Source: Myxacorys almedinensis A
GTDB taxonomy: Bacteria > Cyanobacteriota > Cyanobacteriia > Leptolyngbyales > Leptolyngbyaceae
Assembly: GCF_010091945.1 (NCBI RefSeq)
Contig: NZ_WVIE01000001.1
Coordinates: 124,001 to 188,000 of the forward strand
DNA: 64,000 bases
Direction of reading: 5' to 3'
The notes beneath the pieces are model-generated. The model worked only from the letters and a program-made list of their open reading frames with translations, did no database searches and was not told the DNA's origin. The translations under genes were made by a program, and so were the position numbers. This document shows positions 1 to 64,000 of this stretch, piece by piece. Position 1 is the first letter of the stretch, and each line of letters begins with the position of its first letter.

Positions 1-1592
1 AACACCTGTTGCTCCTTTTGAGGCAGCGTTTTTAGCCAGTCAGGTTCCACTAAAAAGTAAGGATGGACGCCCTCGCGCCAATGCTTTTGAATCTCAGCTT
101 TTGAGACCGGTACAACCTGGCGATCGCTATAAAAATTGAGGGAGGGGCGATTGTAGGGGTAGGACGTGTAAATCACCTGTTTTTGGGGGGTATATTGGCG
201 AATCATTGCCGCTACAGGCTTGACGGGATAGGCTTCCTGTAGCTCCCAAACCCAATTGTCTGACATCACAAACGTTAACAGCGTCAGATACATGCCCCAA
301 ATTAGAACCGCAACAAATTGAGTATCGTGCCGCAGAATTAAAATGGCGGTGACGGTGAGGGTAAACGCCAGCGTTGCAAAAATTAGCTGTAGATCTACCT
401 CGGCTTGAGGCGAGAACGTGTAAAACGCCCAAAGCCCCCACGCTGCGATCGCCAGCACCGTAAACCAAGTTGCCCAGATCCGAGCCTGAGGAATAGCGCG
501 ATCGTGCCTCAGATCTGCCAGGAGTGGTGTCCACAGGCGGTTGATCTGCGCTCCAACCACGAGGGCAAATGCCGGGTAGAGCGGCAAACTATACCAAGGC
601 AACTTGGTTTGCATCACCGAAATCACAAGAAAATAAACGCCTGCCCAAACCAACACGAGCTTTGCCCACCCCAAGTTGCGATGCTCCCAGGCGTAGCGAA
701 ATCCAGCGGGAAGAAACAGCACCCACGGAACGCCATTCTTGAGAATGTCTAGCCCGTAAAACCAAATCGCCCCCCGATTGTTGCTGACCTGATCAGAAAT
801 GCGCTTCAGCGATTGGTCGAGCAAATGCGTCTCAATAAAGAGTTGCCCATAATGCTGAATCTGAGCGCCATACCACAGGGCAACCGGAACGCAACCTAGA
901 AAAAACCCGCCCCATAGATATCGGGATGCTAAGACTCGTGGGGTATCCCACGCAAGAAACCCCAGCGCGATCGCACCGAGCAGCACCCCTAACATTCCTT
1001 TCGTCAGACAAATTAGCCCAAAACTGATCCCGATGCCGAGTCCCCAGCGCAAATCTCGCCGCGATCGCAGCACAAACCACATCATCAACGTAAACCAGCA
1101 CAGCACCGCGCCATCTAGCATCGCCAAGCGCCCATTCCGAATCACAGGTAGCGACGTGAGATAGACCAGCGCGGCAAGCACTGCTGGCGATCGCCGGAAA
1201 AAGACTTCTCGCCCAATGCCATACACCACCGGCACCGATAGCGCCGTTAGCACCGCACCGGGTAAGCGAGAAGTCCATTCACTCATACCGCCCACTCGGT
1301 AGCTGAGTGCCACCAGCCAATGGATCAGCGGCGGCTTGTTGAAATAGGGATTGCCGCTTAGCTCTTTGGGATACAGCCACAGGAGCGCCTCACCCGGCGA
1401 TCGCACCATTTCCCGCGCAATTTGGGCGACAATGCCTTCGTCCCAGTCTCGCAGAGGCAAACTCCCCAAATTGACGGTGAGCAAAATCACTGCGCTCAGC
1501 AGCAGCCCCACCGCCCACGCAGGATCAACCCAACCGCGATCGCGCGGCGCTCCCTGGTCATAGGCGCTATTCGTAGAAATTTCCCGATTCAT
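1..1592 (-). CDS. GT39-type (ArnT/PMT-like) membrane glycosyltransferase, C-terminus cut by window edge
   Basis: The reverse strand is open from an ATG at 1592 through 530 codons to base 1 without a stop, so the C-terminus lies outside the window. After a short N-terminal tail comes a first membrane segment (about residues 22-40) and then the loop RDWDEGIVAQIAREM, typical of the dolichyl-phosphate-mannose mannosyltransferase/ArnT family, in which acidic residues of the first loop are catalytic. Further on are NPYFNKPPLIHWL, SRLPGAV and many hydrophobic helices. Such integral membrane enzymes move a sugar from a polyprenyl-phosphate donor to lipid or protein acceptors on the outer face of the membrane. 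The acceptor cannot be told. Several shorter open frames here are shadows of this gene. Confidence 0.85.
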   Translation of the reverse strand, partial: MNREISTNSAYDQGAPRDRGWVDPAWAVGLLLSAVILLTVNLGSLPLRDWDEGIVAQIAREMVRSPGEALLWLYPKELSGNPYFNKPPLIHWLVALSYRVGGMSEWTSRLPGAVLTALSVPVVYGIGREVFFRRSPAVLAALVYLTSLPVIRNGRLAMLDGAVLCWFTLMMWFVLRSRRDLRWGLGIGISFGLICLTKGMLGVLLGAIALGFLAWDTPRVLASRYLWGGFFLGCVPVALWYGAQIQHYGQLFIETHLLDQSLKRISDQVSNNRGAIWFYGLDILKNGVPWVLFLPAGFRYAWEHRNLGWAKLVLVWAGVYFLVISVMQTKLPWYSLPLYPAFALVVGAQINRLWTPLLADLRHDRAIPQARIWATWFTVLAIAAWGLWAFYTFSPQAEVDLQLIFATLAFTLTVTAILILRHDTQFVAVLIWGMYLTLLTFVMSDNWVWELQEAYPVKPVAAMIRQYTPQKQVIYTSYPYNRPSLNFYSDRQVVPVSKAEIQKHWREGVHPYFLVEPDWLKTLPQKEQQV

Positions 1593-1667
1593 TCACTTTG
1601 ACTCGTTCGACAACACCTAGCAGAGTTTCTCGGTATTTTCCCACTGCTATATTCTGCATCGTTTTGG

Positions 1668-2150
1668 TCAATTTTCTGGATCGTCGTACCGCCGCCTAAA
1701 CGACCATTGCTCCACTTTTTTCAAGCCTGCCAACGTTATAAGGGTGAAAATAATGCCTGCGATCGTCAGTTTCCATAAGCCGCATCCCGCTACCGCACCG
1801 AGGGCAGCCGTCACCCAAATCGCGGCGGCAGAGGTCAAGCCTTTGGCTCGTTGCTCTTCTGAGCCATGACGCTGCGTATGTAAAATTTCTCCTGCCCCCA
1901 AAAAGCCCACGCCTGCGGCAATCCCTTGAACCGTGCGGCTAACGCTATCTCCTAGGGAGTTGAGATCCAATTGCAAGGGAATCAACACAAACATTGCGGC
2001 TCCCAAGCTAACGAGAATATGGGTTCGCAAGCCCGCCGCTTTGTGACGTTTTTCCCGATCCCACCCAACGCTGCCTCCGGCAATCACCGCTAAAACAAGC
2101 CGTAATAGCAAGTCAAATATGTCATAAGCATAATCGGGAGACGTGAACAT
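1668..2150 (-). CDS. MgtC/SapB family membrane protein
   Basis: 160 residues with ATG start and about four to five hydrophobic segments. Family landmarks are visible: GGSVGWDREKRHKAAGLRTH near residues 26-45, LGAAMFVL, GVGFLGAGEIL, then KGLTSAAAIWVTAALGAVAG. MgtC-type proteins are inner-membrane proteins linked to magnesium limitation, membrane potential and, in pathogens, inhibition of the F-type ATPase; their exact activity in cyanobacteria is not known. The polar C-terminus is short, so this is the SapB-like form without the extra ACT-like domain of Salmonella MgtC. It stands 76 bp from the start of the glycosyltransferase on the same strand and could be co-transcribed ahead of it. Confidence 0.85.
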   Translation of the reverse strand: MFTSPDYAYDIFDLLLRLVLAVIAGGSVGWDREKRHKAAGLRTHILVSLGAAMFVLIPLQLDLNSLGDSVSRTVQGIAAGVGFLGAGEILHTQRHGSEEQRAKGLTSAAAIWVTAALGAVAGCGLWKLTIAGIIFTLITLAGLKKVEQWSFRRRYDDPEN

Positions 2151-2533
2151 AAGTGAAAATTGTTAGCAGACAATGAAATCAGGATTATAAACGGTTTCGA
2201 GCCGCGATGAGCGCAACGGAGCGTCTATGCTCCACTGTTAAGAATTCTTGCCATAAATTCTCTCTATTCAAATCAGTTAAAGCTGGTATCAATTTACTCT
2301 ATTTTCCTCTGTTAGAGTTTCACCCGATTGAATTAAAGAAATGTATATATCCAATCAAAGAAATCAGCGAGAAAGTTAATACTTTCTGTAGGGAAACCCA
2401 CCCAAAAAATGGGTAAGTGCCCTATGGCAGATGATTTCCATAGACTTTACTGTTAACAGTAGAAAGATAGAGAACATGATTTACCACTCTTCTCCTTTAT
2501 TAACTCAGTCTTGAAAAATAGGAATTGAATATA
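2151..2533. other. Intergenic region with a small palindrome
   Basis: This is the divergent space between the MgtC-like gene and the zinc-ribbon gene. It holds a perfect 12-bp palindrome ACTGTTAACAGT at 2449-2460, about 75 bp before the zinc-ribbon start, which could be an operator, and a weak ACCCA/TGGGT hairpin near 2396-2413. A 69-codon frame at 2207-2416 has no family features or plausible start context, and I do not call it a gene. Confidence 0.4.
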
Positions 2534-2722
2534 ATGCCTGAATGCCCCTGTTGCTCAAGAAAGCTTTTACGCCATGTTTCTCAAGGAAGAGTGTATTGGT
2601 TTTGCACTCATTGTTGGCAAGAAATGCCAAATTTTATGGCTGTTTCTACAAACAGTTATCCAGAAGACTGTTTGCCTCAGTGTTTGAGTTTAGAAGAGAA
2701 ATTTGTGTTGCCAAAGCGATGA
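2534..2722 (+). CDS. Zinc-ribbon miniprotein, cyanobacterial hypothetical
   Basis: A 62-residue protein when started at the ATG; an in-frame TTG nine bases upstream is possible but less likely. It begins MPECPCCS and continues to WFCTHCWQEMP, giving two CxxC knuckles about 20 residues apart, the pattern of a zinc ribbon or rubredoxin-like knuckle. The C-terminal half is polar with two more cysteines. I recognise the layout as common among small conserved cyanobacterial proteins but know no assigned function. It is convergent with the large sensor kinase, with 71 bp between the stop codons, and no partner gene is evident. Confidence 0.65.
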   Translation: MPECPCCSRKLLRHVSQGRVYWFCTHCWQEMPNFMAVSTNSYPEDCLPQCLSLEEKFVLPKR

Positions 2723-2793
2723 CCTTTAGAACTTGGAGCCGGTTGGCATTTAGAGCTTGATGGGGGCAAATGTGCCAAACTTTTTCTGATCAA

Positions 2794-5700
2794 TTATTCA
2801 AAATGGTCATAGTTTTGAACCGGCTGAAGGGGTAGGGTGACGCAGACAGTTGTTCCACCTTTCTCGTGGCTAGCGATCGCAACTTGACCCCCATGCGCAT
2901 CCACCGATTGCTTAACGATCGCCAGCCCCAATCCATTCCCCGACACCGCCCCAACGTTTGTACCACGATGAAATGGCTCAAACAACCGCCCTTGATCTTC
3001 TGGCGGAATCCCGATTCCTTCATCGGCAACCTCAAACCTCGCCGAGGTGCGATCGCACCCCAATCTCAGCGTTACCGTTGATCCTACAGGAGAATATTTA
3101 AGGGCATTGGAGAGCAAATTGGTCAAAATTTGCCTCAATAGCTTGGTGTCCATACACGCTTGGGTGTCATCAGCCGACGCTTGCATCTGCAACTCAACGT
3201 GATGCTGGTCTTGATCATTCAACTGCATTTCTGCCACCAGTTTCTGGCAAAATGCCTGCAAATCTAGCTCTGTCGGTTCAAACTTTGCTTCCGCCCGCTC
3301 GATCACCAGCACATCACTCAGGAGATTATTCATGTTCAACGCCGCTCCTTGAATCCGCTCAATATGCTCAAGCTGCTTCTCAACCGTGCAATTTCCCAAA
3401 TAAAATTCCAGCAAATCGGCAGAGGAGAGAATCGTGCTCAACGGCGTGCGAAATTCGTGAGATGCGGTTGACACAAACCGCGATTTTAGTTCGCTGAGTT
3501 CCCGTTCTTTTTCCAGGGCTTTCTGCATTTCCACCTCTGCTTGCTTGCGATCGGTGATGTCGATACAGGAACCAATGTGCCCACCAAAGTTACCGTTTGG
3601 CATAAAGCGAGGCACGCCCCGATCTAGCACCCAGCGATATTCACCATCTGCGCGCCGCAGCCGATATTCAATCTCAAAACTGGTGCGGGTGGCTAACGCC
3701 TGCTCGTAGGTGGCGCGGCAATAGGGCAAATCCACCGGATGCACGGTGTTGTGCCAGCCCGATCCTTGCTCTTGCTCAAAGGTGCTGCCTGTGAAGTCCA
3801 GCAGACTTTGATTGCAGAAAATGCACTCTCCTGCCGTATTGATCACCCACAGCAGCACGGGAGCGCTGTTTGCCATCGTCCGAAACCGCTCTTCGCTTTC
3901 TCGCTGAGCTTGCAGGAGTTGGCTTTGCGTGAGGGCAATATCTACCTGGTTGGCGAGTTGTTGCAGCAGTTCGATCTCAAAGTCTGACCATTCTCGCGAG
4001 TCATCACACTGATGGGCGATCAGCAAGCCCCACAGCGATTGCTGCTGAACAATGGGCACAACCAGTTCGGCTTTGACGCCAATCTCGCGCAACAACCCGA
4101 CGCTATGCGCGATCGAGACCTCTTGTTCGGTGTCTTCAACGGCTTGAACGTTGTTGCAGTAAGCCGCGTCTGAGTCCGGAAAAAACACGGCTTTGGGATA
4201 AGTGTTGCCCAGCATAGATGCCCAATGGCTGCCCACGGCTTCATTGCACACAATGCCAGTCTCATCGGGCAAGAGGCGGTAGATTAAGACGCGATCGGCT
4301 TTGAGCAGATTTCTCACCTCAGTCACCGTGGTTTGCAGAATTTCCTCAAGTTGTAGCGACTGACGAATCTTGAGGGTAATGTCGGCAAACAGTTGCGATC
4401 GCAAGGTTTGCCGTTGTAGCACTTCCTCAGTGCGCTTGCGCTGGGTAACATCTCGTTGCAGCCCCACCCAGTAGGTATAGTGCCCGGTTTGGTCTGTGAC
4501 TGGGAAAATGCTCAGTTCGATCCAGACTTCCGAGCCATCTTTGTGATAGTTCACTAGCTCAGCGAGGGCAGGTTGCCAATTCTTCAAAGCAGTCCGGATA
4601 TGTTTTAATTCGCCCCAATCGGTTTTGGGTCCTTGGAGAATGCGGGGCGTCCTGCCGATCACTTCGTCCGAGCGGTAGCCCATCATTCGGGTAAAAGCAT
4701 CATTGACATAGATAATTTTCGGTCCGGGCGGCTCAACCGGCTCGGCGGCGGTGATCACCACAGCATCGTTGGCATTGACCACCACCGATTCGAGCAACCG
4801 CAGGCGGCGCTCTTGCTCTTTGCGATCGCTAATATCTTCTGCAATTCCGGCAATCCGGTAGATTCTCCCCTGAGCATTTCGCACCGGAAACGCCCGTGCT
4901 AACAGCCACCGTTCCGCGCCATCGGGCTTGACAAAGCGGAAAATCACCTCGGCAGGTTTGCCCCGCACCGCTTGCCGACTGACCTTCATCACATGAGGCA
5001 AATCGTTTTGGCGAACATGCCCCAGCCAAAAGTCTAGCGGTTTGTCGTAACAGCGCTCATTCTCATAGCCAATCACCTGCTGACACACAGGGCTGATGTA
5101 GATCAGCTTCTGCTCTTCTAGGTCATACATCCAAAAAATTTGCTGGATATTCTCAGCAAGCTGGCGGAAGCGCTCCTCACTTTCCCGCAGTTCTTCTTCG
5201 GCTTGCTTGCGATCGCCCACATTCAGCACCAGCGACATGATCGACACTAGTTCCCCCGACTCATCAAACAAAACCGAGTTATACCATTCACAGTGGACGA
5301 TGTTCCCAGTTTTGGTGTAGTTGCGGCTATAGCAAACATTGTGCGTCGCTTGCCCGTTGAGCAACTCTGCGATCGTATGATCCGCAATTTTGAGATCTTC
5401 TCGCACCACAAAATTCCAACTGCCAAACTGCCTACCCAGCACCTCATTGGCACTCCAGCCCAACAGGTTTTCGGCTTCTCGCGACCACCGGGTGACGCGC
5501 AAATCGCGATCCCACTCAATCACCGCAAACGGAGAGTTATCCACATGAAAGCTGAGGCGCTGCAAGGCTCCTTTTAGGGCTTCCTGCGCCTGATCTCGCT
5601 CGTTCGCCGTGCGGACAGAATCGGTCAAATTCCGAAAGAAAAGAGAGACGCCCGATTTAGAAGGGTAAGCCCGAAACGAATACCAGCCATCCCACGGTGC

Positions 5701-7206
5701 ATAATAGCCTTCTAGCTCTAGCGGCGTGCCTTCTGCGGTTCCGTCGAAGTTGTGCTTGGCGCTCATCGCTCGGCGATATAGCCGACCCACGCTTGTTTCA
5801 GCAAAACCGGGAAACTCTGTCCACAGCACTTTGCCCAACAAATCGCGAGCAGATCTGCCGAGGGCACGGGCAGCTTCATGGTTGACATAGGTAAAGCGAG
5901 AGTGCTGATCAAACGCAATAAAGCCATCGGTAATGCTTTGCAACACTTGAGAAATTTGCTCTCGTGCCAGTTCTGCATCGGCTCGTGCGCCTTGTTCTCG
6001 TTGCAGAAACTGCGTGCGATCGGCTTCGATCCACTTGCGCGCTGTAATGTCTGAAAATGAAACCACCACCGCATAGGGCAATAGGTCTCCAGGGCGAAAC
6101 AACGGCTGAGAGTTGACCGAAATCCACGTAAGCGGCTGATGGGCTTTGTGCAGCCCAATGACGATATCTGAGCAGGCGATCCCCGTTTTAGCCGTCACTA
6201 GTCCCGGAAAGTTGCTCATCTCGAAGGGCGAATGGTCTTCGCAAATCCCCTGCCAGTTTAGTTCGAGGATGGTGCGGAACGCCAAGTCTTCTGAGGTGCA
6301 GCCAAGAATGGCTTCCGCGCTCGCGTTGCAGGTTTGAATCACCCCTTCAGCGCTGAGCATCAGCACCCCTTCGTGCATGGCAGCTACGACCGAGCGATAG
6401 CGTTCTTCACTAGCTTGCAGAGAGGCTTGAGTCCATTCGCGGCAAAGAATTTCAGTTTGCAGTTGGGCAATCAGCGCTTGCCGCAATTCGGAGGGAACGA
6501 CTGGCGCTGAGGCAGCAGGAGGGCTGAGCAGGGGATTGAGTGGTGGGTTGAGCGTCAGAATCGTGCGATCGAGGAATTCTTCTAGCCCCTTGCGATCGCT
6601 AATATCTCGTCCCACGGCTTGAATTTCCACGATCGCGCCAGTCGCGTCACAAATCGGCTTTTGTGTCCAATCATGCCACCCTATGCGACCCTCTGAGCTT
6701 ATGCTCTGATGCTCAAACCGCAGACTAGATGCCGAGAAAGCCGTGCCGGTTGCAGCCGCCAACACATCAAAAAAATTTTGCCCCAGCAAATCGGTGGAAC
6801 GTTGACCAAAGTATCGACAGCATGCTTCATTAGCATAGGTCAATGTCCCATCGGCTTGAAAGCAACAAATCAAGTCTCGATGATCCTCAACCAACGCCTG
6901 ATAGCGAGCAGAATCTAAGTTAAATGAAGGTGCATTAGGCGTGCCGTGCCCAGGGTGTTGCGCGTTTAGCCCAACGAGCGTCTCCACAGGTGAACCCTGC
7001 CCACATACCGGATCGTCTGCCTGCAAGAGGTGCGAGTTTGGCAAAACCGGCTCTGTTGTGGCAGCACTTGGCACAAATCGCAGGGCGGCGGCAGATTCTT
7101 CAAACCCGTGAGGCAGAGCCGCCTGTAACTGAGCCTTGAGGGTCTGAACCAGACGTTCTAGTTCGGCATTGCGTTGCTGTAGCTGGCGCTGTTCATCTTC
7201 CTGCAT
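2794..7206 (-). CDS. Multi-PAS/GAF sensor histidine kinase
   Basis: 1470 residues with ATG start. Order: N-terminal coiled coil (1-35); PAS near 103-210, 262-385, 415-530, 550-665, 685-800 and 805-935; GAF near 945-1095; a seventh PAS near 1105-1225; HisKA with H-box SHEFRTPL near 1255; HATPase with N-box LTNLLSNALKYS and GNGLGLAIVKQS at the C-terminus. There is no receiver domain or membrane segment, so it is probably a soluble multi-input kinase. PAS6 has GRTPRILQG where LOV domains carry GRNCRFLQ, so the flavin-binding Cys is absent. The GAF resembles phytochrome-type GAFs (LWGLLIAHQC) but I see no bilin-binding CH motif. It lies 75 bp downstream of the receiver-kinase gene on the same strand, so the two probably form one operon and phosphorelay. 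Ligands are unknown. Confidence 0.93.
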   Translation of the reverse strand: MQEDEQRQLQQRNAELERLVQTLKAQLQAALPHGFEESAAALRFVPSAATTEPVLPNSHLLQADDPVCGQGSPVETLVGLNAQHPGHGTPNAPSFNLDSARYQALVEDHRDLICCFQADGTLTYANEACCRYFGQRSTDLLGQNFFDVLAAATGTAFSASSLRFEHQSISSEGRIGWHDWTQKPICDATGAIVEIQAVGRDISDRKGLEEFLDRTILTLNPPLNPLLSPPAASAPVVPSELRQALIAQLQTEILCREWTQASLQASEERYRSVVAAMHEGVLMLSAEGVIQTCNASAEAILGCTSEDLAFRTILELNWQGICEDHSPFEMSNFPGLVTAKTGIACSDIVIGLHKAHQPLTWISVNSQPLFRPGDLLPYAVVVSFSDITARKWIEADRTQFLQREQGARADAELAREQISQVLQSITDGFIAFDQHSRFTYVNHEAARALGRSARDLLGKVLWTEFPGFAETSVGRLYRRAMSAKHNFDGTAEGTPLELEGYYAPWDGWYSFRAYPSKSGVSLFFRNLTDSVRTANERDQAQEALKGALQRLSFHVDNSPFAVIEWDRDLRVTRWSREAENLLGWSANEVLGRQFGSWNFVVREDLKIADHTIAELLNGQATHNVCYSRNYTKTGNIVHCEWYNSVLFDESGELVSIMSLVLNVGDRKQAEEELRESEERFRQLAENIQQIFWMYDLEEQKLIYISPVCQQVIGYENERCYDKPLDFWLGHVRQNDLPHVMKVSRQAVRGKPAEVIFRFVKPDGAERWLLARAFPVRNAQGRIYRIAGIAEDISDRKEQERRLRLLESVVVNANDAVVITAAEPVEPPGPKIIYVNDAFTRMMGYRSDEVIGRTPRILQGPKTDWGELKHIRTALKNWQPALAELVNYHKDGSEVWIELSIFPVTDQTGHYTYWVGLQRDVTQRKRTEEVLQRQTLRSQLFADITLKIRQSLQLEEILQTTVTEVRNLLKADRVLIYRLLPDETGIVCNEAVGSHWASMLGNTYPKAVFFPDSDAAYCNNVQAVEDTEQEVSIAHSVGLLREIGVKAELVVPIVQQQSLWGLLIAHQCDDSREWSDFEIELLQQLANQVDIALTQSQLLQAQRESEERFRTMANSAPVLLWVINTAGECIFCNQSLLDFTGSTFEQEQGSGWHNTVHPVDLPYCRATYEQALATRTSFEIEYRLRRADGEYRWVLDRGVPRFMPNGNFGGHIGSCIDITDRKQAEVEMQKALEKERELSELKSRFVSTASHEFRTPLSTILSSADLLEFYLGNCTVEKQLEHIERIQGAALNMNNLLSDVLVIERAEAKFEPTELDLQAFCQKLVAEMQLNDQDQHHVELQMQASADDTQACMDTKLLRQILTNLLSNALKYSPVGSTVTLRLGCDRTSARFEVADEGIGIPPEDQGRLFEPFHRGTNVGAVSGNGLGLAIVKQSVDAHGGQVAIASHEKGGTTVCVTLPLQPVQNYDHFE

Positions 7207-7281
7207 GGCTCATCATACATGACGGTTCTTAAATTTTTGCTTAAAACGTAGACGCTTCTACCGCCGTTATTTGAAGTTTGC

Positions 7282-8379
7282 TTAAAGAGTTTCGTAGGGA
7301 AGTTCAATCTTGAAAGCTGTCCATCCGTTTTGGCTGGTTACATATATTGTTCCTTGCAGTTGATCGATCAGTTTTTTAACCAATGCCAACCCCAACCCGG
7401 TGCCGCCTTTTTGCCAGCGATCGCTGCCCGGAACCCGATAAAACTTATCAAAAATATGAGGAAGATCGCGAATCGGAATCTCTGCTTGGTTTGCAATTGT
7501 AATTTTTAATACAGGAGTTTGATCTACTGTTTGATCTGTTCTCACTTTAAAGACAATTTCTCCCCGGCTTTGAGTGTATTTGCAAGCGTTATTAAGGAGT
7601 TCGACAAAAATTCTTTGCAAGCCAACGCTATCTGCCACAATCACGGGCAAAACCTCAGGAATATCCAACGTTAAAACTTGTTGATGAGTGCGAGCGCGAA
7701 CTTGGAAAGATTCAATAATCTTCCGCAACTGCTCTTTAATATTGAGCGGTTCAGGAGTAGCTAGGGCTTCGCCAGATTCTAACTGATACAAATCCAACAA
7801 ATTTTGAATCAGTTCTTCTCCTTGATCGCACGCAGTCAGAGCAATTTCTGTGTACTGCTTTCGATTGTTTGGCATCGCCTCCATCAGTTGCAGCGCAACT
7901 TTAATCGTCGTTAAGGGCGCTCTTAGATCATGAGTAATTGTACTCACAAAATCATCTTTTTGAGTGTTGATTTCTCGAAGTTCTTGCACCTTTTTTTGAA
8001 TGTCGAGTTGGGCACTGTGCCGTTTGAGCCGAGCCGCGATCGCATCCAACAATTCCACCCGCCGGAAGGGTTTTGTCAGGTAATCATCTGCCCCTAAGTT
8101 CATGCCTTGGCGGATTTCGGCTTTGTCTGCCTTAGCCGTTAAAAAGATAAATGGAATTGTGGCAGTGGCTTGATGTTGTCGCAGTTCTTGCAAGACGCTG
8201 TAGCCATCAAAATCGGGCATTTTGATATCGCAAATAATCAGATCTGGAGCCGCCTCTTTAGCCAGCCCAATTCCCTTTAAACCATTCTCTGCATAGATCG
8301 AATCGAAGCCCCCCGAAGCCAGGATTTCGATGATATTTAGCCGAACATCTTTTTCATCTTCAATGACTAAAATTTTCAT
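7282..8379 (-). CDS. Response regulator-histidine kinase hybrid (REC-HisKA-HATPase)
   Basis: 365 residues. An N-terminal receiver domain (1-120) has the acidic cluster EDE, the phospho-acceptor Asp51 in IICDIKMPDFDGY and the conserved Lys in LTKPF. A short linker helix leads to a HisKA domain with His150 in THDLRAPL and an HATPase domain ending with GGTGLGLALVKKL. This inverted hybrid layout, common in cyanobacteria, suggests the kinase half is controlled by phosphorylation of its own receiver. It is the first gene of an operon with the multi-PAS kinase downstream, which is a plausible phosphodonor to the receiver. Output partners are not encoded nearby. Confidence 0.93.
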   Translation of the reverse strand: MKILVIEDEKDVRLNIIEILASGGFDSIYAENGLKGIGLAKEAAPDLIICDIKMPDFDGYSVLQELRQHQATATIPFIFLTAKADKAEIRQGMNLGADDYLTKPFRRVELLDAIAARLKRHSAQLDIQKKVQELREINTQKDDFVSTITHDLRAPLTTIKVALQLMEAMPNNRKQYTEIALTACDQGEELIQNLLDLYQLESGEALATPEPLNIKEQLRKIIESFQVRARTHQQVLTLDIPEVLPVIVADSVGLQRIFVELLNNACKYTQSRGEIVFKVRTDQTVDQTPVLKITIANQAEIPIRDLPHIFDKFYRVPGSDRWQKGGTGLGLALVKKLIDQLQGTIYVTSQNGWTAFKIELPYETL

Positions 8380-9330
8380 TTAATCCCCTCGTCCCCTCTC
8401 AGTCTCATGGCTCCCTTCTTTTAGTGTGAAATAACAACGGGTGATGTGTGTTTTGCGTGAGGTAGGCAGTGTGATGGCTTCTATTTGTGGCGCAAAACCA
8501 AACAAAGTAAGATATCTAGCCTCTACGAAAGCTTGCAAGAAAACCAGTCAACGACATTGGAGCCAGGTTAGAGCCTGAGCCGAATAAAGCCCAGTTCTCC
8601 GTCACCTCAGCCCTCTTTCCAGGGAGAGGGCACCAAAATACTAGCTCCCTCCTCATCAAGGAGAAGGGTCGGGGACGAGGGTAAAGATTACGGTTAACTA
8701 ATCCATATTCCTTAGCTCAGGTTCTTGCTATGTAGTGAGTCATGGAATGATACGCGATATCATTAGCTACCCAACGTTGCACCCTAAATTAATACTGTTT
8801 AAATTAAGGTTAAATGAAGGCTATTCAAACTCGATCTAAGAAATCCAGGAATAATAAATGCTATTCAGGCTCGATCTAAGAAATTCAGGAATTAAGAAGT
8901 AAAAAATATCTGAACTGAAGCATTGACTTGCTGCTTAGACAAACGTTGACAGACGACGCCATTATCTCGCGATCGCGGTTTGATATTAGGCTAGATGTGA
9001 CAGTCCCTGGCTTGGTTATAGGTCATCTGTCTAGCTTAGTTTCACTTGCCTTAAAGCCAAAAGACAGCACGATTATTGGAGGGGAAATTTAAATATCATC
9101 TATCTTATGATAGAAGCTTATTCCAAAAACAGCATCTTCTGTTCAAAGTCCCTAATACTTAGGGTAAGAAGCGTTAGATAAACTTAATGATGAGAACCAA
9201 CGAGTGGGCTTTCTTTTAGGAATTGGGCACAATTTCTTTGTATAAAAGATTGTGCTTACCAAACCCCACTTCCATGAATTCTAAGGTTGCGTTTTTACAC
9301 CATTGCGATCTCCAAAGGCAAGAAAGTTAG
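8380..9330. other. Gene-poor intergenic region, about 950 bp
   Basis: No open frame of convincing length or composition is present on either strand. It contains a hairpin at 8610-8631 (arms GCCCTCT/AGAGGGC) followed by purine-rich TCAAGGAGAAGGG text, which looks like a decayed copy of the ccctctccc-type repeats scattered in cyanobacterial genomes, and a 40-bp-period direct repeat at 8821-8892 (listed separately). The segment from about 8930 to 9320 is AT-rich and may hold the promoter of the next gene (TATAAA near 9242). I see no RNA gene here. Confidence 0.5.
8821..8892. repeat. Direct repeat, two copies of 32 bp with 40-bp period
   Basis: CTATTCAAACTCGATCTAAG at 8821 recurs as CTATTCAGGCTCGATCTAAG at 8861. 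Including the following bases, 32 positions match with three differences. Function is unknown; it may be a slipped duplication or a protein-binding pair. Confidence 0.7.
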
Positions 9331-9660
9331 ATGAAGCTGCTATTAGCAAACAAAACAGATTGCCGTTTTTTCAAATTTTGGTTTGATGGGCGCGTGTGCA
9401 GTGGCATTAGCTATCAGGGCGAGATGTTTCTTCAATTTCATGGGTTTAGCCTGCATCGCCGAGAGCAGGCGTATGATCTTGGCTCCCGGCTTTTAGAGCA
9501 AGGCATCCCAGTGCTGATCGCGTGTTCTAAAAAGCAATATATTTTGGGCATCAACCTCCGTAGCGAGTGGTGGAAGATTGGCGAAGAAGAGAAGCAGCGG
9601 TTTTTATCAGAGATTCAGGAGTTGGAGACAACATTTGGTAAATTGCTGGAGACAAGTTGA
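9331..9660 (+). CDS. Conserved hypothetical protein
   Basis: 109 residues, ATG start, mixed alpha/beta composition with no membrane segment, signal peptide or recognised motif. The middle carries GFSLHRREQAYDLGSRLLEQG and the C-terminus is a charged helix. Codon use and HIP1-like context match the neighbours. Its stop is about 40 bp ahead of the FAD-dependent reductase on the same strand, so the two may be co-transcribed. I cannot assign a family. Confidence 0.6.
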   Translation: MKLLLANKTDCRFFKFWFDGRVCSGISYQGEMFLQFHGFSLHRREQAYDLGSRLLEQGIPVLIACSKKQYILGINLRSEWWKIGEEEKQRFLSEIQELETTFGKLLETS

Positions 9661-9700
9661 AGCTAAGCTAAAGAGTGCGACTTAGCGATTGCCGAATTTT

Positions 9701-10912
9701 ATGCAGAATTATGATGTGGTCGTGTGTGGAGCCGGTCCTGCGGGAGCAATGGCAGCAGCAGAAGCGGCACGAGCAGGGCTGAAGGTTGCGTTGCTGGAAA
9801 AACAGATCTTGCCGCGTCACAAAACGTGCGGGGGCGGCATGCCGACGGGCATCCAAACCCAATTATATGATTTAGCGCCAGAGGCATTTGTTGAGTCAGA
9901 GGTGACGTTTATGCGCCACACCTGGAATTTTGATGATCCGTACTTGGCTCCGATTAATCCGCCGGGGTCTGCTAAAGCGCTGTCGCTGTGGATGGTGCAA
10001 CGCCCTATTTTTGATGATGCTTTGGTGCAACGGGCCGTGCAGTTGGGGGCAATGGTGCGCGATGGGTTGGCTGTGCGATCGCTGCGGTCTGAGCCTGATG
10101 GGGTGATGGTGCGGGCGGAAGGCATCAAAACGGGAAGCGAGTTTGTGGCGAAAGCAAGGTATGTGATTGGCGCAGATGGGGCAAACGGAATCACCGTCAA
10201 GGCGACCCGATTGAGGAAGACTCCCGCGATCGCGCTTGCCCTAGAAGTCGAACAGGCTCACCAATGGGGCGATGGAGATGGAACCTTACGTTCTGACATT
10301 GCCCATCTAGAGTTTGGTGCGGTGAAACGCGGTTATGCTTGGGTGTTTCCAAAAGCCGATCATTTAAATATTGGGGCAGGGGTATTTCGCCCAGATAAAA
10401 AGGATGGGCGTAGCGATCGCAGCCTCCGCTCTGAGTTGCAGAAGACAATTTTTGACTATATGGATGCGCTGGGTGTGAAGTATGACCCGGATCATATCCG
10501 CTTTCGTGGGCATCCGCTCCCTACGTGGGGGGGGAAAGAGTTGTTGCACGAGGGTCGGATTTTGCTCGCTGGCGATGCAGCAGGATTGATCAATCCACTC
10601 TTTGGCGATGGCATTTTGCACGCTGTGAAGAGTGGTGCGATCGCGGCTCAATGTTTGGCAGACCATGCCCCCGATGAGTACACTGCTCGAATTCATGCTG
10701 AGTTTGCCGCTAACTTTGATGCTGCGTTAAAGCTCTCCCGCGTGTTCTATCAGTGGACAGGCGCGTGTTACAAGTACGGCGTTAAGTCTGAAAAGGCGAC
10801 CCGCTATGCAACAGAGCTTTTGTATGGGGAGTTGCTATTTACCGATATCGCGGGGAGGGCGATGCGCCGCCTAAAGCAGTCGGTGAGCGGCAACTTTTTT
10901 CATCCTCAATGA
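9701..10912 (+). CDS. Geranylgeranyl reductase family FAD-dependent oxidoreductase
   Basis: About 403 residues from the ATG at 9701; a TTG four codons earlier is an alternative, and neither start has a clear ribosome site. The N-terminus has the dinucleotide-binding motif VVVCGAGPAGAMAAAEAARA and LLEK, then KTCGGGMPTG, and the second FAD motif is LAGDAAGLINPLFGDGILHA near residue 290. These mark the geranylgeranyl reductase/digeranylgeranylglycerophospholipid reductase branch of flavin monooxygenase-like enzymes, which reduce isoprenoid double bonds. It is not a typical ChlP: the cyanobacterial chlorophyll enzyme has a different N-terminus (VGSGPAGSSAAE with a CGGAIP loop). The substrate is therefore open. 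Confidence 0.85.
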   Translation: MQNYDVVVCGAGPAGAMAAAEAARAGLKVALLEKQILPRHKTCGGGMPTGIQTQLYDLAPEAFVESEVTFMRHTWNFDDPYLAPINPPGSAKALSLWMVQRPIFDDALVQRAVQLGAMVRDGLAVRSLRSEPDGVMVRAEGIKTGSEFVAKARYVIGADGANGITVKATRLRKTPAIALALEVEQAHQWGDGDGTLRSDIAHLEFGAVKRGYAWVFPKADHLNIGAGVFRPDKKDGRSDRSLRSELQKTIFDYMDALGVKYDPDHIRFRGHPLPTWGGKELLHEGRILLAGDAAGLINPLFGDGILHAVKSGAIAAQCLADHAPDEYTARIHAEFAANFDAALKLSRVFYQWTGACYKYGVKSEKATRYATELLYGELLFTDIAGRAMRRLKQSVSGNFFHPQ

Positions 10913-11106
10913 TCTGGGGAATAATGGCACTTTGAGAGCACGCGATCGCATCCCCTTAAACTGTGATGAATAATTATTACGGACTATTACTTTCAGACTT
11001 TAACTAATACAAGCACCCTACAAACCCAGCTTGACCCTCTAGAGTAAGGGAGGCGACATCTGTCCTTTGCGACAGATGAGTCATTATCCCTAGCTAGAGT
11101 CATGTT

Positions 11107-12021
11107 ATGGATATCAATGAGCTAATCCGACGGTATGAGAGAGGCGAACGCAATTTTGCAGGAGCCGATCTCAGAAGCATTGATCTAAGTGGTGCAATGC
11201 TCGTGGATATCAACCTGGAAAATGCTAATTTAACAGGCGCAAACCTGAGTCGAGCTTTTCTCACAAAAGCCAACCTGAGCGGTGCTTTCTTAAATTGGGC
11301 AAACCTGCAATTTACCAAACTGAGCGAAGGCTGCTTGATTGATACCGACCTCACCAAAGCAAAGCTCAACGGCGCGTTTATGGTGAAATCAGACCTCACG
11401 CGATCGCGCCTCAGTGGAGCAGATCTAAGCCATGCCAACTTACGCGGAGCCACCCTGCATCGTGCCAATTTGTGTAGCGCAAAACTTCTTAACGTCAACC
11501 TGCGAGGCGCAAACCTACAAGGCGCAAACCTGAGTTGGGCAAACCTGCAAAGCGCACGGCTAAGCGGAGCCATTCTTCAAGGCGCATTTCTTAACGATAC
11601 CAATTTGGCAGACGCTTTCCTAAACGGGGTCGATTTAGAAGGACTCAATCTAGCAGGGATCAATCTGAGTGCCGCCAAGTTAAGCGGCGCAAATTTGCAA
11701 TCAGCCAATCTCGCCGCCTCAAATTTTCGTAATGCCAAATTGCAAGGCGCAAACCTAGCCGGGGCAGATTTAACAGACGCTAACTTAGAGCAAGCTTTTT
11801 TGCACAGCGCAAATTTGCAATGGACTAACCTGAGCCGGGCAAACCTAGCGCGATCGGACTTGACCAACGTGAAAATGCTGGGGGTCAAAATTGATCAAGC
11901 CAATTTATCAGAAGCCATGCTTTCAGAAATGAACTCGCGCTATCTGCTGCTCGTTGCCGACCAAAATTTGCAGAAGATGCAGCGCAGCGCACTACCGCAG
12001 CACTCTCCAGGCGGATCATAG
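11107..12021 (+). CDS. Pentapeptide-repeat protein
   Basis: 304 residues, nearly all built from A(N/D)LXX pentapeptides (for example GANLQGANLSWANLQSA) running from about residue 18 to 270, with only short degenerate stretches. Such sequences fold as a right-handed quadrilateral beta-helix. The first 17 residues (MDINELIRRYERGERNF) form the usual cap seen in cyanobacterial members, and the last 30 are non-repetitive. Pentapeptide proteins are abundant in cyanobacteria and mostly of unknown function. No signal peptide or membrane segment is visible, so it is probably cytoplasmic. It is monocistronic, between the reductase and mmsA. Confidence 0.92.
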   Translation: MDINELIRRYERGERNFAGADLRSIDLSGAMLVDINLENANLTGANLSRAFLTKANLSGAFLNWANLQFTKLSEGCLIDTDLTKAKLNGAFMVKSDLTRSRLSGADLSHANLRGATLHRANLCSAKLLNVNLRGANLQGANLSWANLQSARLSGAILQGAFLNDTNLADAFLNGVDLEGLNLAGINLSAAKLSGANLQSANLAASNFRNAKLQGANLAGADLTDANLEQAFLHSANLQWTNLSRANLARSDLTNVKMLGVKIDQANLSEAMLSEMNSRYLLLVADQNLQKMQRSALPQHSPGGS

Positions 12022-12104
12022 AGCCATCTATTGCCCTTCGTCTAATTATTAGAGGTTGGGCTGACCCATGCTGATCTAGTGATCCGTTGGTCAGTCCTTT
12101 CTCC

Positions 12105-12136
12105 ATTGACCAACATTCCATGGAATGTCGGTCAAT
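12105..12136. promoter_or_regulatory. Near-perfect 32-bp palindrome upstream of mmsA, candidate operator
   Basis: Arms ATTGACC and GGTCAAT flank an uninterrupted inverted core ACATTCCATGGAATGT; only one base pair (A/C) of the 32 bp is unmatched. An extra half-site TTGGTCA lies at 12087-12093. No T-run follows, so it does not look like a terminator. It sits 60-90 bp before the mmsA start codon, where a regulator would bind. The regulator is unknown. Confidence 0.6.
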
Positions 12137-12196
12137 CTCGACTTACCCCGTTCTGACGGATTGCGGCAAGATGAAAGGGAGTGAGGAGGAGAAGAC

Positions 12197-13699
12197 ATGA
12201 ACCATTCCGCGATCGCAGCGTTGCACCCTTCCGAAAAGACGGCACAAAATTACATCAACGGAGCATGGTGCACCCCCACCACTGACACTTACTTAGACAT
12301 TATCAATCCCGCAACCACTACAGCGTTAGGCAAAGTTCCCCTCTCTTCGGGTGCAGAGGTTGATCGCGCGGCTCAAGCTGCCTCCGTTGCCTTTGCCGCT
12401 TGGCGACGCACCCCCGCCACCGAACGAGTGCAGTACCTATTCAAACTGAAAGCCCTCCTTGAAGACCAGTTTGAAGACCTCGCTCAAACTATTACCCTCG
12501 AATGCGGCAAAACCTTAGCCGAGTCGAAAGGTGAATTGCGACGGGCGATCGAAAATGTCGAGGTGGCGTGCGGCATTCCGATGATGATGCAAGGTTACAA
12601 CTCCGAAGATATTGCCCGTGGCATTGACGAACACATGATCCGGCAACCACTTGGTGTCGTTGCCATCATTACTCCGTTCAATTTTCCGGGCATGATTCCG
12701 TTTTGGTTTCTTCCCTATGCGATCGCCTGCGGCAATACTTGCATTGTCAAACCGTCAGAACGAGTGCCGCTCACCTTGCAAAAGGTGTTTTGCCTGCTCC
12801 ACCAGATCGATCTGCCAAAGGGCGTTGTCAATCTCGTCAATGGCGCAAAAACTGCCGTCGATGCTTTGCTTGATCATCCCGCCATTCGCGCCGTTAGCTT
12901 TGTGGGGTCGTCGGCGATCGCACAGTACGTTTATAGCCGCGCCGCCGCCAACGGCAAGCGATCGCAGTGCCAAGGAGGAGCCAAGAATCCGGTGATTGTG
13001 CTCCCCGATGCCGACATGGTTATGACCACCCGAATTATGGCAGATAGCGCCTTTGGCTGTGCCGGGCAGCGCTGCTTGGCTGCCTCGATCGCCATCACGG
13101 TAGGAACCGCAAAAGAGCCGTTTACAGCTGCGATCGCAGACGCTGCCGCCGCCCGCACCGTTGGCTATGGACTCGATCCCACCATTCAGATGGGTCCTGT
13201 GATCACCGCTCAAAGCAAAACTCGTATCGAAGGCATGATCCACCACGCGACCACTGAAGGCGCAACGGTTTTGGTAGATGGACGACACCCGACGATCTCT
13301 GGCTACGAACAGGGCTATTTCGTCCGCCCAACCATTCTGCAAAATGTAGTTCCGACCGGAAGCATAGCCAAAACTGAGATCTTTGGTCCGGTCTTGAGTT
13401 TGATTCATGTAGACAGCATCGACGACGCGATCGCGCTGGTAAACCAAAGCCAGTACGGAAACATGGCATCGTTATTCACCACCAGTGGGGGAGCCGCCCG
13501 CCAATTTCGCTACGAAGCTGAAGCCGGAAACATTGGCATCAACATCGGCGTAGCGGCTCCGATGGCGTTCTTTCCGTTTAGTGGCTGGAAAGCAAGTTTT
13601 TTTGGAGACCTGCACGGGCAAGGTGCCCATGCCATCGAGTTCTTTACCCAAACCAAAGTGATTGTCGAACGGTGGCACGGCTGGGCGAGACAGTTCTAG
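12197..13699 (+). CDS. mmsA: CoA-acylating methylmalonate-semialdehyde dehydrogenase
   Basis: 500 residues, ATG preceded by GGAGGAG. It belongs to the aldehyde dehydrogenase superfamily: [12 protein letters not shown], the cofactor region [38 protein letters not shown], and the catalytic cysteine in [10 protein letters not shown] near residue 296. The MMSDH-specific features are the missing conserved Glu of ordinary ALDHs (here CQGGAKNP), the [18 protein letters not shown] stretch and the FPFSGWK ending. The enzyme converts methylmalonate or malonate semialdehyde plus CoA and NAD+ to propionyl- or acetyl-CoA and CO2, in valine and inositol breakdown. No other pathway genes lie nearby. Its stop overlaps the 3' end of the convergent FHA gene by four bases. 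Confidence 0.9.
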
Positions 13700-14367
13700 C
13701 GCGTTGAGATGTTAAATGAAATCTCTTCCTTCAATTCAGAAAAGTCGATAAACGCTGGACGCAATTCCCGATTTGTCAACCGAGCCAATACCTCAGGATG
13801 AATTGGGTCTAGCGTTCGATCGTCAGCGCTCAGGAAAAACGAAAACTCCATGCTGCCGATCCGGATGCGATCGCCATCGTGTAAAAGCTGCCGTTGTTGA
13901 ACGCGCTGGTCGTTGATGTAAGAACCGTTCATGCTGTTTAGGTCAACCAAATAAAATCCATCGCCCGCCACGTACAGCAACACCGCGTGGCGACGGGAAA
14001 GATTGCGATCTTGAAGGGGCAAGGCTGCTGCCCGGTTGCGCCCAATTGTCCAAGCGGTTTGAGGTTGGCGCAAGATCTGTGTTTGGCTATCTACCAAATT
14101 GGTGACAATATAAACCTGATCGCGTTGTAAAACGCCCTGGATATATTTCAGCGAGTTAAAAATAGAGAACGCTGAATGGCTTGAAGATTCTTTTTCGTGG
14201 TCAATCGAGAGGGTCGGACGTTTTGCAAAGTTGTCCTCTACTCCGTCGTCTGGCTCTGACCAAAATGCTTCAGCCTGCGGAGCCAGATCAGATGTAGGGC
14301 AGTCTGTAACAGGACTCAGCCCTAGAAGCGCATTTGCGGAATCTAATCCGTTAAGTTCTGAAGTCAT
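13696..14367 (-). CDS. FHA-domain protein
   Basis: 223 residues. The first 95 are low-complexity and acidic. An FHA domain follows at about residues 120-200 with the core motifs [19 protein letters not shown] and [11 protein letters not shown], which make up the phosphothreonine-binding face (Arg, Ser-Arg-His, Asn). It should bind phosphorylated partners and so act as an adaptor in Ser/Thr kinase signalling; no kinase gene is in the window. No membrane segment. It is convergent with mmsA and divergent from the alpha-CTD-like gene, with a 109-bp shared upstream region. Confidence 0.9.
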
Positions 14368-14476
14368 AGATAGTTCTTAAAACAGGACGCAATCTGAGTT
14401 TTGGTCGCCAATCTCCTCAACCAATGAGGATATGACCCGATAAGATCAATTTTGGTAGCGACAACCCCAAGTGACT

Positions 14477-14695
14477 ATGACCCAAGACACACTCGATCAG
14501 ATTTCCGTTGAAACACTTGACCTTTCGATGAAGGCGTTGGGGTCACTGAAGCGATCGCAGATTCATACGATCGCAGATCTGATGAACTACACCCAGGAAG
14601 ACCTGGAAATTCTAGATAAAGACTGTGCCGAAGAAATTATTGTCGCTCTCAACCAAAAATTTGATCTCATTCTTCCCCTCAACGATTTGCAATAA
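14477..14695 (+). CDS. Stand-alone RNA polymerase alpha C-terminal-domain-like protein
   Basis: 72 residues from ATG at 14477 (a GTG six bases earlier is possible). The whole protein aligns with the alpha-subunit CTD: ISVETLDLSMKALGSLKRSQIHTIADLMNYTQEDLEIL corresponds to the helix-turn-helix-hairpin-helix core, ending in a helix and ILPL. There is no alpha N-terminal domain, so it cannot assemble into polymerase core in the usual way. By manual comparison with E. coli alpha, Arg265 appears as Lys, Asn268 as Gly, and the GKKS loop as DKDC, so the normal UP-element contact surface looks altered. It may act as a protein-binding decoy or adaptor. It is followed 35 bp later by the TPR gene. Confidence 0.75.
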   Translation: MTQDTLDQISVETLDLSMKALGSLKRSQIHTIADLMNYTQEDLEILDKDCAEEIIVALNQKFDLILPLNDLQ

Positions 14696-14730
14696 TAAAG
14701 CAGTGGTTAGACTGTTGAGGATCAACGAAC

Positions 14731-16023
14731 GTGGGTTACAAAAAAGCAGCGATCGCAGTGAGAAATCTCACCCATCCATGGATTTGGCTCAGTGCTTTTG
14801 TGGGGCTTTTGATGCTGAGTGGGCAGGAGGGGCAAGCGAGCGGGGTGGATGTCCCAATCGCTCAATCGTCTCTTCAACCGGCGATCCCTCCCAGAAAACA
14901 GCAGAGCGACAAGTTTCCTCCCAGCCCCCTAGAGTTAACCGCTCCTGATCCGCTTTTGCCCGGAGGTCTACAGCGCCCCCTCACTGAGGCAGAGCGACAG
15001 CAGCTAGCTCGATCGCTTGATGAATTAAACCAGCAAGCAACGGCAAAACTGCAAGCTAATGATCCGATTGCCGCCTTTGAGATCTGGAATCGAGAGTTGC
15101 GTTTGCGTCGGGCATTAGGCTTGTTAGAGGAGATCAAAGCCTTGGGTCGTGTGGGAGATCAAGCTTGGACGCAAAACCTAACCGAACAGGTGCGTGTGAT
15201 CACTAACCGACTCCGGGCAATTCAAACTGCCGCCCAAAACCCTGGAACCGCCGAGCAGATGCAACTCCGTGCCGCGTTAGGAATTGCCTACCAGCAGGTG
15301 CGATCGCCAGGGCTTGCCGTGGAGGTTTACACCCTAATGCTGGCAGAGGCACGAGCGCAGAACGATCCCATTCAAGAAGCGAGCTTGTTGACGACGATTG
15401 GGCAACTTCATCTCAGTTGGTTTGACTACCCAAACGCGATCGCAACCTACACCCAACTCCTGAACCTCGCTCAAGCCAGAAACGATCAGCAGAGCATATT
15501 CATCAATCTGATTCAGCTTGCTTACGTCCACAATCAAGCCAAACAACCCGCCCAAGCAGCTATCTATCAACAGCAACTGCTTGATCTTTATCAACAAAAC
15601 GGACAAGCGCAGTTCATTCCAGCCCTAAAGATTCAGTTGGCAGATGACTATGCAGCGACTGGGCGATTCGATCTTGCAGAACAGCAGTATCGAGAAGCCT
15701 TTGAATTAGCACAACCGCTGCTTCAAACTGCCTACGCGACCGATGCATTGCAAAAGTTAGGCAAACTCTATCAAAAGGAAGAACGACTAGAGGCAGCACT
15801 GCAAGTGTACGCCTATCTTGCCCAAGCCGATCAGCAAGCCTACAACGCTTACAGTGCCATGGATGCGTTTGACCAAATCGGGCAGATTCAGCTTGCCCAA
15901 AAAGCGTATCCGGAAGCGATCGCTGCATTTCGGCAAGGGTTGGAAGTTTCAAAACAGTTGAACTATCGAACCGACTACTTCAACGAGCAAATACAGAAGG
16001 TGTCCCAGCAAGGATCTCGCTAG
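14731..16023 (+). CDS. Exported or membrane-anchored TPR protein
   Basis: 430 residues from a GTG start. An N-terminal hydrophobic stretch (WIWLSAFVGLLMLSG, about 20-34) acts as signal peptide or anchor, followed by a Pro-rich linker. Residues 85 to 425 are helical and contain several tetratricopeptide units, for example LGIAYQQVRSPGLAVEVYTLML, AIATYTQLLNLAQ and YPEAIAAFRQGLEVSKQL. TPR arrays hold protein complexes together; the partner is not evident. It is probably periplasmic or at the membrane face. It lies just downstream of the alpha-CTD-like gene and may share its promoter. Confidence 0.85.
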   Translation: MGYKKAAIAVRNLTHPWIWLSAFVGLLMLSGQEGQASGVDVPIAQSSLQPAIPPRKQQSDKFPPSPLELTAPDPLLPGGLQRPLTEAERQQLARSLDELNQQATAKLQANDPIAAFEIWNRELRLRRALGLLEEIKALGRVGDQAWTQNLTEQVRVITNRLRAIQTAAQNPGTAEQMQLRAALGIAYQQVRSPGLAVEVYTLMLAEARAQNDPIQEASLLTTIGQLHLSWFDYPNAIATYTQLLNLAQARNDQQSIFINLIQLAYVHNQAKQPAQAAIYQQQLLDLYQQNGQAQFIPALKIQLADDYAATGRFDLAEQQYREAFELAQPLLQTAYATDALQKLGKLYQKEERLEAALQVYAYLAQADQQAYNAYSAMDAFDQIGQIQLAQKAYPEAIAAFRQGLEVSKQLNYRTDYFNEQIQKVSQQGSR

Positions 16024-16104
16024 AAATATCAAAAATATAATGTGATACGAAACCAAACCAGGAATTGAAGGGTAAACAAAGCTTAACCCTCAGAACGCCA
16101 TAGA

Positions 16105-16132
16105 ATCATCCATGTAAGATCATCCATGTAAG
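16105..16132. repeat. 14-bp tandem repeat, two copies
   Basis: ATCATCCATGTAAG occurs twice head to tail between the TPR gene and the convergent response-regulator gene. Probably a slippage product; no function is suggested. Confidence 0.8.
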
Positions 16133-16206
16133 AAACGATCAACCTAGACGTGCTCTACCCAATGTCTCTACCAGGTCAAAAAATTGATCAAAGGGATAAA
16201 GCTCAA

Positions 16207-16857
16207 TCAAGCCATGCTGTTTTCGATCGCCCACCGCGCCAACTCGGTTCGGTTGTGCAACCCCGTTTTACCCAGCATGTTGCTCACATGACTTTCGATC
16301 GTGCGTTGGCTGACATTGAGTTCTTCCGCAATTTCTCGGTTTGCCATGCCTCGTGCCACAAACTGCACAACGCGCAACTCCGTAGGCGTGAGTTCTACAT
16401 CAAACGGCACTTGAATTTTGGGCGCATTCTCACCGCCTTTTGCATCCTTGTGCTGAATCAAACGAGACGCTTGCTTGAGAGAAGACTCTACCTGAGCCAC
16501 CAACTCTTCTGGCTCAAAGGGCTTGACCATATACACATCCGCACCAATGTTCAGCCCTTTAACGCGATCCTGGCTTTGCCCTTTTGCAGAAAGAAACAAC
16601 ACTGGAATCCAACTAGTTTTTGGATCTTGGCGAATGGTTCTGACGAGTTCGTAGCCATCCATTTCTGGCATCATAACGTCACAGATGATCATGTCTGGAG
16701 TTTCGCCCTCCAACACCTCTAAGGCTTCGCGCCCATTTTCTGCGGTGACAACTTCGTACCCACGGAACTCTAGATAGTCTTTGACTAGCAAAATAAGGTT
16801 CGGGTCGTCGTCAATCAGCAGCAACCGTCTGTGATTCCCTGCGCTAGTTTCCTTCAT
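16207..16857 (-). CDS. NarL/FixJ-type response regulator, Rre1/Ycf29-like
   Basis: 216 residues. The receiver domain (11-128) has acidic IDDD, phospho-acceptor Asp60 in MIICDVMMPEMDGYEL, and the Lys of MVKPFEPEEL. A linker leads to a LuxR/NarL-type DNA-binding domain (about 148-212) with LTPTELRVVQFVARGMANREIAEEL and the recognition helix SQRTIESHVSNML. The protein is a transcription factor switched by an unlinked histidine kinase. Its layout and sequence resemble the conserved cyanobacterial/plastid regulator Rre1 (Ycf29), which acts in stress responses with Hik34/Hik2, but I name it only as a candidate. It is monocistronic. A TATAAT hexamer lies about 170 bp upstream on the coding strand. 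Confidence 0.88.
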   Translation of the reverse strand: MKETSAGNHRRLLLIDDDPNLILLVKDYLEFRGYEVVTAENGREALEVLEGETPDMIICDVMMPEMDGYELVRTIRQDPKTSWIPVLFLSAKGQSQDRVKGLNIGADVYMVKPFEPEELVAQVESSLKQASRLIQHKDAKGGENAPKIQVPFDVELTPTELRVVQFVARGMANREIAEELNVSQRTIESHVSNMLGKTGLHNRTELARWAIENSMA

Positions 16858-17272
16858 GCTGTGCTACTCGCTCTGCCGAATCTGAATAACGTTTACAAAT
16901 TGAAGTTTTGGAACTGAAGCCAACTTCGAGAGATAAACACCCGCAACTGTGGGCAATCTCGCAACCATTAAAAACTAAATTTATCTCGATGTTAGTAAAG
17001 ATTCAGAATTTTAGCTATAGGTCTCGTGACATTATATACGACTAGTCAAAAAATCAAACCTTTTTAGCTCACATTTATACTTTTGAAGGAAGGATGATCA
17101 GAAGAAATTTTCAATGTACCTACAAAACTATCTTTAACCCAAATCAAATCATGTGATGGCAAGCTAGACACAGGCTAGGTCAAAATCTTCAGCTGCTCCT
17201 AAAGATAGAATACTCCATAGGTTTAGTCCCATTAACTATACAAGAATTAGAACCAACTTTTAGTTATAAACA
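16858..17272. other. AT-rich intergenic region upstream of the response regulator
   Basis: 415 bp without an open frame of note. On the reverse strand it contains GTATATAATGTCAC near 17029-17042, which includes a TATAAT -10 box. That would give the response regulator a long leader. The sequence also fits a loose GTA-N8-CAC pattern, weaker than the NtcA consensus GTA-N8-TAC. Nothing else stands out. Confidence 0.35.
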
Positions 17273-17725
17273 TCACGACGTTGACGGGGGGATAGAATCG
17301 CATGAAATTGGTGGAAGCGGGTGGGTCAGAAAGGCATATTCATGAACAATTTGGTTTCTAATTAAGTGTTGTTGAATAATACGTTCAACCACTTCTGGAG
17401 TGACAGAATGATACCAAATTCCATCAGGATAGACGAGCAAAATCGGTCCTTGCTGGCACACACGAAGACAATTAGCTTTTGTTCTGAAAACACAACCCAA
17501 ATGATTTGCGTCTCTAAGGTCTGAAGCAATAGCAGGCTGGTCGAGTTTCAGTTCTTTGAGCCGTTTTTTTAGGTAGTTCCAAGCAGCAAGCCCGGTTTCT
17601 TTATTGCAGCAGAGGGGCTTTGTTTGATCAGCACAAATGAAGAGATGCCGTTGAATGTGGTGGAGTCCTAATGTTTGAATACAAGATTCAAGATTGGGGT
17701 CGAGAGGGGTGAATTCAAAAGTCAT
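17273..17725 (-). CDS. (2Fe-2S) ferredoxin domain protein, thioredoxin-like fold
   Basis: 150 residues. The order [19 protein letters not shown], then [24 protein letters not shown], matches the thioredoxin-fold 2Fe-2S ferredoxins, where four cysteines hold the cluster: one in the ICADQ region, one near LCC, and two in CLRVC. The last 35 residues are a variable tail. These proteins are conserved in cyanobacteria as soluble electron carriers or regulatory partners; the partner enzyme is not known here. It is monocistronic on the reverse strand, 112 bp from the end of the upstream creD-like gene. Confidence 0.85.
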
Positions 17726-17837
17726 AGGTTAGGTTTAGCAAGCTATGAAGGCGATGTTAGCTGAGCCAATTGCAGGGATAGCGTGGCTGCGATCGCCCCA
17801 GCTAAAGAACGCCAAGACCGGGTGTCACTTCCTCATG

Positions 17838-19199
17838 TTAATCGATTTCTGACGGTGTTCCCCCTGAGCTTGTTGGCTCTATTCGTCTTGCTGTAGGCGG
17901 TTCTAACCCATCCATCCGACGGGTAAAATACATCACAATTGCGAGGAACGCAAATAAGCCAATAGAACCCATTAACAATGAGTAGTCCTGATTGGCTAAC
18001 ACGACGTAGAGGTAGCTGTAGAGCGCAACTTGCATGACGCCAATGATTGCGCCTCGTTTTCTAGCTCGAAGCACTGCGATCGAATAGGTCGTAATCAACG
18101 TAACAACGGCAATGCTAGAGAGAAGATAAGCACTCTTAAAGCCCAAATGCTCAGAAAGCGCAAGCTGTAGGAGGTAAAATATCGACATAGCGACACCTAC
18201 AAGCAGATATTGCAAGGGATGAACACGCAGCCGAGTTGCGGTTTCAAATAGCCAAAATACGGCAAAGGTCAGCATTAAAAATAAAAAGTTATATTTGATG
18301 CTGCGATCTGCCATGCGATAGTTATCAACGGGCGAGATCAAATCGACCCCAAAAAGAGATGCCTGAATTGGTTCAGGGTTAGAGGAGACTTCGTTGTTCC
18401 ACTGCTGCGGATAGTTGCGACCGAGAGAGGGAATATTCCAAGTTGCATCAAAGCCCTTTTGAGTAATCGATCGCTCATTGGGCAACCACACCCCTTGGAA
18501 GCTGGGATTAGTCCAATCTGAGGTCAGGCTAACTTTTGTGACTTTACCAAAGGGAGCAAAGGCGATTTTTTCGCTACCATTCACTGTGATAGGGATAGAG
18601 AACGCAAAGGTATCTGCTTGCATAGCGTCTTTTAAGACTGCATGAATGCCTTGCTCATTGCTTCCATATTTACCTTGCCCTGCGGTAAAAGGAATTGTTT
18701 TTTGATTCCAGCCTAAAGAGGCTTGGTTTTGAATGGCATGAGCATCTGAAATTTGTAGACTTAATTCTGCTCGATCCCAAAGAATATCTTCAGGACGAGT
18801 GCCCCATGTTGTAAAGTCTGGGCGAACAAATCGACCACGGAGATCAAGCTTAGTTTTATAGACGGGAACCTCAAAGATGCCGCGATACCGAACCTCTGAA
18901 TCTAGATTGCCCGTGATTTGTAAATCGTCGGGTAAAAATGTACCGTATTTGACTTCAGCCTTTTCCGCAGTACCAACTTGAAATCGCTTGATGTAAGGGA
19001 CGTATAAACGAGGACCTAAAATAGATTGCGATCGCCCCCAGTTTCCAGTAATGCCCGCGATCGCTTCTTGCCGCAAACTTTGGCGATCGCTAACCAAATT
19101 TTGGAGCATCACTGTAGGGATTTGCAGTAATAAAATAAGAAAAGCAATGAACAGGACGCGGAAGAACTGCGAATTCTTGATTTGTTCGTAGAAGTTCAT
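17838..19199 (-). CDS. creD: CreD-family inner membrane protein
   Basis: 453 residues. One N-terminal membrane helix (14-31) precedes a long periplasmic beta-rich region (to about 300) that includes WGRSQSILGPRLYVPY, the typical CreD beginning. A C-terminal block of five or six helices starts near KYNFLFLMLTFAVFWLFE and includes HPLQYLLVGVAMSIFYLLQL. CreD in E. coli is a member of the CreBC regulon with an effect on envelope integrity and colicin resistance; the biochemical role is unknown. No creBC genes lie nearby. The C-terminal tail is cytoplasmic and Pro/Thr-rich. Confidence 0.88.
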   Translation of the reverse strand: MNFYEQIKNSQFFRVLFIAFLILLLQIPTVMLQNLVSDRQSLRQEAIAGITGNWGRSQSILGPRLYVPYIKRFQVGTAEKAEVKYGTFLPDDLQITGNLDSEVRYRGIFEVPVYKTKLDLRGRFVRPDFTTWGTRPEDILWDRAELSLQISDAHAIQNQASLGWNQKTIPFTAGQGKYGSNEQGIHAVLKDAMQADTFAFSIPITVNGSEKIAFAPFGKVTKVSLTSDWTNPSFQGVWLPNERSITQKGFDATWNIPSLGRNYPQQWNNEVSSNPEPIQASLFGVDLISPVDNYRMADRSIKYNFLFLMLTFAVFWLFETATRLRVHPLQYLLVGVAMSIFYLLQLALSEHLGFKSAYLLSSIAVVTLITTYSIAVLRARKRGAIIGVMQVALYSYLYVVLANQDYSLLMGSIGLFAFLAIVMYFTRRMDGLEPPTARRIEPTSSGGTPSEID

Positions 19200-19293
19200 G
19201 GAACGATTTTCACTACCAAATTTTCAGGAGTCTTCTCATAGAATTCACATCTGGGTGGAGAAATTTCGGATCAGTTCCATAAACATACAGATA

Positions 19294-19336
19294 GCAAAAA
19301 TATAGGTAGCCTGCGATCGCGCCTCGCAAAGCTACC
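19294..19336 (-). terminator. Hairpin downstream of dcd, probable terminator
   Basis: Read on the reverse strand, GGTAGC and GCTACC enclose a second stem TGCGA/TCGCA, and the hairpin is followed by TATATTTTT. It lies about 65 bp past the dcd stop codon in the direction of transcription. The position and the T-rich trailer fit a rho-independent terminator. Confidence 0.55.
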
Positions 19337-19402
19337 CCTTCAGGCACAAGGTCAGCCATCTTCAGCTTTTTTTTAGGCTACTTTACCGTCGCCAAACCCA
19401 CG

Positions 19403-19984
19403 TTAAACCCGTGCCAACGTCACTTGCTCCACCTGGTCTTGGTACTTGCCGTTGCGATCGTTGTAACTCACGGCACAGGGGGCACCTTCTAAAAAGAGCA
19501 ACTGCACAATGCCTTCATTGGCATAAATCCGGCAATCTGCACTCGAAGAGTTGGAAAACTCTAGCGTTAGATGACCGCGCCATCCGGCTTCTGCGGGGGT
19601 TAAATTGGCAATCAACCCGATGCGCGCATACGTTGACTTGCCAATACAGATCACCGTGATGTAGTCAGGCACTTCTAGCCGCTCTAGCGCTACTCCCAAC
19701 CCGTAGGAATGAGCCGGTAAAATAAAAAAACTACCGCGATCGTCGTGGTGTAGCGCAACAGGCTCTAAGTTAGCAGAACTAAAGTTTTTTGGGTCAACCA
19801 CGGTTCCAGGAACATGGCGGAAAATGCGGAAATCTGTTGGGGATAGCCGCAAATCGTAACCATAGCTGCTCAAGCCGTAGGAAATTACCGGAAGCTCATT
19901 CACGCGCCGCACAAGCTTGGATTCAAACGGGCTAATCATTCCCGCCTGCGCCTTTTGAGAGATCCAGGTATCGTTTTTAATCAT
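19403..19984 (-). CDS. dcd: dCTP deaminase
   Basis: 193 residues, the usual length. Signature regions are SYGLSSYGYDLRL near the N-terminus, FILPAHSYGLGVALERLEVP, GKSTYARIGLIANLTPAEAGW and the active-site segment GHLTLEFSNSS. The enzyme deaminates dCTP to dUTP with ammonia release, feeding dTMP synthesis and keeping dCTP pools balanced. It acts in the cytoplasm as a trimer. The CobO-like gene ends 28 bp upstream on the same strand, so the two probably form an operon transcribed leftwards. Confidence 0.93.
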   Translation of the reverse strand: MIKNDTWISQKAQAGMISPFESKLVRRVNELPVISYGLSSYGYDLRLSPTDFRIFRHVPGTVVDPKNFSSANLEPVALHHDDRGSFFILPAHSYGLGVALERLEVPDYITVICIGKSTYARIGLIANLTPAEAGWRGHLTLEFSNSSSADCRIYANEGIVQLLFLEGAPCAVSYNDRNGKYQDQVEQVTLARV

Positions 19985-20012
19985 GGCAGGTTGCCTATTG
20001 GTAAGGGGTGAC

Positions 20013-20549
20013 TTAAGGTTGATGACTGCGACGAAGCTCGGTAATTTGATCGGCTACCTCTAAAATGGCAGAGGTAATATCGGTTCCTGTGAGAATCACA
20101 TCGACATGAGACGGACGCTGCTTTAGAAACTCCAGCACTTCCGCTTCAGGAATAAACCCAAAGTGAATGGCTAAACTCAACTCATCTAGCACCACCAGAT
20201 CGTATCTGCCTTGGCACACCATATCTTGCGTATGGTGCCAAAGGTCAAGCAGCGATCGCAGTTCGTCGTCGTCAAGCTGAGGCGTATCAATGCAACGGGG
20301 AATATTGCACCGCAACCAATCGAGATGTTGGCTCAGTTGAATGGGTCGATCAGGCCCTTGCCGAATGCCGCCCTTAAGAAATTGCACAATCAGAACCGGG
20401 GTTCCCTGACTGGCAATCCGCATCGCTTGTGCCATCACGCTGGTAAAAAAACTCCGGTGATGAGACATGAAAACCTGCACCAATCCCTCAACGCTCAAGT
20501 TAGGAGCGTGTTTGGAGTCATACACAGGCGTCTCGATTTGTGAAACCAT
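20013..20549 (-). CDS. CobO/CobA-family P-loop-like protein with degenerate Walker A
   Basis: 178 residues. The body matches corrinoid adenosyltransferases of the CobA/CobO/BtuR type: GTPVLIVQFLKGG, the Walker B-like YDLVVLDELSLAIHFGF, and a C-terminal VDVILTGTDI followed by ADQITELR. Where the family has a GDGKGKTTAA-type phosphate loop, this protein reads VFMSHHRSFFTSVMAQ, with neither the Gly-rich turn nor the Lys-Thr pair. ATP binding as in CobA is thus doubtful, and it may have a regulatory or scaffolding role. Annotating it simply as a cobalamin adenosyltransferase would overstate the evidence. It is probably the first gene of an operon with dcd. Confidence 0.75.
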   Translation of the reverse strand: MVSQIETPVYDSKHAPNLSVEGLVQVFMSHHRSFFTSVMAQAMRIASQGTPVLIVQFLKGGIRQGPDRPIQLSQHLDWLRCNIPRCIDTPQLDDDELRSLLDLWHHTQDMVCQGRYDLVVLDELSLAIHFGFIPEAEVLEFLKQRPSHVDVILTGTDITSAILEVADQITELRRSHQP

Positions 20550-20941
20550 AGCGACATTCGGGGGCTAGAAGGACAAATCGCTTGAATACACCACAGAAAA
20601 ATGCATTGTTTAGATGTAGCGTCTTTCTATGATTCGCTTACCTATAAAACACTATATATAGAAAACCGTCAAGCAAAAACCTTAATCGAGTCTTGGAATT
20701 TGCTACTGCACAGTGTGCAGAAACCTGCTTCAGTGATGGCTAGCGGTCTGTCAAGGTTGAAATGAGGGACTGGGAATCGATGAGTGGATGAGTAACATCT
20801 CCCTCTACCCTCTCACCCCTCTACCCTCTTACCCCTCAACTCAACGTTGACAATCTATTAGAGCGATATCGGGCGCGATCGCACCCTTGACTCATAAACT
20901 ACACAAAAATAACACAAAGTACAAGTGTACTTCGGAGGAAC
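20550..20941. other. Intergenic region carrying a dispersed repeat
   Basis: 392 bp between two genes that are both read leftwards. It holds the upstream region of the CobO-like gene, an AT-rich segment near 20640-20670, and one copy of the dispersed repeat described at 20741-20845. No gene is seen. Confidence 0.5.
20741..20845 (+). repeat. Dispersed repeat, copy 1
   Basis: It begins TAGCGGTCTGTCAAGG, continues through a GATGAGTGGATGAGTAACATC stretch and ends in pyrimidine-rich CCCTCTACCCTCTTACCCCTCAACT. The same order of elements recurs at 49211-49313, and in reverse orientation at 50703-50790. It looks like a non-coding dispersed repeat with internal short-tandem character. Confidence 0.7.
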
Positions 20942-21745
20942 TTATAACCCGCTCCCTATCCCCCGCCCTGGTCCTTGGAACATCAGCCAAGACAAAAAGA
21001 AATTAGAAATAAAAATTGCCAACAGTGATGTCACCACGGCGGTGGTCGTCGATTGCCCGACCCCCTTTGCGCCACCGGTGGTCGTCAATCCCCAACTTGC
21101 CCCAATGACTGCAATCAATCCCCCAAACACAAATCCCTTAATCAATAAGCTAACCAAATCCCACACCGACAAAAAATTCTTAGCCGAGTTGAGAAAAACG
21201 GTGTAAGAAATTCCATATAGCGAATCTGCGATCAGCAATCCGCCCAGCAGCCCTGTGAGCAAAGAAAGCAGACTCAAAATTGGCAGCATGGAACAGCAAG
21301 CAATCACCCGAGGAATGACTAAATAATCGATCGGGTCAGTCCGCAAAATGTAAAGCGCGTCGATCTGCTCTGTCACCTTCATGGTGCCAATTTCGGCGGC
21401 AAAGGCTGAGCCGACTCGCCCTGCCAGCACGACCGCCGTCAGCACAGGCGCAAGTTCTCGTGATAGCGAAATTGCCAACACTCCCCCCACTGCCGACCCT
21501 GCCCCCAAGTTAATAAACTCGCGAGATACCTGAATGGTAAATACCATGCCGACAAAACCAGCCGTCACCAGCGCGATCAGCAACGATGCCGGGCCTGCAA
21601 CAGCCATTTGATCGACTGTATTTCGTCGATTGATTCGACCTCTAAGAATATGAACGAGAACTTGACCGCCCAGAAAGATGGCAGCAAGCAAGCGTCGGCT
21701 CCACAGTTCTAAACTGGATGCAGAATGCTGAGGTGTTTCAGTCAA
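20942..21745 (-). CDS. MlaE-family lipid ABC transporter permease
   Basis: 267 residues. There is no early ATG, and the TTG at 21745 gives the family's usual length. Helical segments include ALVTAGFVGMVFTIQVSREF, and the conserved core reads LSRELAPVLTAVVLAGRVGSAFAAEIGTMKVTEQIDAL, the signature of MlaE/TGD1-like permeases. The complex (permease, MlaF ATPase, MlaD-type substrate-binding protein) moves phospholipids between membranes; in plastids TGD1 imports lipid precursors. Its partner genes are not adjacent here, as is common in cyanobacteria. It sits in the inner membrane. It is divergent from corA with about 120 bp between. Confidence 0.9.
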   Translation of the reverse strand: MTETPQHSASSLELWSRRLLAAIFLGGQVLVHILRGRINRRNTVDQMAVAGPASLLIALVTAGFVGMVFTIQVSREFINLGAGSAVGGVLAISLSRELAPVLTAVVLAGRVGSAFAAEIGTMKVTEQIDALYILRTDPIDYLVIPRVIACCSMLPILSLLSLLTGLLGGLLIADSLYGISYTVFLNSAKNFLSVWDLVSLLIKGFVFGGLIAVIGASWGLTTTGGAKGVGQSTTTAVVTSLLAIFISNFFLSWLMFQGPGRGIGSGL

Positions 21746-21868
21746 CGGAAAAAACCACCAATACTTTAGTTAGCAGAATATCAGTTCTGTTCCAGCAGAA
21801 GGACAGTGCAAGTACATTAGAGGAATGTTTGTCTGTTTCTCAAGCCTTCAGTAAAAGGATCAATCGAC

Positions 21869-23026
21869 ATGGTGGGAAAGCACCGTCAACCTGGCAACAT
21901 TGTTACACGCAGAGATCTCATACGCGAAGGTGAAATCGATATTCAGATGGAATATTTCTATGATGTGCCAGGAAGTATGCCGGGGACATTACGAATTCCA
22001 TCGGATGCCTTGCCGCCTATTATTGGATTGATCGATTACAACGAACAGAAAGCAGTGCGTTTGCAACTCGGTACGCCTGAAGAGTGTGCACCCCACCTTG
22101 ACTCAGAATCTGTGTCTTGGTTGGATGTGAAAGGCTTGGGCAGTGAAGACGTCTTGCAGCGACTCGGACAAGTGTTTGATTTGCATCCCCTCGTGTTAGA
22201 AGATGTCGTGAATGTGCCCCAGCGACCTAAGGTAGAAGAGTACGACGATCAGTTGCTGATCATTGCTCGCATGGTGACGCCCACTGAATCGGGCAGTTCG
22301 TTTCACCAAGAGCAAGTGAGTCTAATTTTGGGACGACACTATTTGTTGACGGTGCAAGAAGAACCTGAATTTGATTGTTTTGGGGCTGTGCGCGATCGCA
22401 TCCGCACTGCAAAAGGCATCATTCGCAAACGGGGGGCAGACTATCTTGCCTACTCTCTGCTGGACTCGATTATTGATGGCTTTTTCCCAATCTTAGAGAT
22501 TTACGGCGAAGACATCGAAGAACTAGAAGATGCCGTTGTGGAAAGCCCGACCCATCAAACCCTAGAAAGGATTCACACCTTGCGGCGCGAGTTGCTGGTG
22601 TTGCGTCGTGCGGTTTGGCCGATGCGAGATACGATCAATTCGCTGATTCGAGATGGTAGCGACTTGATCAGCGAAGATGTTCGGATTTATTTACGAGATT
22701 GCTACGACCATACGGTGCAGGTGCTCGACATGGTGGAAACGTATCGAGAATTGGCGTCTAGCTTGATGGATGTTTACCTATCGTCGGTCAACAACAAAAT
22801 GAATGAAATCATGAAAGTGCTGACGGTGATTTCAACCATATTTATTCCGCTCACATTTATTGTGGGGATCTACGGAATGAACTTTGATCGTGAAAAGTCT
22901 CCGTTTAATATGCCTGAACTCGATTGGTACTGGGGGTATCCTTTGTGTTGGGTACTGATGATTGTGATCGCGCTTTCTCTGATCGCTTACTTCAAACGCA
23001 AAGGTTGGTTTGAAAACGTCTCTTGA
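21869..23026 (+). CDS. corA: Magnesium/cobalt transporter CorA
   Basis: 385 residues, ATG start. A large cytoplasmic domain is followed by two C-terminal membrane helices; the first ends with the pore signature YGMNF, and the second is CWVLMIVIALSLIAYF with the basic tail FKRKGWFENVS. The helical segment LRRELLVLRRAVWPMRD is also typical of the family. CorA pentamers let Mg2+ (and Co2+/Ni2+) in down the electrical gradient and close when cytoplasmic Mg2+ is high. The usual loop after YGMNF is FDREKSPFNMPEL here, within family variation. It is monocistronic. Confidence 0.93.
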   Translation: MVGKHRQPGNIVTRRDLIREGEIDIQMEYFYDVPGSMPGTLRIPSDALPPIIGLIDYNEQKAVRLQLGTPEECAPHLDSESVSWLDVKGLGSEDVLQRLGQVFDLHPLVLEDVVNVPQRPKVEEYDDQLLIIARMVTPTESGSSFHQEQVSLILGRHYLLTVQEEPEFDCFGAVRDRIRTAKGIIRKRGADYLAYSLLDSIIDGFFPILEIYGEDIEELEDAVVESPTHQTLERIHTLRRELLVLRRAVWPMRDTINSLIRDGSDLISEDVRIYLRDCYDHTVQVLDMVETYRELASSLMDVYLSSVNNKMNEIMKVLTVISTIFIPLTFIVGIYGMNFDREKSPFNMPELDWYWGYPLCWVLMIVIALSLIAYFKRKGWFENVS

Positions 23027-23091
23027 GGCTGGGCAGGCGCAAGGGCTGATCAGAGCGTCCCCATCACCTGCCACCCAAAACATAGACCGAG

Positions 23092-23454
23092 TTAATCACG
23101 TTTCAACCGCCGCAATTCTTCTTGCAAATCTGCAACCTGCTGACGCATCTCATCAACGCTAGTCGAGACGGGGGCAGGCTCATCATCGTCTAAAATCTCA
23201 ATCTTACGGGGTTCGGTCGGGCGCGCCTGCTCCGATGTTACGGTTGCCTGCTGCTGTTGCGCCTTCTGCACCATCTCATCAACAAACCGACGAGCTTCTT
23301 CTGCATTCATCTCGCCCCGATCGACCATTTCATCCGCCAACTTTTGCACCTGTGCCCGAAGCTCCGTCAGTTTCTCTCCCGCTTTTTCACCCGCGTAGGA
23401 GGCAACCCCGATTCCGAGGTAGACCGCTTTTTGAACTAAATCTCCCAAACCCAT
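23092..23454 (-). CDS. Phasin-like coiled-coil protein
   Basis: 120 residues from the ATG at 23454; a TTG two codons upstream is possible. The N-terminal half (LVQKAVYLGIGVASYAGEKA) resembles the amphipathic helix of phasin/PhaF-type proteins; then come charged helices with DEMVDRGEMNAEEARRFVDEM and a C-terminal coiled coil (MRQQVADLQEELRRL). Phasins coat polyhydroxyalkanoate granules, but many cyanobacterial proteins of this shape have no proven link to PHA. No PHA genes are present in the window. It is convergent with corA and downstream of the SRP RNA. Confidence 0.65.
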   Translation of the reverse strand: MGLGDLVQKAVYLGIGVASYAGEKAGEKLTELRAQVQKLADEMVDRGEMNAEEARRFVDEMVQKAQQQQATVTSEQARPTEPRKIEILDDDEPAPVSTSVDEMRQQVADLQEELRRLKRD

Positions 23455-23603
23455 GTCCAATCTCCGTATTCGATACCTCTAAGATAGGCAGAATCGGTCG
23501 GGTTGCCTAGGGGAGAACGATGGATTTAGGGTAGAGAAAACCGTCTGTTGCTGGCGCTGAAGCAGAATAGGCGGCGGAGCTAGACTCTCTTTAAAACGAA
23601 GGT

Positions 23604-23697
23604 GACCCGGAGACTACGCCTACCGTGAGCATCCCGTATTGCTGCTACCTTCCGGTCCTGACAAGATTTGGGCGTCGCGATCGCATAGATCCGAGTC
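23604..23697 (-). ncRNA. ffs: Small signal recognition particle RNA (4.5S RNA)
   Basis: On the reverse strand the conserved domain IV sequence GTCAGGACCGGAAGGTAGCA is present, containing the symmetric and GGAA-tetraloop elements that bind Ffh, followed by GCAATACGGG. The ends pair perfectly over eight bases (5' GACTCGGA with 3' TCCGGGTC, G-U allowed), defining a hairpin RNA of about 94 nt. The RNA joins Ffh in co-translational targeting of membrane proteins. It lies in the gap between the YciI gene and the phasin-like gene, all read leftwards. Confidence 0.93.
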
Positions 23698-23733
23698 ATC
23701 TACTAACATAACACTTTCCTGTCCCCTTCAGAC

Positions 23734-24000
23734 TCACTCAACAACAACTTTCCATTCGTAAAGCTGGTAATGCACGCACCCGTTTTGCACGAGGGGATCG
23801 TGCGCCACAATGTCTTTTGCTTCTTCCATAGACGACGCTTTAAACAACAACATGCCGCCGCCAAAACAACTCCAATATCCAGTCCGAGCTTCGTGACCTT
23901 TGGCAATTAACTCTTGGACAAACTGTTTGTGGGCAGGGACAAACTGATCAAAGGTCGTTTGATCGACGATTCCTTCTTCAATTTTGACGAACCAAGGCAT
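23734..24000 (-). CDS. YciI family protein
   Basis: 88 residues, ATG start. It is a single YCII/dimeric ferredoxin-like alpha-beta domain: MPWFVKIEEG at the N-terminus, FDQFVPAHKQFVQELIAKGH, GGGMLLFKASSMEEAKDIVAHDPLV and YELYEW-like YQLYEWKVVVE at the end. The His-Asp pair of the family (AHKQF and HDPL) is kept. The E. coli relative is of uncertain enzymatic role. Its stop lies 36 bp before the SRP RNA 5' end on the same strand. Confidence 0.85.
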   Translation of the reverse strand: MPWFVKIEEGIVDQTTFDQFVPAHKQFVQELIAKGHEARTGYWSCFGGGMLLFKASSMEEAKDIVAHDPLVQNGCVHYQLYEWKVVVE

Positions 24001-24202
24001 TGACGCTTCCTTCTCTCAAACAAGGTCTATTCTGTAGATTAAACGCTAACGATACCTCAGCAAAACAAAGTTTTAGGAACTGCGATCGCGCGAAATTTAG
24101 CAGCAGTGATCGTGGGTTCTGCCCATGAGTTTTGATGGTCTGAGACGGGCTAAAAACGGTCAAGAGTGGGATGTTCTGGTTTGGGTTTAGCATAGGGAGG
24201 AG

Positions 24203-25120
24203 ATGACGGAGAACAAGATGCAGCACTCTGCGATCGCAACACAGTTTTATTCTTGGAATGGCTACCGTTGTGCCTACGATGTGCCCCACGAAGGGCAAGG
24301 TGTGCCTCTGGTGCTCATTCACCCGATTGGGGTTGGGCTGTCTCGGCAGTTTTGGCAACGCTTTAATCAAGCTTGGGTGCAAGCCGGGCACCGCAACACC
24401 ATTTACAATCCCGACTTGCTGGGCTGCGGTGAAAGTGACATGCCCCGCGTGGCCTACTACCCGATCGACTGGGCAACCCAACTGCAATGTTTTTTACAAA
24501 CCGTGGTGAAAAGACCTTGCATTTTGATTGCTCAAGGGGCACTGTCTCCCGTGGCGATTGATTTAGTCAACCTACAACCCGATTTGGTGCGCGGGCTGAT
24601 CTTGAGCGGGCCTCCTGCGTGGACGTTGGTCACAAAAACCACGTCGGATCTGCAACACCGCATCGCTTGGAATTTGTTTGATTCTCCGTTGGGCAGTGCG
24701 TTTTATCGGTATGCGCGGCGATCGCAGTTTCTCCAACGCTTTTCGATTCGCCAACTTTTTGCGAGTGACCATCAAGTTGATGCAAACTGGCTAGAGATGC
24801 TGCAAGCCGGAGCTAGCGATCTCGATAGCCGCCATGCCGTTTTCTCGTTTCTCTCTGGTTTTTGGCGACAAGACTATCGCCACCGAGTCGCGCAGATCGA
24901 GCAGCCCACGCTCGTGGTGTTGGGTGAGAAGGCGTCTAGCATTAGTCGAGAAGGCAAACCCGAAAGTTTGGATCAGCGCCTAGAAGACTATTTGGAGGCA
25001 TTTCCGCAAGTTCAAGGCGTCAAAATTCCGGGACGAAATGTGTTGCCCTATGAATCGACGCTAGCGTTTGTTGATGCGATCGCGGCTTGGCTTGAGTCAT
25101 CCCCCATCTCTAAGGCTTAA
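24203..25120 (+). CDS. Alpha/beta-hydrolase-fold protein lacking the usual catalytic residues
   Basis: 305 residues, ATG start. The fold is clear: PLVLIHPIGVGLSRQFWQRF (strand 3 and oxyanion loop), YNPDLLGCGESDMP, and a C-terminal LVVLGEKASS strand followed by FVDAIAAWLE. The nucleophile elbow, normally G-x-S-x-G, reads IAQGALSPVA, with Gly at the nucleophile position, and the place of the catalytic His reads PGRNVLPYES. Both key residues are therefore replaced. It may be a non-hydrolytic binding protein or use different chemistry. It is monocistronic, without a signal peptide. Confidence 0.8.
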   Translation: MTENKMQHSAIATQFYSWNGYRCAYDVPHEGQGVPLVLIHPIGVGLSRQFWQRFNQAWVQAGHRNTIYNPDLLGCGESDMPRVAYYPIDWATQLQCFLQTVVKRPCILIAQGALSPVAIDLVNLQPDLVRGLILSGPPAWTLVTKTTSDLQHRIAWNLFDSPLGSAFYRYARRSQFLQRFSIRQLFASDHQVDANWLEMLQAGASDLDSRHAVFSFLSGFWRQDYRHRVAQIEQPTLVVLGEKASSISREGKPESLDQRLEDYLEAFPQVQGVKIPGRNVLPYESTLAFVDAIAAWLESSPISKA

Positions 25121-25196
25121 AGAACTTTAAAAAACCAAGGTCTAAAAAACCGCAGATGCAGTTCTCACAGCCTTGTGCGCCGCGATCATTGCAGTT

Positions 25197-26462
25197 TTAG
25201 TGAACGGCTTTCCCGATCGGACGATGCACAATCGTTTCGACGACTCTCCGGCGATCACTAGAACTGATGCCAACCAAGCGCACATAATCATTCTGGTGTT
25301 CGTTGAGGCAAGATTCGAGCGCCGCGATCGCACCAGAACCATCGTCTTGAAACATGGCGTAACAGTTCCAAGAGTTCATCCGAAATCGCCGCTCATCAAC
25401 GTATTCAATGCCTAATCGGTGTCCCTGTCCTAAAATCTGATTCACTTGGCTCACAAGCTCTGGACTCAGCCGCGTGCTAGAAGGTTGCCCGTTATAGCTG
25501 ATCGTTGATGGAGGAGCAATTGCTGGTTTGGCAGAGTTCGATTGGGGAGCCGTCATGTTAATTTCGCCTAGCCCCCGATTGCCAATCGTGCGATTGTATT
25601 CCTCCACGAGTCGCAGTTCTTGCAGGCGCTTTTGTTCGCGTACCAATGCCTGTCCCATGTCGACCAAGTGAGGCAAGCTAAAATCGGGTTTACGAAATTC
25701 GGGGGGTGCTTGGGTGCTGTTCACCACGCGCTGAGAAATGCGGTTGATCCCTACGTCTTCGATCAACTGCCGAACTTGCTCATCGTATAGCCGCGATCGC
25801 AGTGCTCCATAAAAATCGATCGACTGCTCAGGAAAAGTATCGACGAGCTTTTCAATATCCCGGTGATCAACGCGATCAACTTCAAAAATGCCGCTGACAA
25901 TGCCGATGCGATCGCCGCGATCGGGTTCCCAATAAAACTTGTCCATGCGCCCATCTCGGACGAGCGGTGCATACAGCGTTGCCAAATCATTTCCCGTCAC
26001 GATAATCGGCACGCGCGGCGTTGGGTCTGTGTTGTAGCTGCCTGGAAGTTGCACATTAGTTGGATTGTCTGCAATATTCATCAATGTGCCGTGAACTAGC
26101 TGCGTATTTACCGTGTACTGCGTAAATTGATCCACGCGCCCCATGCCTGCATCAATATCGTTGATCATCAGCACGGCCATCTTGCCACGCACCTTCGCCA
26201 GTTCGCCCGCTTCGAGATAGCGTAGCCGCACTAGCCGCGCCGGATCGCCAGCATCGGGGCTTTCTAACTCTCCGGCTGACATGTAAACCGCTTCCACACC
26301 CATCTGTTCAAACACCAGATCGCACTGGAAAGATTTGCCTTCTCCTTTACGCCCATGAACGCCCAAAAGAAGCGGTACTTTAACGTTTGGCAGGTTTAAA
26401 TAATTTTTTGTAATGTGGACGGATAGTTTATCTAAAAAGCGAGGAGCAATGTAATAACTCAT
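25197..26462 (-). CDS. rca: Rubisco activase with C-terminal small-subunit-like (SSUL) domain
   Basis: 421 residues. An AAA+ domain has Walker A GRKGEGKS (37-44), Walker B AVLMINDIDAG (96-106), and sensor/arginine-finger segments IIVTGNDLATLYAPLVRDGRMDK. After a flexible linker (about 300-330) the C-terminus (about 331-418) resembles RbcS as found in CcmM: LSPELVSQVNQILGQGHRLGIEYVD, RFRMNSWNCYAMF and VRLVGIS. AAA+ activases remove inhibitory sugar phosphates from Rubisco; the SSUL domain ties the activase to Rubisco and carboxysome condensates. The rbcLXS genes are not in this window. A 12-bp hairpin precedes the start codon. Confidence 0.9.
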   Translation of the reverse strand: MSYYIAPRFLDKLSVHITKNYLNLPNVKVPLLLGVHGRKGEGKSFQCDLVFEQMGVEAVYMSAGELESPDAGDPARLVRLRYLEAGELAKVRGKMAVLMINDIDAGMGRVDQFTQYTVNTQLVHGTLMNIADNPTNVQLPGSYNTDPTPRVPIIVTGNDLATLYAPLVRDGRMDKFYWEPDRGDRIGIVSGIFEVDRVDHRDIEKLVDTFPEQSIDFYGALRSRLYDEQVRQLIEDVGINRISQRVVNSTQAPPEFRKPDFSLPHLVDMGQALVREQKRLQELRLVEEYNRTIGNRGLGEINMTAPQSNSAKPAIAPPSTISYNGQPSSTRLSPELVSQVNQILGQGHRLGIEYVDERRFRMNSWNCYAMFQDDGSGAIAALESCLNEHQNDYVRLVGISSSDRRRVVETIVHRPIGKAVH

Positions 26463-26483
26463 GCGAACAACCTAAAACGGACA

Positions 26484-26512
26484 AAGCAAAGTAAGAAATC
26501 CTTACTTTGCTT
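26484..26512 (-). promoter_or_regulatory. 12-bp stem-loop just upstream of rca
   Basis: AAGCAAAGTAAG and CTTACTTTGCTT are perfectly complementary with a 5-base loop. The hairpin lies 22-50 bases before the rca start and about 30 bases after the stop of the upstream membrane-protein gene, both read leftwards. It could be a terminator of the upstream gene (the following bases are only partly T-rich) or a leader structure of the rca mRNA. Confidence 0.55.
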
Positions 26513-26543
26513 AAATGAATGCTAAATCTAATGATAAACAAAA

Positions 26544-26879
26544 TTAGCGAACCGAACGATCAAGCTTTCTGACTAAAGGCATTGACTGAGTTGATGAGTC
26601 GCTCAAATACGCTCTAGCTTCTTCGATCTCTTGCTCTTGTACATACCGCACAACCGACTCATAAGCTGCCTGATTATATGCCACATCATGGGAAATTCTG
26701 GTGAGATAACCCATGTAATTTCCCATCAAAAAATACACGCCAACCAGTGCTGCCGCCGCCGACGCCACCAGCGTGCCTGCTAACATCAACGAAAACTGGC
26801 GCTGCGCGATCGCGGCTTGCATCAAATGTAGCGACCAGGCAACCAGACCGATGACAATGATTAGAAGAGGAATGGTCAT
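26544..26879 (-). CDS. Small membrane protein, hypothetical
   Basis: 111 residues, ATG start. Two hydrophobic segments (about 3-22 and 29-52, including MTIPLLIIVIGLVAWSLHLM and LVASAAAALVGVYFLMG) precede a soluble, acidic C-terminal helix (QAAYESVVRYVQEQEIEEARAY is too long to be membrane-bound). I recognise no family. It lies 81 bp upstream of rca on the same strand, so a functional link to the activase is possible but only by position. Confidence 0.6.
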   Translation of the reverse strand: MTIPLLIIVIGLVAWSLHLMQAAIAQRQFSLMLAGTLVASAAAALVGVYFLMGNYMGYLTRISHDVAYNQAAYESVVRYVQEQEIEEARAYLSDSSTQSMPLVRKLDRSVR

Positions 26880-27009
26880 AGTTTACATATCTTAACAGAT
26901 AGTTAGAGAAAGCGTTTCCGTTTTGTTATGTAAACAGCAGATTTCTCTATCATAGGGCTTGCCAAAAAGGGCACGAAGTGCTGTATCTCTCTCCCAATAA
27001 CGCTTGGGG

Positions 27010-27780
27010 CTAATTTTCGCGAATTAAAACGTTACGTTCTTTTAAGTATCGCTTAATCTGAGAAACCGTTAACTCGCCATAATGAAGCAGCGAGGCTAAC
27101 AGGGCAGCTTCAGCTTTTCCCTCGGTCAGGGCTTCATGAATGTGTTCACAGGTGCCTGCGCCGCCCGACGCAATCACAGGAATTTGGACTTCCTGAGCGA
27201 TCGCACGGGTCAAACTCAGGTCATAGCCTGCTTTCGTGCCATCGGCATCCATGCTGGTGATTAATAATTCTCCGGCTCCCCGTTGTTCGACGTTTTTTGC
27301 CCATGCGATCGCGTCAAGCCCGGTGTTCTCCCGCCCGCCCCGTACGTAGACATCCCATCCCGGCTGGGTTGGATCTAGGCGTCGTCTCGCATCGATCGCC
27401 ACTACAATGCACTGATTGCCAAACCGCCGACTTGCCTGATTGATAAATTCTGGATCGCGTACTGCCGCCGAGTTAATGCTGACCTTATCGGCTCCCGCCC
27501 GCAGCAATTTTTTAATAATGTCTAAGGTGTAGACACCGCCGCCAACGGTCAGAGGAATAAAAACCTGCTCTGCTGTTTTGTAAACCACGTCATAAATAAT
27601 GTCACGATCTTCATGAGTTGCCGTGATGTCTAGAAAAACTAATTCATCTGCCCCTGCTTGGTTATAAATTTGAGCCAACTCTACTGGGTCACCAGCATCC
27701 CGTAAATCGACAAAGTTTACGCCCTTTACAACTCGACCTGCTTTTACATCTAGACACGGCAAGATTCGTTTCGCCAGCAT
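27010..27780 (-). CDS. hisF: Imidazole glycerol phosphate synthase, cyclase subunit
   Basis: 256 residues, a complete (beta/alpha)8 barrel. The catalytic aspartates are Asp11 ([13 protein letters not shown]) and the one in [11 protein letters not shown] (about 130). Phosphate-binding loops [23 protein letters not shown] and [14 protein letters not shown], and [11 protein letters not shown] are all present. HisF, with the glutaminase HisH, turns PRFAR into imidazole glycerol phosphate and AICAR in histidine synthesis. No other his genes are near, as usual in cyanobacteria. It is monocistronic and divergent from the peptidoglycan-binding gene, with a 254-bp shared upstream region. Confidence 0.95.
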
Positions 27781-28034
27781 GACAATTTCGCTCTTCGGAG
27801 GTACGGAAGTACAGACCAGAATCCTACCCTTAAGGCGGAGCAGAGTCTAGCCAAAAAATGTAGGGTTTCCAACTCAGCCGTTCATCAAAGTTCTACCGGA
27901 AGAGATAGCGATTTCCTGACATAAGCTCTAGGAATCTTCGCTGAACCCGGATAATATTTGCCCATGGAAAGTAAAAGCTTTCTACCTCAGCCTGGTTTTT
28001 GAAGCTTGTGAAATAGATTCTTGCAAAACATATT

Positions 28035-28961
28035 ATGAAATCGCTTACCTACCTTGCTTGTATAAACGAGCGCCCTGAAACTGTCCTTCAGGCTCATCTA
28101 TGGACTCGCCCAAGTGGGCATTCGTGCTCCGACGGGCGAAAGCCTGGAATTGCTCGTACATCGCTTTTAAGCCTACTATGGCTTAGTTTTATGCTTTTGG
28201 GGGTGGCTCAGGCGGTAATGGCGCAGTCAGACGCTGGTGGATATGCCCCGTTACCAACTGCGATCAGTAGTGAGCAGCCTGCCTTAGGCTACTCTTCGGG
28301 TAGCGTCTTGCGGCAAGGAAGCAGCGGAACTGCCGTAACTAGCCTTCAACAACGACTGGCGGCACTGGGCTACTACAGAGGCTCAATTGATGGTGTGTTT
28401 GGGCAAGAGACCGAGGCGGCGGTGCTTCAGTTGCAGCGCGATCGCGGTCTCAGGGTAGATGGCATTGTTGGTTCTCAGGTCTACCAAGCTCTCGGTATCG
28501 AAAGTTCAGCGCCAGAGGAAAGTCAATCCTCTGGGCGACAGCTTGCCTTGGGAGATAGCGGTGCTGATGTAGAAAGATTGCAGCAACGCCTAGAAAATCT
28601 GGGCTATTTCAATAGTTCAGCAACGGGGTATTACGGGTCTATCACTCAAGAAGCTGTCGCTCAGTTTCAGCAAGATAACCGACTAGCGATAACGGGAAGC
28701 GCTGACGCTCGAACGTTGAATGCCTTGGGCATTACAACGGCTGTGGGCAGTGATGCAGGCGATCGCTATGTAGTGGTTGTGCCTCAGAGGGATAGCATCA
28801 CCTTAGCCAGAGTCCGGCAAGTTGTGCCTTCAGCCTTTTTAGCCCCCTCGCGGTTGGGAGCGTTTGTGCAAGTGGGCGCGTTTCCATCGCTAGAAGCAGC
28901 AGATCGACAAACCCAATTGCTGCGATCGCGAGGACTCGACGCCAGAGTGACCTATCAGTAA
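28035..28961 (+). CDS. Exported peptidoglycan-binding protein with SPOR-like C-terminus
   Basis: 308 residues from the ATG at 28035. About 45 polar residues precede a signal-peptide-like stretch (SLLSLLWLSFMLLGVAQAV, then MAQSDAGG), so the true start may be later. Two PG_binding_1 domains follow (about 95-152 with LQQRLAALGYYRGSIDGVFG, and 175-232 with LQQRLENLGYFNSSATGYYG). The C-terminus GAFVQVGAFPSLEAADRQTQ fits a SPOR domain, which binds glycan strands lacking stem peptides at division sites. It has no catalytic domain, so it probably serves as a cell-wall anchor. It is convergent with fur. Confidence 0.85.
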   Translation: MKSLTYLACINERPETVLQAHLWTRPSGHSCSDGRKPGIARTSLLSLLWLSFMLLGVAQAVMAQSDAGGYAPLPTAISSEQPALGYSSGSVLRQGSSGTAVTSLQQRLAALGYYRGSIDGVFGQETEAAVLQLQRDRGLRVDGIVGSQVYQALGIESSAPEESQSSGRQLALGDSGADVERLQQRLENLGYFNSSATGYYGSITQEAVAQFQQDNRLAITGSADARTLNALGITTAVGSDAGDRYVVVVPQRDSITLARVRQVVPSAFLAPSRLGAFVQVGAFPSLEAADRQTQLLRSRGLDARVTYQ

Positions 28962-29005
28962 CCTGCGGTAGCAACCTTAGTAGTTAGCAGCACCCCACGG
29001 GCACC

Positions 29006-29470
29006 TTAGCCTGGCAGCAGCGATCGTTGGCAGGTAGGACATACCGCATGAATTGACAACTGGCAATCGAGCAGGTGATATCCTTCCTTCTGAGCCGCCT
29101 TCGTACCGATCTTAAGAATCGGGTCGCTTTTGAACTCGATCGTCTTGCTGCACCGCACACAAATCAAATGATGATGGTGGTGCGGATGCGGCTGATTGAT
29201 CTCATAGTGCTTGTGACCTTCAGCGAGTTCGAGTTCTCGCAAAATGCCCATGCGCGACATCAGCTTGAGGGTGCGGTAAATCGTCGATAGACTGATCCCT
29301 TCTCCTTGCTCTTCGAGTAAGGTATAGAGATCTTCAGCGCTCAGGTGCTTTCCTTCTGCCAGATTTTGAAACACAGTCAGGATAATTTCGCGCTGTGGAG
29401 TCAAGCGCCATCCTTTCTCATTGAGTTCAGCCTTGAGCGAAGCTGGGGTATAAACAGGAGCGTTCAACAT
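29006..29470 (-). CDS. fur: Ferric uptake regulator, FurA type
   Basis: 154 residues from the ATG at 29470; a TTG three codons upstream is closer to the AAAGGAGG ribosome site and could also be used. A winged helix (about 15-85) contains GWRLTPQREIIL and GISLSTIYRTLKLMSRMGI, followed by the His-rich HPHHHHHLICVRCSKTIEF and a C-terminal pair in HAVCPTCQR, so both CxxC motifs are kept. The VYTPASLKAELNEKGWRLT opening matches cyanobacterial FurA. The protein represses iron-uptake and other genes with Fe2+ and also binds haem in Anabaena. It is monocistronic. Confidence 0.9.
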   Translation of the reverse strand: MLNAPVYTPASLKAELNEKGWRLTPQREIILTVFQNLAEGKHLSAEDLYTLLEEQGEGISLSTIYRTLKLMSRMGILRELELAEGHKHYEINQPHPHHHHHLICVRCSKTIEFKSDPILKIGTKAAQKEGYHLLDCQLSIHAVCPTCQRSLLPG

Positions 29471-29600
29471 TCTCAACAAAGCCTCCTTTCTTGAGAATAT
29501 AGCATACCTAAAAATAAGACGATTTGCAAGAAGTTTGCCTTATTGATAGTAGAAGTCAGTTAAAGCAAAGTCCTAAACAGAGGCTGGATTGGAAACTCTT

Positions 29601-30860
29601 TTAAGTCAACGACTCTAGATAATCTCGCACTCGATTTCGGCGCTTTGGCTGACGAAGCTTTTGCAATGCTTTCGCTTCTATTTGCCGAACTCGCTCTCTA
29701 GAGAGTTCCAAGGCCCGCCCAATCTCAGATAATGAGTAGGGTTGTCCGTCGCTACCCAAGCCAAACCGCATCTGAATTACGTCCCGTTCTCGATCGGTGA
29801 GATCTGCCATAAGTTGCAGCAAGTCTCGCCGTAGCGATTCCCGCATGAGGGTTTCTTCGGGTGTTGTTTCTTCGGTTTCAAGCAGATCGCCCAACTCGGT
29901 ATCTTTGTCTTTGCCGACCTTGGTCTCAAGAGAGACCGATCGCGGCACTCGCAGTAAGACTTCTCGAACTTGAGGAGCCGTCATGTCCAATTCTGCGGCG
30001 ATGTCTTCGATCGTGGCAGTACGACCTTTTTCTTGAGAAATTTTGCGCTGAGCTTTTTTAATTTTGTTTAATTTCTCAGTGATATGAACCGGGAGGCGAA
30101 TCGTGCGGCTTTGGGTTGCGATCGCCCGTGTAATGCCTTGCCGAATCCACCAATAAGCATACGTGCTAAAGCGATATCCTTTAGTCGGATCAAATTTTTC
30201 AACCGCCCGTTCTAAGCCTAAAGTGCCTTCTTGAATTAAATCTAAAAGTTCTAAACCCCGATTTTGATATTTTTTTGCGACCGACACAACCAACCGGAGG
30301 TTTGCCTTGATCATATGCTCTTTGGCATTGATTCCCGACGTTTGCACCTGGTCAAGTTCTTCCACGCTGAGGGCGACTAGCTCAGCCCAGGCATGTTTGC
30401 CTTGAGACAACGTAGGCTTTAGGTCAGCCACCTCAACGCCTGCCTCGGTTGCCCACCGTTCTAGCGAAGGACGATGCCCCAAAATTGAGGCTAAGCGATC
30501 GCGCGCATCAATCAACTGCACATAGCGCTGAAGGGCGACATTGCCTTTTTCACCCGCTTCATTGCATTGCTCTAAAAGCCGCATATGACGCTGAACTTTT
30601 TGAGCCTCCGAGACTTCCTCATCTCGACCGAGCAACTGCACCCGCCCAATTTCTTGTAGATAGAGCCGAACCAAATCGGTTGTCCGCCGCCCTGGTTTTT
30701 GTGCGCCTTGAGGGGGATAGCCCAAGTCAAGTTCCACCAGATCTTCGGGTGCAGGTTCAAGATCATCGCGATCGTCAAACCGGGGTGCGAAAAGGGATGG
30801 CTGCTCCACGGCTGAGGAGTCATAGTCTGCATCAGCGTAGAAAGAGGTTGCTGGCATCAT
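29601..30860 (-). CDS. sigC: Group 2 sigma-70 factor, SigC-like
   Basis: 419 residues. After a variable N-terminus (1-60), region 1.2 has TTDLVRLYLQEIGRVQLL. Region 2 reads INAKEHMIKANLRLVVSVAKK, then GLELLDLIQEGTLGLERAVEKFD and FSTYAYWWIRQGITRAIA, almost identical to primary sigma factors. Region 3 holds IRLPVHITEKLNKIKKA, and region 4.2 LSEIGRALELSRERVRQIEAK. The insert HAWAELVALSVEELDQ and overall length point to SigC rather than SigB/D/E, but I base this on memory, not on an alignment. Group 2 factors are dispensable and control stress or stationary-phase genes. An unusually long upstream region carries CRP-like sites. Confidence 0.85.
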   Translation of the reverse strand: MMPATSFYADADYDSSAVEQPSLFAPRFDDRDDLEPAPEDLVELDLGYPPQGAQKPGRRTTDLVRLYLQEIGRVQLLGRDEEVSEAQKVQRHMRLLEQCNEAGEKGNVALQRYVQLIDARDRLASILGHRPSLERWATEAGVEVADLKPTLSQGKHAWAELVALSVEELDQVQTSGINAKEHMIKANLRLVVSVAKKYQNRGLELLDLIQEGTLGLERAVEKFDPTKGYRFSTYAYWWIRQGITRAIATQSRTIRLPVHITEKLNKIKKAQRKISQEKGRTATIEDIAAELDMTAPQVREVLLRVPRSVSLETKVGKDKDTELGDLLETEETTPEETLMRESLRRDLLQLMADLTDRERDVIQMRFGLGSDGQPYSLSEIGRALELSRERVRQIEAKALQKLRQPKRRNRVRDYLESLT

Positions 30861-31329
30861 GTTTCGTTGCGATTGCTCAAGATACGAGTGAAGAAGCGGT
30901 TGATTGTTCGGCTAGTGTTCCCCGCCTTTTGGGACTTGAGAACACAAACACAAGTTCCCTAACCGAAGAGTAATCAACCTAAGCGTTTGTTCGAGCGAGG
31001 AGATCGACATCTCTCTGGTGACTACACGTCGGTTAGAAAGCAATTCGGAAAAATCGACAAAAATGCACTAATTCAGTAAATGCCAATTCGTAGTTGGTAT
31101 AAAAACTGTTTAGCGTTTTGCATAAGTTTAAAGATCCATCGATAACTTACCTTATGCTCTCTGCACGATGCTTTCAGAGTAAAGGTTTCGGGCTTTCGCT
31201 AACTTCATCAAAGCTTTTAAGTTTTAGCGAAATTAGTTATGTAGCGATGAAGTTATCAGAGAAGTTGTAGACAAGAGCGCAAAAGCGTTTCGGGAAAATA
31301 AATTAAAAGTAATCCAGCACATCATTTCT

Positions 31330-31345
31330 TGTGATCAGGATCACT
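31330..31345. promoter_or_regulatory. CRP-type palindrome, copy 1
   Basis: TGTGATCAGGATCACT fits TGTGA-N6-TCACA, the site of CRP proteins including cyanobacterial SyCRP1, in 9 of 10 defined bases. The core GTGATC-N2-GATCAC is perfectly symmetric. It lies about 470 bp upstream of the sigC start. Confidence 0.5.
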
Positions 31346-31409
31346 GCGTATTGTACTAAATAAAGCATTTCAAGTGAACAAATTAAAAGTGATCCGGCGC
31401 ATCATTTCT

Positions 31410-31425
31410 TGTGATCGAGATCACT
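31410..31425. promoter_or_regulatory. CRP-type palindrome, copy 2
   Basis: TGTGATCGAGATCACT, again 9 of 10 positions of the CRP consensus, 80 bp from the first copy. The symmetric core is conserved although the two centre bases differ between copies (AG versus GA). Confidence 0.5.
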
Positions 31426-31723
31426 GCGTATTGTAATACACTATGCTGATAGATAGCGGATAGATATTTGTTTGATTTACGCAAATAAAATAGTTCAACA
31501 AAATATTGAATCCTATGTTTTTTAATTTTGCTATAGATGTTTATCAAGCTTGTTCCTAGCCATTGCTAATGCTGCATAAACAGCAGAACAACTTTTTAAT
31601 AGATTTTTTAATACAATCCGATAAAGAGCGATCGCATTACAAATATGTGTTAACGATTTCACTGCATTCTCGAATCATTCTTTTGATCAATTTGTGTTGC
31701 TGGATGCGTTGAATTTAGCAATG

Positions 31724-33628
31724 TCACAACAACTCTTCAGATATTGGCAAATTTACTTGCAGTCCTGTTAATTTTAACGCCTCAAAAGTGCTGTCCATTT
31801 TGGCATCTGGGGGCACGAAAATGATGAATCCATCCCGCCCACGAGTTAGCAGCACACGATAGCTATTTAATCTCAGACGTAGCGGATCGCGGACATTTCT
31901 CTGTCTGGTTGTGCTCACCCAAGCCTGATCTTGCCAGATGAGATCGTTGCCCCAACTCACGATCGGAAAATCTAACTCTAGTCCCTGACAGCTAAATTCT
32001 GTGACAACGCCATTTAATGCACAGCAGGAAAGCAATGAATCTGCTGGATCGGTATACCACGCGCCGACGTTCAGCTTTTGCGTCGAAATATAATCATTAC
32101 GAATGCCGTATTGAGTAAGATTACGAGCACGAGATGATGCAACAAATCCATAACGCTTTTCGGATTGATTGTGATAGCGATCGCGGCTATAGGATTTTGC
32201 AAACTCTAAATCGCGGGTGAGATAGGTATCAAACCCTTCGGCGCGTAGGGTAGGAGCGATCGTTGCAGCTTGATCAAATTCGCCTAAAAGAACATGAGTG
32301 ACCCAATTTTGAACCTGCTTTGCGAGGTGAATTCTCAATGAGGTTGTGAGATTGAGATCATCGTTGGGGTGCAAGCGATCGGGAGGAATCTCGGTAAATA
32401 GCTGCGATGGCTTGGTAGCGCAATGAACATGCCAATTGGATGAAATTGCTTCAAATCCTAGATTCCATTGCTCGATACCATCTTCTTCCCCAACGTGGAT
32501 TTGCTGACCTTCACCAATTAACCCCACCAAAACACACCAATCTGGAATGCGATCGCAGATGCCAATGACGGCACCGGCTGCTGCCGATGAGATGCCATAT
32601 TTTTCAGACATGCGATCGCGATCCCAAGCTCGTTGCGCCTCATCAAACACAATGATGTGTTCTTTGGGAGCCGATTGGCGGCGCATTTCGTATTGAATGT
32701 AAAAATTACGAACCGCTTGCACAAAGGCTTTGCTCTTGAGCGCATACTGTAAGACAGTGAGCAACGGCGCATTTCCGGTTAGAAAAATAGCGCTCCGTTT
32801 CTCATCAGTTTGCCACGGGTTTTGGTAGACAAACTGTAACCCAACTAATGTTTTCCCTGCTCCTGGAACGCCTGTGATCAACACTAGATGCCGTTCTTTA
32901 TTCTGTTCTGCCGTTTTTGCTAACCGATTGAGATAGGCTAGTAGCTGTGGAATGCCTGCACTGTGAGCAGTTTTGAGGGTTGGCAGCGATTGGTGGTGAA
33001 AAATTTGCCGAGCAGCTTGGATTACCGTTGGCAGAGGCGAATACTCTGCATTAATCCAAGCGTTAGCATCGATTTCTGAACAGGCTTGTTTTAGTGAATG
33101 CAAATATGTTGCGATCGTTGCTGGATTAATGACTTCTACTGTGCCATGAGATGTGTTGTGAAAACGGTTCTCTTTTGCCATTCGAGTTGGAATTAGAATT
33201 GCTGTGACAGGATGGTGAGACGACGCGCTATGATATTCTGCTAAATCGCGAGCATAGGCTGCCACTTGGTCGATATCTGCCGATGATGGAGTCGATTTCT
33301 GCTTAAACTCAAATACAAGAATGTGACCCGCGCCAAGGATCACCACATCAGGGCGGCGACCGCCTTCGTTGGGCAGTTCGTACTCGAAAACCAGCACCCA
33401 AGCGGCAGCACCAGGGCGAGTGCTGACCAGATCAAAGAGTTGCGATCGCAAGATTTCTCCGCATTCTACCCAAGCTTGCTGTTGTGTTGCGGTCGACCTC
33501 TGCCGATAAAGAGACTGATAGTTGGCGCTGAGCGTCTCTAGCCAAGCATCGGGCGAGGTGGAGAGGAACCTGGCAATTTTGCCAAGCCAACCGTAGTTGA
33601 TAGCCAGTGGTTGAGAATGTTCAGACAA
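31724..33628 (-). CDS. Nuclease-helicase fusion (PD-(D/E)xK-like plus DUF2075/Schlafen-type ATPase)
   Basis: 634 residues. The N-terminal region has RRPDVVILG (Asp94) and ILVFEFKQK (Glu107-x-Lys109), the spacing of a PD-(D/E)xK nuclease core. A superfamily 1-like ATPase domain follows: Walker A GVPGAGKT (253-260), Walker B HIIVFDEAQRAW (about 324-335), and later VTEFSCQGLELDFPIVSWG and SYRVLLTRGRDGFIIFVPP, which mark DUF2075 (Schlafen group 3-like). Such proteins are often accessory and suspected in phage defence, but no function is proven. HIP1-like sites are present, so there is no strong sign of recent transfer. It stands alone. Confidence 0.85.
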   Translation of the reverse strand: MSEHSQPLAINYGWLGKIARFLSTSPDAWLETLSANYQSLYRQRSTATQQQAWVECGEILRSQLFDLVSTRPGAAAWVLVFEYELPNEGGRRPDVVILGAGHILVFEFKQKSTPSSADIDQVAAYARDLAEYHSASSHHPVTAILIPTRMAKENRFHNTSHGTVEVINPATIATYLHSLKQACSEIDANAWINAEYSPLPTVIQAARQIFHHQSLPTLKTAHSAGIPQLLAYLNRLAKTAEQNKERHLVLITGVPGAGKTLVGLQFVYQNPWQTDEKRSAIFLTGNAPLLTVLQYALKSKAFVQAVRNFYIQYEMRRQSAPKEHIIVFDEAQRAWDRDRMSEKYGISSAAAGAVIGICDRIPDWCVLVGLIGEGQQIHVGEEDGIEQWNLGFEAISSNWHVHCATKPSQLFTEIPPDRLHPNDDLNLTTSLRIHLAKQVQNWVTHVLLGEFDQAATIAPTLRAEGFDTYLTRDLEFAKSYSRDRYHNQSEKRYGFVASSRARNLTQYGIRNDYISTQKLNVGAWYTDPADSLLSCCALNGVVTEFSCQGLELDFPIVSWGNDLIWQDQAWVSTTRQRNVRDPLRLRLNSYRVLLTRGRDGFIIFVPPDAKMDSTFEALKLTGLQVNLPISEELL

Positions 33629-33870
33629 ATCGAGTTAGCTTAAATTATTTTCTACATAGAGACTTTAAGCGTTTGATGCCTCACCGGTCATCTACTGGGC
33701 AGAAGAGATGAGGCATAGATTCTAACTTCCAAAAATATCAAGTGGAACTCTGTGCCTGGCATCAAGAGATTGCACAGGTCGTGTGAGATGATGAATGACG
33801 CGATCGCTGTTGTTGCAATCCAGCTAAATGCCTCAAGCGCGATCGCATCGTGTCCAATTCAAAAAGTGTC

Positions 33871-34380
33871 ATGATCAAACGTCGTCTATCCTTGCCTATT
33901 CTCAGTTTGTTAGGCATGGGGCTAATTGCCTGCTCTCAATCGCCGGATACCGGAAGTTCACAGCCGTCAGCATCTGTGAGCGCCTCCCCTACGGCTTCCA
34001 TGACCGCACCTCCTCTTTCTAGCCCAGGGAATACAGCGGCTGATGGAGATTTGACTCAACTGTTTAGCCGAGTTTGGCGAGTCACACAAGCACCTTCCAA
34101 CCCCGCATCAGGCAGCATTTATGTCTTTTTGCCAAGTGGGACGCTGCTGCAAACCTCTTGTGTCGAGCCTTACCGGATTTCGGGTTGGACGGTGGATAAA
34201 AATGCGCCTCGCGTCTTGCGCGTCACTGAAGATGGACAACTGGCGTTTACAGCCGCGATCGCAGAGTTGAACAATACGACGCTGCGGTTACAGCAGACCT
34301 TGGTTCGCAGCAACGAACGACGAGACCTGACGCTGGCAGCCGTTGAACAAGAGTTTGTGTGCCCTGATCTGCCCAGATAG
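33871..34380 (+). CDS. Hypothetical lipoprotein
   Basis: 169 residues from the ATG at 33871 (an in-frame GTG seven codons earlier exists). A short basic N-terminus (MIKRRL) and hydrophobic stretch (SLPILSLLGMGL) end in the lipobox LIAC, with Cys at about 22, so it should be lipid-anchored. A Ser/Pro/Thr-rich linker follows, then a compact domain (about 60-165) with SRVWRVTQAPSNPASGSIYV and LLQTSCVEPYRISGW. The domain resembles META/HslJ-like small beta proteins in size only; I cannot assign it. Expressed alone and convergent with the DUF3352 gene. Confidence 0.75.
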   Translation: MIKRRLSLPILSLLGMGLIACSQSPDTGSSQPSASVSASPTASMTAPPLSSPGNTAADGDLTQLFSRVWRVTQAPSNPASGSIYVFLPSGTLLQTSCVEPYRISGWTVDKNAPRVLRVTEDGQLAFTAAIAELNNTTLRLQQTLVRSNERRDLTLAAVEQEFVCPDLPR

Positions 34381-34442
34381 GTGGAGGGGTTCTTGTCGAG
34401 GAAGAACAACCCGATCGATTCTACGGGCAGGGCAAGAATGGT

Positions 34443-36110
34443 CTAGTTATCGGTTTTCTTGAGCATGACGAAGACATCGTAGCGAGCCGTGCGATCGCTG
34501 GTCACCGACGCCGTTACCCCGATCGCATTCATCGCTTCTAGCGCCGAACGGTTGGCAATGGGCAACTGCAACAGCGGAAAATTCTTCAGTTCGAGTAAGC
34601 GATCGACGTTGACAAAAAAATGCCCGTTGTTCTGAGCCAGGTCTGAAGTCGTAGACTTGCGGAACATCTCACTTTCTGCCAAGGCACTCGTCGGCTTTGG
34701 CAAAAGGTTTTGAGCAACGGGGGCGCCAAGGGAGAGAAAGGCAACATCGCCATCTAGCCAACCCCGACTGATGTTGATATTGGCAGTCGGTAACGACCAA
34801 TTGACTAGCGATTGCCCCGCAACCTTCGCTTCCTCAACCTTGAAGGTGTATTTTGCCGCCATCGTTTCATCTAGGCGCTTCAACGTGGTTTCTGCTGATC
34901 GGCGATCGTTGGTCTTCACCATAAACACCAATCCCGCAGGCAAACTTGCCGGTGCGCCCTGCTGCGCTGGAACCAAGGCCAAGGTAAATTCTCCTTCCAT
35001 CCAGTTGAGGAAATCTTTTTCAAGATCCAGCCCCACTGTGGTTTTAATCCCTTGCTTGAGCGCTTCAGGGTTAATCAAGCGGATCGGGTTGGCTGAAACT
35101 CCTTGAGCATAATCTTGCCAGAATCGCTTTAAGTCACCCCCAGATGCCATCATTAGCGTATCCGATGGCAATCGGTTTAGCATAATTTTAGCGTTGTTTC
35201 TGGTGTCAAAGCGCCGTTGGCTATCTGGTTTAAGCCAAGAAATACTCTTAAATTGGATGCCCTCTGAGGCTAAGATTGCTGTGCCTGCAAACCCCTGATT
35301 TTGCTGGAGTTGGCTGAGGCTTTGCGGCGGGAGCGGACGGGTTGAGTTTGCGGCTGAGGTGTTGGCAGCGGCAGGAATATTGACATAAAACCGAGCTAAG
35401 GGCTGCTCTGCATTGACCTGCGTGAGCGCATCTCCGTAACCGGGCGTCCCCGTGAGGGCAGCACCGCCTTTATAGGTATCGATCGCTTTTTCGATCGCCT
35501 TTGGGTGATTGGTCAACACCATTTCCTGAGCATCGAGCACTGCAAACGACATGCTCTGAGCCGGATCACCCTGATTTTCGCGAATTTGAACGCCTTTATA
35601 TTGCCGCTCTGCCCATTTCCCTTGGGCTACAGCAGACTGTTCTAGAGTCTGTTTTGCCTTGAGGGGGTCAGAGATGGGCAGCACCATCATCATCGGTTGC
35701 GGCGTTACCCTCGGCTGAGCCGGATTGGAGTTGTCGATGCCAGCTTGCGGCGGCAGAAATGCCACGGTCACTTCTTTACCGATCCACGGCTGCACGTCGC
35801 GCCCATAGTCTAACCCTCGGCTAGTCAGCAAGCGATCGCGCCACTGGGTAAGAGTTTGCTCAAACGCTGCCTGGCTGCGCTGCGTGCCAAACTCCCGCAT
35901 CTGTCGCCATTGGTTAGATTCTGTAGTTACAGAAAGCACCATCAGCGCATCTTGAGGAATCACGTTTGCCCCAACCGGCATGACGCTCAGTTGACCCTGA
36001 CGAGAAAAAAACCAATAGGCGATCGCACCGCCCCCGACCAGAAGCGTAGCGGCTCCAGCCGTGAGTAATAGCTGAGGGTTCCGAGGCGATTTTTTAAGGT
36101 TGGCGTTCAT
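34443..36110 (-). CDS. DUF3352 membrane-anchored protein
   Basis: 555 residues from the ATG at 36110, which places a single membrane helix right after a short basic tail (LLLTAGAATLLVGGGAIAYW). An upstream ATG at 36146 would add 12 residues. The large outer domain follows the DUF3352 pattern: VIPQDALMVLSVTTESNQWR near the start, SFAVLDAQEMVLTNHPKAIEKA, LPSDTLMMASGGDLKRFWQ and GEFTLALVP. The family is common in cyanobacteria and of unknown function. It lies downstream of the cofH region on the same strand, 87 bp apart at the stop of cofH. Confidence 0.85.
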   Translation of the reverse strand: MNANLKKSPRNPQLLLTAGAATLLVGGGAIAYWFFSRQGQLSVMPVGANVIPQDALMVLSVTTESNQWRQMREFGTQRSQAAFEQTLTQWRDRLLTSRGLDYGRDVQPWIGKEVTVAFLPPQAGIDNSNPAQPRVTPQPMMMVLPISDPLKAKQTLEQSAVAQGKWAERQYKGVQIRENQGDPAQSMSFAVLDAQEMVLTNHPKAIEKAIDTYKGGAALTGTPGYGDALTQVNAEQPLARFYVNIPAAANTSAANSTRPLPPQSLSQLQQNQGFAGTAILASEGIQFKSISWLKPDSQRRFDTRNNAKIMLNRLPSDTLMMASGGDLKRFWQDYAQGVSANPIRLINPEALKQGIKTTVGLDLEKDFLNWMEGEFTLALVPAQQGAPASLPAGLVFMVKTNDRRSAETTLKRLDETMAAKYTFKVEEAKVAGQSLVNWSLPTANINISRGWLDGDVAFLSLGAPVAQNLLPKPTSALAESEMFRKSTTSDLAQNNGHFFVNVDRLLELKNFPLLQLPIANRSALEAMNAIGVTASVTSDRTARYDVFVMLKKTDN

Positions 36111-36197
36111 GGGCAAAGGGAACTGTGCAGGGTAATGCCATGCCACTGTAGCAAAGTCTGAGGGATCTGTGCGGAGAATTTTGACCGAGGATGGGAG

Positions 36198-37388
36198 TTA
36201 GCCTGGGGCAGGGAAGACGGCAACAGCAGTGGCGGCTTCTGGTAACGCTGATCCGAGAGCAGGCTGAGGCGCTATCTGGCGATAGAGGGTATCTCGTTGG
36301 GCGTAAGGTCTACCGATGCTAGCGATCGCAGTTTGCAACGTTTCGACCTCCATGCAGGTGCCGCCGATCGCGCCTGCCATGGTGGTGATGTGTTCTTCCA
36401 TTAGGGTGCCGCCGATGTCGTTGCAGCCCCACCGCAGCGCTTCGAGTGCTCCTGGGAGACCTAATTTCACCCAACTGGGCTGATGGTTAGGAATCCAGTT
36501 GCCTAAGAAAATGCGAGCGACTGCCATCAACAGCAGCGAGTCAGAGAGGACGGGCTGATCGCGACCCACACGGCGACGCAGAGATTTTGGAGCATCTTGC
36601 CCGACAAACGGCAGCAAAATGAACTCGGTAATGCCGCAGGTGCCGTTTTGCTGAGCGGTTTGTTGAAGCGATCGCAGTAAGTTTAGATGCTGCATTTGCT
36701 GGTCTGGGGTCTCGATGTGCCCAGATAACAGGGTGCTGGTAGTTGGAATGCCCTGCTGATGCGTGGTTTGCACTACATCTAGCCAACTTTTCGTATCCAA
36801 CTTTTCCGGGCAAAGAATCCGTCGAACCTCGTCGTCTAGCACTTCTGCGGCAGTTCCGGGCATAGAGTCTACCCCTGCGTCTCGCAACGCAGCGATCGTA
36901 TCGACAACCGTTCGCTGATCTTCTCGCGCAATAAACTGAATTTCTTGAGGAGAAAAAGCATGGAGGTGCAAGTGGGGAAATTCTGACTTAATGGTGTGAA
37001 TCAGGCTCACGTAAAACGCCAGAGACGACTGATGCAGCTTTGCTTCTGGGTTTAAGCCGCCCTGCATACAAATCTCGGTGGCGTGACGCATCACCGCATC
37101 AGTTGCTTTTTCTAGAATCTGAGCCTGATCGAGCCAGTAAGCCCCTTCGTCGCCGCGATCGCGGCGAAACGCGCAAAAGCTACAGTGCTGCTCACAAATA
37201 TTCGTGAAATTAATATTGCGATTGATCACGTAGGTCACGGTGTCGCCTGCTTGCTGCTGCCGCAGACGATCGGCGGTGACGCGAATTTGCTCAAGCGAGT
37301 CGGGATCGGTTTGCCGCAGCAGGGCAACGCCTTCCTCGCAGGCAATGTCTTCTCCTGCCAATGCCCGTTCTAAAATCTCGTCAATCAT
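36198..37388 (-). CDS. cofH: FO synthase subunit CofH (radical SAM)
   Basis: 396 residues. The radical SAM cluster motif CxxxCxxC is at Cys65, Cys69, Cys72 (CEQHCSFC), followed by [22 protein letters not shown] and [21 protein letters not shown], which are typical of CofH/MqnC-like enzymes. CofH joins a ribityl-uracil with tyrosine; with CofG it makes FO, the deazaflavin antenna of some cyanobacterial photolyases and the core of F420. CofG is not in the window. The gene begins three bases after the stop of the KaiB-fold gene, so the two are an operon. Confidence 0.9.
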
Positions 37389-37391
37389 GCC

Positions 37392-38159
37392 CTAATCCCT
37401 TTCTTCTAGCGCACCCAGCATATGGAGGATGCGATCGCCATCTTCTAAATTTCCGGCAATCCGGCGCACCGGTTTTGGATACACCTTGACCAACGTCGGC
37501 GTTGCCGCCACCTGATCTAATTCTGCTTGCTCTGGATGCTTAAAAATATCAATAACTTTCAAGGTATAAGGCGATTCTAGAGACTGCTCTAGCAGTTCGT
37601 GCAAGTTCTGCAAAATGCGCTGAGTTGTGGCACTATAGCCAGACACAAACAACCGCAACACATAGCCTTGAGGGTAGGGAGAGGCAAAAATTTGGGGGGG
37701 ACTTGGCTGAGCAAAGGCAGGCGGCGAGTTAAGTTCAGCTTCTAGGCGAAACACTAAATCGTGATTTTCCCAAAGCTGAGGAAACTGATGCTGATATTGA
37801 TCGATCACGACCGGGTCGCACAGACCTTCAGGGGGGGGAGCCATCTGCCAGTTAACGTCAGTTTCAAAGACGGCATTGAGCAGCGATCGATAGCGAAACA
37901 CAGGTGGGTAGGCTTCGGCAAAGGTGCGCGTCTGTTGGGTTTTGGCGTCAAACCAGCGATCGAGGGTTGCGGTGTAGCAGGGCACGAGAAAATGAGGCGG
38001 TTCAGGCAGTTCTAGAAGATCTTGCAGGGCTGTGCATAAGTTAAGATGCCAGCGCCCTCGCTTGCCCGGATCGATGCAATACACCAGATCGCCACTTGGT
38101 GTAAACAGTGCGATGCCCTTGAAAAGAGAAGGAACCGATCGTTTGAAACTGGTATTCAA
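37392..38159 (-). CDS. Protein with C-terminal KaiB-fold domain and novel N-terminal domain
   Basis: 255 residues. The C-terminal 90 residues align with KaiB: YVLRLFVSGYSATTQRILQN, then SPYTLKVIDIFKHPEQAE, ATPTLVKVYPKPVRRIAGNL, comparable to KaiB's [57 protein letters not shown]. The first 160 residues are a separate domain (FKGIALFTPSGDLVYCIDP, RWHLNLCTALQDLLELPEPP, HFLVPCYTATLDRWFD) that I do not recognise. There is no His-kinase domain as in SasA. It precedes cofH by three bases. A role in clock or redox signalling can only be guessed. Confidence 0.8.
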   Translation of the reverse strand: MNTSFKRSVPSLFKGIALFTPSGDLVYCIDPGKRGRWHLNLCTALQDLLELPEPPHFLVPCYTATLDRWFDAKTQQTRTFAEAYPPVFRYRSLLNAVFETDVNWQMAPPPEGLCDPVVIDQYQHQFPQLWENHDLVFRLEAELNSPPAFAQPSPPQIFASPYPQGYVLRLFVSGYSATTQRILQNLHELLEQSLESPYTLKVIDIFKHPEQAELDQVAATPTLVKVYPKPVRRIAGNLEDGDRILHMLGALEERD

Positions 38160-38270
38160 GGACAGAATAGGACAACGCCAAGGGTGAGGACTGACTAGAA
38201 GGTAACTCTCTTATACAATAAGCTGACAATTTATTATTGGTAATTCGTAATTTGTAATAGAAGCCTTACC

Positions 38271-40412
<2,142 letters not shown>

Positions 40413-40518
40413 TTAGGGCAACTAAAGCTTACGTCAGTATTCAAAGACTAAAATCTATCAAAATTCTAGCACAAATGGCTTATAAGCGATTTCTAGGCAG
40501 TTTCGTAGGAGGTTTGAA

Positions 40519-41517
40519 ATGGGGATCGATCAGTCTATTTTGCCTCAAATGGAAGAAAACGATCCACAGGGTTTAGATGACTTAGCGAGGCATACATTTG
40601 TACCATCTCTTATTATACTCTGCGGCGCAACGGCGTCGGGAAAGTCTAGTCTGGCGATCGCAGTGGCTCAGCGTTTGCATTCAATCATCATTAGTGCAGA
40701 TTCGCGCCAAGTGTATCGAGAGTTTAACATCGGAACGGCAAAACCGACCCCGCGAGAGCAAAATCTGGTGCCGCACTATTTGATCGATCTTTGTGAACCC
40801 ACAGAAACACTGACGGTGGCGGAGTTTCAGGAGATGGCAACCAGCCTGATTGAGCGCAGGAAGACCCCCGATGTGGGCGCGGCAGGCTGTCCGTTGCTGG
40901 TGGGGGGCACGGGGCTGTATATCAAGTCGATCGTGCGGGGCATGAAGATTCCCAGGGTTGCGCCTCAACCAGAGTTGCGATCGCAGCTTCAACCCCTTGG
41001 GCAATCTCACCTCCACGCGCTATTACATCAGGTTGATCCGGTCTCTGCAAGGCGCATTCATGCCAACGATCAGGTCAGAACGCTAAGAGCGCTAGAAGTT
41101 TTTTATGTGACGGGTCGCCCAATTTCGGAGCAGCAGGGCGAAACTCCGCCCACCTATCCAATCTTACAAATTGGCTTAGAATCGCACCGCTTAGATCAAC
41201 GGATCGAGCAACGCACCGCCCAAATGCTTGACATGGGATTTAAAACCGAAGTGCAAATGCTGTGTGAGAAGTATGGTGAAGATTTGCCGTTGCTCAGCAC
41301 CTTGGGCTACAGCGAGATGAAGCAGTATTTGCGCGGCGACATTTCGCTAGATCACGCAACCCAATTGATCGGGTTGCACACCCGACAATTTGCCAAACGT
41401 CAGCGCACTTGGTTTCGGGTCGATCCGACGATCGAATGGTTTGATGCCGATGCGCCAGATTTGCTAGAGCAGGTTTGGCAACGGGTCACGCAGTTTTTGC
41501 AGGCTGATACAAAATGA
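40519..41517 (+). CDS. miaA: tRNA dimethylallyltransferase
   Basis: 332 residues. The ATG at 40519 follows a good AGGAGGT ribosome site and gives a 30-residue N-terminal extension before the P-loop CGATASGKSSLA (36-44). DSRQVYREFNIGTAKP, VPHYLIDL, VGGTGLYIKSIVRG, and the tRNA-binding QFAKRQRTWFR are all kept. MiaA places a dimethylallyl group on N6 of A37 in tRNAs reading UNN codons, improving reading-frame keeping. Its 3' end overlaps the convergent VOC gene by 32 bp. Confidence 0.95.
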   Translation: MGIDQSILPQMEENDPQGLDDLARHTFVPSLIILCGATASGKSSLAIAVAQRLHSIIISADSRQVYREFNIGTAKPTPREQNLVPHYLIDLCEPTETLTVAEFQEMATSLIERRKTPDVGAAGCPLLVGGTGLYIKSIVRGMKIPRVAPQPELRSQLQPLGQSHLHALLHQVDPVSARRIHANDQVRTLRALEVFYVTGRPISEQQGETPPTYPILQIGLESHRLDQRIEQRTAQMLDMGFKTEVQMLCEKYGEDLPLLSTLGYSEMKQYLRGDISLDHATQLIGLHTRQFAKRQRTWFRVDPTIEWFDADAPDLLEQVWQRVTQFLQADTK

Positions 41518-41851
41518 TGCGGTTGCCATCGGGGTCGTAGGCGTAGATTTCTCGACCGTGGGATGGGGAAAGAATCGCTCCGGGGGGGGGATAGCCGAGG
41601 GACGTCAGGTGCGCGATCGCATCCTCTAGCCGTTCGACTTCAAGACACAAGCTGACGAGGGGATAGGGCAGAGATCGCGCTTCAGAGGCACGGGGGTTGT
41701 AAAGCCCCACTCGCAGCCCCTCTACTTGAAATTCTGCGTAACTCCCAGGCGCATAAACCGTAGGTTCTCGCTGGAAGATCTGACGATAAAACGCCGACGA
41801 TCGCTCAAAATCTGCTGCTGCGATCGCCACTAGCGCCCGTTTGATGTTCAT
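41486..41851 (-). CDS. VOC (glyoxalase/bleomycin-resistance fold) protein
   Basis: 121 residues. One compact VOC domain: INIKRALVAIAAADFERSSAFY at the N-terminus, EPTVYAPGSYAEFQVEGLRVGLY, VSLCLEVERLEDAIAHLTSLG, and HGREIYAYDPDGNRIILYQP at the end, where the Tyr/Asp/Glu positions often bind metal. The substrate cannot be told; the family includes glyoxalases, dioxygenases and resistance proteins. It is convergent with miaA and the coding ends overlap by 32 bp, which is unusual but not rare. Confidence 0.85.
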   Translation of the reverse strand: MNIKRALVAIAAADFERSSAFYRQIFQREPTVYAPGSYAEFQVEGLRVGLYNPRASEARSLPYPLVSLCLEVERLEDAIAHLTSLGYPPPGAILSPSHGREIYAYDPDGNRIILYQPAKTA

Positions 41852-41939
41852 ATTTTTTTTAGGTTCCTCTATCGAAACTCGGATGAAGGATGCCGCCTAA
41901 ATCGCTAAATTTGGGGGGAACCCTCTTGAGGATCTTGTC

Positions 41940-43022
41940 ATGACGGCTACACTCTCTGCTCCTCAGTCGATCGAAGCGTGGTTGGGCGATGAAGCGGAAG
42001 ACTTGCTGACCTATCAAGCAAAAGTCTCGAAAGAGATGCTGCATTTGCCCGGAGCGGATTTTGTCGATCGCATTTTTGTGCATAGCGATCGCTCTCCTCA
42101 AGTGCTGCGGAATTTGCAACAGCTTTACTCAACGGGGCGCTTGGCAAATACGGGCTATCTGTCGATTTTGCCGGTTGATCAAGGCATCGAACACTCTGCG
42201 GGGGCATCGTTTGCGCCCAACCCCCTGTATTTTGATAGCGAGAATATTATCAAACTTGCGATCGCAGCAGAGTGCAATGCAGTGGCAACGACCCTTGGTG
42301 TGCTTGGCTCGGTAGCTCGCAAATACGCTCACAAGATTCCGTTTATCACAAAAATTAACCACAACGAACTGTTGACCTACCCCAACCAAGCCGACCAAAT
42401 TTTGTTTGCCTCGGTCGAGCAAGCGTGGAATTTAGGCTCGGTGGCGATCGGGGCAACGATTTATTTCGGTTCGGAAAGCTCGTCGCGGCAGATTCAAGAA
42501 ATTAGTCGGGCGTTTGCCCGCGCTCATGAGTTGGGCATGGCGACGATTCTCTGGTGCTATTTGCGAAACCCGATGTTCAAGCAAGACAAAGACTATCACC
42601 TCGCTGGCGATTTGAGTGGACAAGCCAATCACTTGGGGGTCACGATCGAAGCTGACATTATCAAGCAAAAGCTCCCCGAATATAACAACGGCTATGGCGC
42701 AGTGGAAAAAGCCACGGGTAAAAGCTACGGCAAAACCCACGATCGCATCTACACCGAGCTAACCAGCGATCATCCGATTGATCTGACGCGCTACCAAGTG
42801 TTGAACTGCTATGCCGGACGGGCGGGGCTAATTAATTCGGGGGGTGCGTCAGGAAAATCTGACTTTGCCGAAGCCATCCGGACGGCGGTGATCAACAAAC
42901 GTGCAGGCGGAACTGGCTTAATTTCGGGTCGTAAAACCTTTCAACGCCCGTTTGAGGAAGGCGTGAACCTGTTCCAGGCGATTCAAGACGTGTATCTCTC
43001 GCCCAACGTGACGATCGCATAG
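41940..43022 (+). CDS. Class I fructose-bisphosphate aldolase
   Basis: 360 residues. The sequence follows the FbaB/DhnA type of class I aldolase: [99 protein letters not shown] and [14 protein letters not shown]. Schiff-base-forming Lys lies among the conserved KINHN or nearby strands. The enzyme splits fructose-1,6-bisphosphate in glycolysis and works in reverse in gluconeogenesis and the Calvin cycle; cyanobacteria often carry this next to a class II enzyme. It precedes the aminotransferase gene by 135 bp. Confidence 0.9.
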
Positions 43023-43157
43023 GTTGGAAGACGACGTTAATTTAGCGTTAAGGTTTCGCAGCCAAGAATTAAGGTTTGAGGTAAAATCCTCTAGAATCCA
43101 CGCTGACGTGAGCGAGGTTGTGGGTTCGATTTTTCACTCAAACTTTATTTTTTTAAT

Positions 43158-44324
43158 ATGAAGTTGGCAGCACGGGTCAGTCAGGTTACGCCCTCGTTAA
43201 CGCTTGCGATCGATGCAAAAGCCAAAGCGATGAAGCGCGATGGTGTTGATGTTTGTAGCTTTAGTGCCGGAGAGCCTGATTTCGACACGCCGGATCATAT
43301 TAAACAAGCGGCATCAGAGGCGCTGAAACAGGGAAAAACTCGCTATGGTCCGGCGGCGGGAGAGCCGAAACTCAGAGATGCGATCGCGCTTAAGCTGCAA
43401 ACAGACAACCAGCTTTGCTACAGCGCCGAAAATATTATCGTCACCAACGGCGGCAAGCATTCGCTCTATGGCTTGATGATGGCGCTGATTGAGCCGGGAG
43501 ACGAGGTGATCATTCCGGTGCCGTTTTGGGTGAGCTATCCCGAAATGGTGAAACTGGCGGGCGGCACGCCGGTAATGGTGAATACGACTGCCGCCGCGCA
43601 CTACAAAATTACGCCGGATCAACTTCGCGCCGCGATCACCCCTAAAACGAAACTATTTGTCTTAAACTCGCCGTCCAATCCTACAGGCATGGTGTATACG
43701 CCGGGTGAGATTCGCGCGATCGCTCAGGTAATTGTGGAAAATGACATTCTCGTGGTGTCAGACGAAATCTACGAAAAGCTGCTGTATGATGGAGCCGACC
43801 ATCTCAGCATTGGAGCCGCGAGTCCAGAAGTCTTCGATCGCACGATCATCAGTCATGGATTTGCCAAAGCGTATTCGATGACCGGATGGCGAGTTGGGTA
43901 TTTAGCGGCTCCGGTAGAGATTATTAAAGCGGCGACCAAGATTCAAGGACACAGCACCTCGAATGTGTGTACATTTGCTCAATACGGTGCGATCGCAGCA
44001 TATCAAGGATCTCAAGACTGTGTTGAACAGATGCGGCAAGCGTTTGCAGAACGGCGTCAGGTCATCGTTGATCTGGTTAAAGCAATGCCCGGATTAACCT
44101 GCATCAAGCCCGATGGTGCCTTTTATTTATTGATCAACATCAGCAAGGTGGGGATGACATCTCTAGACTTTTGCGATCAGCTATTGACCGACCATCAGGT
44201 TGCTGCCATTCCCGGAATTGCGTTTGGCACAGATGATCATATTCGGTTGTCTTACGCAACAGATTTGACCACGATCGAACGGGGGATGGAACGGCTGTCT
44301 GCCTTTGTGACATCCAAGGTTTGA
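43158..44324 (+). CDS. PLP-dependent aspartate aminotransferase (class I)
   Basis: 388 residues, ATG start. Aminotransferase class I landmarks: [66 protein letters not shown], and the PLP lysine in [19 protein letters not shown]. The cyanobacterial/bacterial AspAT type Ib is the closest match, which exchanges amino groups between aspartate and 2-oxoglutarate and often accepts prephenate. The gene is monocistronic with 110 bp before the DUF1823 gene. Confidence 0.9.
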
Positions 44325-44432
44325 GACCAATTTCAGATCTGGCTGAATGCAGTCCTTTGCACCTCTGACATTGATCAAGCTGATCGCGGCGTCTTATGCT
44401 TTGAACTAAACCTCAACGATCGCAGGTCTCCC

Positions 44433-44798
44433 ATGTCCGATTTGCCGCCGCTCACCACCGATACGATTTGGGCAATTCTCAATGACACCCTCGACGATGA
44501 AACGGTCAATCGTCTGGTATGGCAATGTTTAGGCTATCGCTACGACCAATCTTGGGCAAATACAACCGTCCATGCTGAGTGGCGAGACCCCTATCCCAAA
44601 CCGCCCAACTTTATCGAAAGCCGTCCGGCAACGGTAAAACTTACCCGCTCGATTCCCGCCGAGCACAAACAACTCCTCAAAGAAAAGCTCGGCTTCTCAG
44701 GCTATAAAGTTGACGAACTGATTCCCCGCAAAACCAGACGAGCCACAATGGCAAACTGGCTGCTAAGCTACATGCAGCAAAATGGGATTAGCATTTAA
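44433..44798 (+). CDS. DUF1823 family protein
   Basis: 121 residues, ATG start. It matches DUF1823: LTTDTIWAILNDTLDDETVN, LVWQCLGYRYD, AEWRDPYPKPPNFIESRPATV, KLGFSGYKVDELIPRKTRRA. The family is restricted to cyanobacteria and plastids and has no known role. It has no membrane segment or signal peptide. It leads a compact same-strand series with the 73-residue protein, bioF and the ABC permease (gaps 24 bp, then two 4-bp overlaps), suggesting a single operon. Confidence 0.88.
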   Translation: MSDLPPLTTDTIWAILNDTLDDETVNRLVWQCLGYRYDQSWANTTVHAEWRDPYPKPPNFIESRPATVKLTRSIPAEHKQLLKEKLGFSGYKVDELIPRKTRRATMANWLLSYMQQNGISI

Positions 44799-44822
44799 GT
44801 AGCGTTTAAGAAGGTTGGCAAA

Positions 44823-45044
44823 ATGGGAATTGAGCGTCGTATGTCTCGCACCATGTTTTTAGCCGAAGAAGTTGTGCAACTGCGGCAACTGTGCTTTACT
44901 CCTGGCAGAGTCTATCAGCCTGGGCACTACATTTCCGGAGAGTTGCCCGATGTTGCGTTTGAGATGGGTTTGGTTGATAAGTTGCCCCCCGTTCGTGGCA
45001 AAAGCGCTGAGCTTCGAGATGTCGAACCGGATGAGACGGCATGA
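44823..45044 (+). CDS. Small conserved hypothetical protein
   Basis: 73 residues; ATG with an AAGAAGG ribosome site eight bases upstream. A short acidic protein with [20 protein letters not shown] and [21 protein letters not shown]; no domain is recognised. Its stop codon overlaps the bioF start (ATGA at 45041-45044), which indicates translational coupling. A second ATG seven codons in could be the true start. Confidence 0.65.
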
Positions 45045-46222
45045 CTTCCAGCCCTTACGCCTGGATTGAGCAATCTTTAGAAACAATCCATCGAGCGGGT
45101 TGGTATCGCCAAACCAGAGCAATTTCAGGTCGTCCGGGTGCAACTATTGAGTGTGACGGACGACGATATCTTAATTTTGCCAGCAATGACTATTTGGGAT
45201 TGGCAGGAGACGATCGCTTGATTCAAGCCGCGATCGCAGCTTTGCAAACCTATGGCACAGGCTCCACCGGGTCGCGGCTGCTCACCGGACATCGTACCCT
45301 CCATCGAGAATTGGAGATCGCCATCGCCTCGCTCAAACACACCGAAGATGCGATCGTCTTTAGCTCTGGATATTTGGCAAACTTGGGCGCGATCGCAACG
45401 CTGGTGGGCAAACGAGATTTGGTTCTGTCGGATCAATACAACCACTCCAGTTTGAGAAATGGCGCGATCGTCAGTGGCGCATCCGTTCTAGAATATGACC
45501 ACTGCAATGTTCAAGACTTAAAAATTAAACTATCTCAACAGCGAACCCATTTCCAGCACTGTCTCATTCTCACCGACAGCATATTTAGCATGGATGGCGA
45601 CCTCTGCCCCTTGCCCGAAATCTTAGAGCTAGCGGCTCAGTTTGAATGCATGGTGCTGGTTGATGAAGCCCATGCCACAGGCGTTATCGGCGCAACCGGG
45701 GCAGGATGTGTCGAGCATTTTGGGGGTAGATCGGCACTCGACACTTCGCGCTCTAGCGCCCCTGTGCAAATGGGCACGCTCAGCAAAGCGATCGGCAGTT
45801 TAGGCGGCTACGTTGCAGGCTCAGCTACCGTGATCGACTTTCTCCGCAATCGCGCCCCCAGTTGGATCTACACCACCGCCCTCTCTCCGGCTGATACGGC
45901 GGCTGCCTTAGAAGCGATTCGGATTGTGCAGCAAGAGCCACAGCGCCGCCAGCAGCTTTGGGATGCTGTCACGCGGCTCAAGACTTCTCTGCATCATCAC
46001 GCGCATCTCACCGTGTTGCCTTCCCAATCGCCGATTTTGTGCGTGCAGTTTCCAGAGGTGAAAAGCGCGCTAGCAGCAAGTCAAGCGCTGCAAGACCAGG
46101 GAATTTTTGCGCCTGCGATTCGTCCGCCGACGGTGCCGACCAGCCGAATTCGGCTAACGGTGATGGCAACCCATAGCGCTCAGCAGATCGATCGCTTAGC
46201 CACCGCTTTCGGTTTATTGTGA
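45041..46222 (+). CDS. bioF: 8-amino-7-oxononanoate synthase
   Basis: 393 residues. Alpha-oxoamine synthase signatures: [77 protein letters not shown] and the PLP-binding lysine in [17 protein letters not shown]. The enzyme condenses pimeloyl-ACP (or CoA) with L-alanine in biotin synthesis. Other bio genes are not nearby. It overlaps the upstream small gene by four bases and the downstream permease by four (GTGA), so the three are probably translated together. Confidence 0.93.
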
Positions 46223-47085
46223 GCCTTATGATTGCCATGAAGTGGACTGAGCAGCGAGCATTCCGGCGATTTTGGCAGTCGGTTTCGGGCAGAATTGGGT
46301 TGATTCTAACGATCGCATTGGTGATGCTGGCGATCGCGGCTCCCATCTTCCACCCATACAACCCGGCAACCGATCGAGACTACCTGGCAAGGCTTGTGCC
46401 TCCTAGTCCCACCCATTTTTTTGGAACCGATGGTTTAGGACGCGATGTCTTTACCCTGGTTTGGTATGGCATTCAGACATCGCTGCTCATTAGCCTGGTC
46501 TCTGTTGGGTTTGGAGCCACCCTTGGGCTGGTTTTAGGCTTAGTCGCCGGATATTTTCGAGGATGGTGGGAAATCGTCATTGGCTGGCTTACCGATATTA
46601 TGCTGGCGTTTCCGTCAATTTTGCTCGCGATCGCGATTGTTACCGTCACCAATCCCAGTCTTCAAAGCGTAATCATTGCCGTTGGCGTTGTGCAAATTCC
46701 GATTTACATTCGCCTCACTCGTAGCGTTGTTTTATCTCTGCGAGAACAAGAATTTGTCGAAGCCGCAAAAGCTTTAGGGGCAACCTCTTTGCACATTCTT
46801 TGGCGACATATTTTGCCAGCCAGCCTCACCCCCTTGGTCGTTCAAGCAACGCTTTCCCTCGGAACCGCTACATTAGAAGCAGCCGGACTCGGATTTTTAG
46901 GACTCGGCGCACAACCCCCCACCCCCGAACTCGGAACCTTACTCGCCGATGCGTTTCGGGGCGGTTACTCCCTTTCATCCCCGTGGACAACCCTCTTTCC
47001 CGGACTCGTGATCACCCTGATTGTGTTAGCATTCAACCTTTTAGGCGATGGCTTGCGAGATGCCTTCGATCCACGCACGCGCTAA
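46219..47085 (+). CDS. DppC/OppC-type ABC transporter permease
   Basis: 288 residues from a GTG that overlaps the bioF stop; ATGs at 46228 and 46237 are alternatives. The N-terminal membrane helix is in [20 protein letters not shown], then [17 protein letters not shown], which is typical of DppC. The EAA motif is [31 protein letters not shown], near residue 180, where the ATPase docks. The set serves for import of peptides or nickel; the other permease, the ATPases and the binding protein are elsewhere. It is the last gene of the DUF1823-bioF series. Confidence 0.88.
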
Positions 47086-47184
47086 CCCTGTAGGGTATTA
47101 AATGTAAAGACCTCAATTCCAAGGTTTATCCCCACAGTTCCTCGTTCACCCTCAGCAAACTATCAATCCATCAACCTACGAATC

Positions 47185-47655
47185 ATGGACGACACGGAGC
47201 TTTTTCCCCTACTTGAAGCCCTCAAAAACCCCGATGAAGCGGTGCGGGCAGAGGCAACTCAAGCGCTGTGGCAGATCTGGTTTGGTCAGAAAGGGGCGGC
47301 AGGGTTGCAAACTTTACAACGAGCGCAAGTCTTGCTAGAAGCCGGAGAAGCAGACCAATCGGAGGCGGTTCTCTCGGAAGTGATCGAGCAGATGCCCGAT
47401 TTTGCAGAAGCCTGGAACCGGCGAGCGGTCTTGCATTTTGTGCAAGGCAACTATCGAAAAGCGATCGCAGACTGCCATCACGCGATCGCGCTTGTCCCCG
47501 TTCATTTTGGGGCGCTGCATGGGTTGGGTTTGTGCCTCGCATCGGTGGGCGAATACCGAGAAGCCATTCAGGCGTTCCGACGGGCGCTAGAAATTCAGCC
47601 CTATGCGATCGAAAATCAAAAGCTCATCTTTGAATGCACCGCTAAACTTTCGTAG
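47185..47655 (+). CDS. TPR protein
   Basis: 156 residues, ATG start. The N-terminal 35 residues (LLEALKNPDEAVRAEATQALWQ) look like a HEAT-type helix pair. The remainder is three TPR units: LQRAQVLLEAGEADQSEAVLSEVI, AEAWNRRAVLHFVQGNYRKAIADC and FGALHGLGLCLASVGEYREAIQAF. A soluble protein-binding module of unknown partner. It begins 100 bp after the permease on the same strand and is followed by a 14-bp tandem repeat. Confidence 0.85.
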   Translation: MDDTELFPLLEALKNPDEAVRAEATQALWQIWFGQKGAAGLQTLQRAQVLLEAGEADQSEAVLSEVIEQMPDFAEAWNRRAVLHFVQGNYRKAIADCHHAIALVPVHFGALHGLGLCLASVGEYREAIQAFRRALEIQPYAIENQKLIFECTAKLS

Positions 47656-47660
47656 AAAGA

Positions 47661-47702
47661 CTGGTGTTGAAGAACTGGTGTTGAAGAACTGGTGTTGAAG
47701 AA
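47661..47702. repeat. 14-bp tandem repeat, three copies
   Basis: CTGGTGTTGAAGAA is repeated three times head to tail, directly after the TPR stop codon and before grxC. The unit is not a multiple of three and is non-coding. A slippage-prone short tandem repeat. Confidence 0.9.
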
Positions 47703-47729
47703 CTCTCATAGAAAAACTCGTGTAAAAGG

Positions 47730-48047
47730 ATGCTGCTCACCATGCAATTTTTCGATTTTCTCCTAGGACGACCCTCTCCTCACCTCACCTCAACCGTTGA
47801 AATCTACACATGGCAAACCTGCCCCTATTGCATTCGTGCCAAACTGCTGCTGCGCTGGAAAGGCGTGAAGTTTACCGACTACAAAATTGATGGAGACGGA
47901 GCCGCCAGAGTTAAGATGGCAACTCGCGCCCAGGGTCGGCGCACCGTTCCGCAAATTTTCATCAACGACCAGCCCATCGGTGGCTGCGATGAGTTATATG
48001 CCCTTGATCGGGCTGGAAAACTTGATCCCTTGTTGGAGAAGGCATGA
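47730..48047 (+). CDS. grxC: Glutaredoxin 3
   Basis: 105 residues; ATG at 47730 (a second ATG four codons on is possible). The thioredoxin-fold domain has VEIYTWQTCPYCIRAKLLL with the dithiol site CPYC, the cis-proline segment RRTVPQIFINDQPIGGCDEL, and the C-terminal GKLDPLL. The protein uses glutathione to reduce disulfides and mixed glutathione disulfides. In cyanobacteria it is often next to gshB; here that gene is absent. It has its own spacing (about 75 bp) after the TPR gene. Confidence 0.92.
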   Translation: MLLTMQFFDFLLGRPSPHLTSTVEIYTWQTCPYCIRAKLLLRWKGVKFTDYKIDGDGAARVKMATRAQGRRTVPQIFINDQPIGGCDELYALDRAGKLDPLLEKA

Positions 48048-48133
48048 TTGAGGCAAAGGTGGCAGCCCTGCCTACAAGCTGCGATGTTCCAACCTTAGTG
48101 TTCTGTATTTAATGGTTTACAGAGGGTGTTGCC

Positions 48134-49213
48134 ATGTCTAATCTGCGATCGCTCAAGGTGTTATTGCTATCTACGCCGGTGGGGGCGATCGGGTCTGGGT
48201 TGGGGGGCGGCGTTGAGTTGACGTTACAAAGCGTGGCGCGATCGCTGCTTCGACGGGGGCACAGCATCACCGTGGTTGCGCCCCAAGGCTCAGTCTTAGA
48301 CGGTATCTCGCTGGTCGAGATTCCTGGCAACCTGCAACTCACTGCCCAAACGGGGGGGCGCAACGACCTGATCACGCTGCCCGAAAACTCTGTGTTGGGC
48401 AATATGTGGAACTATGCGCGGCAGGTGCAGCACGAGTATGATCTGCTGTTTAACTTTGCCTATGATTGGTTGCCGTTTTATTTAACGCCTTTTTTTGATC
48501 GAGCGATCGCACACCTAGTCAGCATGGGATCGCTCACGGATGCGATGGATCAGATCATCGAAACCGTCGCGCAGGAGTTTCCCACCACGATCGGCGTCCA
48601 TAGCAGGGCGCAGGCTGAGACCTTTCAATTTTCGGATCGGTGTTTCAATATCAAGAACGGCTTTGATCTGTCGGCTTATCACTTTTGCGCTCAGCCCAAA
48701 CAGCATTTGGCATGGGTCGGGCGGATTGCCCCCGAAAAAGGATTAGAAGATGCGATCGCGGCGGTTCAGAAGACAAACATTCCGCTCAAAATTTGGGGAG
48801 TGATTCAGGATCACGTTTATTGGCAGCAGATTTTGGCAACCTATCCGACAGCGCCGATGGAATACGCAGGCTTTTTGCCCACTGACCAATTTCAGCAGGT
48901 GTTGGGAGAGTCTCGTGCTTTGCTGATGACGCCCCACTGGGTCGAGGCGTTTGGCAACGTCGCGATCGAGGCGCTAGCGTGCGGTGTGCCGGTGATTGCC
49001 TATCGGCGGGGCGGGCCGGCAGAGATTGTGCAAGATGGCAAAACGGGGTGGCTGGTTGAGCCAGATCGGGTGGATGACTTGGTGAGCGCGATCGCAAACA
49101 TCGATTTAATTGATCGTTCTACCTGCCGACAGCACGCTGAGACCGACTATTCTTTAGAAGCGTTGGGCGATCGCTTAGAAGCCTGGTTTGCTCAGATTTT
49201 GAAATTAAGCTAG
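48134..49213 (+). CDS. Family 4 glycosyltransferase, possibly UDP-glucose:tetrahydrobiopterin type
   Basis: 359 residues, GT-B fold. The N-terminus is KVLLLSTPVGAIGSGLGGGVELTLQS, and the donor-binding C-terminal half has HLAWVGRIAPEKGLEDAIAA, WVEAFGNVAIEALACGVPVIAY and RRGGPAEIVQDGKTGWLVEP, with the EX7E-type glutamate in the ALA segment. The opening STPVGxxGSGxGGGVELTL resembles, from memory, the Synechococcus enzyme that glucosylates tetrahydrobiopterin, so that is a candidate. The stop TAG at 49211 is itself the first three bases of dispersed repeat copy 2. Confidence 0.8.
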   Translation: MSNLRSLKVLLLSTPVGAIGSGLGGGVELTLQSVARSLLRRGHSITVVAPQGSVLDGISLVEIPGNLQLTAQTGGRNDLITLPENSVLGNMWNYARQVQHEYDLLFNFAYDWLPFYLTPFFDRAIAHLVSMGSLTDAMDQIIETVAQEFPTTIGVHSRAQAETFQFSDRCFNIKNGFDLSAYHFCAQPKQHLAWVGRIAPEKGLEDAIAAVQKTNIPLKIWGVIQDHVYWQQILATYPTAPMEYAGFLPTDQFQQVLGESRALLMTPHWVEAFGNVAIEALACGVPVIAYRRGGPAEIVQDGKTGWLVEPDRVDDLVSAIANIDLIDRSTCRQHAETDYSLEALGDRLEAWFAQILKLS

Positions 49214-49313
49214 CAGTCTGTCAAGGCTGAAATCAGCGGTAGATGGGGACATGAGTGCATGGGTAACATCTCCCCTCTCTCCCCCTCTCTCCCTCTCCCC
49301 TCCCCCCTCAACT
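49211..49313 (+). repeat. Dispersed repeat, copy 2
   Basis: TAGCAGTCTGTCAAGGCTGAAAT begins in step with copy 1 (TAGCGGTCTGTCAAGG). ATGGGTAACATCTCC follows, and then a run of CCCTCTCTCC-type units to CTCAACTT. It occupies the space between the glycosyltransferase and the LD-carboxypeptidase, reading into the start region of the latter. Confidence 0.75.
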
Positions 49314-49318
49314 TAAAT

Positions 49319-50206
49319 ATGAAACTTTGTCAGCTTCCGTCGCCGCTTCAACCTGGGGATCTGCTGCGGGTGATTGCTCCGAGCGGGGCACTGCGAGAAA
49401 TGGACGCCTTCCACCAGGGCGTTGATCTATGGCGACAGCGCGGCTACCGAGTGGAACTTACAGCCGGATATCGCGATCGCTGGGGCTATCTTGCCGGAAC
49501 CGATGATCACCGTCGCGCCGCTCTTGAAACCGCACTCAGCGATCCCGACTGTCGCGGAATTCTCTGTGCCAGAGGAGGCTGGGGCGGGGCAAGACTGCTC
49601 GAAAAATGGGCGTTTCCCCCTGCCAACCCAACATGGCTAATTGGCTTTTCGGATATCACCAGTTTGCTGTGGGCGTATGCTCAAGAAGGCGTTGCGGGGG
49701 TTCATGCGCCGTTGCTCACGACGATCGCAGCAGAACCCGACTGGTCAACACAGCGACTGTTTGATTTGGTTCAGGGGCGTCCTCTATGCCCCCTAAGCGG
49801 TATGGGTTGGGGCGGTGGGTGCGCTACTGGGCGGCTGCTTCCTGGCAATCTCACCGTCGCAACTCACCTCTTGCACACCCCTTGGCAACCCGATTTGTCG
49901 GATGTGATTCTGGCGATCGAAGATGTGACCGAGTTTCCTTACCGCATCGATCGGATGCTGACGCAATGGCGATCGTGCGGGGCATTGACCTCGATCCGAG
50001 GCATTGCGATCGGGCGATTTAGCCAGTGTGAGCCGCCTGCCAGTCTTCCCAGCTTTTCGGTAGACGAGGTGTTGCGCGATCGCTTGTCTGATTTAAATAT
50101 TCCGATCGTGTCAAAGTTGCCGTTTGGTCATGATGGCGAGAATGCAGCGCTGCCTGTGGGTGTAACGGTTAGACTAGATGGCGATCGCGGCATTCTGAGT
50201 TTTTAA
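49319..50206 (+). CDS. Peptidase S66 family LD-carboxypeptidase
   Basis: 295 residues from ATG at 49319. A longer frame begins at 49259 but that part is repeat sequence, so I use the later start. Family features: LRVIAPSGALREMDAFHQG, the RGGWGGARLLEKW segment, the nucleophile Ser in GFSDITSLLWA and GGNL-like LPGNLTVATHLL; also AIEDVTEFPYRIDRML and the late FGHDGENAALPVGV. S66 enzymes cut the L,D-bond of tetrapeptide stems in peptidoglycan recycling; some family members remove microcin-like peptides instead. Cytoplasmic, no signal peptide. Confidence 0.88.
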   Translation: MKLCQLPSPLQPGDLLRVIAPSGALREMDAFHQGVDLWRQRGYRVELTAGYRDRWGYLAGTDDHRRAALETALSDPDCRGILCARGGWGGARLLEKWAFPPANPTWLIGFSDITSLLWAYAQEGVAGVHAPLLTTIAAEPDWSTQRLFDLVQGRPLCPLSGMGWGGGCATGRLLPGNLTVATHLLHTPWQPDLSDVILAIEDVTEFPYRIDRMLTQWRSCGALTSIRGIAIGRFSQCEPPASLPSFSVDEVLRDRLSDLNIPIVSKLPFGHDGENAALPVGVTVRLDGDRGILSF

Positions 50207-50278
50207 ATCCTCGCGAAAATCGGTTCTGTCTGCCCATAAGCGAGATATGATTCCAAAGGAGTAGAACAAAACGTAGCA

Positions 50279-50704
50279 ATGGTAGAACGTCCCATCAAGA
50301 AATCAGAGCGGCAGGCTCAGAGCGCCCCAGAAGCCGCTCCTCAGACCGATGCTGCTCCTCAGACCGAACCCCCTTCCCCCAGTGGGGAGTCTAAGGGGTT
50401 GGAACCCAGGTCGTCTGCGCCTAAACCCGTGCGGCGGAGTCCGGAGGCTCGGTCTGCGGATGAGTCTGACCGCTCGGAACGAAGAAACGACCGATCGAGC
50501 AAGGGTAGACGGGGGGATAAGGAAGAACCACGGCAGACGATGAATCCTGCGTTGATGCGAGGTCCAAAACCAGTGCCGCCCAAACCCGAACCAGAGCCTC
50601 AGCCCGAAGAGGCGGTTGCTGACGACGGGCAGGAAGATGGTGCGATCGCGGAAGACAGCGCAGAATCGATCGAAGCAACCCAGGACGCCACGCCTGACGC
50701 CTAA
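50279..50704 (+). CDS. Disordered, charged hypothetical protein
   Basis: 141 residues, ATG start. After MVERPIKKSERQAQ the protein is almost free of hydrophobic residues: Pro/Glu/Ser-rich blocks, an Arg-rich centre (RSADESDRSERRNDRSS), and an acidic tail. Only a short stretch (QTMNPALMRGPKP, about 86-98) could fold or bind. No domain is recognised. The start and codon use look normal and it is preceded by AAGGAG, so I accept it as a gene with moderate confidence. It may have a role in binding nucleic acid or ribosomes, but that is a guess. Confidence 0.6.
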   Translation: MVERPIKKSERQAQSAPEAAPQTDAAPQTEPPSPSGESKGLEPRSSAPKPVRRSPEARSADESDRSERRNDRSSKGRRGDKEEPRQTMNPALMRGPKPVPPKPEPEPQPEEAVADDGQEDGAIAEDSAESIEATQDATPDA

Positions 50705-50790
50705 CGGGTAGAGGGGTGGATGGGTAAGAGGGTAGATGAAGATGTCACCCATTCACCCATTCACCCATTCACCCACTATTTCAGCTTCAG
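50703..50790 (-). repeat. Dispersed repeat, copy 3 (inverted), with 8-bp tandem units
   Basis: Read on the reverse strand: CTGAAATAGTGGGTGAATGG, further ATGGGTGA units, then CATCTTCATCTACCCTCTTACC. The order CTGAAAT, GATG/ATGGGT, ACATC, CCCTCT corresponds to copies 1 and 2. CACCCATT repeats 3.9 times at 50746-50776 on the forward strand. It starts right after the stop of the disordered-protein gene. Confidence 0.65.
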
Positions 50791-50881
50791 TATTAACTCA
50801 CTGGGCTACAGGGTTTGACCAATGGAGAGCTACTCTAAAGTTAAGGCAAAGGGTTGCTGGTGCGATCGCGTCGATCGAGTC

Positions 50882-51655
50882 CTAAGATTTACCCGCCATT
50901 CGAGTGGTTCTAAATGTAACATTTGAGCCTTCTTGCGTTTGTTCCAAGACCAGCAGTGGCGTTGGCTTGGCGGTTTGATCCCAGCGCATATTGGCGATGC
51001 GTCCTTGAATGGCAGGTTGCCACGTTTCATTTTCGTGAGACGGGCTGAGGAAGGTTTCAAAACAATCGATAATCTGATTGATCGTGACTGACGTTGGTTG
51101 GGTGGGCAGCTTGAGAATTTTGATCTGAATGCGAAACAAAACGCGAGTCGATTGCTCAGTGTCTCCCGCTTTGTAGATCACATCAAAGATCTCATCTACT
51201 TGCCGCCCAGTGCTGGCAATGCCAATATCGTTGCCGCCTGGGGTGCCCTGACCAGGACGCAGCGCGATCGTAATTTTATCTTTCACGCGAATTTTGATCT
51301 GATTGACGATCGCAAAGTGGAAGACCTCTTCCGACATCCGCATTCTCAGATAGTCAAGATTAAATTCTCGCGAGTGGATCAGGTCAGGATTGCGCTCCAT
51401 TTTGCTGATCGTTTCGACCGCATATTTGAGCTTTTTTTGCAGTTCTCGATTTTTGAAGGTTTCAAACTTGACTTGTTTCTTGAGTTTGCTGGCTTGCAGA
51501 TAAGAAACGAGTCCCAAGGTAAGCAACAGCACAAACAAGCCGCCGGATGCCATCATCCACACAGGCTGCCCCTCCGATTTGGGAACGTCGGCAGTAGCGG
51601 GCTTTGTTTTAACGGTTTTGGCAGGAGTTTGAGCTAAAAGTGCTTCAAAAATCAT
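50882..51655 (-). CDS. Hypothetical membrane protein with coiled coil
   Basis: 257 residues, ATG start. One membrane helix (MMASGGLFVLLLTLGLVSYLQ, about 34-53) is followed by a coiled coil (ASKLKKQVKFETFKNRELQK) and a folded domain from about 100 to 245 with VNQIKIRVKDKITIALRPGQ and VLFRIQIKILKLPTQPTSV, ending with a short tail. No family is recognised, but the composition is that of a normal anchored protein with the soluble part on one side. It is divergent from the HAD gene. Confidence 0.7.
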   Translation of the reverse strand: MIFEALLAQTPAKTVKTKPATADVPKSEGQPVWMMASGGLFVLLLTLGLVSYLQASKLKKQVKFETFKNRELQKKLKYAVETISKMERNPDLIHSREFNLDYLRMRMSEEVFHFAIVNQIKIRVKDKITIALRPGQGTPGGNDIGIASTGRQVDEIFDVIYKAGDTEQSTRVLFRIQIKILKLPTQPTSVTINQIIDCFETFLSPSHENETWQPAIQGRIANMRWDQTAKPTPLLVLEQTQEGSNVTFRTTRMAGKS

Positions 51656-51793
51656 GGGGTGAGACCTGGCGATCGCTAACTAAACTCATCACGCTTCTAA
51701 GAGTTCCCCGATTGCGACGAAACGAATAAAAGATCTCAAGGTTAGACAGAACAGTTGCGCTTTAAGCTAATGCAAGATTAGAAAGGGCTTCCC

Positions 51794-52555
51794 ATGACGC
51801 TGATTCCTCTCGCTGATGCGACAAATTTAACCTCTGTCCGGCTGGTAGCCACGGATCTAGATGGCACGTTAACGATCGCAGATAAGTTAACGCCCAAGCT
51901 GCTAAATGCCTTTGAGACGTTGAAGCAGGCTGACATTTCAGTGTTGATTGTGACCGGGCGCTCGGCGGGCTGGGTCAATGCGATCGCGGCATATTTTCCG
52001 GTGACGGGTGCGATCGCAGAAAACGGTGGTTTATTTTATAAAGGCGACTCTCAAAGTTTCATCACCCCCATTTCTGACTTAAAACACCATCGGCTGAAAC
52101 TATTAGAAACCTTTGAATTATTAAAAGCTCAATTTCCCAAGATTCAAGAAACGAGTGACAACCAATTTCGCCTCACCGATTGGACATTTGATATCGAAGG
52201 CATCAGCCCATCAGAACTAGACACGATGACTGAACTCTGCCAAACACAAGGCTGGAGCTTCACCTATAGCACCGTGCAATGTCACATCAAACCGATGGGA
52301 CAGAACAAAGCAGACGGACTATTGCAAGTTTTACATCGGCAGTTTCCAGAAGTTTCGCTAGAGCAAATCATCACCGTTGGCGATAGCCCAAATGATGAAA
52401 CCTTATTTAATAGTCAATATTTCCCGCGTTCTGTTGGAGTCGCGAATTTGTTGAAATATAGCGATCGCTTAACTCATAAACCGACCTACATCACAAATTT
52501 GTCCGAAGGAAACGGCTTTTGCGAACTCGTCCAGCATCTCACCCAATCTCCCTGA
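51794..52555 (+). CDS. HAD-family hydrolase (Cof/SPP-like)
   Basis: 253 residues. HAD motif I VRLVATDLDGTLT, motif II SVLIVTGRSAGW, motif III with Lys in MGQNKADGLLQVL, and motif IV VGDSPNDETLF are all present. An alpha/beta C2 cap lies between (GAIAENGGLFYKGD to about residue 170), typical of the IIB subfamily: Cof phosphatases, sucrose-phosphate and mannosyl-phosphate phosphatases. The substrate is likely a sugar phosphate or nucleotide. It is the last host-like gene before the AT-rich pair; the gap is 97 bp. Confidence 0.87.
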   Translation: MTLIPLADATNLTSVRLVATDLDGTLTIADKLTPKLLNAFETLKQADISVLIVTGRSAGWVNAIAAYFPVTGAIAENGGLFYKGDSQSFITPISDLKHHRLKLLETFELLKAQFPKIQETSDNQFRLTDWTFDIEGISPSELDTMTELCQTQGWSFTYSTVQCHIKPMGQNKADGLLQVLHRQFPEVSLEQIITVGDSPNDETLFNSQYFPRSVGVANLLKYSDRLTHKPTYITNLSEGNGFCELVQHLTQSP

Positions 52556-52652
52556 AGATGAGTTATCTCTCCTCCAGTTATTAGTGATGACAGTGCTGCA
52601 AGGTTACCTGTGAGAGGCAATAATATGGAACAGTGTTTCAATTTATATCAGT

Positions 52653-53726
52653 ATGACTAGCCAGCGTCAGGCTTTACTTCAATCCATTGCAACAATAATT
52701 GCTGATTATCGGCAGGGCGAAATTCCTGCTATAAATTCAAACCATGTAGACACATGGGTGACCCAGTTTCACAGGTTTGACTTCGATGAGAATGCTCAAA
52801 TAGTGATCCTTGAGCAGATGGAGCGTATTCTGAAAACTTATTATATTTCCCATAAGAAAGCTCAAGCTTTTATTTATAAAGCGTTGTCTTCTCAAAACTT
52901 ACTTGGTGCAAATCCTGCTGAAACAATACTCAATGTTCAATTCCTACAAATTCAAACAAGAGGTAGTAGCCAAAACGATCTTCTAAACCTCTGTGATTCA
53001 AGTCTTCAAAAAATCTACGGAATTGAAATTGAAGACTGTGGAAGAAACCCAGTTGCGTACATCTATTTTGATGATTGCTTATATTCTGGAAATAGAGTTC
53101 GACGTGACATCACTGCTTGGTTGTCCAGTGCTGTTTCCAGAACGACTTTGCATATAATATTTTTTGGGCATCACACTGAAGGATTCAATTATTCAAAAAG
53201 AACAATTGAGCAGAAAGCACAATCGCGAAATATTTCTGTGCATTTTTGGAAATGGCATGAATTTCATAATTCTCGCTGGAATCCATCGAGATTTGATTGC
53301 TTCTGGGCACGTGAAATTTCTGGCGATGAATTTGTAGATCAATATATTCAAGTAGTGAATGAGCGTCGTCAAAACCTGAATCGATCTCTACCGCCTTTGT
53401 TCCGTCCTAATAATATGCCAACTCAGGGCAGCATTTTTTCCTCACCTGTTTCCCGTCAGGTCATTGAGGACGCATTCCTAAAAGCTGGTGCATATATTGT
53501 TTCATTACCTAGAAGTCCAAATACCAGTATGCGACCGCTCGGATATGACTATTTAGAGACTTTAGGTTTTGGAGCAATTTTGATAACATATCGTAATATT
53601 GCAAATAACTGTCCGTTGGCATTATGGTGGGGTGATCCCGGTAAAGCCTATCCATTGAATGCTTGGTATCCGCTTTTCCCTCGGACAGTTAACATTACAC
53701 CTATTCCTGAAGGGGAGGAAGTCTGA
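52653..53726 (+). CDS. Phosphoribosyltransferase-like protein (PRTase-CE-type), first gene of accessory module
   Basis: 357 residues. Residues 136-146 read YIYFDDCLYSG, which fits the acidic PRPP-binding loop of type I phosphoribosyltransferases (two hydrophobic strands, DD, then a T/S-G turn), followed by NRVRRDITAW. The N-terminal 130 residues are helical. The stretch RTTLHIIFFGHHTEGF could be the next core strand. The C-terminal 100 residues end with LWWGDPGKAYPLNAWYPLFP. This combination resembles the PRTase-like enzymes reported in bacterial conflict systems (PRTase-CE). Catalysis is not proven. The DNA is visibly AT-rich and has no HIP1 site. Two bases separate its stop from the NADAR gene. 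Confidence 0.7.
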   Translation: MTSQRQALLQSIATIIADYRQGEIPAINSNHVDTWVTQFHRFDFDENAQIVILEQMERILKTYYISHKKAQAFIYKALSSQNLLGANPAETILNVQFLQIQTRGSSQNDLLNLCDSSLQKIYGIEIEDCGRNPVAYIYFDDCLYSGNRVRRDITAWLSSAVSRTTLHIIFFGHHTEGFNYSKRTIEQKAQSRNISVHFWKWHEFHNSRWNPSRFDCFWAREISGDEFVDQYIQVVNERRQNLNRSLPPLFRPNNMPTQGSIFSSPVSRQVIEDAFLKAGAYIVSLPRSPNTSMRPLGYDYLETLGFGAILITYRNIANNCPLALWWGDPGKAYPLNAWYPLFPRTVNITPIPEGEEV

Positions 53727-53728
53727 AA

Positions 53729-54706
53729 ATGGTAGCAGTGGTCAAGCTTCCTGAGTCAAGAACCTACAATAGGCAGGAATGTATTACCTTCCGCAAAACT
53801 GCTGAGAGATTTGGCGGTTTATCTAACATGGCGGGGGGGTATATCTTGAATATTAACGGTGTTAAGATTTTGACCTCTGAAGCGCTGTATCAAGCTTGCC
53901 GTTTTCCCCACATGCCTGAAGTCCAGCGTCTAATTATTGCTGAACGAAGTCCGATGACGGCAAAGATGAAAAGCAAGCCTTACCGCGATAATTCTCGTTC
54001 CGATTGGGATATAGTCCGAACAAAGATTATGCGCTGGTGTTTACAAGTAAAACTGATTCAGAATTGGGATAAATTTAGCAAGCTTTTACTTGAAACAGGC
54101 GATTTACCAATTGTTGAGGATTCCAGAAAAGATGATTTCTGGGGTGCTAAACCAGAAGATGAAGAGTTTCTTACTGGTGCTAATGTGCTTGGACGTTTAT
54201 TGATGCAAGTAAGAGAACAAATAGCAAGTGGAAAACTCACTTCTGAAACTATTGTACAACCTCTTCCAATTCAAGATTTTTTATTATATGGACAAGACAT
54301 TAGTCCAATTGTAGCAAGTGGTGAATATTATCCAGGCAGCTATATGCGATCGCTGGATCTTATTAAATCAGGCAGTCAGCCTAGTTCAGACGTAGATCTA
54401 CTTAGTATCTCTAAGCATGAGTTAGAACGCGATGAAGAGGGTAGATCAAACGAAAATTTAGAAAAAGAATTAGTTGAGATTGCTGAGTTTAAATTTGATA
54501 AGTATGACAGCTTACAATTCGTCCTTTTACCCATAGTAGAGAAACTACAGGAATCTGAACATACCGATAAAGAGTTAGCTAAACTTTTCACAACCAATCT
54601 GAAGCAGATGCGCGATTGGCTGAAGCGGGCTGTAGAGCTTGGTAAAGTCAGAAAACTTTCCAAACCAGTTCGGTACGTTGCAGAATCTCAATTACCTTTA
54701 ATTTAG
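53729..54706 (+). CDS. NADAR (YbiA-like) protein with C-terminal winged-helix-like region
   Basis: 325 residues, ATG preceded by GGGGAGGAAG. Residues 15-165 match the NADAR/DUF1768 fold: FGGLSNMAGGY (28-38), ILTSEALYQACRFP (47-60), AERSPMTAKM, SDWDIVRTKIMRWCL, LLLETGDLPIVEDS, DDFWGA (135-140) and TGANVLGRLLMQVR (149-162). YbiA-type NADARs hydrolyse N-glycosidic bonds, and some reverse ADP-ribosylation of guanine in DarT-type systems. After a linker (about 170-255), residues 258-318 look like a winged helix (YDSLQFVLLPIVEK, DKELAKLFTTNLKQM, LKRAVELGKVRKLSKPVRY), as at the end of some DprA proteins. Its stop is followed by an attC-like palindrome. Confidence 0.8.
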   Translation: MVAVVKLPESRTYNRQECITFRKTAERFGGLSNMAGGYILNINGVKILTSEALYQACRFPHMPEVQRLIIAERSPMTAKMKSKPYRDNSRSDWDIVRTKIMRWCLQVKLIQNWDKFSKLLLETGDLPIVEDSRKDDFWGAKPEDEEFLTGANVLGRLLMQVREQIASGKLTSETIVQPLPIQDFLLYGQDISPIVASGEYYPGSYMRSLDLIKSGSQPSSDVDLLSISKHELERDEEGRSNENLEKELVEIAEFKFDKYDSLQFVLLPIVEKLQESEHTDKELAKLFTTNLKQMRDWLKRAVELGKVRKLSKPVRYVAESQLPLI

Positions 54707-54730
54707 TTGATTATTTTATACAACCAGAGG

Positions 54731-54811
54731 GTTAACAATGTGCTGGAGCGGCAGGCACAGTTTTTGCGCTTCGTTTTAGCTATATCTGTCGCCGCTCATC
54801 TTCACCGTTAC
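54731..54811. repeat. Imperfect palindrome resembling an integron attC site
   Basis: It begins GTTAACAATGTGCTGGAGCGGC and ends GCCGCTCATCTTCACCGTTA, so the outer TAAC/GTTA and the inner GAGCGGC/GCCGCTC pair with a mispaired stretch between; an irregular centre of about 38 bp separates the arms. That layout, directly after a stop codon, is what an integron cassette end looks like. The R' box GTTACTT does not fit GTTRRRY, so it may be only a decayed or related repeat. Confidence 0.4.
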
Positions 54812-54864
54812 TTCCGCAGACTTCGCGCCCATACTAACGGGGTCATGTTACGGAGTAATCACTT

Positions 54865-55116
54865 ATGCCTAGAACACCCAGCGAATTTGCAGTGCATCTC
54901 ATGCTCGAAGGTGGTCATCGCGAAGAAGTCAGATTTGCCACTATTCAAGACTTTCAAAAATGGTATAGCGGAGAACTTGTTCCCAAAGCCACCTCCGACG
55001 ATTTCATCAGCGTACCGATCAAAAATATTCAAGGAGAATATATGGTCGTTCGTCCGGCACGGGTGGTAAGTATTCGAGTCGAGCCGATGTTTGCTGGCAG
55101 CGTCGATCGCTATTAA
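54865..55116 (+). CDS. Small conserved hypothetical protein
   Basis: 83 residues, ATG start. FAVHLMLEGGHREEVRFAT, FQKWYSGELVPK and FISVPIKNIQGEYMVVRPAR suggest a small beta-rich domain that ends in VSIRVEPMF; no family is recognised. The codon use returns to the host pattern here. It is preceded by the attC-like palindrome and followed by mltA. An overlapping frame (54707-55069) is a shadow. Confidence 0.65.
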   Translation: MPRTPSEFAVHLMLEGGHREEVRFATIQDFQKWYSGELVPKATSDDFISVPIKNIQGEYMVVRPARVVSIRVEPMFAGSVDRY

Positions 55117-55199
55117 GCGCCCCCACCGCGTAAAGAGGAACGCAGGAACTTAGAATAGTCTAATTCTGTCGAATTTCATTGTCTTACGTTGTGCGGTCT

Positions 55200-56441
55200 A
55201 TGAAACGGTTATCGATTACTAGCGCGGCTCGTGTTTTGGGGTTAGCCAGTTTGGCAGTCGCGCTTAGCCTCTTCGGCAACGGTGGAGAAACCCTTCGGCA
55301 CGCTCTCCTGCAACGCGCGATCGCAAAGCCGACTCCCGGCGCGGTTGAAAACTCTCCAATCCCCAAACCGCCTCAGCAAGGCTCTCCGCTTACCCTCCAG
55401 CCTGCGTCAAAGAATGCCAATTTTGGGTTAGATGATCAGGTGCTGCGCGATCGCAATGCCCTGATTCGCAGCATCGATCACAGCTTGCGCTATCTCCAAA
55501 CCCCAAAAGCTGCCGAAGCCTATCGTCGATATCCGGTCAAAGAGGTGAGCCGCGATCGCGTTGAGCGAAGTTTGCGCCGCTTCCGGCAACTCACCTTGCA
55601 ATCTCGCTCTGCCACAGAACTGCAAACATCGGTTCTCAAAGAATTTGCGCTGTATCAATCGGTCGGCAACGACAATCAAGGCACCGTCGGCTTCACGGGT
55701 TACTTCGAGCCGGTTCATGCTGCTAGCCGAGTCCGCACCGCAGAGTATCGCTATCCCCTCTTTCGCTTACCGCCTGGCTTTGACACCTGGAAAGGCAAGC
55801 TCACCCGCGAAGATCTAGAAGGAAAAGACGGCTTACAAACCTCTCGGTTGAAAGGATCAGAACTGGTGTGGATGCGCGATCGCTTGGAAGCCTTTTTGGT
55901 TCAAGTTCAAGGGTCAGCGCGGCTAACGTTCACCGATGGCAGCACCATGACGATCGGCGTTGCAGGGCTAACTGACCAACCCTACACCGGAATTGGACAC
56001 GAACTCGTTAAAGACGGCAAACTCCGCCTCGAAGACTTGCAGCTTCCGAACGTGATTCAATATTTTAGGCAGAATCCCGCCGATCTCAATGTCTATCTGC
56101 CTCGAAACCAGCGATTTGTCTTCTTCCGGGATACAGGCGGCGCACCGGCGATCGGGAGTTTAGGCGTTCCAGTGACCGCAGAACGCTCGATCGCCACCGA
56201 CAAAGCTCTGATGCCGCCCGGAGCCTTGGCTTTAATTCAAACTCAGCTACCCATCCTGACTGCCGCTCGTCAGCTAGAGCAGCGCCCTGTCAACCGCTAC
56301 GTCCTCGACCAAGATACCGGAGGCGCAATCAAAGGGGCAGGTCGGGTCGATGTTTTCATGGGCACTGGAGCGCAAGCCGGGGATAAAGCAGGGTTAGTCA
56401 ATGCGACGGGGCAACTTTACTATCTGTTGCTCAAATCATAA
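55200..56441 (+). CDS. mltA: Membrane-bound lytic murein transglycosylase A family
   Basis: 413 residues from ATG at 55200; TTG/GTG codons upstream would lengthen it by 4-7. A hydrophobic N-terminus (ARVLGLASLAVALSLFGN) is signal or anchor. The MltA barrel domain has VGFTGYFEPVHAASR, FLVQVQGSARLTFTDG and GIGHELVKDGKL, and the C-terminal 3D domain has three Asp residues in VLDQDTGGAIKGAGRVDVFMG. The enzyme cleaves glycan strands to 1,6-anhydro-MurNAc during cell-wall turnover. No lipobox is seen, unlike E. coli MltA. Confidence 0.9.
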   Translation: MKRLSITSAARVLGLASLAVALSLFGNGGETLRHALLQRAIAKPTPGAVENSPIPKPPQQGSPLTLQPASKNANFGLDDQVLRDRNALIRSIDHSLRYLQTPKAAEAYRRYPVKEVSRDRVERSLRRFRQLTLQSRSATELQTSVLKEFALYQSVGNDNQGTVGFTGYFEPVHAASRVRTAEYRYPLFRLPPGFDTWKGKLTREDLEGKDGLQTSRLKGSELVWMRDRLEAFLVQVQGSARLTFTDGSTMTIGVAGLTDQPYTGIGHELVKDGKLRLEDLQLPNVIQYFRQNPADLNVYLPRNQRFVFFRDTGGAPAIGSLGVPVTAERSIATDKALMPPGALALIQTQLPILTAARQLEQRPVNRYVLDQDTGGAIKGAGRVDVFMGTGAQAGDKAGLVNATGQLYYLLLKS

Positions 56442-56689
56442 GCCGGAACTGGGCTGAGGCTGGCAACCCGTCCCATACACCAACGTTCAACCTCAGAGGG
56501 CATGGCTTAGCAACGGCGTCTAACTGCCCCCAAGTGTGCATTCCGAACTACAGTAATGGTAGGTTGTACAGTGTCCTGGGGTTTGAGCATTTAGAGGTCA
56601 GCACGTCAGAGAAACTATCCTTCGCGATTCTTCTCTGCTTGCAAGGTGTTGAGCCACTCCTCTTGCCTCATCCCTTCGCGTTCCCGTCT

Positions 56690-58609
56690 ATGAATTCATC
56701 CTTAGATATCACCTTGCAAATTGTGATCACCGTCATTGCGGGGATTGCAGCACAAGTGATCGCAGAATTTGTTCAGGTTCCTGGCATCGTTTTTTTGCTG
56801 CTCATCGGAATTTTGCTTGGACCTAGCGTTTTAGGGTGGCTTCATCCTGATCAGTTGGGCGTTGGGTTAGAGGTGATGGTGTCTCTGCTCGTTGCCATCA
56901 TTTTGTTTGAAGGAGGATTTAATTTACAGCTACGAGAACTGGGGCGCGTTTCAGACAGCTTGCGAAATCTTGTCACGGTGGGCACGCTCATCACCATGAT
57001 TGGCGGTGGCATGGCGGCGCATTGGTTGAGTGAGTTTCCTTGGTCGATCGCCTTTCTCTACGGAGCCTTGGTTGTGGTCACGGGGCCTGTAGTCATCAAT
57101 TCACTGCTACGACATGTAAAAGTGGATCGACAAGTGGCAACATTACTTGAGGGAGAAGGCGTTTTCATCGATCCGCTTGGGGCAATTTTGGCAGTTGTGG
57201 TGCTCAACGTTTTGCTTACAGATGATCCAAATCCGCTCAGCATTGGGGGGGATCTGTTGATTCGCATTGGCATCGGCGGGGGCATTGGCGCGATCGGGGG
57301 CGGTTTGATGGGAGTTGTTCTCAAACGCGCTAAGTTCTTGTCTGAAGACCTCAAAAATCTGGTTGTGCTGGCGGGTCTGTGGGGCTTTTTTGGCTTGGCT
57401 CAAACAATTCGTAGTGAAGCGGGGTTAATGGCAACTGTGGTGTCAGGCATTGTTCTAAGAGCGTTGGCACTGCCAGAAGAGCGGTTGTTAAAGCGTTTCA
57501 AAGGGCAGCTAACGATTTTAGCGACTTCAGTGTTGTTTATTTTGCTCTCTGCGGATCTGTCGATCGCTGGAATTTTAGCGTTGGGATGGGGTGGGTTATT
57601 CACCGTTCTTGCTCTGATGGTTATTGTGCGCCCGTTTAGTATTTTGCTCTGCACATGGAATAGCGACCTCAATTGGCGTCAAAAGGTTTTTCTAAGCTGG
57701 ATTGCGCCCAGAGGAATTATTGCAGCTTCTGTTGCATCTCTGTTTGCAATTCTACTAACGCAGCGTGGTATTAATGGTGGCGATTCGATTAAGGCACTTG
57801 TGTTTTTAACAATCATCTTAACGGTTGTTCTCCAGTCTATTTCAGCCCAAGCGATCGCAAATCTTTTACAAATCACCTCCAAAGAATCCACAGGCATTGT
57901 GATTGTGGGATGTAACCGATTGAGTCTCCTGATCGCTCGTCTGTTTTTAGAACGAGGCGAACCGGTTTCCTTGATCGACACTGATCCTGATGCTTTCCCA
58001 GAAGTATTAGATTCTAATATCAAGACATTTGTAAGCAGTGCCCTCGATACCGAAGTTTTGGAAAAGGCTGGACTCGCTTCTAGTGGAACCTTTCTTGCGT
58101 TAACCAATAATGGTGAGGTCAACGCTGTAGTAGCGCAGCGGGCGGTAGAAGAATTTGCGCCGCCGCGAGTTTTAGCGGTTTTTCCTGGAGATGCTCAGGG
58201 GACGGCTTTACCAAAAGTTCAGCAAGCATTTAGCACTCACCTGCTTGTCAAAACCTGGAATGAGTATTTGACCAAGGGAGACATTAAGTTGGGAGAAACT
58301 ACGCTCAGAGAAGAGGGGTTGGAGTTTCAAAAAGCACACTTACGAGCCTTGATCGAGGCTGGCAGCGTCTTGCCGCTGTTGTTAGAGCGTGATGCGAAGC
58401 AGTCTACGCTGGGGAGCCATCGCAGTTTTCAAGTGTTTCCTGCCGAAGCCGACTGGCAAATCAGCGATCGCTTAATCTACTTGCTCTACGATCCAAAACC
58501 CAAATTGCTCAAACTCTTATCAGGTTCAAGCCAACTCCGCCTCACGCTAGAAGAATTGCCGGAAATTGAAGAGATTCCACTGCTGGAAAGTGCATCCGGT
58601 CGCGAGTAA
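56690..58609 (+). CDS. CPA1-type sodium/proton antiporter with RCK (TrkA-N) domain
   Basis: 639 residues from the ATG at 56690. The frame is open from 56534, but the added 52 residues have no membrane-protein character, so I use the later start. Ten to twelve helices include VPGIVFLLLIGILLGPSVLGW, IILFEGGFNLQL, YGALVVVTGPVVINSLLR and EGVFIDPLGAILAVVV, which holds the ion-binding Asp of the NhaP type. From about residue 400 a TrkA-N/RCK domain follows (GIVIVGCNRLSLLIARLFLE, SLIDTDPDAFP), with nucleotide control likely. It exchanges Na+ or K+ for H+ in the cell or thylakoid membrane. Confidence 0.9.
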   Translation: MNSSLDITLQIVITVIAGIAAQVIAEFVQVPGIVFLLLIGILLGPSVLGWLHPDQLGVGLEVMVSLLVAIILFEGGFNLQLRELGRVSDSLRNLVTVGTLITMIGGGMAAHWLSEFPWSIAFLYGALVVVTGPVVINSLLRHVKVDRQVATLLEGEGVFIDPLGAILAVVVLNVLLTDDPNPLSIGGDLLIRIGIGGGIGAIGGGLMGVVLKRAKFLSEDLKNLVVLAGLWGFFGLAQTIRSEAGLMATVVSGIVLRALALPEERLLKRFKGQLTILATSVLFILLSADLSIAGILALGWGGLFTVLALMVIVRPFSILLCTWNSDLNWRQKVFLSWIAPRGIIAASVASLFAILLTQRGINGGDSIKALVFLTIILTVVLQSISAQAIANLLQITSKESTGIVIVGCNRLSLLIARLFLERGEPVSLIDTDPDAFPEVLDSNIKTFVSSALDTEVLEKAGLASSGTFLALTNNGEVNAVVAQRAVEEFAPPRVLAVFPGDAQGTALPKVQQAFSTHLLVKTWNEYLTKGDIKLGETTLREEGLEFQKAHLRALIEAGSVLPLLLERDAKQSTLGSHRSFQVFPAEADWQISDRLIYLLYDPKPKLLKLLSGSSQLRLTLEELPEIEEIPLLESASGRE

Positions 58610-58851
58610 CCAGCGATCGCGTCTCTGGTGCCCCTTATTTAGAACTGATGTCTCTTAGCGACAGACATTCGTTTAACAGCAGCAGTTTTTTGATCATGAA
58701 ACCAAAAATCAGCAGACCCGGCAAGACAAATCTAAATGGGGTTTGTAGATCACATGAACCATAAAAAGATCTGTAACACTACTGATGTTGCACGCATCCG
58801 ATTTGCGGTGGGCAGCGTACCGTTATTGTCCCAACTCACTCATACCTGACA

Positions 58852-60540
58852 ATGACTTCCTACAACACCGACAAAATCCTCAATCAGTTGGATCAAGCAC
58901 TCAGTGGTATTGGAGTACAAGACAATGGAACGATTCGCGATCCGATCAGTCAGTTTTTGTCTGCCTCAAAGGTAGACTTGTCTGACAGCACACTCAGACG
59001 ATTTCTCAGATCCTTAAAAAAGGATTCTCCTAAGCCTGATCCAACCACATCTGATTTTGTAGGGCTGACGGCTAAAAATGACCTGGCATTCTTCAATGCG
59101 GATAATTTGAGTAGTGTCACCACCGTTGATGTCACGGGGCTACAACGTCATGAAACGTTGCTGGGCATTGACTTTCGCCCCAACACAGGTGAACTTTTTG
59201 GCGTCGGCAGCAGCGATCGCCTTTACACGATCGATGTGACGACTGGCGCGGCTACTCAAGTTGGGAGTGGCACGTTTGCCGTAGACCTAGACGGCAAAGC
59301 GCTAGGCGTTGACTTTAACCCTGTGGTTGACCGCATCCGAGTCGTCAGTGATGCCGGTCAAAACCTGCGGCTCAATCCTGACACCGGAGCCGTGGTGGAT
59401 AGCAACCCGATGATGGATGGAGTGCAGCCGGACGGCAACCTCAACGGAGCCACCGACTCCATTGTGGCAACTGCTTACACCAACAGCTTTACAGGGACGA
59501 CTTCGACCACTCAATACGGCATCGATGCAGAGACTGACCAACTCTTCATCCAAGCCCCCCCGAACGCTGGCACCCAAACTCTGGTCGGTGCGTTGGGGGT
59601 TGATTTTGCAGCGGGTGCGGGCTTTGATATTGTGTTCAAGGATGGTATGAACTCTGCCTTTGCCACGTCTAACTCATCGCTGTATTCGATTGACCTGCAA
59701 TCAGGCGCGGCTACTCTCCTGGGTAATGTCAAGGATGGGAAAAAAACAATTGACCTAGTTGGCTTTGCTGGAAGAAGCCCAATTGTGAAGCCCGATCCCA
59801 CGAAAGCCGAGTTTGTGGGGCTGACTGATTCCAGCGATTTAGTGTTCTTCAATTCTAATGCGCTAAACAATGTCACCACCGTTGATGTCACGGGGCTACA
59901 ATGTCATGAAACGTTGCTGGGCATTGACTTTCGCCCCAACACAGGTGAACTTTTTGGCGTCGGCAGCAGCGATCGCCTTTACACGATCGATGTGACGACT
60001 GGCGCGGCTACTCAAGTTGGGAGTGGCACGTTTGCCGTAGACCTAGACGGCAAAGCGCTAGGCGTTGACTTTAACCCTGTGGTTGACCGCATCCGAGTCG
60101 TCAGTGATGCCGGTCAAAACCTGCGGCTCAATCCTGACACCGGAGCCGTGGTGGATAGCAACCCGATGATGGATGGAGTGCAGCCGGACGGCAACCTCAA
60201 CGGAGCCACCGACTCCATTGTGGCAACTGCTTACACCAACAGCTTTACAGGGACGACTTCGACCACTCAATACGGCATCGATGCAGAGACTGACCAACTC
60301 TTCATCCAAGCCCCCCCGAACGCTGGCACCCAAACTCTGGTCGGTGCGTTGGGGGTTGATTTTGCAGCGGGTGCGGGCTTTGATATTGTGTTCAAGGATG
60401 GTATGAACTCTGCCTTTGCCACGTCTAACTCATCGCTGTATTCGATTGACCTGCAATCAGGCGCGGCTACTCTCCTGGGTAATGTCAAGGATGGAGTAAC
60501 CCCCGTTAAGTTGACTGGGTTTGCAGCAACTGGAATGTAA
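58852..60540 (+). CDS. DUF4394 protein with two near-identical repeats
   Basis: 562 residues, ATG start. A 60-residue N-terminus (TSYNTDKILNQLDQALSGIG) precedes two DUF4394 units of about 250 residues, each with FVGLT, VTTVDVTGLQ, HETLLGIDFRPNTGELFGVG, DRLYTIDVTTGAATQVGSG and FDIVFKDGMNSAF. The units are identical over 208 residues except one Arg-to-Cys change. DUF4394 domains form beta-propeller-like structures and are often extracellular, but no signal peptide is seen here. A strong terminator follows. The role is unknown. Confidence 0.85.
   Translation: MTSYNTDKILNQLDQALSGIGVQDNGTIRDPISQFLSASKVDLSDSTLRRFLRSLKKDSPKPDPTTSDFVGLTAKNDLAFFNADNLSSVTTVDVTGLQRHETLLGIDFRPNTGELFGVGSSDRLYTIDVTTGAATQVGSGTFAVDLDGKALGVDFNPVVDRIRVVSDAGQNLRLNPDTGAVVDSNPMMDGVQPDGNLNGATDSIVATAYTNSFTGTTSTTQYGIDAETDQLFIQAPPNAGTQTLVGALGVDFAAGAGFDIVFKDGMNSAFATSNSSLYSIDLQSGAATLLGNVKDGKKTIDLVGFAGRSPIVKPDPTKAEFVGLTDSSDLVFFNSNALNNVTTVDVTGLQCHETLLGIDFRPNTGELFGVGSSDRLYTIDVTTGAATQVGSGTFAVDLDGKALGVDFNPVVDRIRVVSDAGQNLRLNPDTGAVVDSNPMMDGVQPDGNLNGATDSIVATAYTNSFTGTTSTTQYGIDAETDQLFIQAPPNAGTQTLVGALGVDFAAGAGFDIVFKDGMNSAFATSNSSLYSIDLQSGAATLLGNVKDGVTPVKLTGFAATGM
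59115..59738 (+). repeat. Internal duplication, unit A (624 bp)
   Basis: The bases from 59115 to 59738 recur at 59871-60494 with an offset of 756 bp. By reading both copies and their translations in several frames I find one substitution (C at 59146, T at 59902). The offset is a multiple of three, so the reading frame is kept. Confidence 0.92.
59871..60494 (+). repeat. Internal duplication, unit B (624 bp)
   Basis: Second copy of the DUF4394 duplication. The bases outside the 624 bp (58900-59114, 59739-59870) are clearly diverged between units, so the boundaries are sharp. That suggests recent gene conversion or a recent replacement of an older pair of domains. Confidence 0.92.
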
Positions 60541-60599
60541 GTCTTGCAACGTCAGATCACGGTCGTGTGGCAGCGGCGAGTGTGCTGTCAGTCGCCTGG

Positions 60600-60643
60600 C
60601 GATCGCTCAAATTCTCATTGCAGGATTTGAGCGATCGTTTTTT
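60600..60643 (+). terminator. Rho-independent terminator after the DUF4394 gene
   Basis: A 13-bp perfect stem, CGATCGCTCAAAT and ATTTGAGCGATCG, encloses a 12-base loop and is followed by TTTTTT. It lies 60 bp after the stop codon. Each arm includes most of a HIP1 octamer. Confidence 0.92.
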
Positions 60644-60743
60644 GTATTAGAAACTGTTTGTAAAATGAGCGATTGGATCAGCGATTAGAGCCTAGTACCA
60701 GAGTGAATCGCTTACGATAAAACTAGTAGCGAGGAATGCAGCG

Positions 60744-61363
60744 ATGGTTCTTCTTCAAGATTGGCTCACTCGACTTCAGGCAGACGATCCCGAAGAACGG
60801 CAAATTATTAGTGGCGTGAGTTGGAAGCAGTACGAGGAATTGCTCTTAGAACACAGCGATACCTCTACCTACCGCATCACCTACTTAGATGGAATTTTAG
60901 AACTCATGTCCCCTAGCCGTCGCCACGAAGATCGGAAAACAAATATTGGCTCTCTGCTAGAGGACTACTTCAAAGAAAAGCGCATTCGAAAGAAAAGCGC
61001 ATTCGGTACTTTCCAATGGGGTCTACCACCCTGCGTAATCAAGCCAAACGAGGCGGGGCGGAGCCAGATGAATCCTACTGCATTGGAACGAATAAAGAGT
61101 TTCCGGATCTCGTGATTGAGGTTGTTGTTACAAGCGGCAGCGTTGACAAATTAGAAGTTTATCGACGATTACAGGTTCAGGAAGTTTGGTTTGTCAAAAC
61201 GGATTACTTCGAGGTTCATCATTTGCGCGAAACTGGATACGAACAGATTGAAAGAAGTGAAATTCTGTCCGATTTGGATCTTGATCTATTGGCACAGTAT
61301 GCAGTCGCAGATGATCCGCTTGACGCCGCTTTAGCATTTCGGCAGAAGATTCAATCTGTCTGA
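60744..61363 (+). pseudogene. Uma2 family endonuclease gene, frameshifted by a 17-bp tandem duplication
   Basis: The first frame (60744-61115) begins MVLLQDWLTRLQADDPEERQ and keeps the Uma2 features RITYLDGILELMSPSRRHED. After 60988 it leaves the family pattern. The second frame gives MGSTTLRNQAKR, EPDESYCIGTNKEFPDLVIEVV and LEVYRRLQVQEVWFVK up to TGA at 61363. Removing one copy of the duplicated bases 60972-61005 joins the halves as KRIRYFPMGSTTLRN, a 200-residue Uma2 protein of normal length with the PD-(D/E)xK-type Asp and Glu. The family is very abundant in cyanobacteria; its function is not known. Confidence 0.85.
60972..61005 (+). repeat. 17-bp tandem duplication inside the Uma2 gene
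   Basis: AAAGAAAAGCGCATTCG occurs twice, head to tail, at 60972-60988 and 60989-61005. Seventeen is not divisible by three, so the second copy shifts the frame by two. Confidence 0.95.
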
Positions 61364-61462
61364 GATGTCAGCATAAACTGACCAAATAGTTGAAACTACC
61401 CTTCTTAAAACCGCACAATCTTTAGAATGCGAATTGAACCTACAAGTAAGAACGATTCCACT

Positions 61463-64000
61463 ATGCTCGAATCCTACCGTCAACACGTAGCCGAACGTTC
61501 GGCTTTAGGCATTCCTCCGTTGCCGTTGAGCGCTCAACAAACCTCTGACTTATGCGAATTACTGAAGAATCCACCTGCGGGTGAAGAAACGTTTTTGCTC
61601 AGTTTGCTGCGCGATCGCATTCCGCCAGGAGTGGATCAAGCGGCGTATGTCAAAGCCGGATTTTTGAGTGCCGTTGCCAAAGGAGATGTGACCAGCCCAC
61701 TGGTCTCGCGCCAAGATGCTGTTGAATTGCTCGGTACGATGATGGGCGGCTACAACGTGCAGTCGCTGATCGAATTGCTGCAAGATGCGGATGCAGACAT
61801 TGCAGCAACAGCGGTGACTGCCCTCAGCAAAATCTTGTTGGTCTATGACGCCTTTCACGATGTCCAAGAACTAGCAGACAGTGGCAATGCCTCTGCAAAG
61901 CAAGTGATGGATTCGTGGGCAAACGCTGAGTGGTTTACCCAGCGTCCCCAACTGCCAGAGGCAATGACCGTCACGGTGTTCAAAGTGCCAGGAGAAACCA
62001 ACACCGATGATTTGTCCCCGGCAACGCAAGCCACGACTCGCCCGGATATTCCGCTCCATGCGTTGGCAATGCTAGAAACTCGTCAGCCTGGATCACTCGA
62101 TGCGATCGCACAGTTAAAGCAGAAAGGGCATCCCGTTGCCTACGTGGGGGATGTCGTGGGAACCGGATCGTCGCGCAAATCGGCAATTAATTCAGTGCTG
62201 TGGCAGGTGGGCAATGATATTCCGTTTGTGCCCAACAAGCGAGCGGGCGGCTATATTTTAGGCGGCAAAATTGCCCCGATTTTCTTCAATACCGCCGAAG
62301 ATTCGGGCGCACTACCGATCGAATGTGATGTCACACAGATGAATACGGGGGATGTGATCACGATCTATCCCTATAAAGGTGAAATCACCAACGAGGCTGG
62401 CACCGTGATTTCTACCTTCACGCTCAAGCCCGACACGATTTTAGATGAAGTGCAAGCAGGCGGACGAATTCCGCTCTTGATTGGTCGCACCCTGACCGAC
62501 AAAACTCGCATCGCGTTGGGCCTTGAGCCTAGCGATCGCTTCACCCGTCCTCAACTGCCCGCAGATACAGGCAAAGGCTTTACCCTCGCGCAGAAAATGG
62601 TAGGCAAAGCTTGTGGTCTCCCCGGTGTGCGTCCTGGAGCCTCGTGTGAACCCGTGATGACCACCGTAGGGTCTCAAGACACAACCGGACCCATGACCCG
62701 CGATGAATTGAAAGAATTAGCCTGTCTTGGCTTTAGTGCAGACCTGGTGATGCAGAGTTTCTGTCACACCGCCGCCTATCCCAAGCCAGTGGACATAGCG
62801 ACCCATCAAGAGTTGCCCGATTTTATTAACTCTCGCGGTGGCGTTTCGCTGCGCCCAGGCGATGGCATCATTCACTCGTGGCTCAACCGCATGCTGCTGC
62901 CCGACACTGTAGGAACGGGTGGCGATTCTCATACCCGGTTTCCGCTCGGAATTTCGTTTCCGGCAGGTTCTGGTCTGGTTGCGTTTGCGGCGGCGTTGGG
63001 GGCAATGCCGTTAGATATGCCTGAATCGGTGTTGGTTCGCTTTAAGGGCACGCTGCAACCGGGTGTGACGCTGCGCGATATTGTGAACGCGATTCCCTAT
63101 GTCGCGATGCAGAATGGAAAGCTAACGGTTGCCAAGGAAAATAAGCAAAACGTCTATTCTGGCAAAATTATTGAGATGGAAGGACTGCCCGATCTCAAGC
63201 TAGAGCAAGCGTTTGAGCTAACCGATGCCACGGCAGAACGATCGGCGGCAGGCTGTACGATCGCCCTGGGCATTGACACGGTTGCAGAATATCTGCGATC
63301 GAATGTGGCGTTGCTGAAAAACATGGTGGCTCGTGGCTACGGGGATGCCCGCACCATTCTCCGCCGTGTTGGCAAAATGGAGGACTGGTTAGCCGATCCT
63401 CACCTGATGCAAGCCGATGCCGATGCAGAATATGCCGACATCATTGACGTTGACCTCGATCAGATCACAGAACCCCTCGTCGCGGCTCCCAACGATCCGG
63501 ACAACATTAAACTGATGTCCGAATGTGCAGGTAACTCGATCGAAGAAGTCTTTATCGGCTCCTGTATGACAAATATCGGTCATTATCGTGCGGCTGCCAA
63601 AATCCTTGAAGGCGCAGGCAACGTCAAGGTTCGTCTTTGGGTTGCGCCACCAACCCGCATGGATGAGGAGCAACTTCGCGAAGAGGGCGTGTATGGCATC
63701 TTTGAGGCGGCTGGAGCCAGAACCGAAATGCCTGGATGCTCGCTTTGCATGGGCAATCAAGCTCGCGTTGCCGACGACTCAACCGTGTTTTCCACCTCGA
63801 CTCGTAACTTCAACAACCGCTTAGGCAAAGGCGCTCAAGTTTACCTTGGCTCCGCAGAACTAGCGGCAGTGTGTGCCTTGTTGGGTAAAATGCCAACGCT
63901 GACTGAGTACATGGAGATTGTGCAGCACAAGATCGATCCGTTTGCGGCAGATCTTTATCGCTATCTCAACTTCGATCAAATTACCGGATTTGCCGATCAA
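61463..64000 (+). CDS. acnB: Aconitate hydratase B, 3' end outside window
   Basis: 846 codons from the ATG at 61463 to the window edge, with no stop yet; AcnB is normally about 860 residues, so only the last few are missing. The N-terminal HEAT-like domain (1-150) includes LGTMMGGYNVQSLIELLQD. The swivel domain has SPATQATTRPDIPLHALAML and VAYVGDVVGTGSSRKSA. The cluster ligands are Cys701 (IGSCMTN), Cys759 and Cys762 (GCSLCMGN). The enzyme interconverts citrate and isocitrate through cis-aconitate; some AcnB proteins also act on 2-methylcitrate and as RNA binders when iron is low. Confidence 0.95.
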   Translation, partial: MLESYRQHVAERSALGIPPLPLSAQQTSDLCELLKNPPAGEETFLLSLLRDRIPPGVDQAAYVKAGFLSAVAKGDVTSPLVSRQDAVELLGTMMGGYNVQSLIELLQDADADIAATAVTALSKILLVYDAFHDVQELADSGNASAKQVMDSWANAEWFTQRPQLPEAMTVTVFKVPGETNTDDLSPATQATTRPDIPLHALAMLETRQPGSLDAIAQLKQKGHPVAYVGDVVGTGSSRKSAINSVLWQVGNDIPFVPNKRAGGYILGGKIAPIFFNTAEDSGALPIECDVTQMNTGDVITIYPYKGEITNEAGTVISTFTLKPDTILDEVQAGGRIPLLIGRTLTDKTRIALGLEPSDRFTRPQLPADTGKGFTLAQKMVGKACGLPGVRPGASCEPVMTTVGSQDTTGPMTRDELKELACLGFSADLVMQSFCHTAAYPKPVDIATHQELPDFINSRGGVSLRPGDGIIHSWLNRMLLPDTVGTGGDSHTRFPLGISFPAGSGLVAFAAALGAMPLDMPESVLVRFKGTLQPGVTLRDIVNAIPYVAMQNGKLTVAKENKQNVYSGKIIEMEGLPDLKLEQAFELTDATAERSAAGCTIALGIDTVAEYLRSNVALLKNMVARGYGDARTILRRVGKMEDWLADPHLMQADADAEYADIIDVDLDQITEPLVAAPNDPDNIKLMSECAGNSIEEVFIGSCMTNIGHYRAAAKILEGAGNVKVRLWVAPPTRMDEEQLREEGVYGIFEAAGARTEMPGCSLCMGNQARVADDSTVFSTSTRNFNNRLGKGAQVYLGSAELAAVCALLGKMPTLTEYMEIVQHKIDPFAADLYRYLNFDQITGFADQ

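Follow-up and report, generated by a model that had tools for sequence, protein, structure and literature searches.

A DS-32 anti-phage pair in a cyanobacterium couples a phosphoribosyltransferase-fold protein to a NADAR–winged-helix protein and has relatives embedded in restriction–modification and Hma systems

NADAR proteins strip ADP-ribose off guanine in DNA and RNA (PMC11543638, PMC11833690), and in DarT1–NADAR (DarTG1) and YarT–YbiA such an eraser stands beside a putative nucleobase-modifying partner. Phosphoribosyltransferase (PRTase) proteins are also found in immune systems: type III-A retrons pair a winged helix with a PRTase that has been described as the effector (PMC12548924). In the prr locus, PrrC, carried in the EcoprrI hsd operon, is silenced by the linked EcoprrI and freed by the T4 anti-restriction peptide Stp (PMC2610378). 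The DS systems of the 2026 DefensePredictor screen are those that lowered the plating of phages on E. coli MG1655 or made their plaques smaller, and the main text mentions NADAR and PRTase proteins just in passing (PMC13092281). Two NCBIfam equivalog models, NF053875 (DS32_1_antiphage) and NF053876 (DS32_2_antiphage), bear the name DS-32, from which we take them to describe the DS-32 of that screen. We found no publication on the mechanism of DS-32 and no report of what follows the NADAR domain in its second protein.

The locus described here lies in a 64-kb stretch of cyanobacterial DNA, called the window throughout. Its two genes are on one strand and 2 bp apart, exactly as the initial annotation had placed them (Table 1). 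Gene 1 scores 389.4 bits against NF053875 (cut-off 250), and gene 2 scores 291.6 bits against NF053876 over residues 11–191 (cut-off 240). The pair is like DS-32 in passing both cut-offs, in gene order and in the 2-bp gap, and the cassette is almost certainly a DS-32 anti-phage system; the defence module suggested from the DNA alone has thereby acquired a family, which NCBI calls anti-phage in the wake of a validated screen (PMC13092281). The window copy is a member of that known family, and phage protection by this copy is predicted from its sequence. Whereas the curated DS32_2 model ends after the NADAR domain (181 positions), the cyanobacterial protein adds a linker and a winged helix of about 80 residues.

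Table 1. Coordinates of the DS-32 pair in the window, of its insertion segment and of related solitary NADARs
Feature	Position	Strand	Basis
Horizontally variable segment	52544..54806	.	blastn against the same-genus genome G001 (locus L174) and L174 ORFs
DS-32A (gene 1), type I PRTase-fold protein (PRTase-CE), 357 aa	52653..53726	+	PF24390, NF053875, model, fold matches
QxxGxSQ motif, residues 101–107, nearly invariant	52953..52973	+	95 dereplicated homologues
PRPP-binding loop YFDDCLYSG, residues 138–146	53064..53090	+	conservation in homologues
C-terminal motif RNxxNNxPLxxWWG...WYPLxxR, residues 314–344	53592..53684	+	conservation
DS-32B (gene 2), NADAR + C-terminal winged helix, 325 aa	53729..54706	+	PF08719, NF053876, model
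NADAR domain, residues 21–165	53789..54223	+	alignment to 8bau and 2b3w
C-terminal winged helix-turn-helix (wHTH), residues ~242–320	54452..54688	+	model pLDDT, Foldseek wHTH matches
DS-32-like solitary NADARs	L201 3992–4624; L216 and L217 3998–4564; L224 4043–4597		viral contigs

The gene pair is the lowest-GC point in the 64 kb, with 39.6% GC compared with 50.3% ± 3.0 in segments of the same size elsewhere (z = −3.6) and with GC3 values of 0.31 (gene 1) and 0.33 (gene 2), in keeping with its earlier description as AT-rich. The accompanying claim about HIP1 held in part: the octamer at 54346 is the only one in the 2,054-bp pair, but the depletion against the 3.85 predicted (from 120 sites in 64 kb) is weak and not significant alone (P(≤1) = 0.10), and it was dropped as proof of transfer. 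Horizontal acquisition, which had also been proposed, is borne out by comparison with G001, one other genome of the genus, in which the segment holding the pair is replaced by other cargo. In the blastn alignment, DNA similarity ends at 52543 and restarts at 54807, and between the matching flanks G001 encodes a 352-aa protein without a Pfam match and a trypsin-like protease (L174 1374–3317). The right flank, composed of an 83-aa gene and an MltA-like gene, is kept across the class. The insertion point is a variable site that carries alternative cargo, and it may be a cargo hotspot. Placement in a defence island, also raised by the initial annotation, was not borne out; when 41 proteins encoded near the module in the window were scanned with PADLOC, the only matches were to PDC-S41 and MzaA-like proteins, and no clear island emerged. 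The protein matching the candidate PDC-S41 (31727–33628, − strand; E = 3e-137) is encoded 20 kb from the module.

Gene 1 matches Pfam PRTase-CE (PF24390, E = 1e-54); its sequence alone found no match in the PDB. An AlphaFold model built with 70 homologues reached a pLDDT of 94.4, and Foldseek searches with this model gave matches that were weak (best E = 4e-3) but nearly all PRTases, the fold matches comprising UPRT, OPRT, PyrR and APRT. In VIA-align, the model superposed on uracil PRTase 1o5o with Z = 9.5 (rmsd 2.7, 123 aligned) and on PyrR and OPRT with Z = 8–9. The model and the fold searches thus give a PRTase core for the protein that had been called PRTase-like, and the PRPP-type loop that had been noticed in it as DDCLYSG is intact, with the type I succession of hydrophobic strand, DD, small residue and [ST]G. 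In an alignment of 95 dereplicated PRTases, D140, D141 and G146 of this loop are invariant in 93 of 93 gap-free rows, and GxSQ (104–107) and RNxxNN...WYPLxxR are all but invariant; the PRPP-loop and WYPL stretches doubled as homologue search patterns, so that their invariance is partly built in. The position of QxxGxSQ would fit the pyrophosphate-binding loop of PRTases, and the C-terminal motif is likely to be the base or hood region. On the model, gene 1 adopts a type I PRTase fold with an intact PRPP loop, and it is a candidate for PRPP binding and phosphoribose transfer.

Gene 2 has the fold and the conserved catalytic glutamates of the NADAR superfamily. It matches Pfam NADAR (PF08719, E = 6e-26), and its AlphaFold model (pLDDT 82) matches YbiA (2b3w, E = 3e-8) and an ADP-ribose-bound NADAR (8bau, E = 8e-7), so that Pfam, alignment and fold agree with the NADAR (YbiA) assignment made earlier for the first 165 residues. 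In the 8bau alignment, E51 (53879–53881) and E130 (54116–54118) correspond to E43 and E125 of the P. nicotianae NADAR, which serve in ribose contact and catalysis (PMC11543638). K79 is the equivalent of K75/C7-K115, the C7 residue being required for DarT1 neutralisation in cells, and W93, R97, D135 and W138 are equivalents of pyrophosphate-contact residues (PMC11543638). Five of these residues (E51, K79, W93, E130 and W138), none of which was used as a search pattern, are invariant in 87/87 DS-32 NADARs. The pocket lysine (K50/K95) differs: R58 (53900–53902) replaces K50 of the P. nicotianae protein and is Arg in 86 of the 87, a conservative change at a position for which the superfamily has no strict requirement and which Schuller et al. 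describe as only largely conserved (PMC11543638). Whether the NADAR pocket is complete had been left as a check; judged from the alignments, the DS-32 NADAR pocket is complete but tuned. The window pair resembles DarTG1 and YarT–YbiA in setting an eraser with matching glutamates beside a putative nucleobase-modifying partner. It differs in that the partner has a PRTase fold and is not an ADP-ribosyltransferase, in the change of the catalytic lysine to arginine and in a YbiA-type Glu where the DarT1-linked NADAR has Asp. DarTG1 is characterized by a DarT-type ADP-ribosyltransferase, a place that is taken here by PRTase-CE.

The C-terminal region that had appeared winged-helix-like forms a separate wHTH in the model, joined to the NADAR domain by a linker (213–241) of low model confidence and giving weak Foldseek matches to many wHTH proteins. 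The gene 2 C terminus also matches that of PADLOC PsyrA (E = 1.6e-8, model positions 288–395 of 398). Membership of PsyrTA was rejected: the match covers only the C-terminal part of PsyrA, and the same model matches 283 of 291 cyanobacterial genomes, the near-universal family behind those other matches being presumably DprA. What gene 2 and PsyrA have in common is confined to a C-terminal winged helix.

A genome-wide scan with PRTase patterns, together with a viral-contig scan, yielded 114 loci, some of which are copies present in both collections (about 95 distinct PRTases). The conserved pairing for which a survey had been proposed is found in all but one of them: at 113 loci, the PRTase gene is directly followed, at most a few tens of bases on, by a NADAR gene in the same orientation. 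With the PRTase fold present and the pairing conserved, neither outcome that the initial annotation had named as a refutation came about, and its interpretation is supported in essentials. At the sole exception (L020 9938–12759, Gloeomargaritales), the PRTase frame is broken, a gene on the opposite strand intervenes and the NADAR–wHTH gene is largely kept. DS-32 is sporadic, exceeding the cut-offs in 5 of 386 cyanobacteria and 1 of 38 relatives, and it occurs in roughly 1% of complete E. coli genomes, where one examined copy lies within a lambdoid prophage. The PRTase gene is interrupted and the NADAR gene intact in two near-identical E. coli genomes only, too few to show which gene goes first. 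Annotated phage records contained no match to the gene 1 sequence.

What appears new relative to the named DS-32 is the winged-helix architecture and, above all, the restriction–modification (R–M) and Hma fusions of the family. The cyanobacterial DS-32B extension, in the window and a dozen related loci, is a winged helix; a helix-hairpin-helix (HhH) follows the NADAR domain at two loci, and many loci have no extension. About half of the family is without a DNA-recognition module, including the enterobacterial DS-32B of about 205 aa, and the E. coli version is stand-alone. At 33 loci the extension comprises some 500 residues homologous to HsdS (E = 8e-94 for L023 against the PADLOC type I specificity subunit). 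HsdM is encoded upstream at 32 of these and HsdR downstream at 31, the exceptions lying at contig ends, whereas only one locus outside this group matches HsdM or HsdR. L023 (7701–16172), where start and stop codons overlap, is laid out as hsdM, PRTase, NADAR-HsdS and hsdR, and so are L043, L062, L053 and about 29 other loci. Further genes lie between hsdM and the PRTase gene in L040 (GmrSD-like) and in L050 (DUF4062 and a Schlafen/AlbA-type gene). Like prr, these 33 relatives hold an extra, probably toxic gene within a type I R–M operon; they differ in that the addition is a PRTase/NADAR pair with the NADAR covalently fused to HsdS, and the window copy differs in standing alone.

At seven further loci, the NADAR is fused to a DNA methylase (DUF1156) that matches HmaB, in L054 with E = 5e-127; where the contig reaches, the fusion is mostly flanked by HmaA-like and HmaC-like genes. 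Compared with the plain HmaABC set, these loci have gained a PRTase gene and a NADAR domain. These Hma (helicase–methylase–ATPase) systems with a fusion and a PRTase gene are L052, L054, L069, L070, L093, L026 and L056; in L027, the Hma and PRTase/NADAR genes occur together unfused. On a tree of 92 PRTases built by a quick method, extension type requires 18 changes, compared with a shuffled mean of 36.5, and on well-supported branches the HmaB type must have been gained or lost at least five times and the HsdS type at least three times. The pair has thus been joined time and again to DNA-methylating defence systems that are unrelated to one another. In the open-access literature, where absence is no proof of novelty, no paper joining NADAR, phosphoribosyltransferase and type I restriction was found, and the titles and abstracts of papers co-mentioning NADAR and HsdS report no such fusions.

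The PRTase also has relatives in other immune systems. DS-32A aligned by hhalign with the type III-A retron PRTase-CE at 96.7% (E = 4e-10); the retron protein (PADLOC PRTase_III-A) is homologous to DS-32A, PF24390 being found in both, and the retron and the window pair each couple a PRTase with a winged helix. By contrast, the window pair has a NADAR and no reverse transcriptase ORF adjoining it, and neither of its proteins matches the retron wHTH family PF24409. A locus resembling a type III-A retron, in which a reverse transcriptase-like ORF comes after the gene for a PRTase-CE/wHTH protein, occurs in a genome from the same phylum group (L180 1498–3836), and a cyanobacterial AAA/STAND-type ATPase ends in a PRTase-CE domain (L007 22–2346). 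Together with the retron PRTase, these proteins suggest that PRTase-CE is an effector domain shared by several immune systems.

A scan with NADAR patterns identified four DS-32-like NADARs (three distinct sequences) on viral contigs of 177–485 kb, with no PRTase within 4 kb. They score 182–232 bits against DS32_2, under its cut-off of 240. By analogy with DarTG, against which a phage antitoxin mimic is known (PMC11481870), these solitary NADARs fit counter-defence and are possible phage antidotes to DS-32.

We give an even chance to a mechanism in which the PRTase is a toxic effector, the NADAR is its eraser and the pair is tethered by the C-terminal domain, either to DNA or to a guarded system. 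The folds, active-site motifs, pairing, horizontal insertion, fusions and operon contexts are observed; the donor, the acceptor, which gene is toxic and the trigger we infer. Released DS-32A would use PRPP or a related donor to place a phosphoribosyl or related group on a nucleobase, the acceptor being most plausibly an exocyclic amine on guanine, whether the base belongs to DNA, to RNA or to a nucleotide; this modification would stop phage growth. The NADAR of DS-32B would serve as both eraser and antitoxin, hydrolysing that N-glycosidic bond and probably restraining the PRTase. Its C-terminal module would anchor the pair, through a winged helix on nucleic acid in the window copy and elsewhere through a subunit, for specificity or methylation, of a type I R–M or Hma system. 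A pair linked in the latter way would stand guard over the methylation system and be triggered once phage proteins had put that system out of action, a model suggested by the eraser on an R–M DNA-recognition subunit, which recalls PrrC and EcoprrI (PMC2610378).

A PRTase toxin with a NADAR eraser is favoured because the bond that a NADAR cleaves is of the sort that a PRTase forms. YbiA cleaves the N-glycosidic bond of riboflavin intermediates, in which phosphoribose sits on an exocyclic amine. That the PRTase is almost never without a NADAR, while viral NADARs stand alone like antitoxin mimics, argues for the PRTase as the toxin. The mechanism is also favoured by the invariance of the PRPP loop and of the NADAR glutamates and K79, by homology to the retron effector and the ATPase-fused PRTase-CE, and by the embedding with HsdS/HsdM/HsdR and HmaA/B/C. 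Against it stand the gene order, since a toxin gene in first place is not the commonest toxin–antitoxin arrangement, and the combination of R58 with a fused HsdS, which could mean another substrate. To our knowledge, a PRTase that modifies a base within a polymer has no experimental precedent.

Both enzyme types naturally use small molecules, and the pair could instead be a signal system, in which infection prompts the PRTase to produce a ribosylated nucleotide or base analogue that is soluble, the NADAR is the off-switch (or vice versa) and macromolecules stay unmodified. The enterobacterial DS-32B, lacking a DNA-targeting extension, would suit such a role, and Iyer et al. propose that phage NADARs mainly target small ADP-ribose derivatives (PMC9503650). 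However, the pair has no conserved neighbour that would encode a separate receptor or effector, and the repeated fusions are to DNA-recognition modules, and we regard this explanation as unlikely.

PRTase folds can be non-catalytic regulators, and PyrR is among the best fold matches, which counts against the PRTase as effector and would allow the roles to be reversed: a PyrR-type PRTase would be a sensor or antitoxin binding PRPP or nucleotides, and the NADAR would be the effector, guided by the C-terminal DNA module and removing bases from DNA or from nucleotides. It is indeed the NADAR, not the PRTase, that is fused to HsdS, HmaB, HhH and wHTH. This reversal is nevertheless rather improbable, given the complete PRPP loop in all sampled members, the effector-type PRTase-CE of retrons and its fusion to an ATPase in L007, the antitoxin or damage-control function of NADARs tested to date (PMC11543638, PMC11125620) and the presence on viral contigs of lone NADARs rather than lone PRTases.

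We assign little probability to an extra DNA-modification layer, in which the PRTase and the NADAR, instead of being toxin and antitoxin, would jointly alter or tag bases wherever HsdS, HmaB or the wHTH directs them, as part of self/non-self marking; the pair does sit between modification and restriction genes with its NADAR fused to a specificity or methylase subunit, but the systems retain their own N6-adenine methylases, about half of the family lacks a DNA-recognition module and the E. coli version stands alone. Ordinary metabolism, a nucleotide salvage enzyme beside a riboflavin-intermediate N-glycosidase, is very improbable indeed: gene 2 falls just short of the TIGR02464 cut-off (72.6 against 73.7), but the DS-32 models fit far better, the distribution is sporadic, the AT-rich insert is absent from G001 and the E. 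coli copy lies in a prophage.

The alignments, the catalytic-residue map and the modular architectures supply concrete mutants and partners for tests of DS-32. The NADAR-HsdS and NADAR-HmaB fusions tie ribosyl chemistry to classical restriction–modification and suggest that a second, concealed layer of defence is present in some type I R–M operons. Should the chemistry prove to be PRPP-dependent base modification, the PRTase would represent a new toxin class directed at nucleic acids or nucleotides. Tentatively, the family may be a portable guard cassette, comprising a PRPP-dependent nucleobase-ribosylating toxin and its eraser, that has been bolted repeatedly onto DNA-methylating immune systems through fusion of the eraser to a DNA-recognition subunit; phage attack on that system would free the toxin, and large phages would reply with solitary erasers. 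Near the solitary NADAR of the viral contig L216 lie ORFs that we take to be thymidylate synthase- and DHFR-like.
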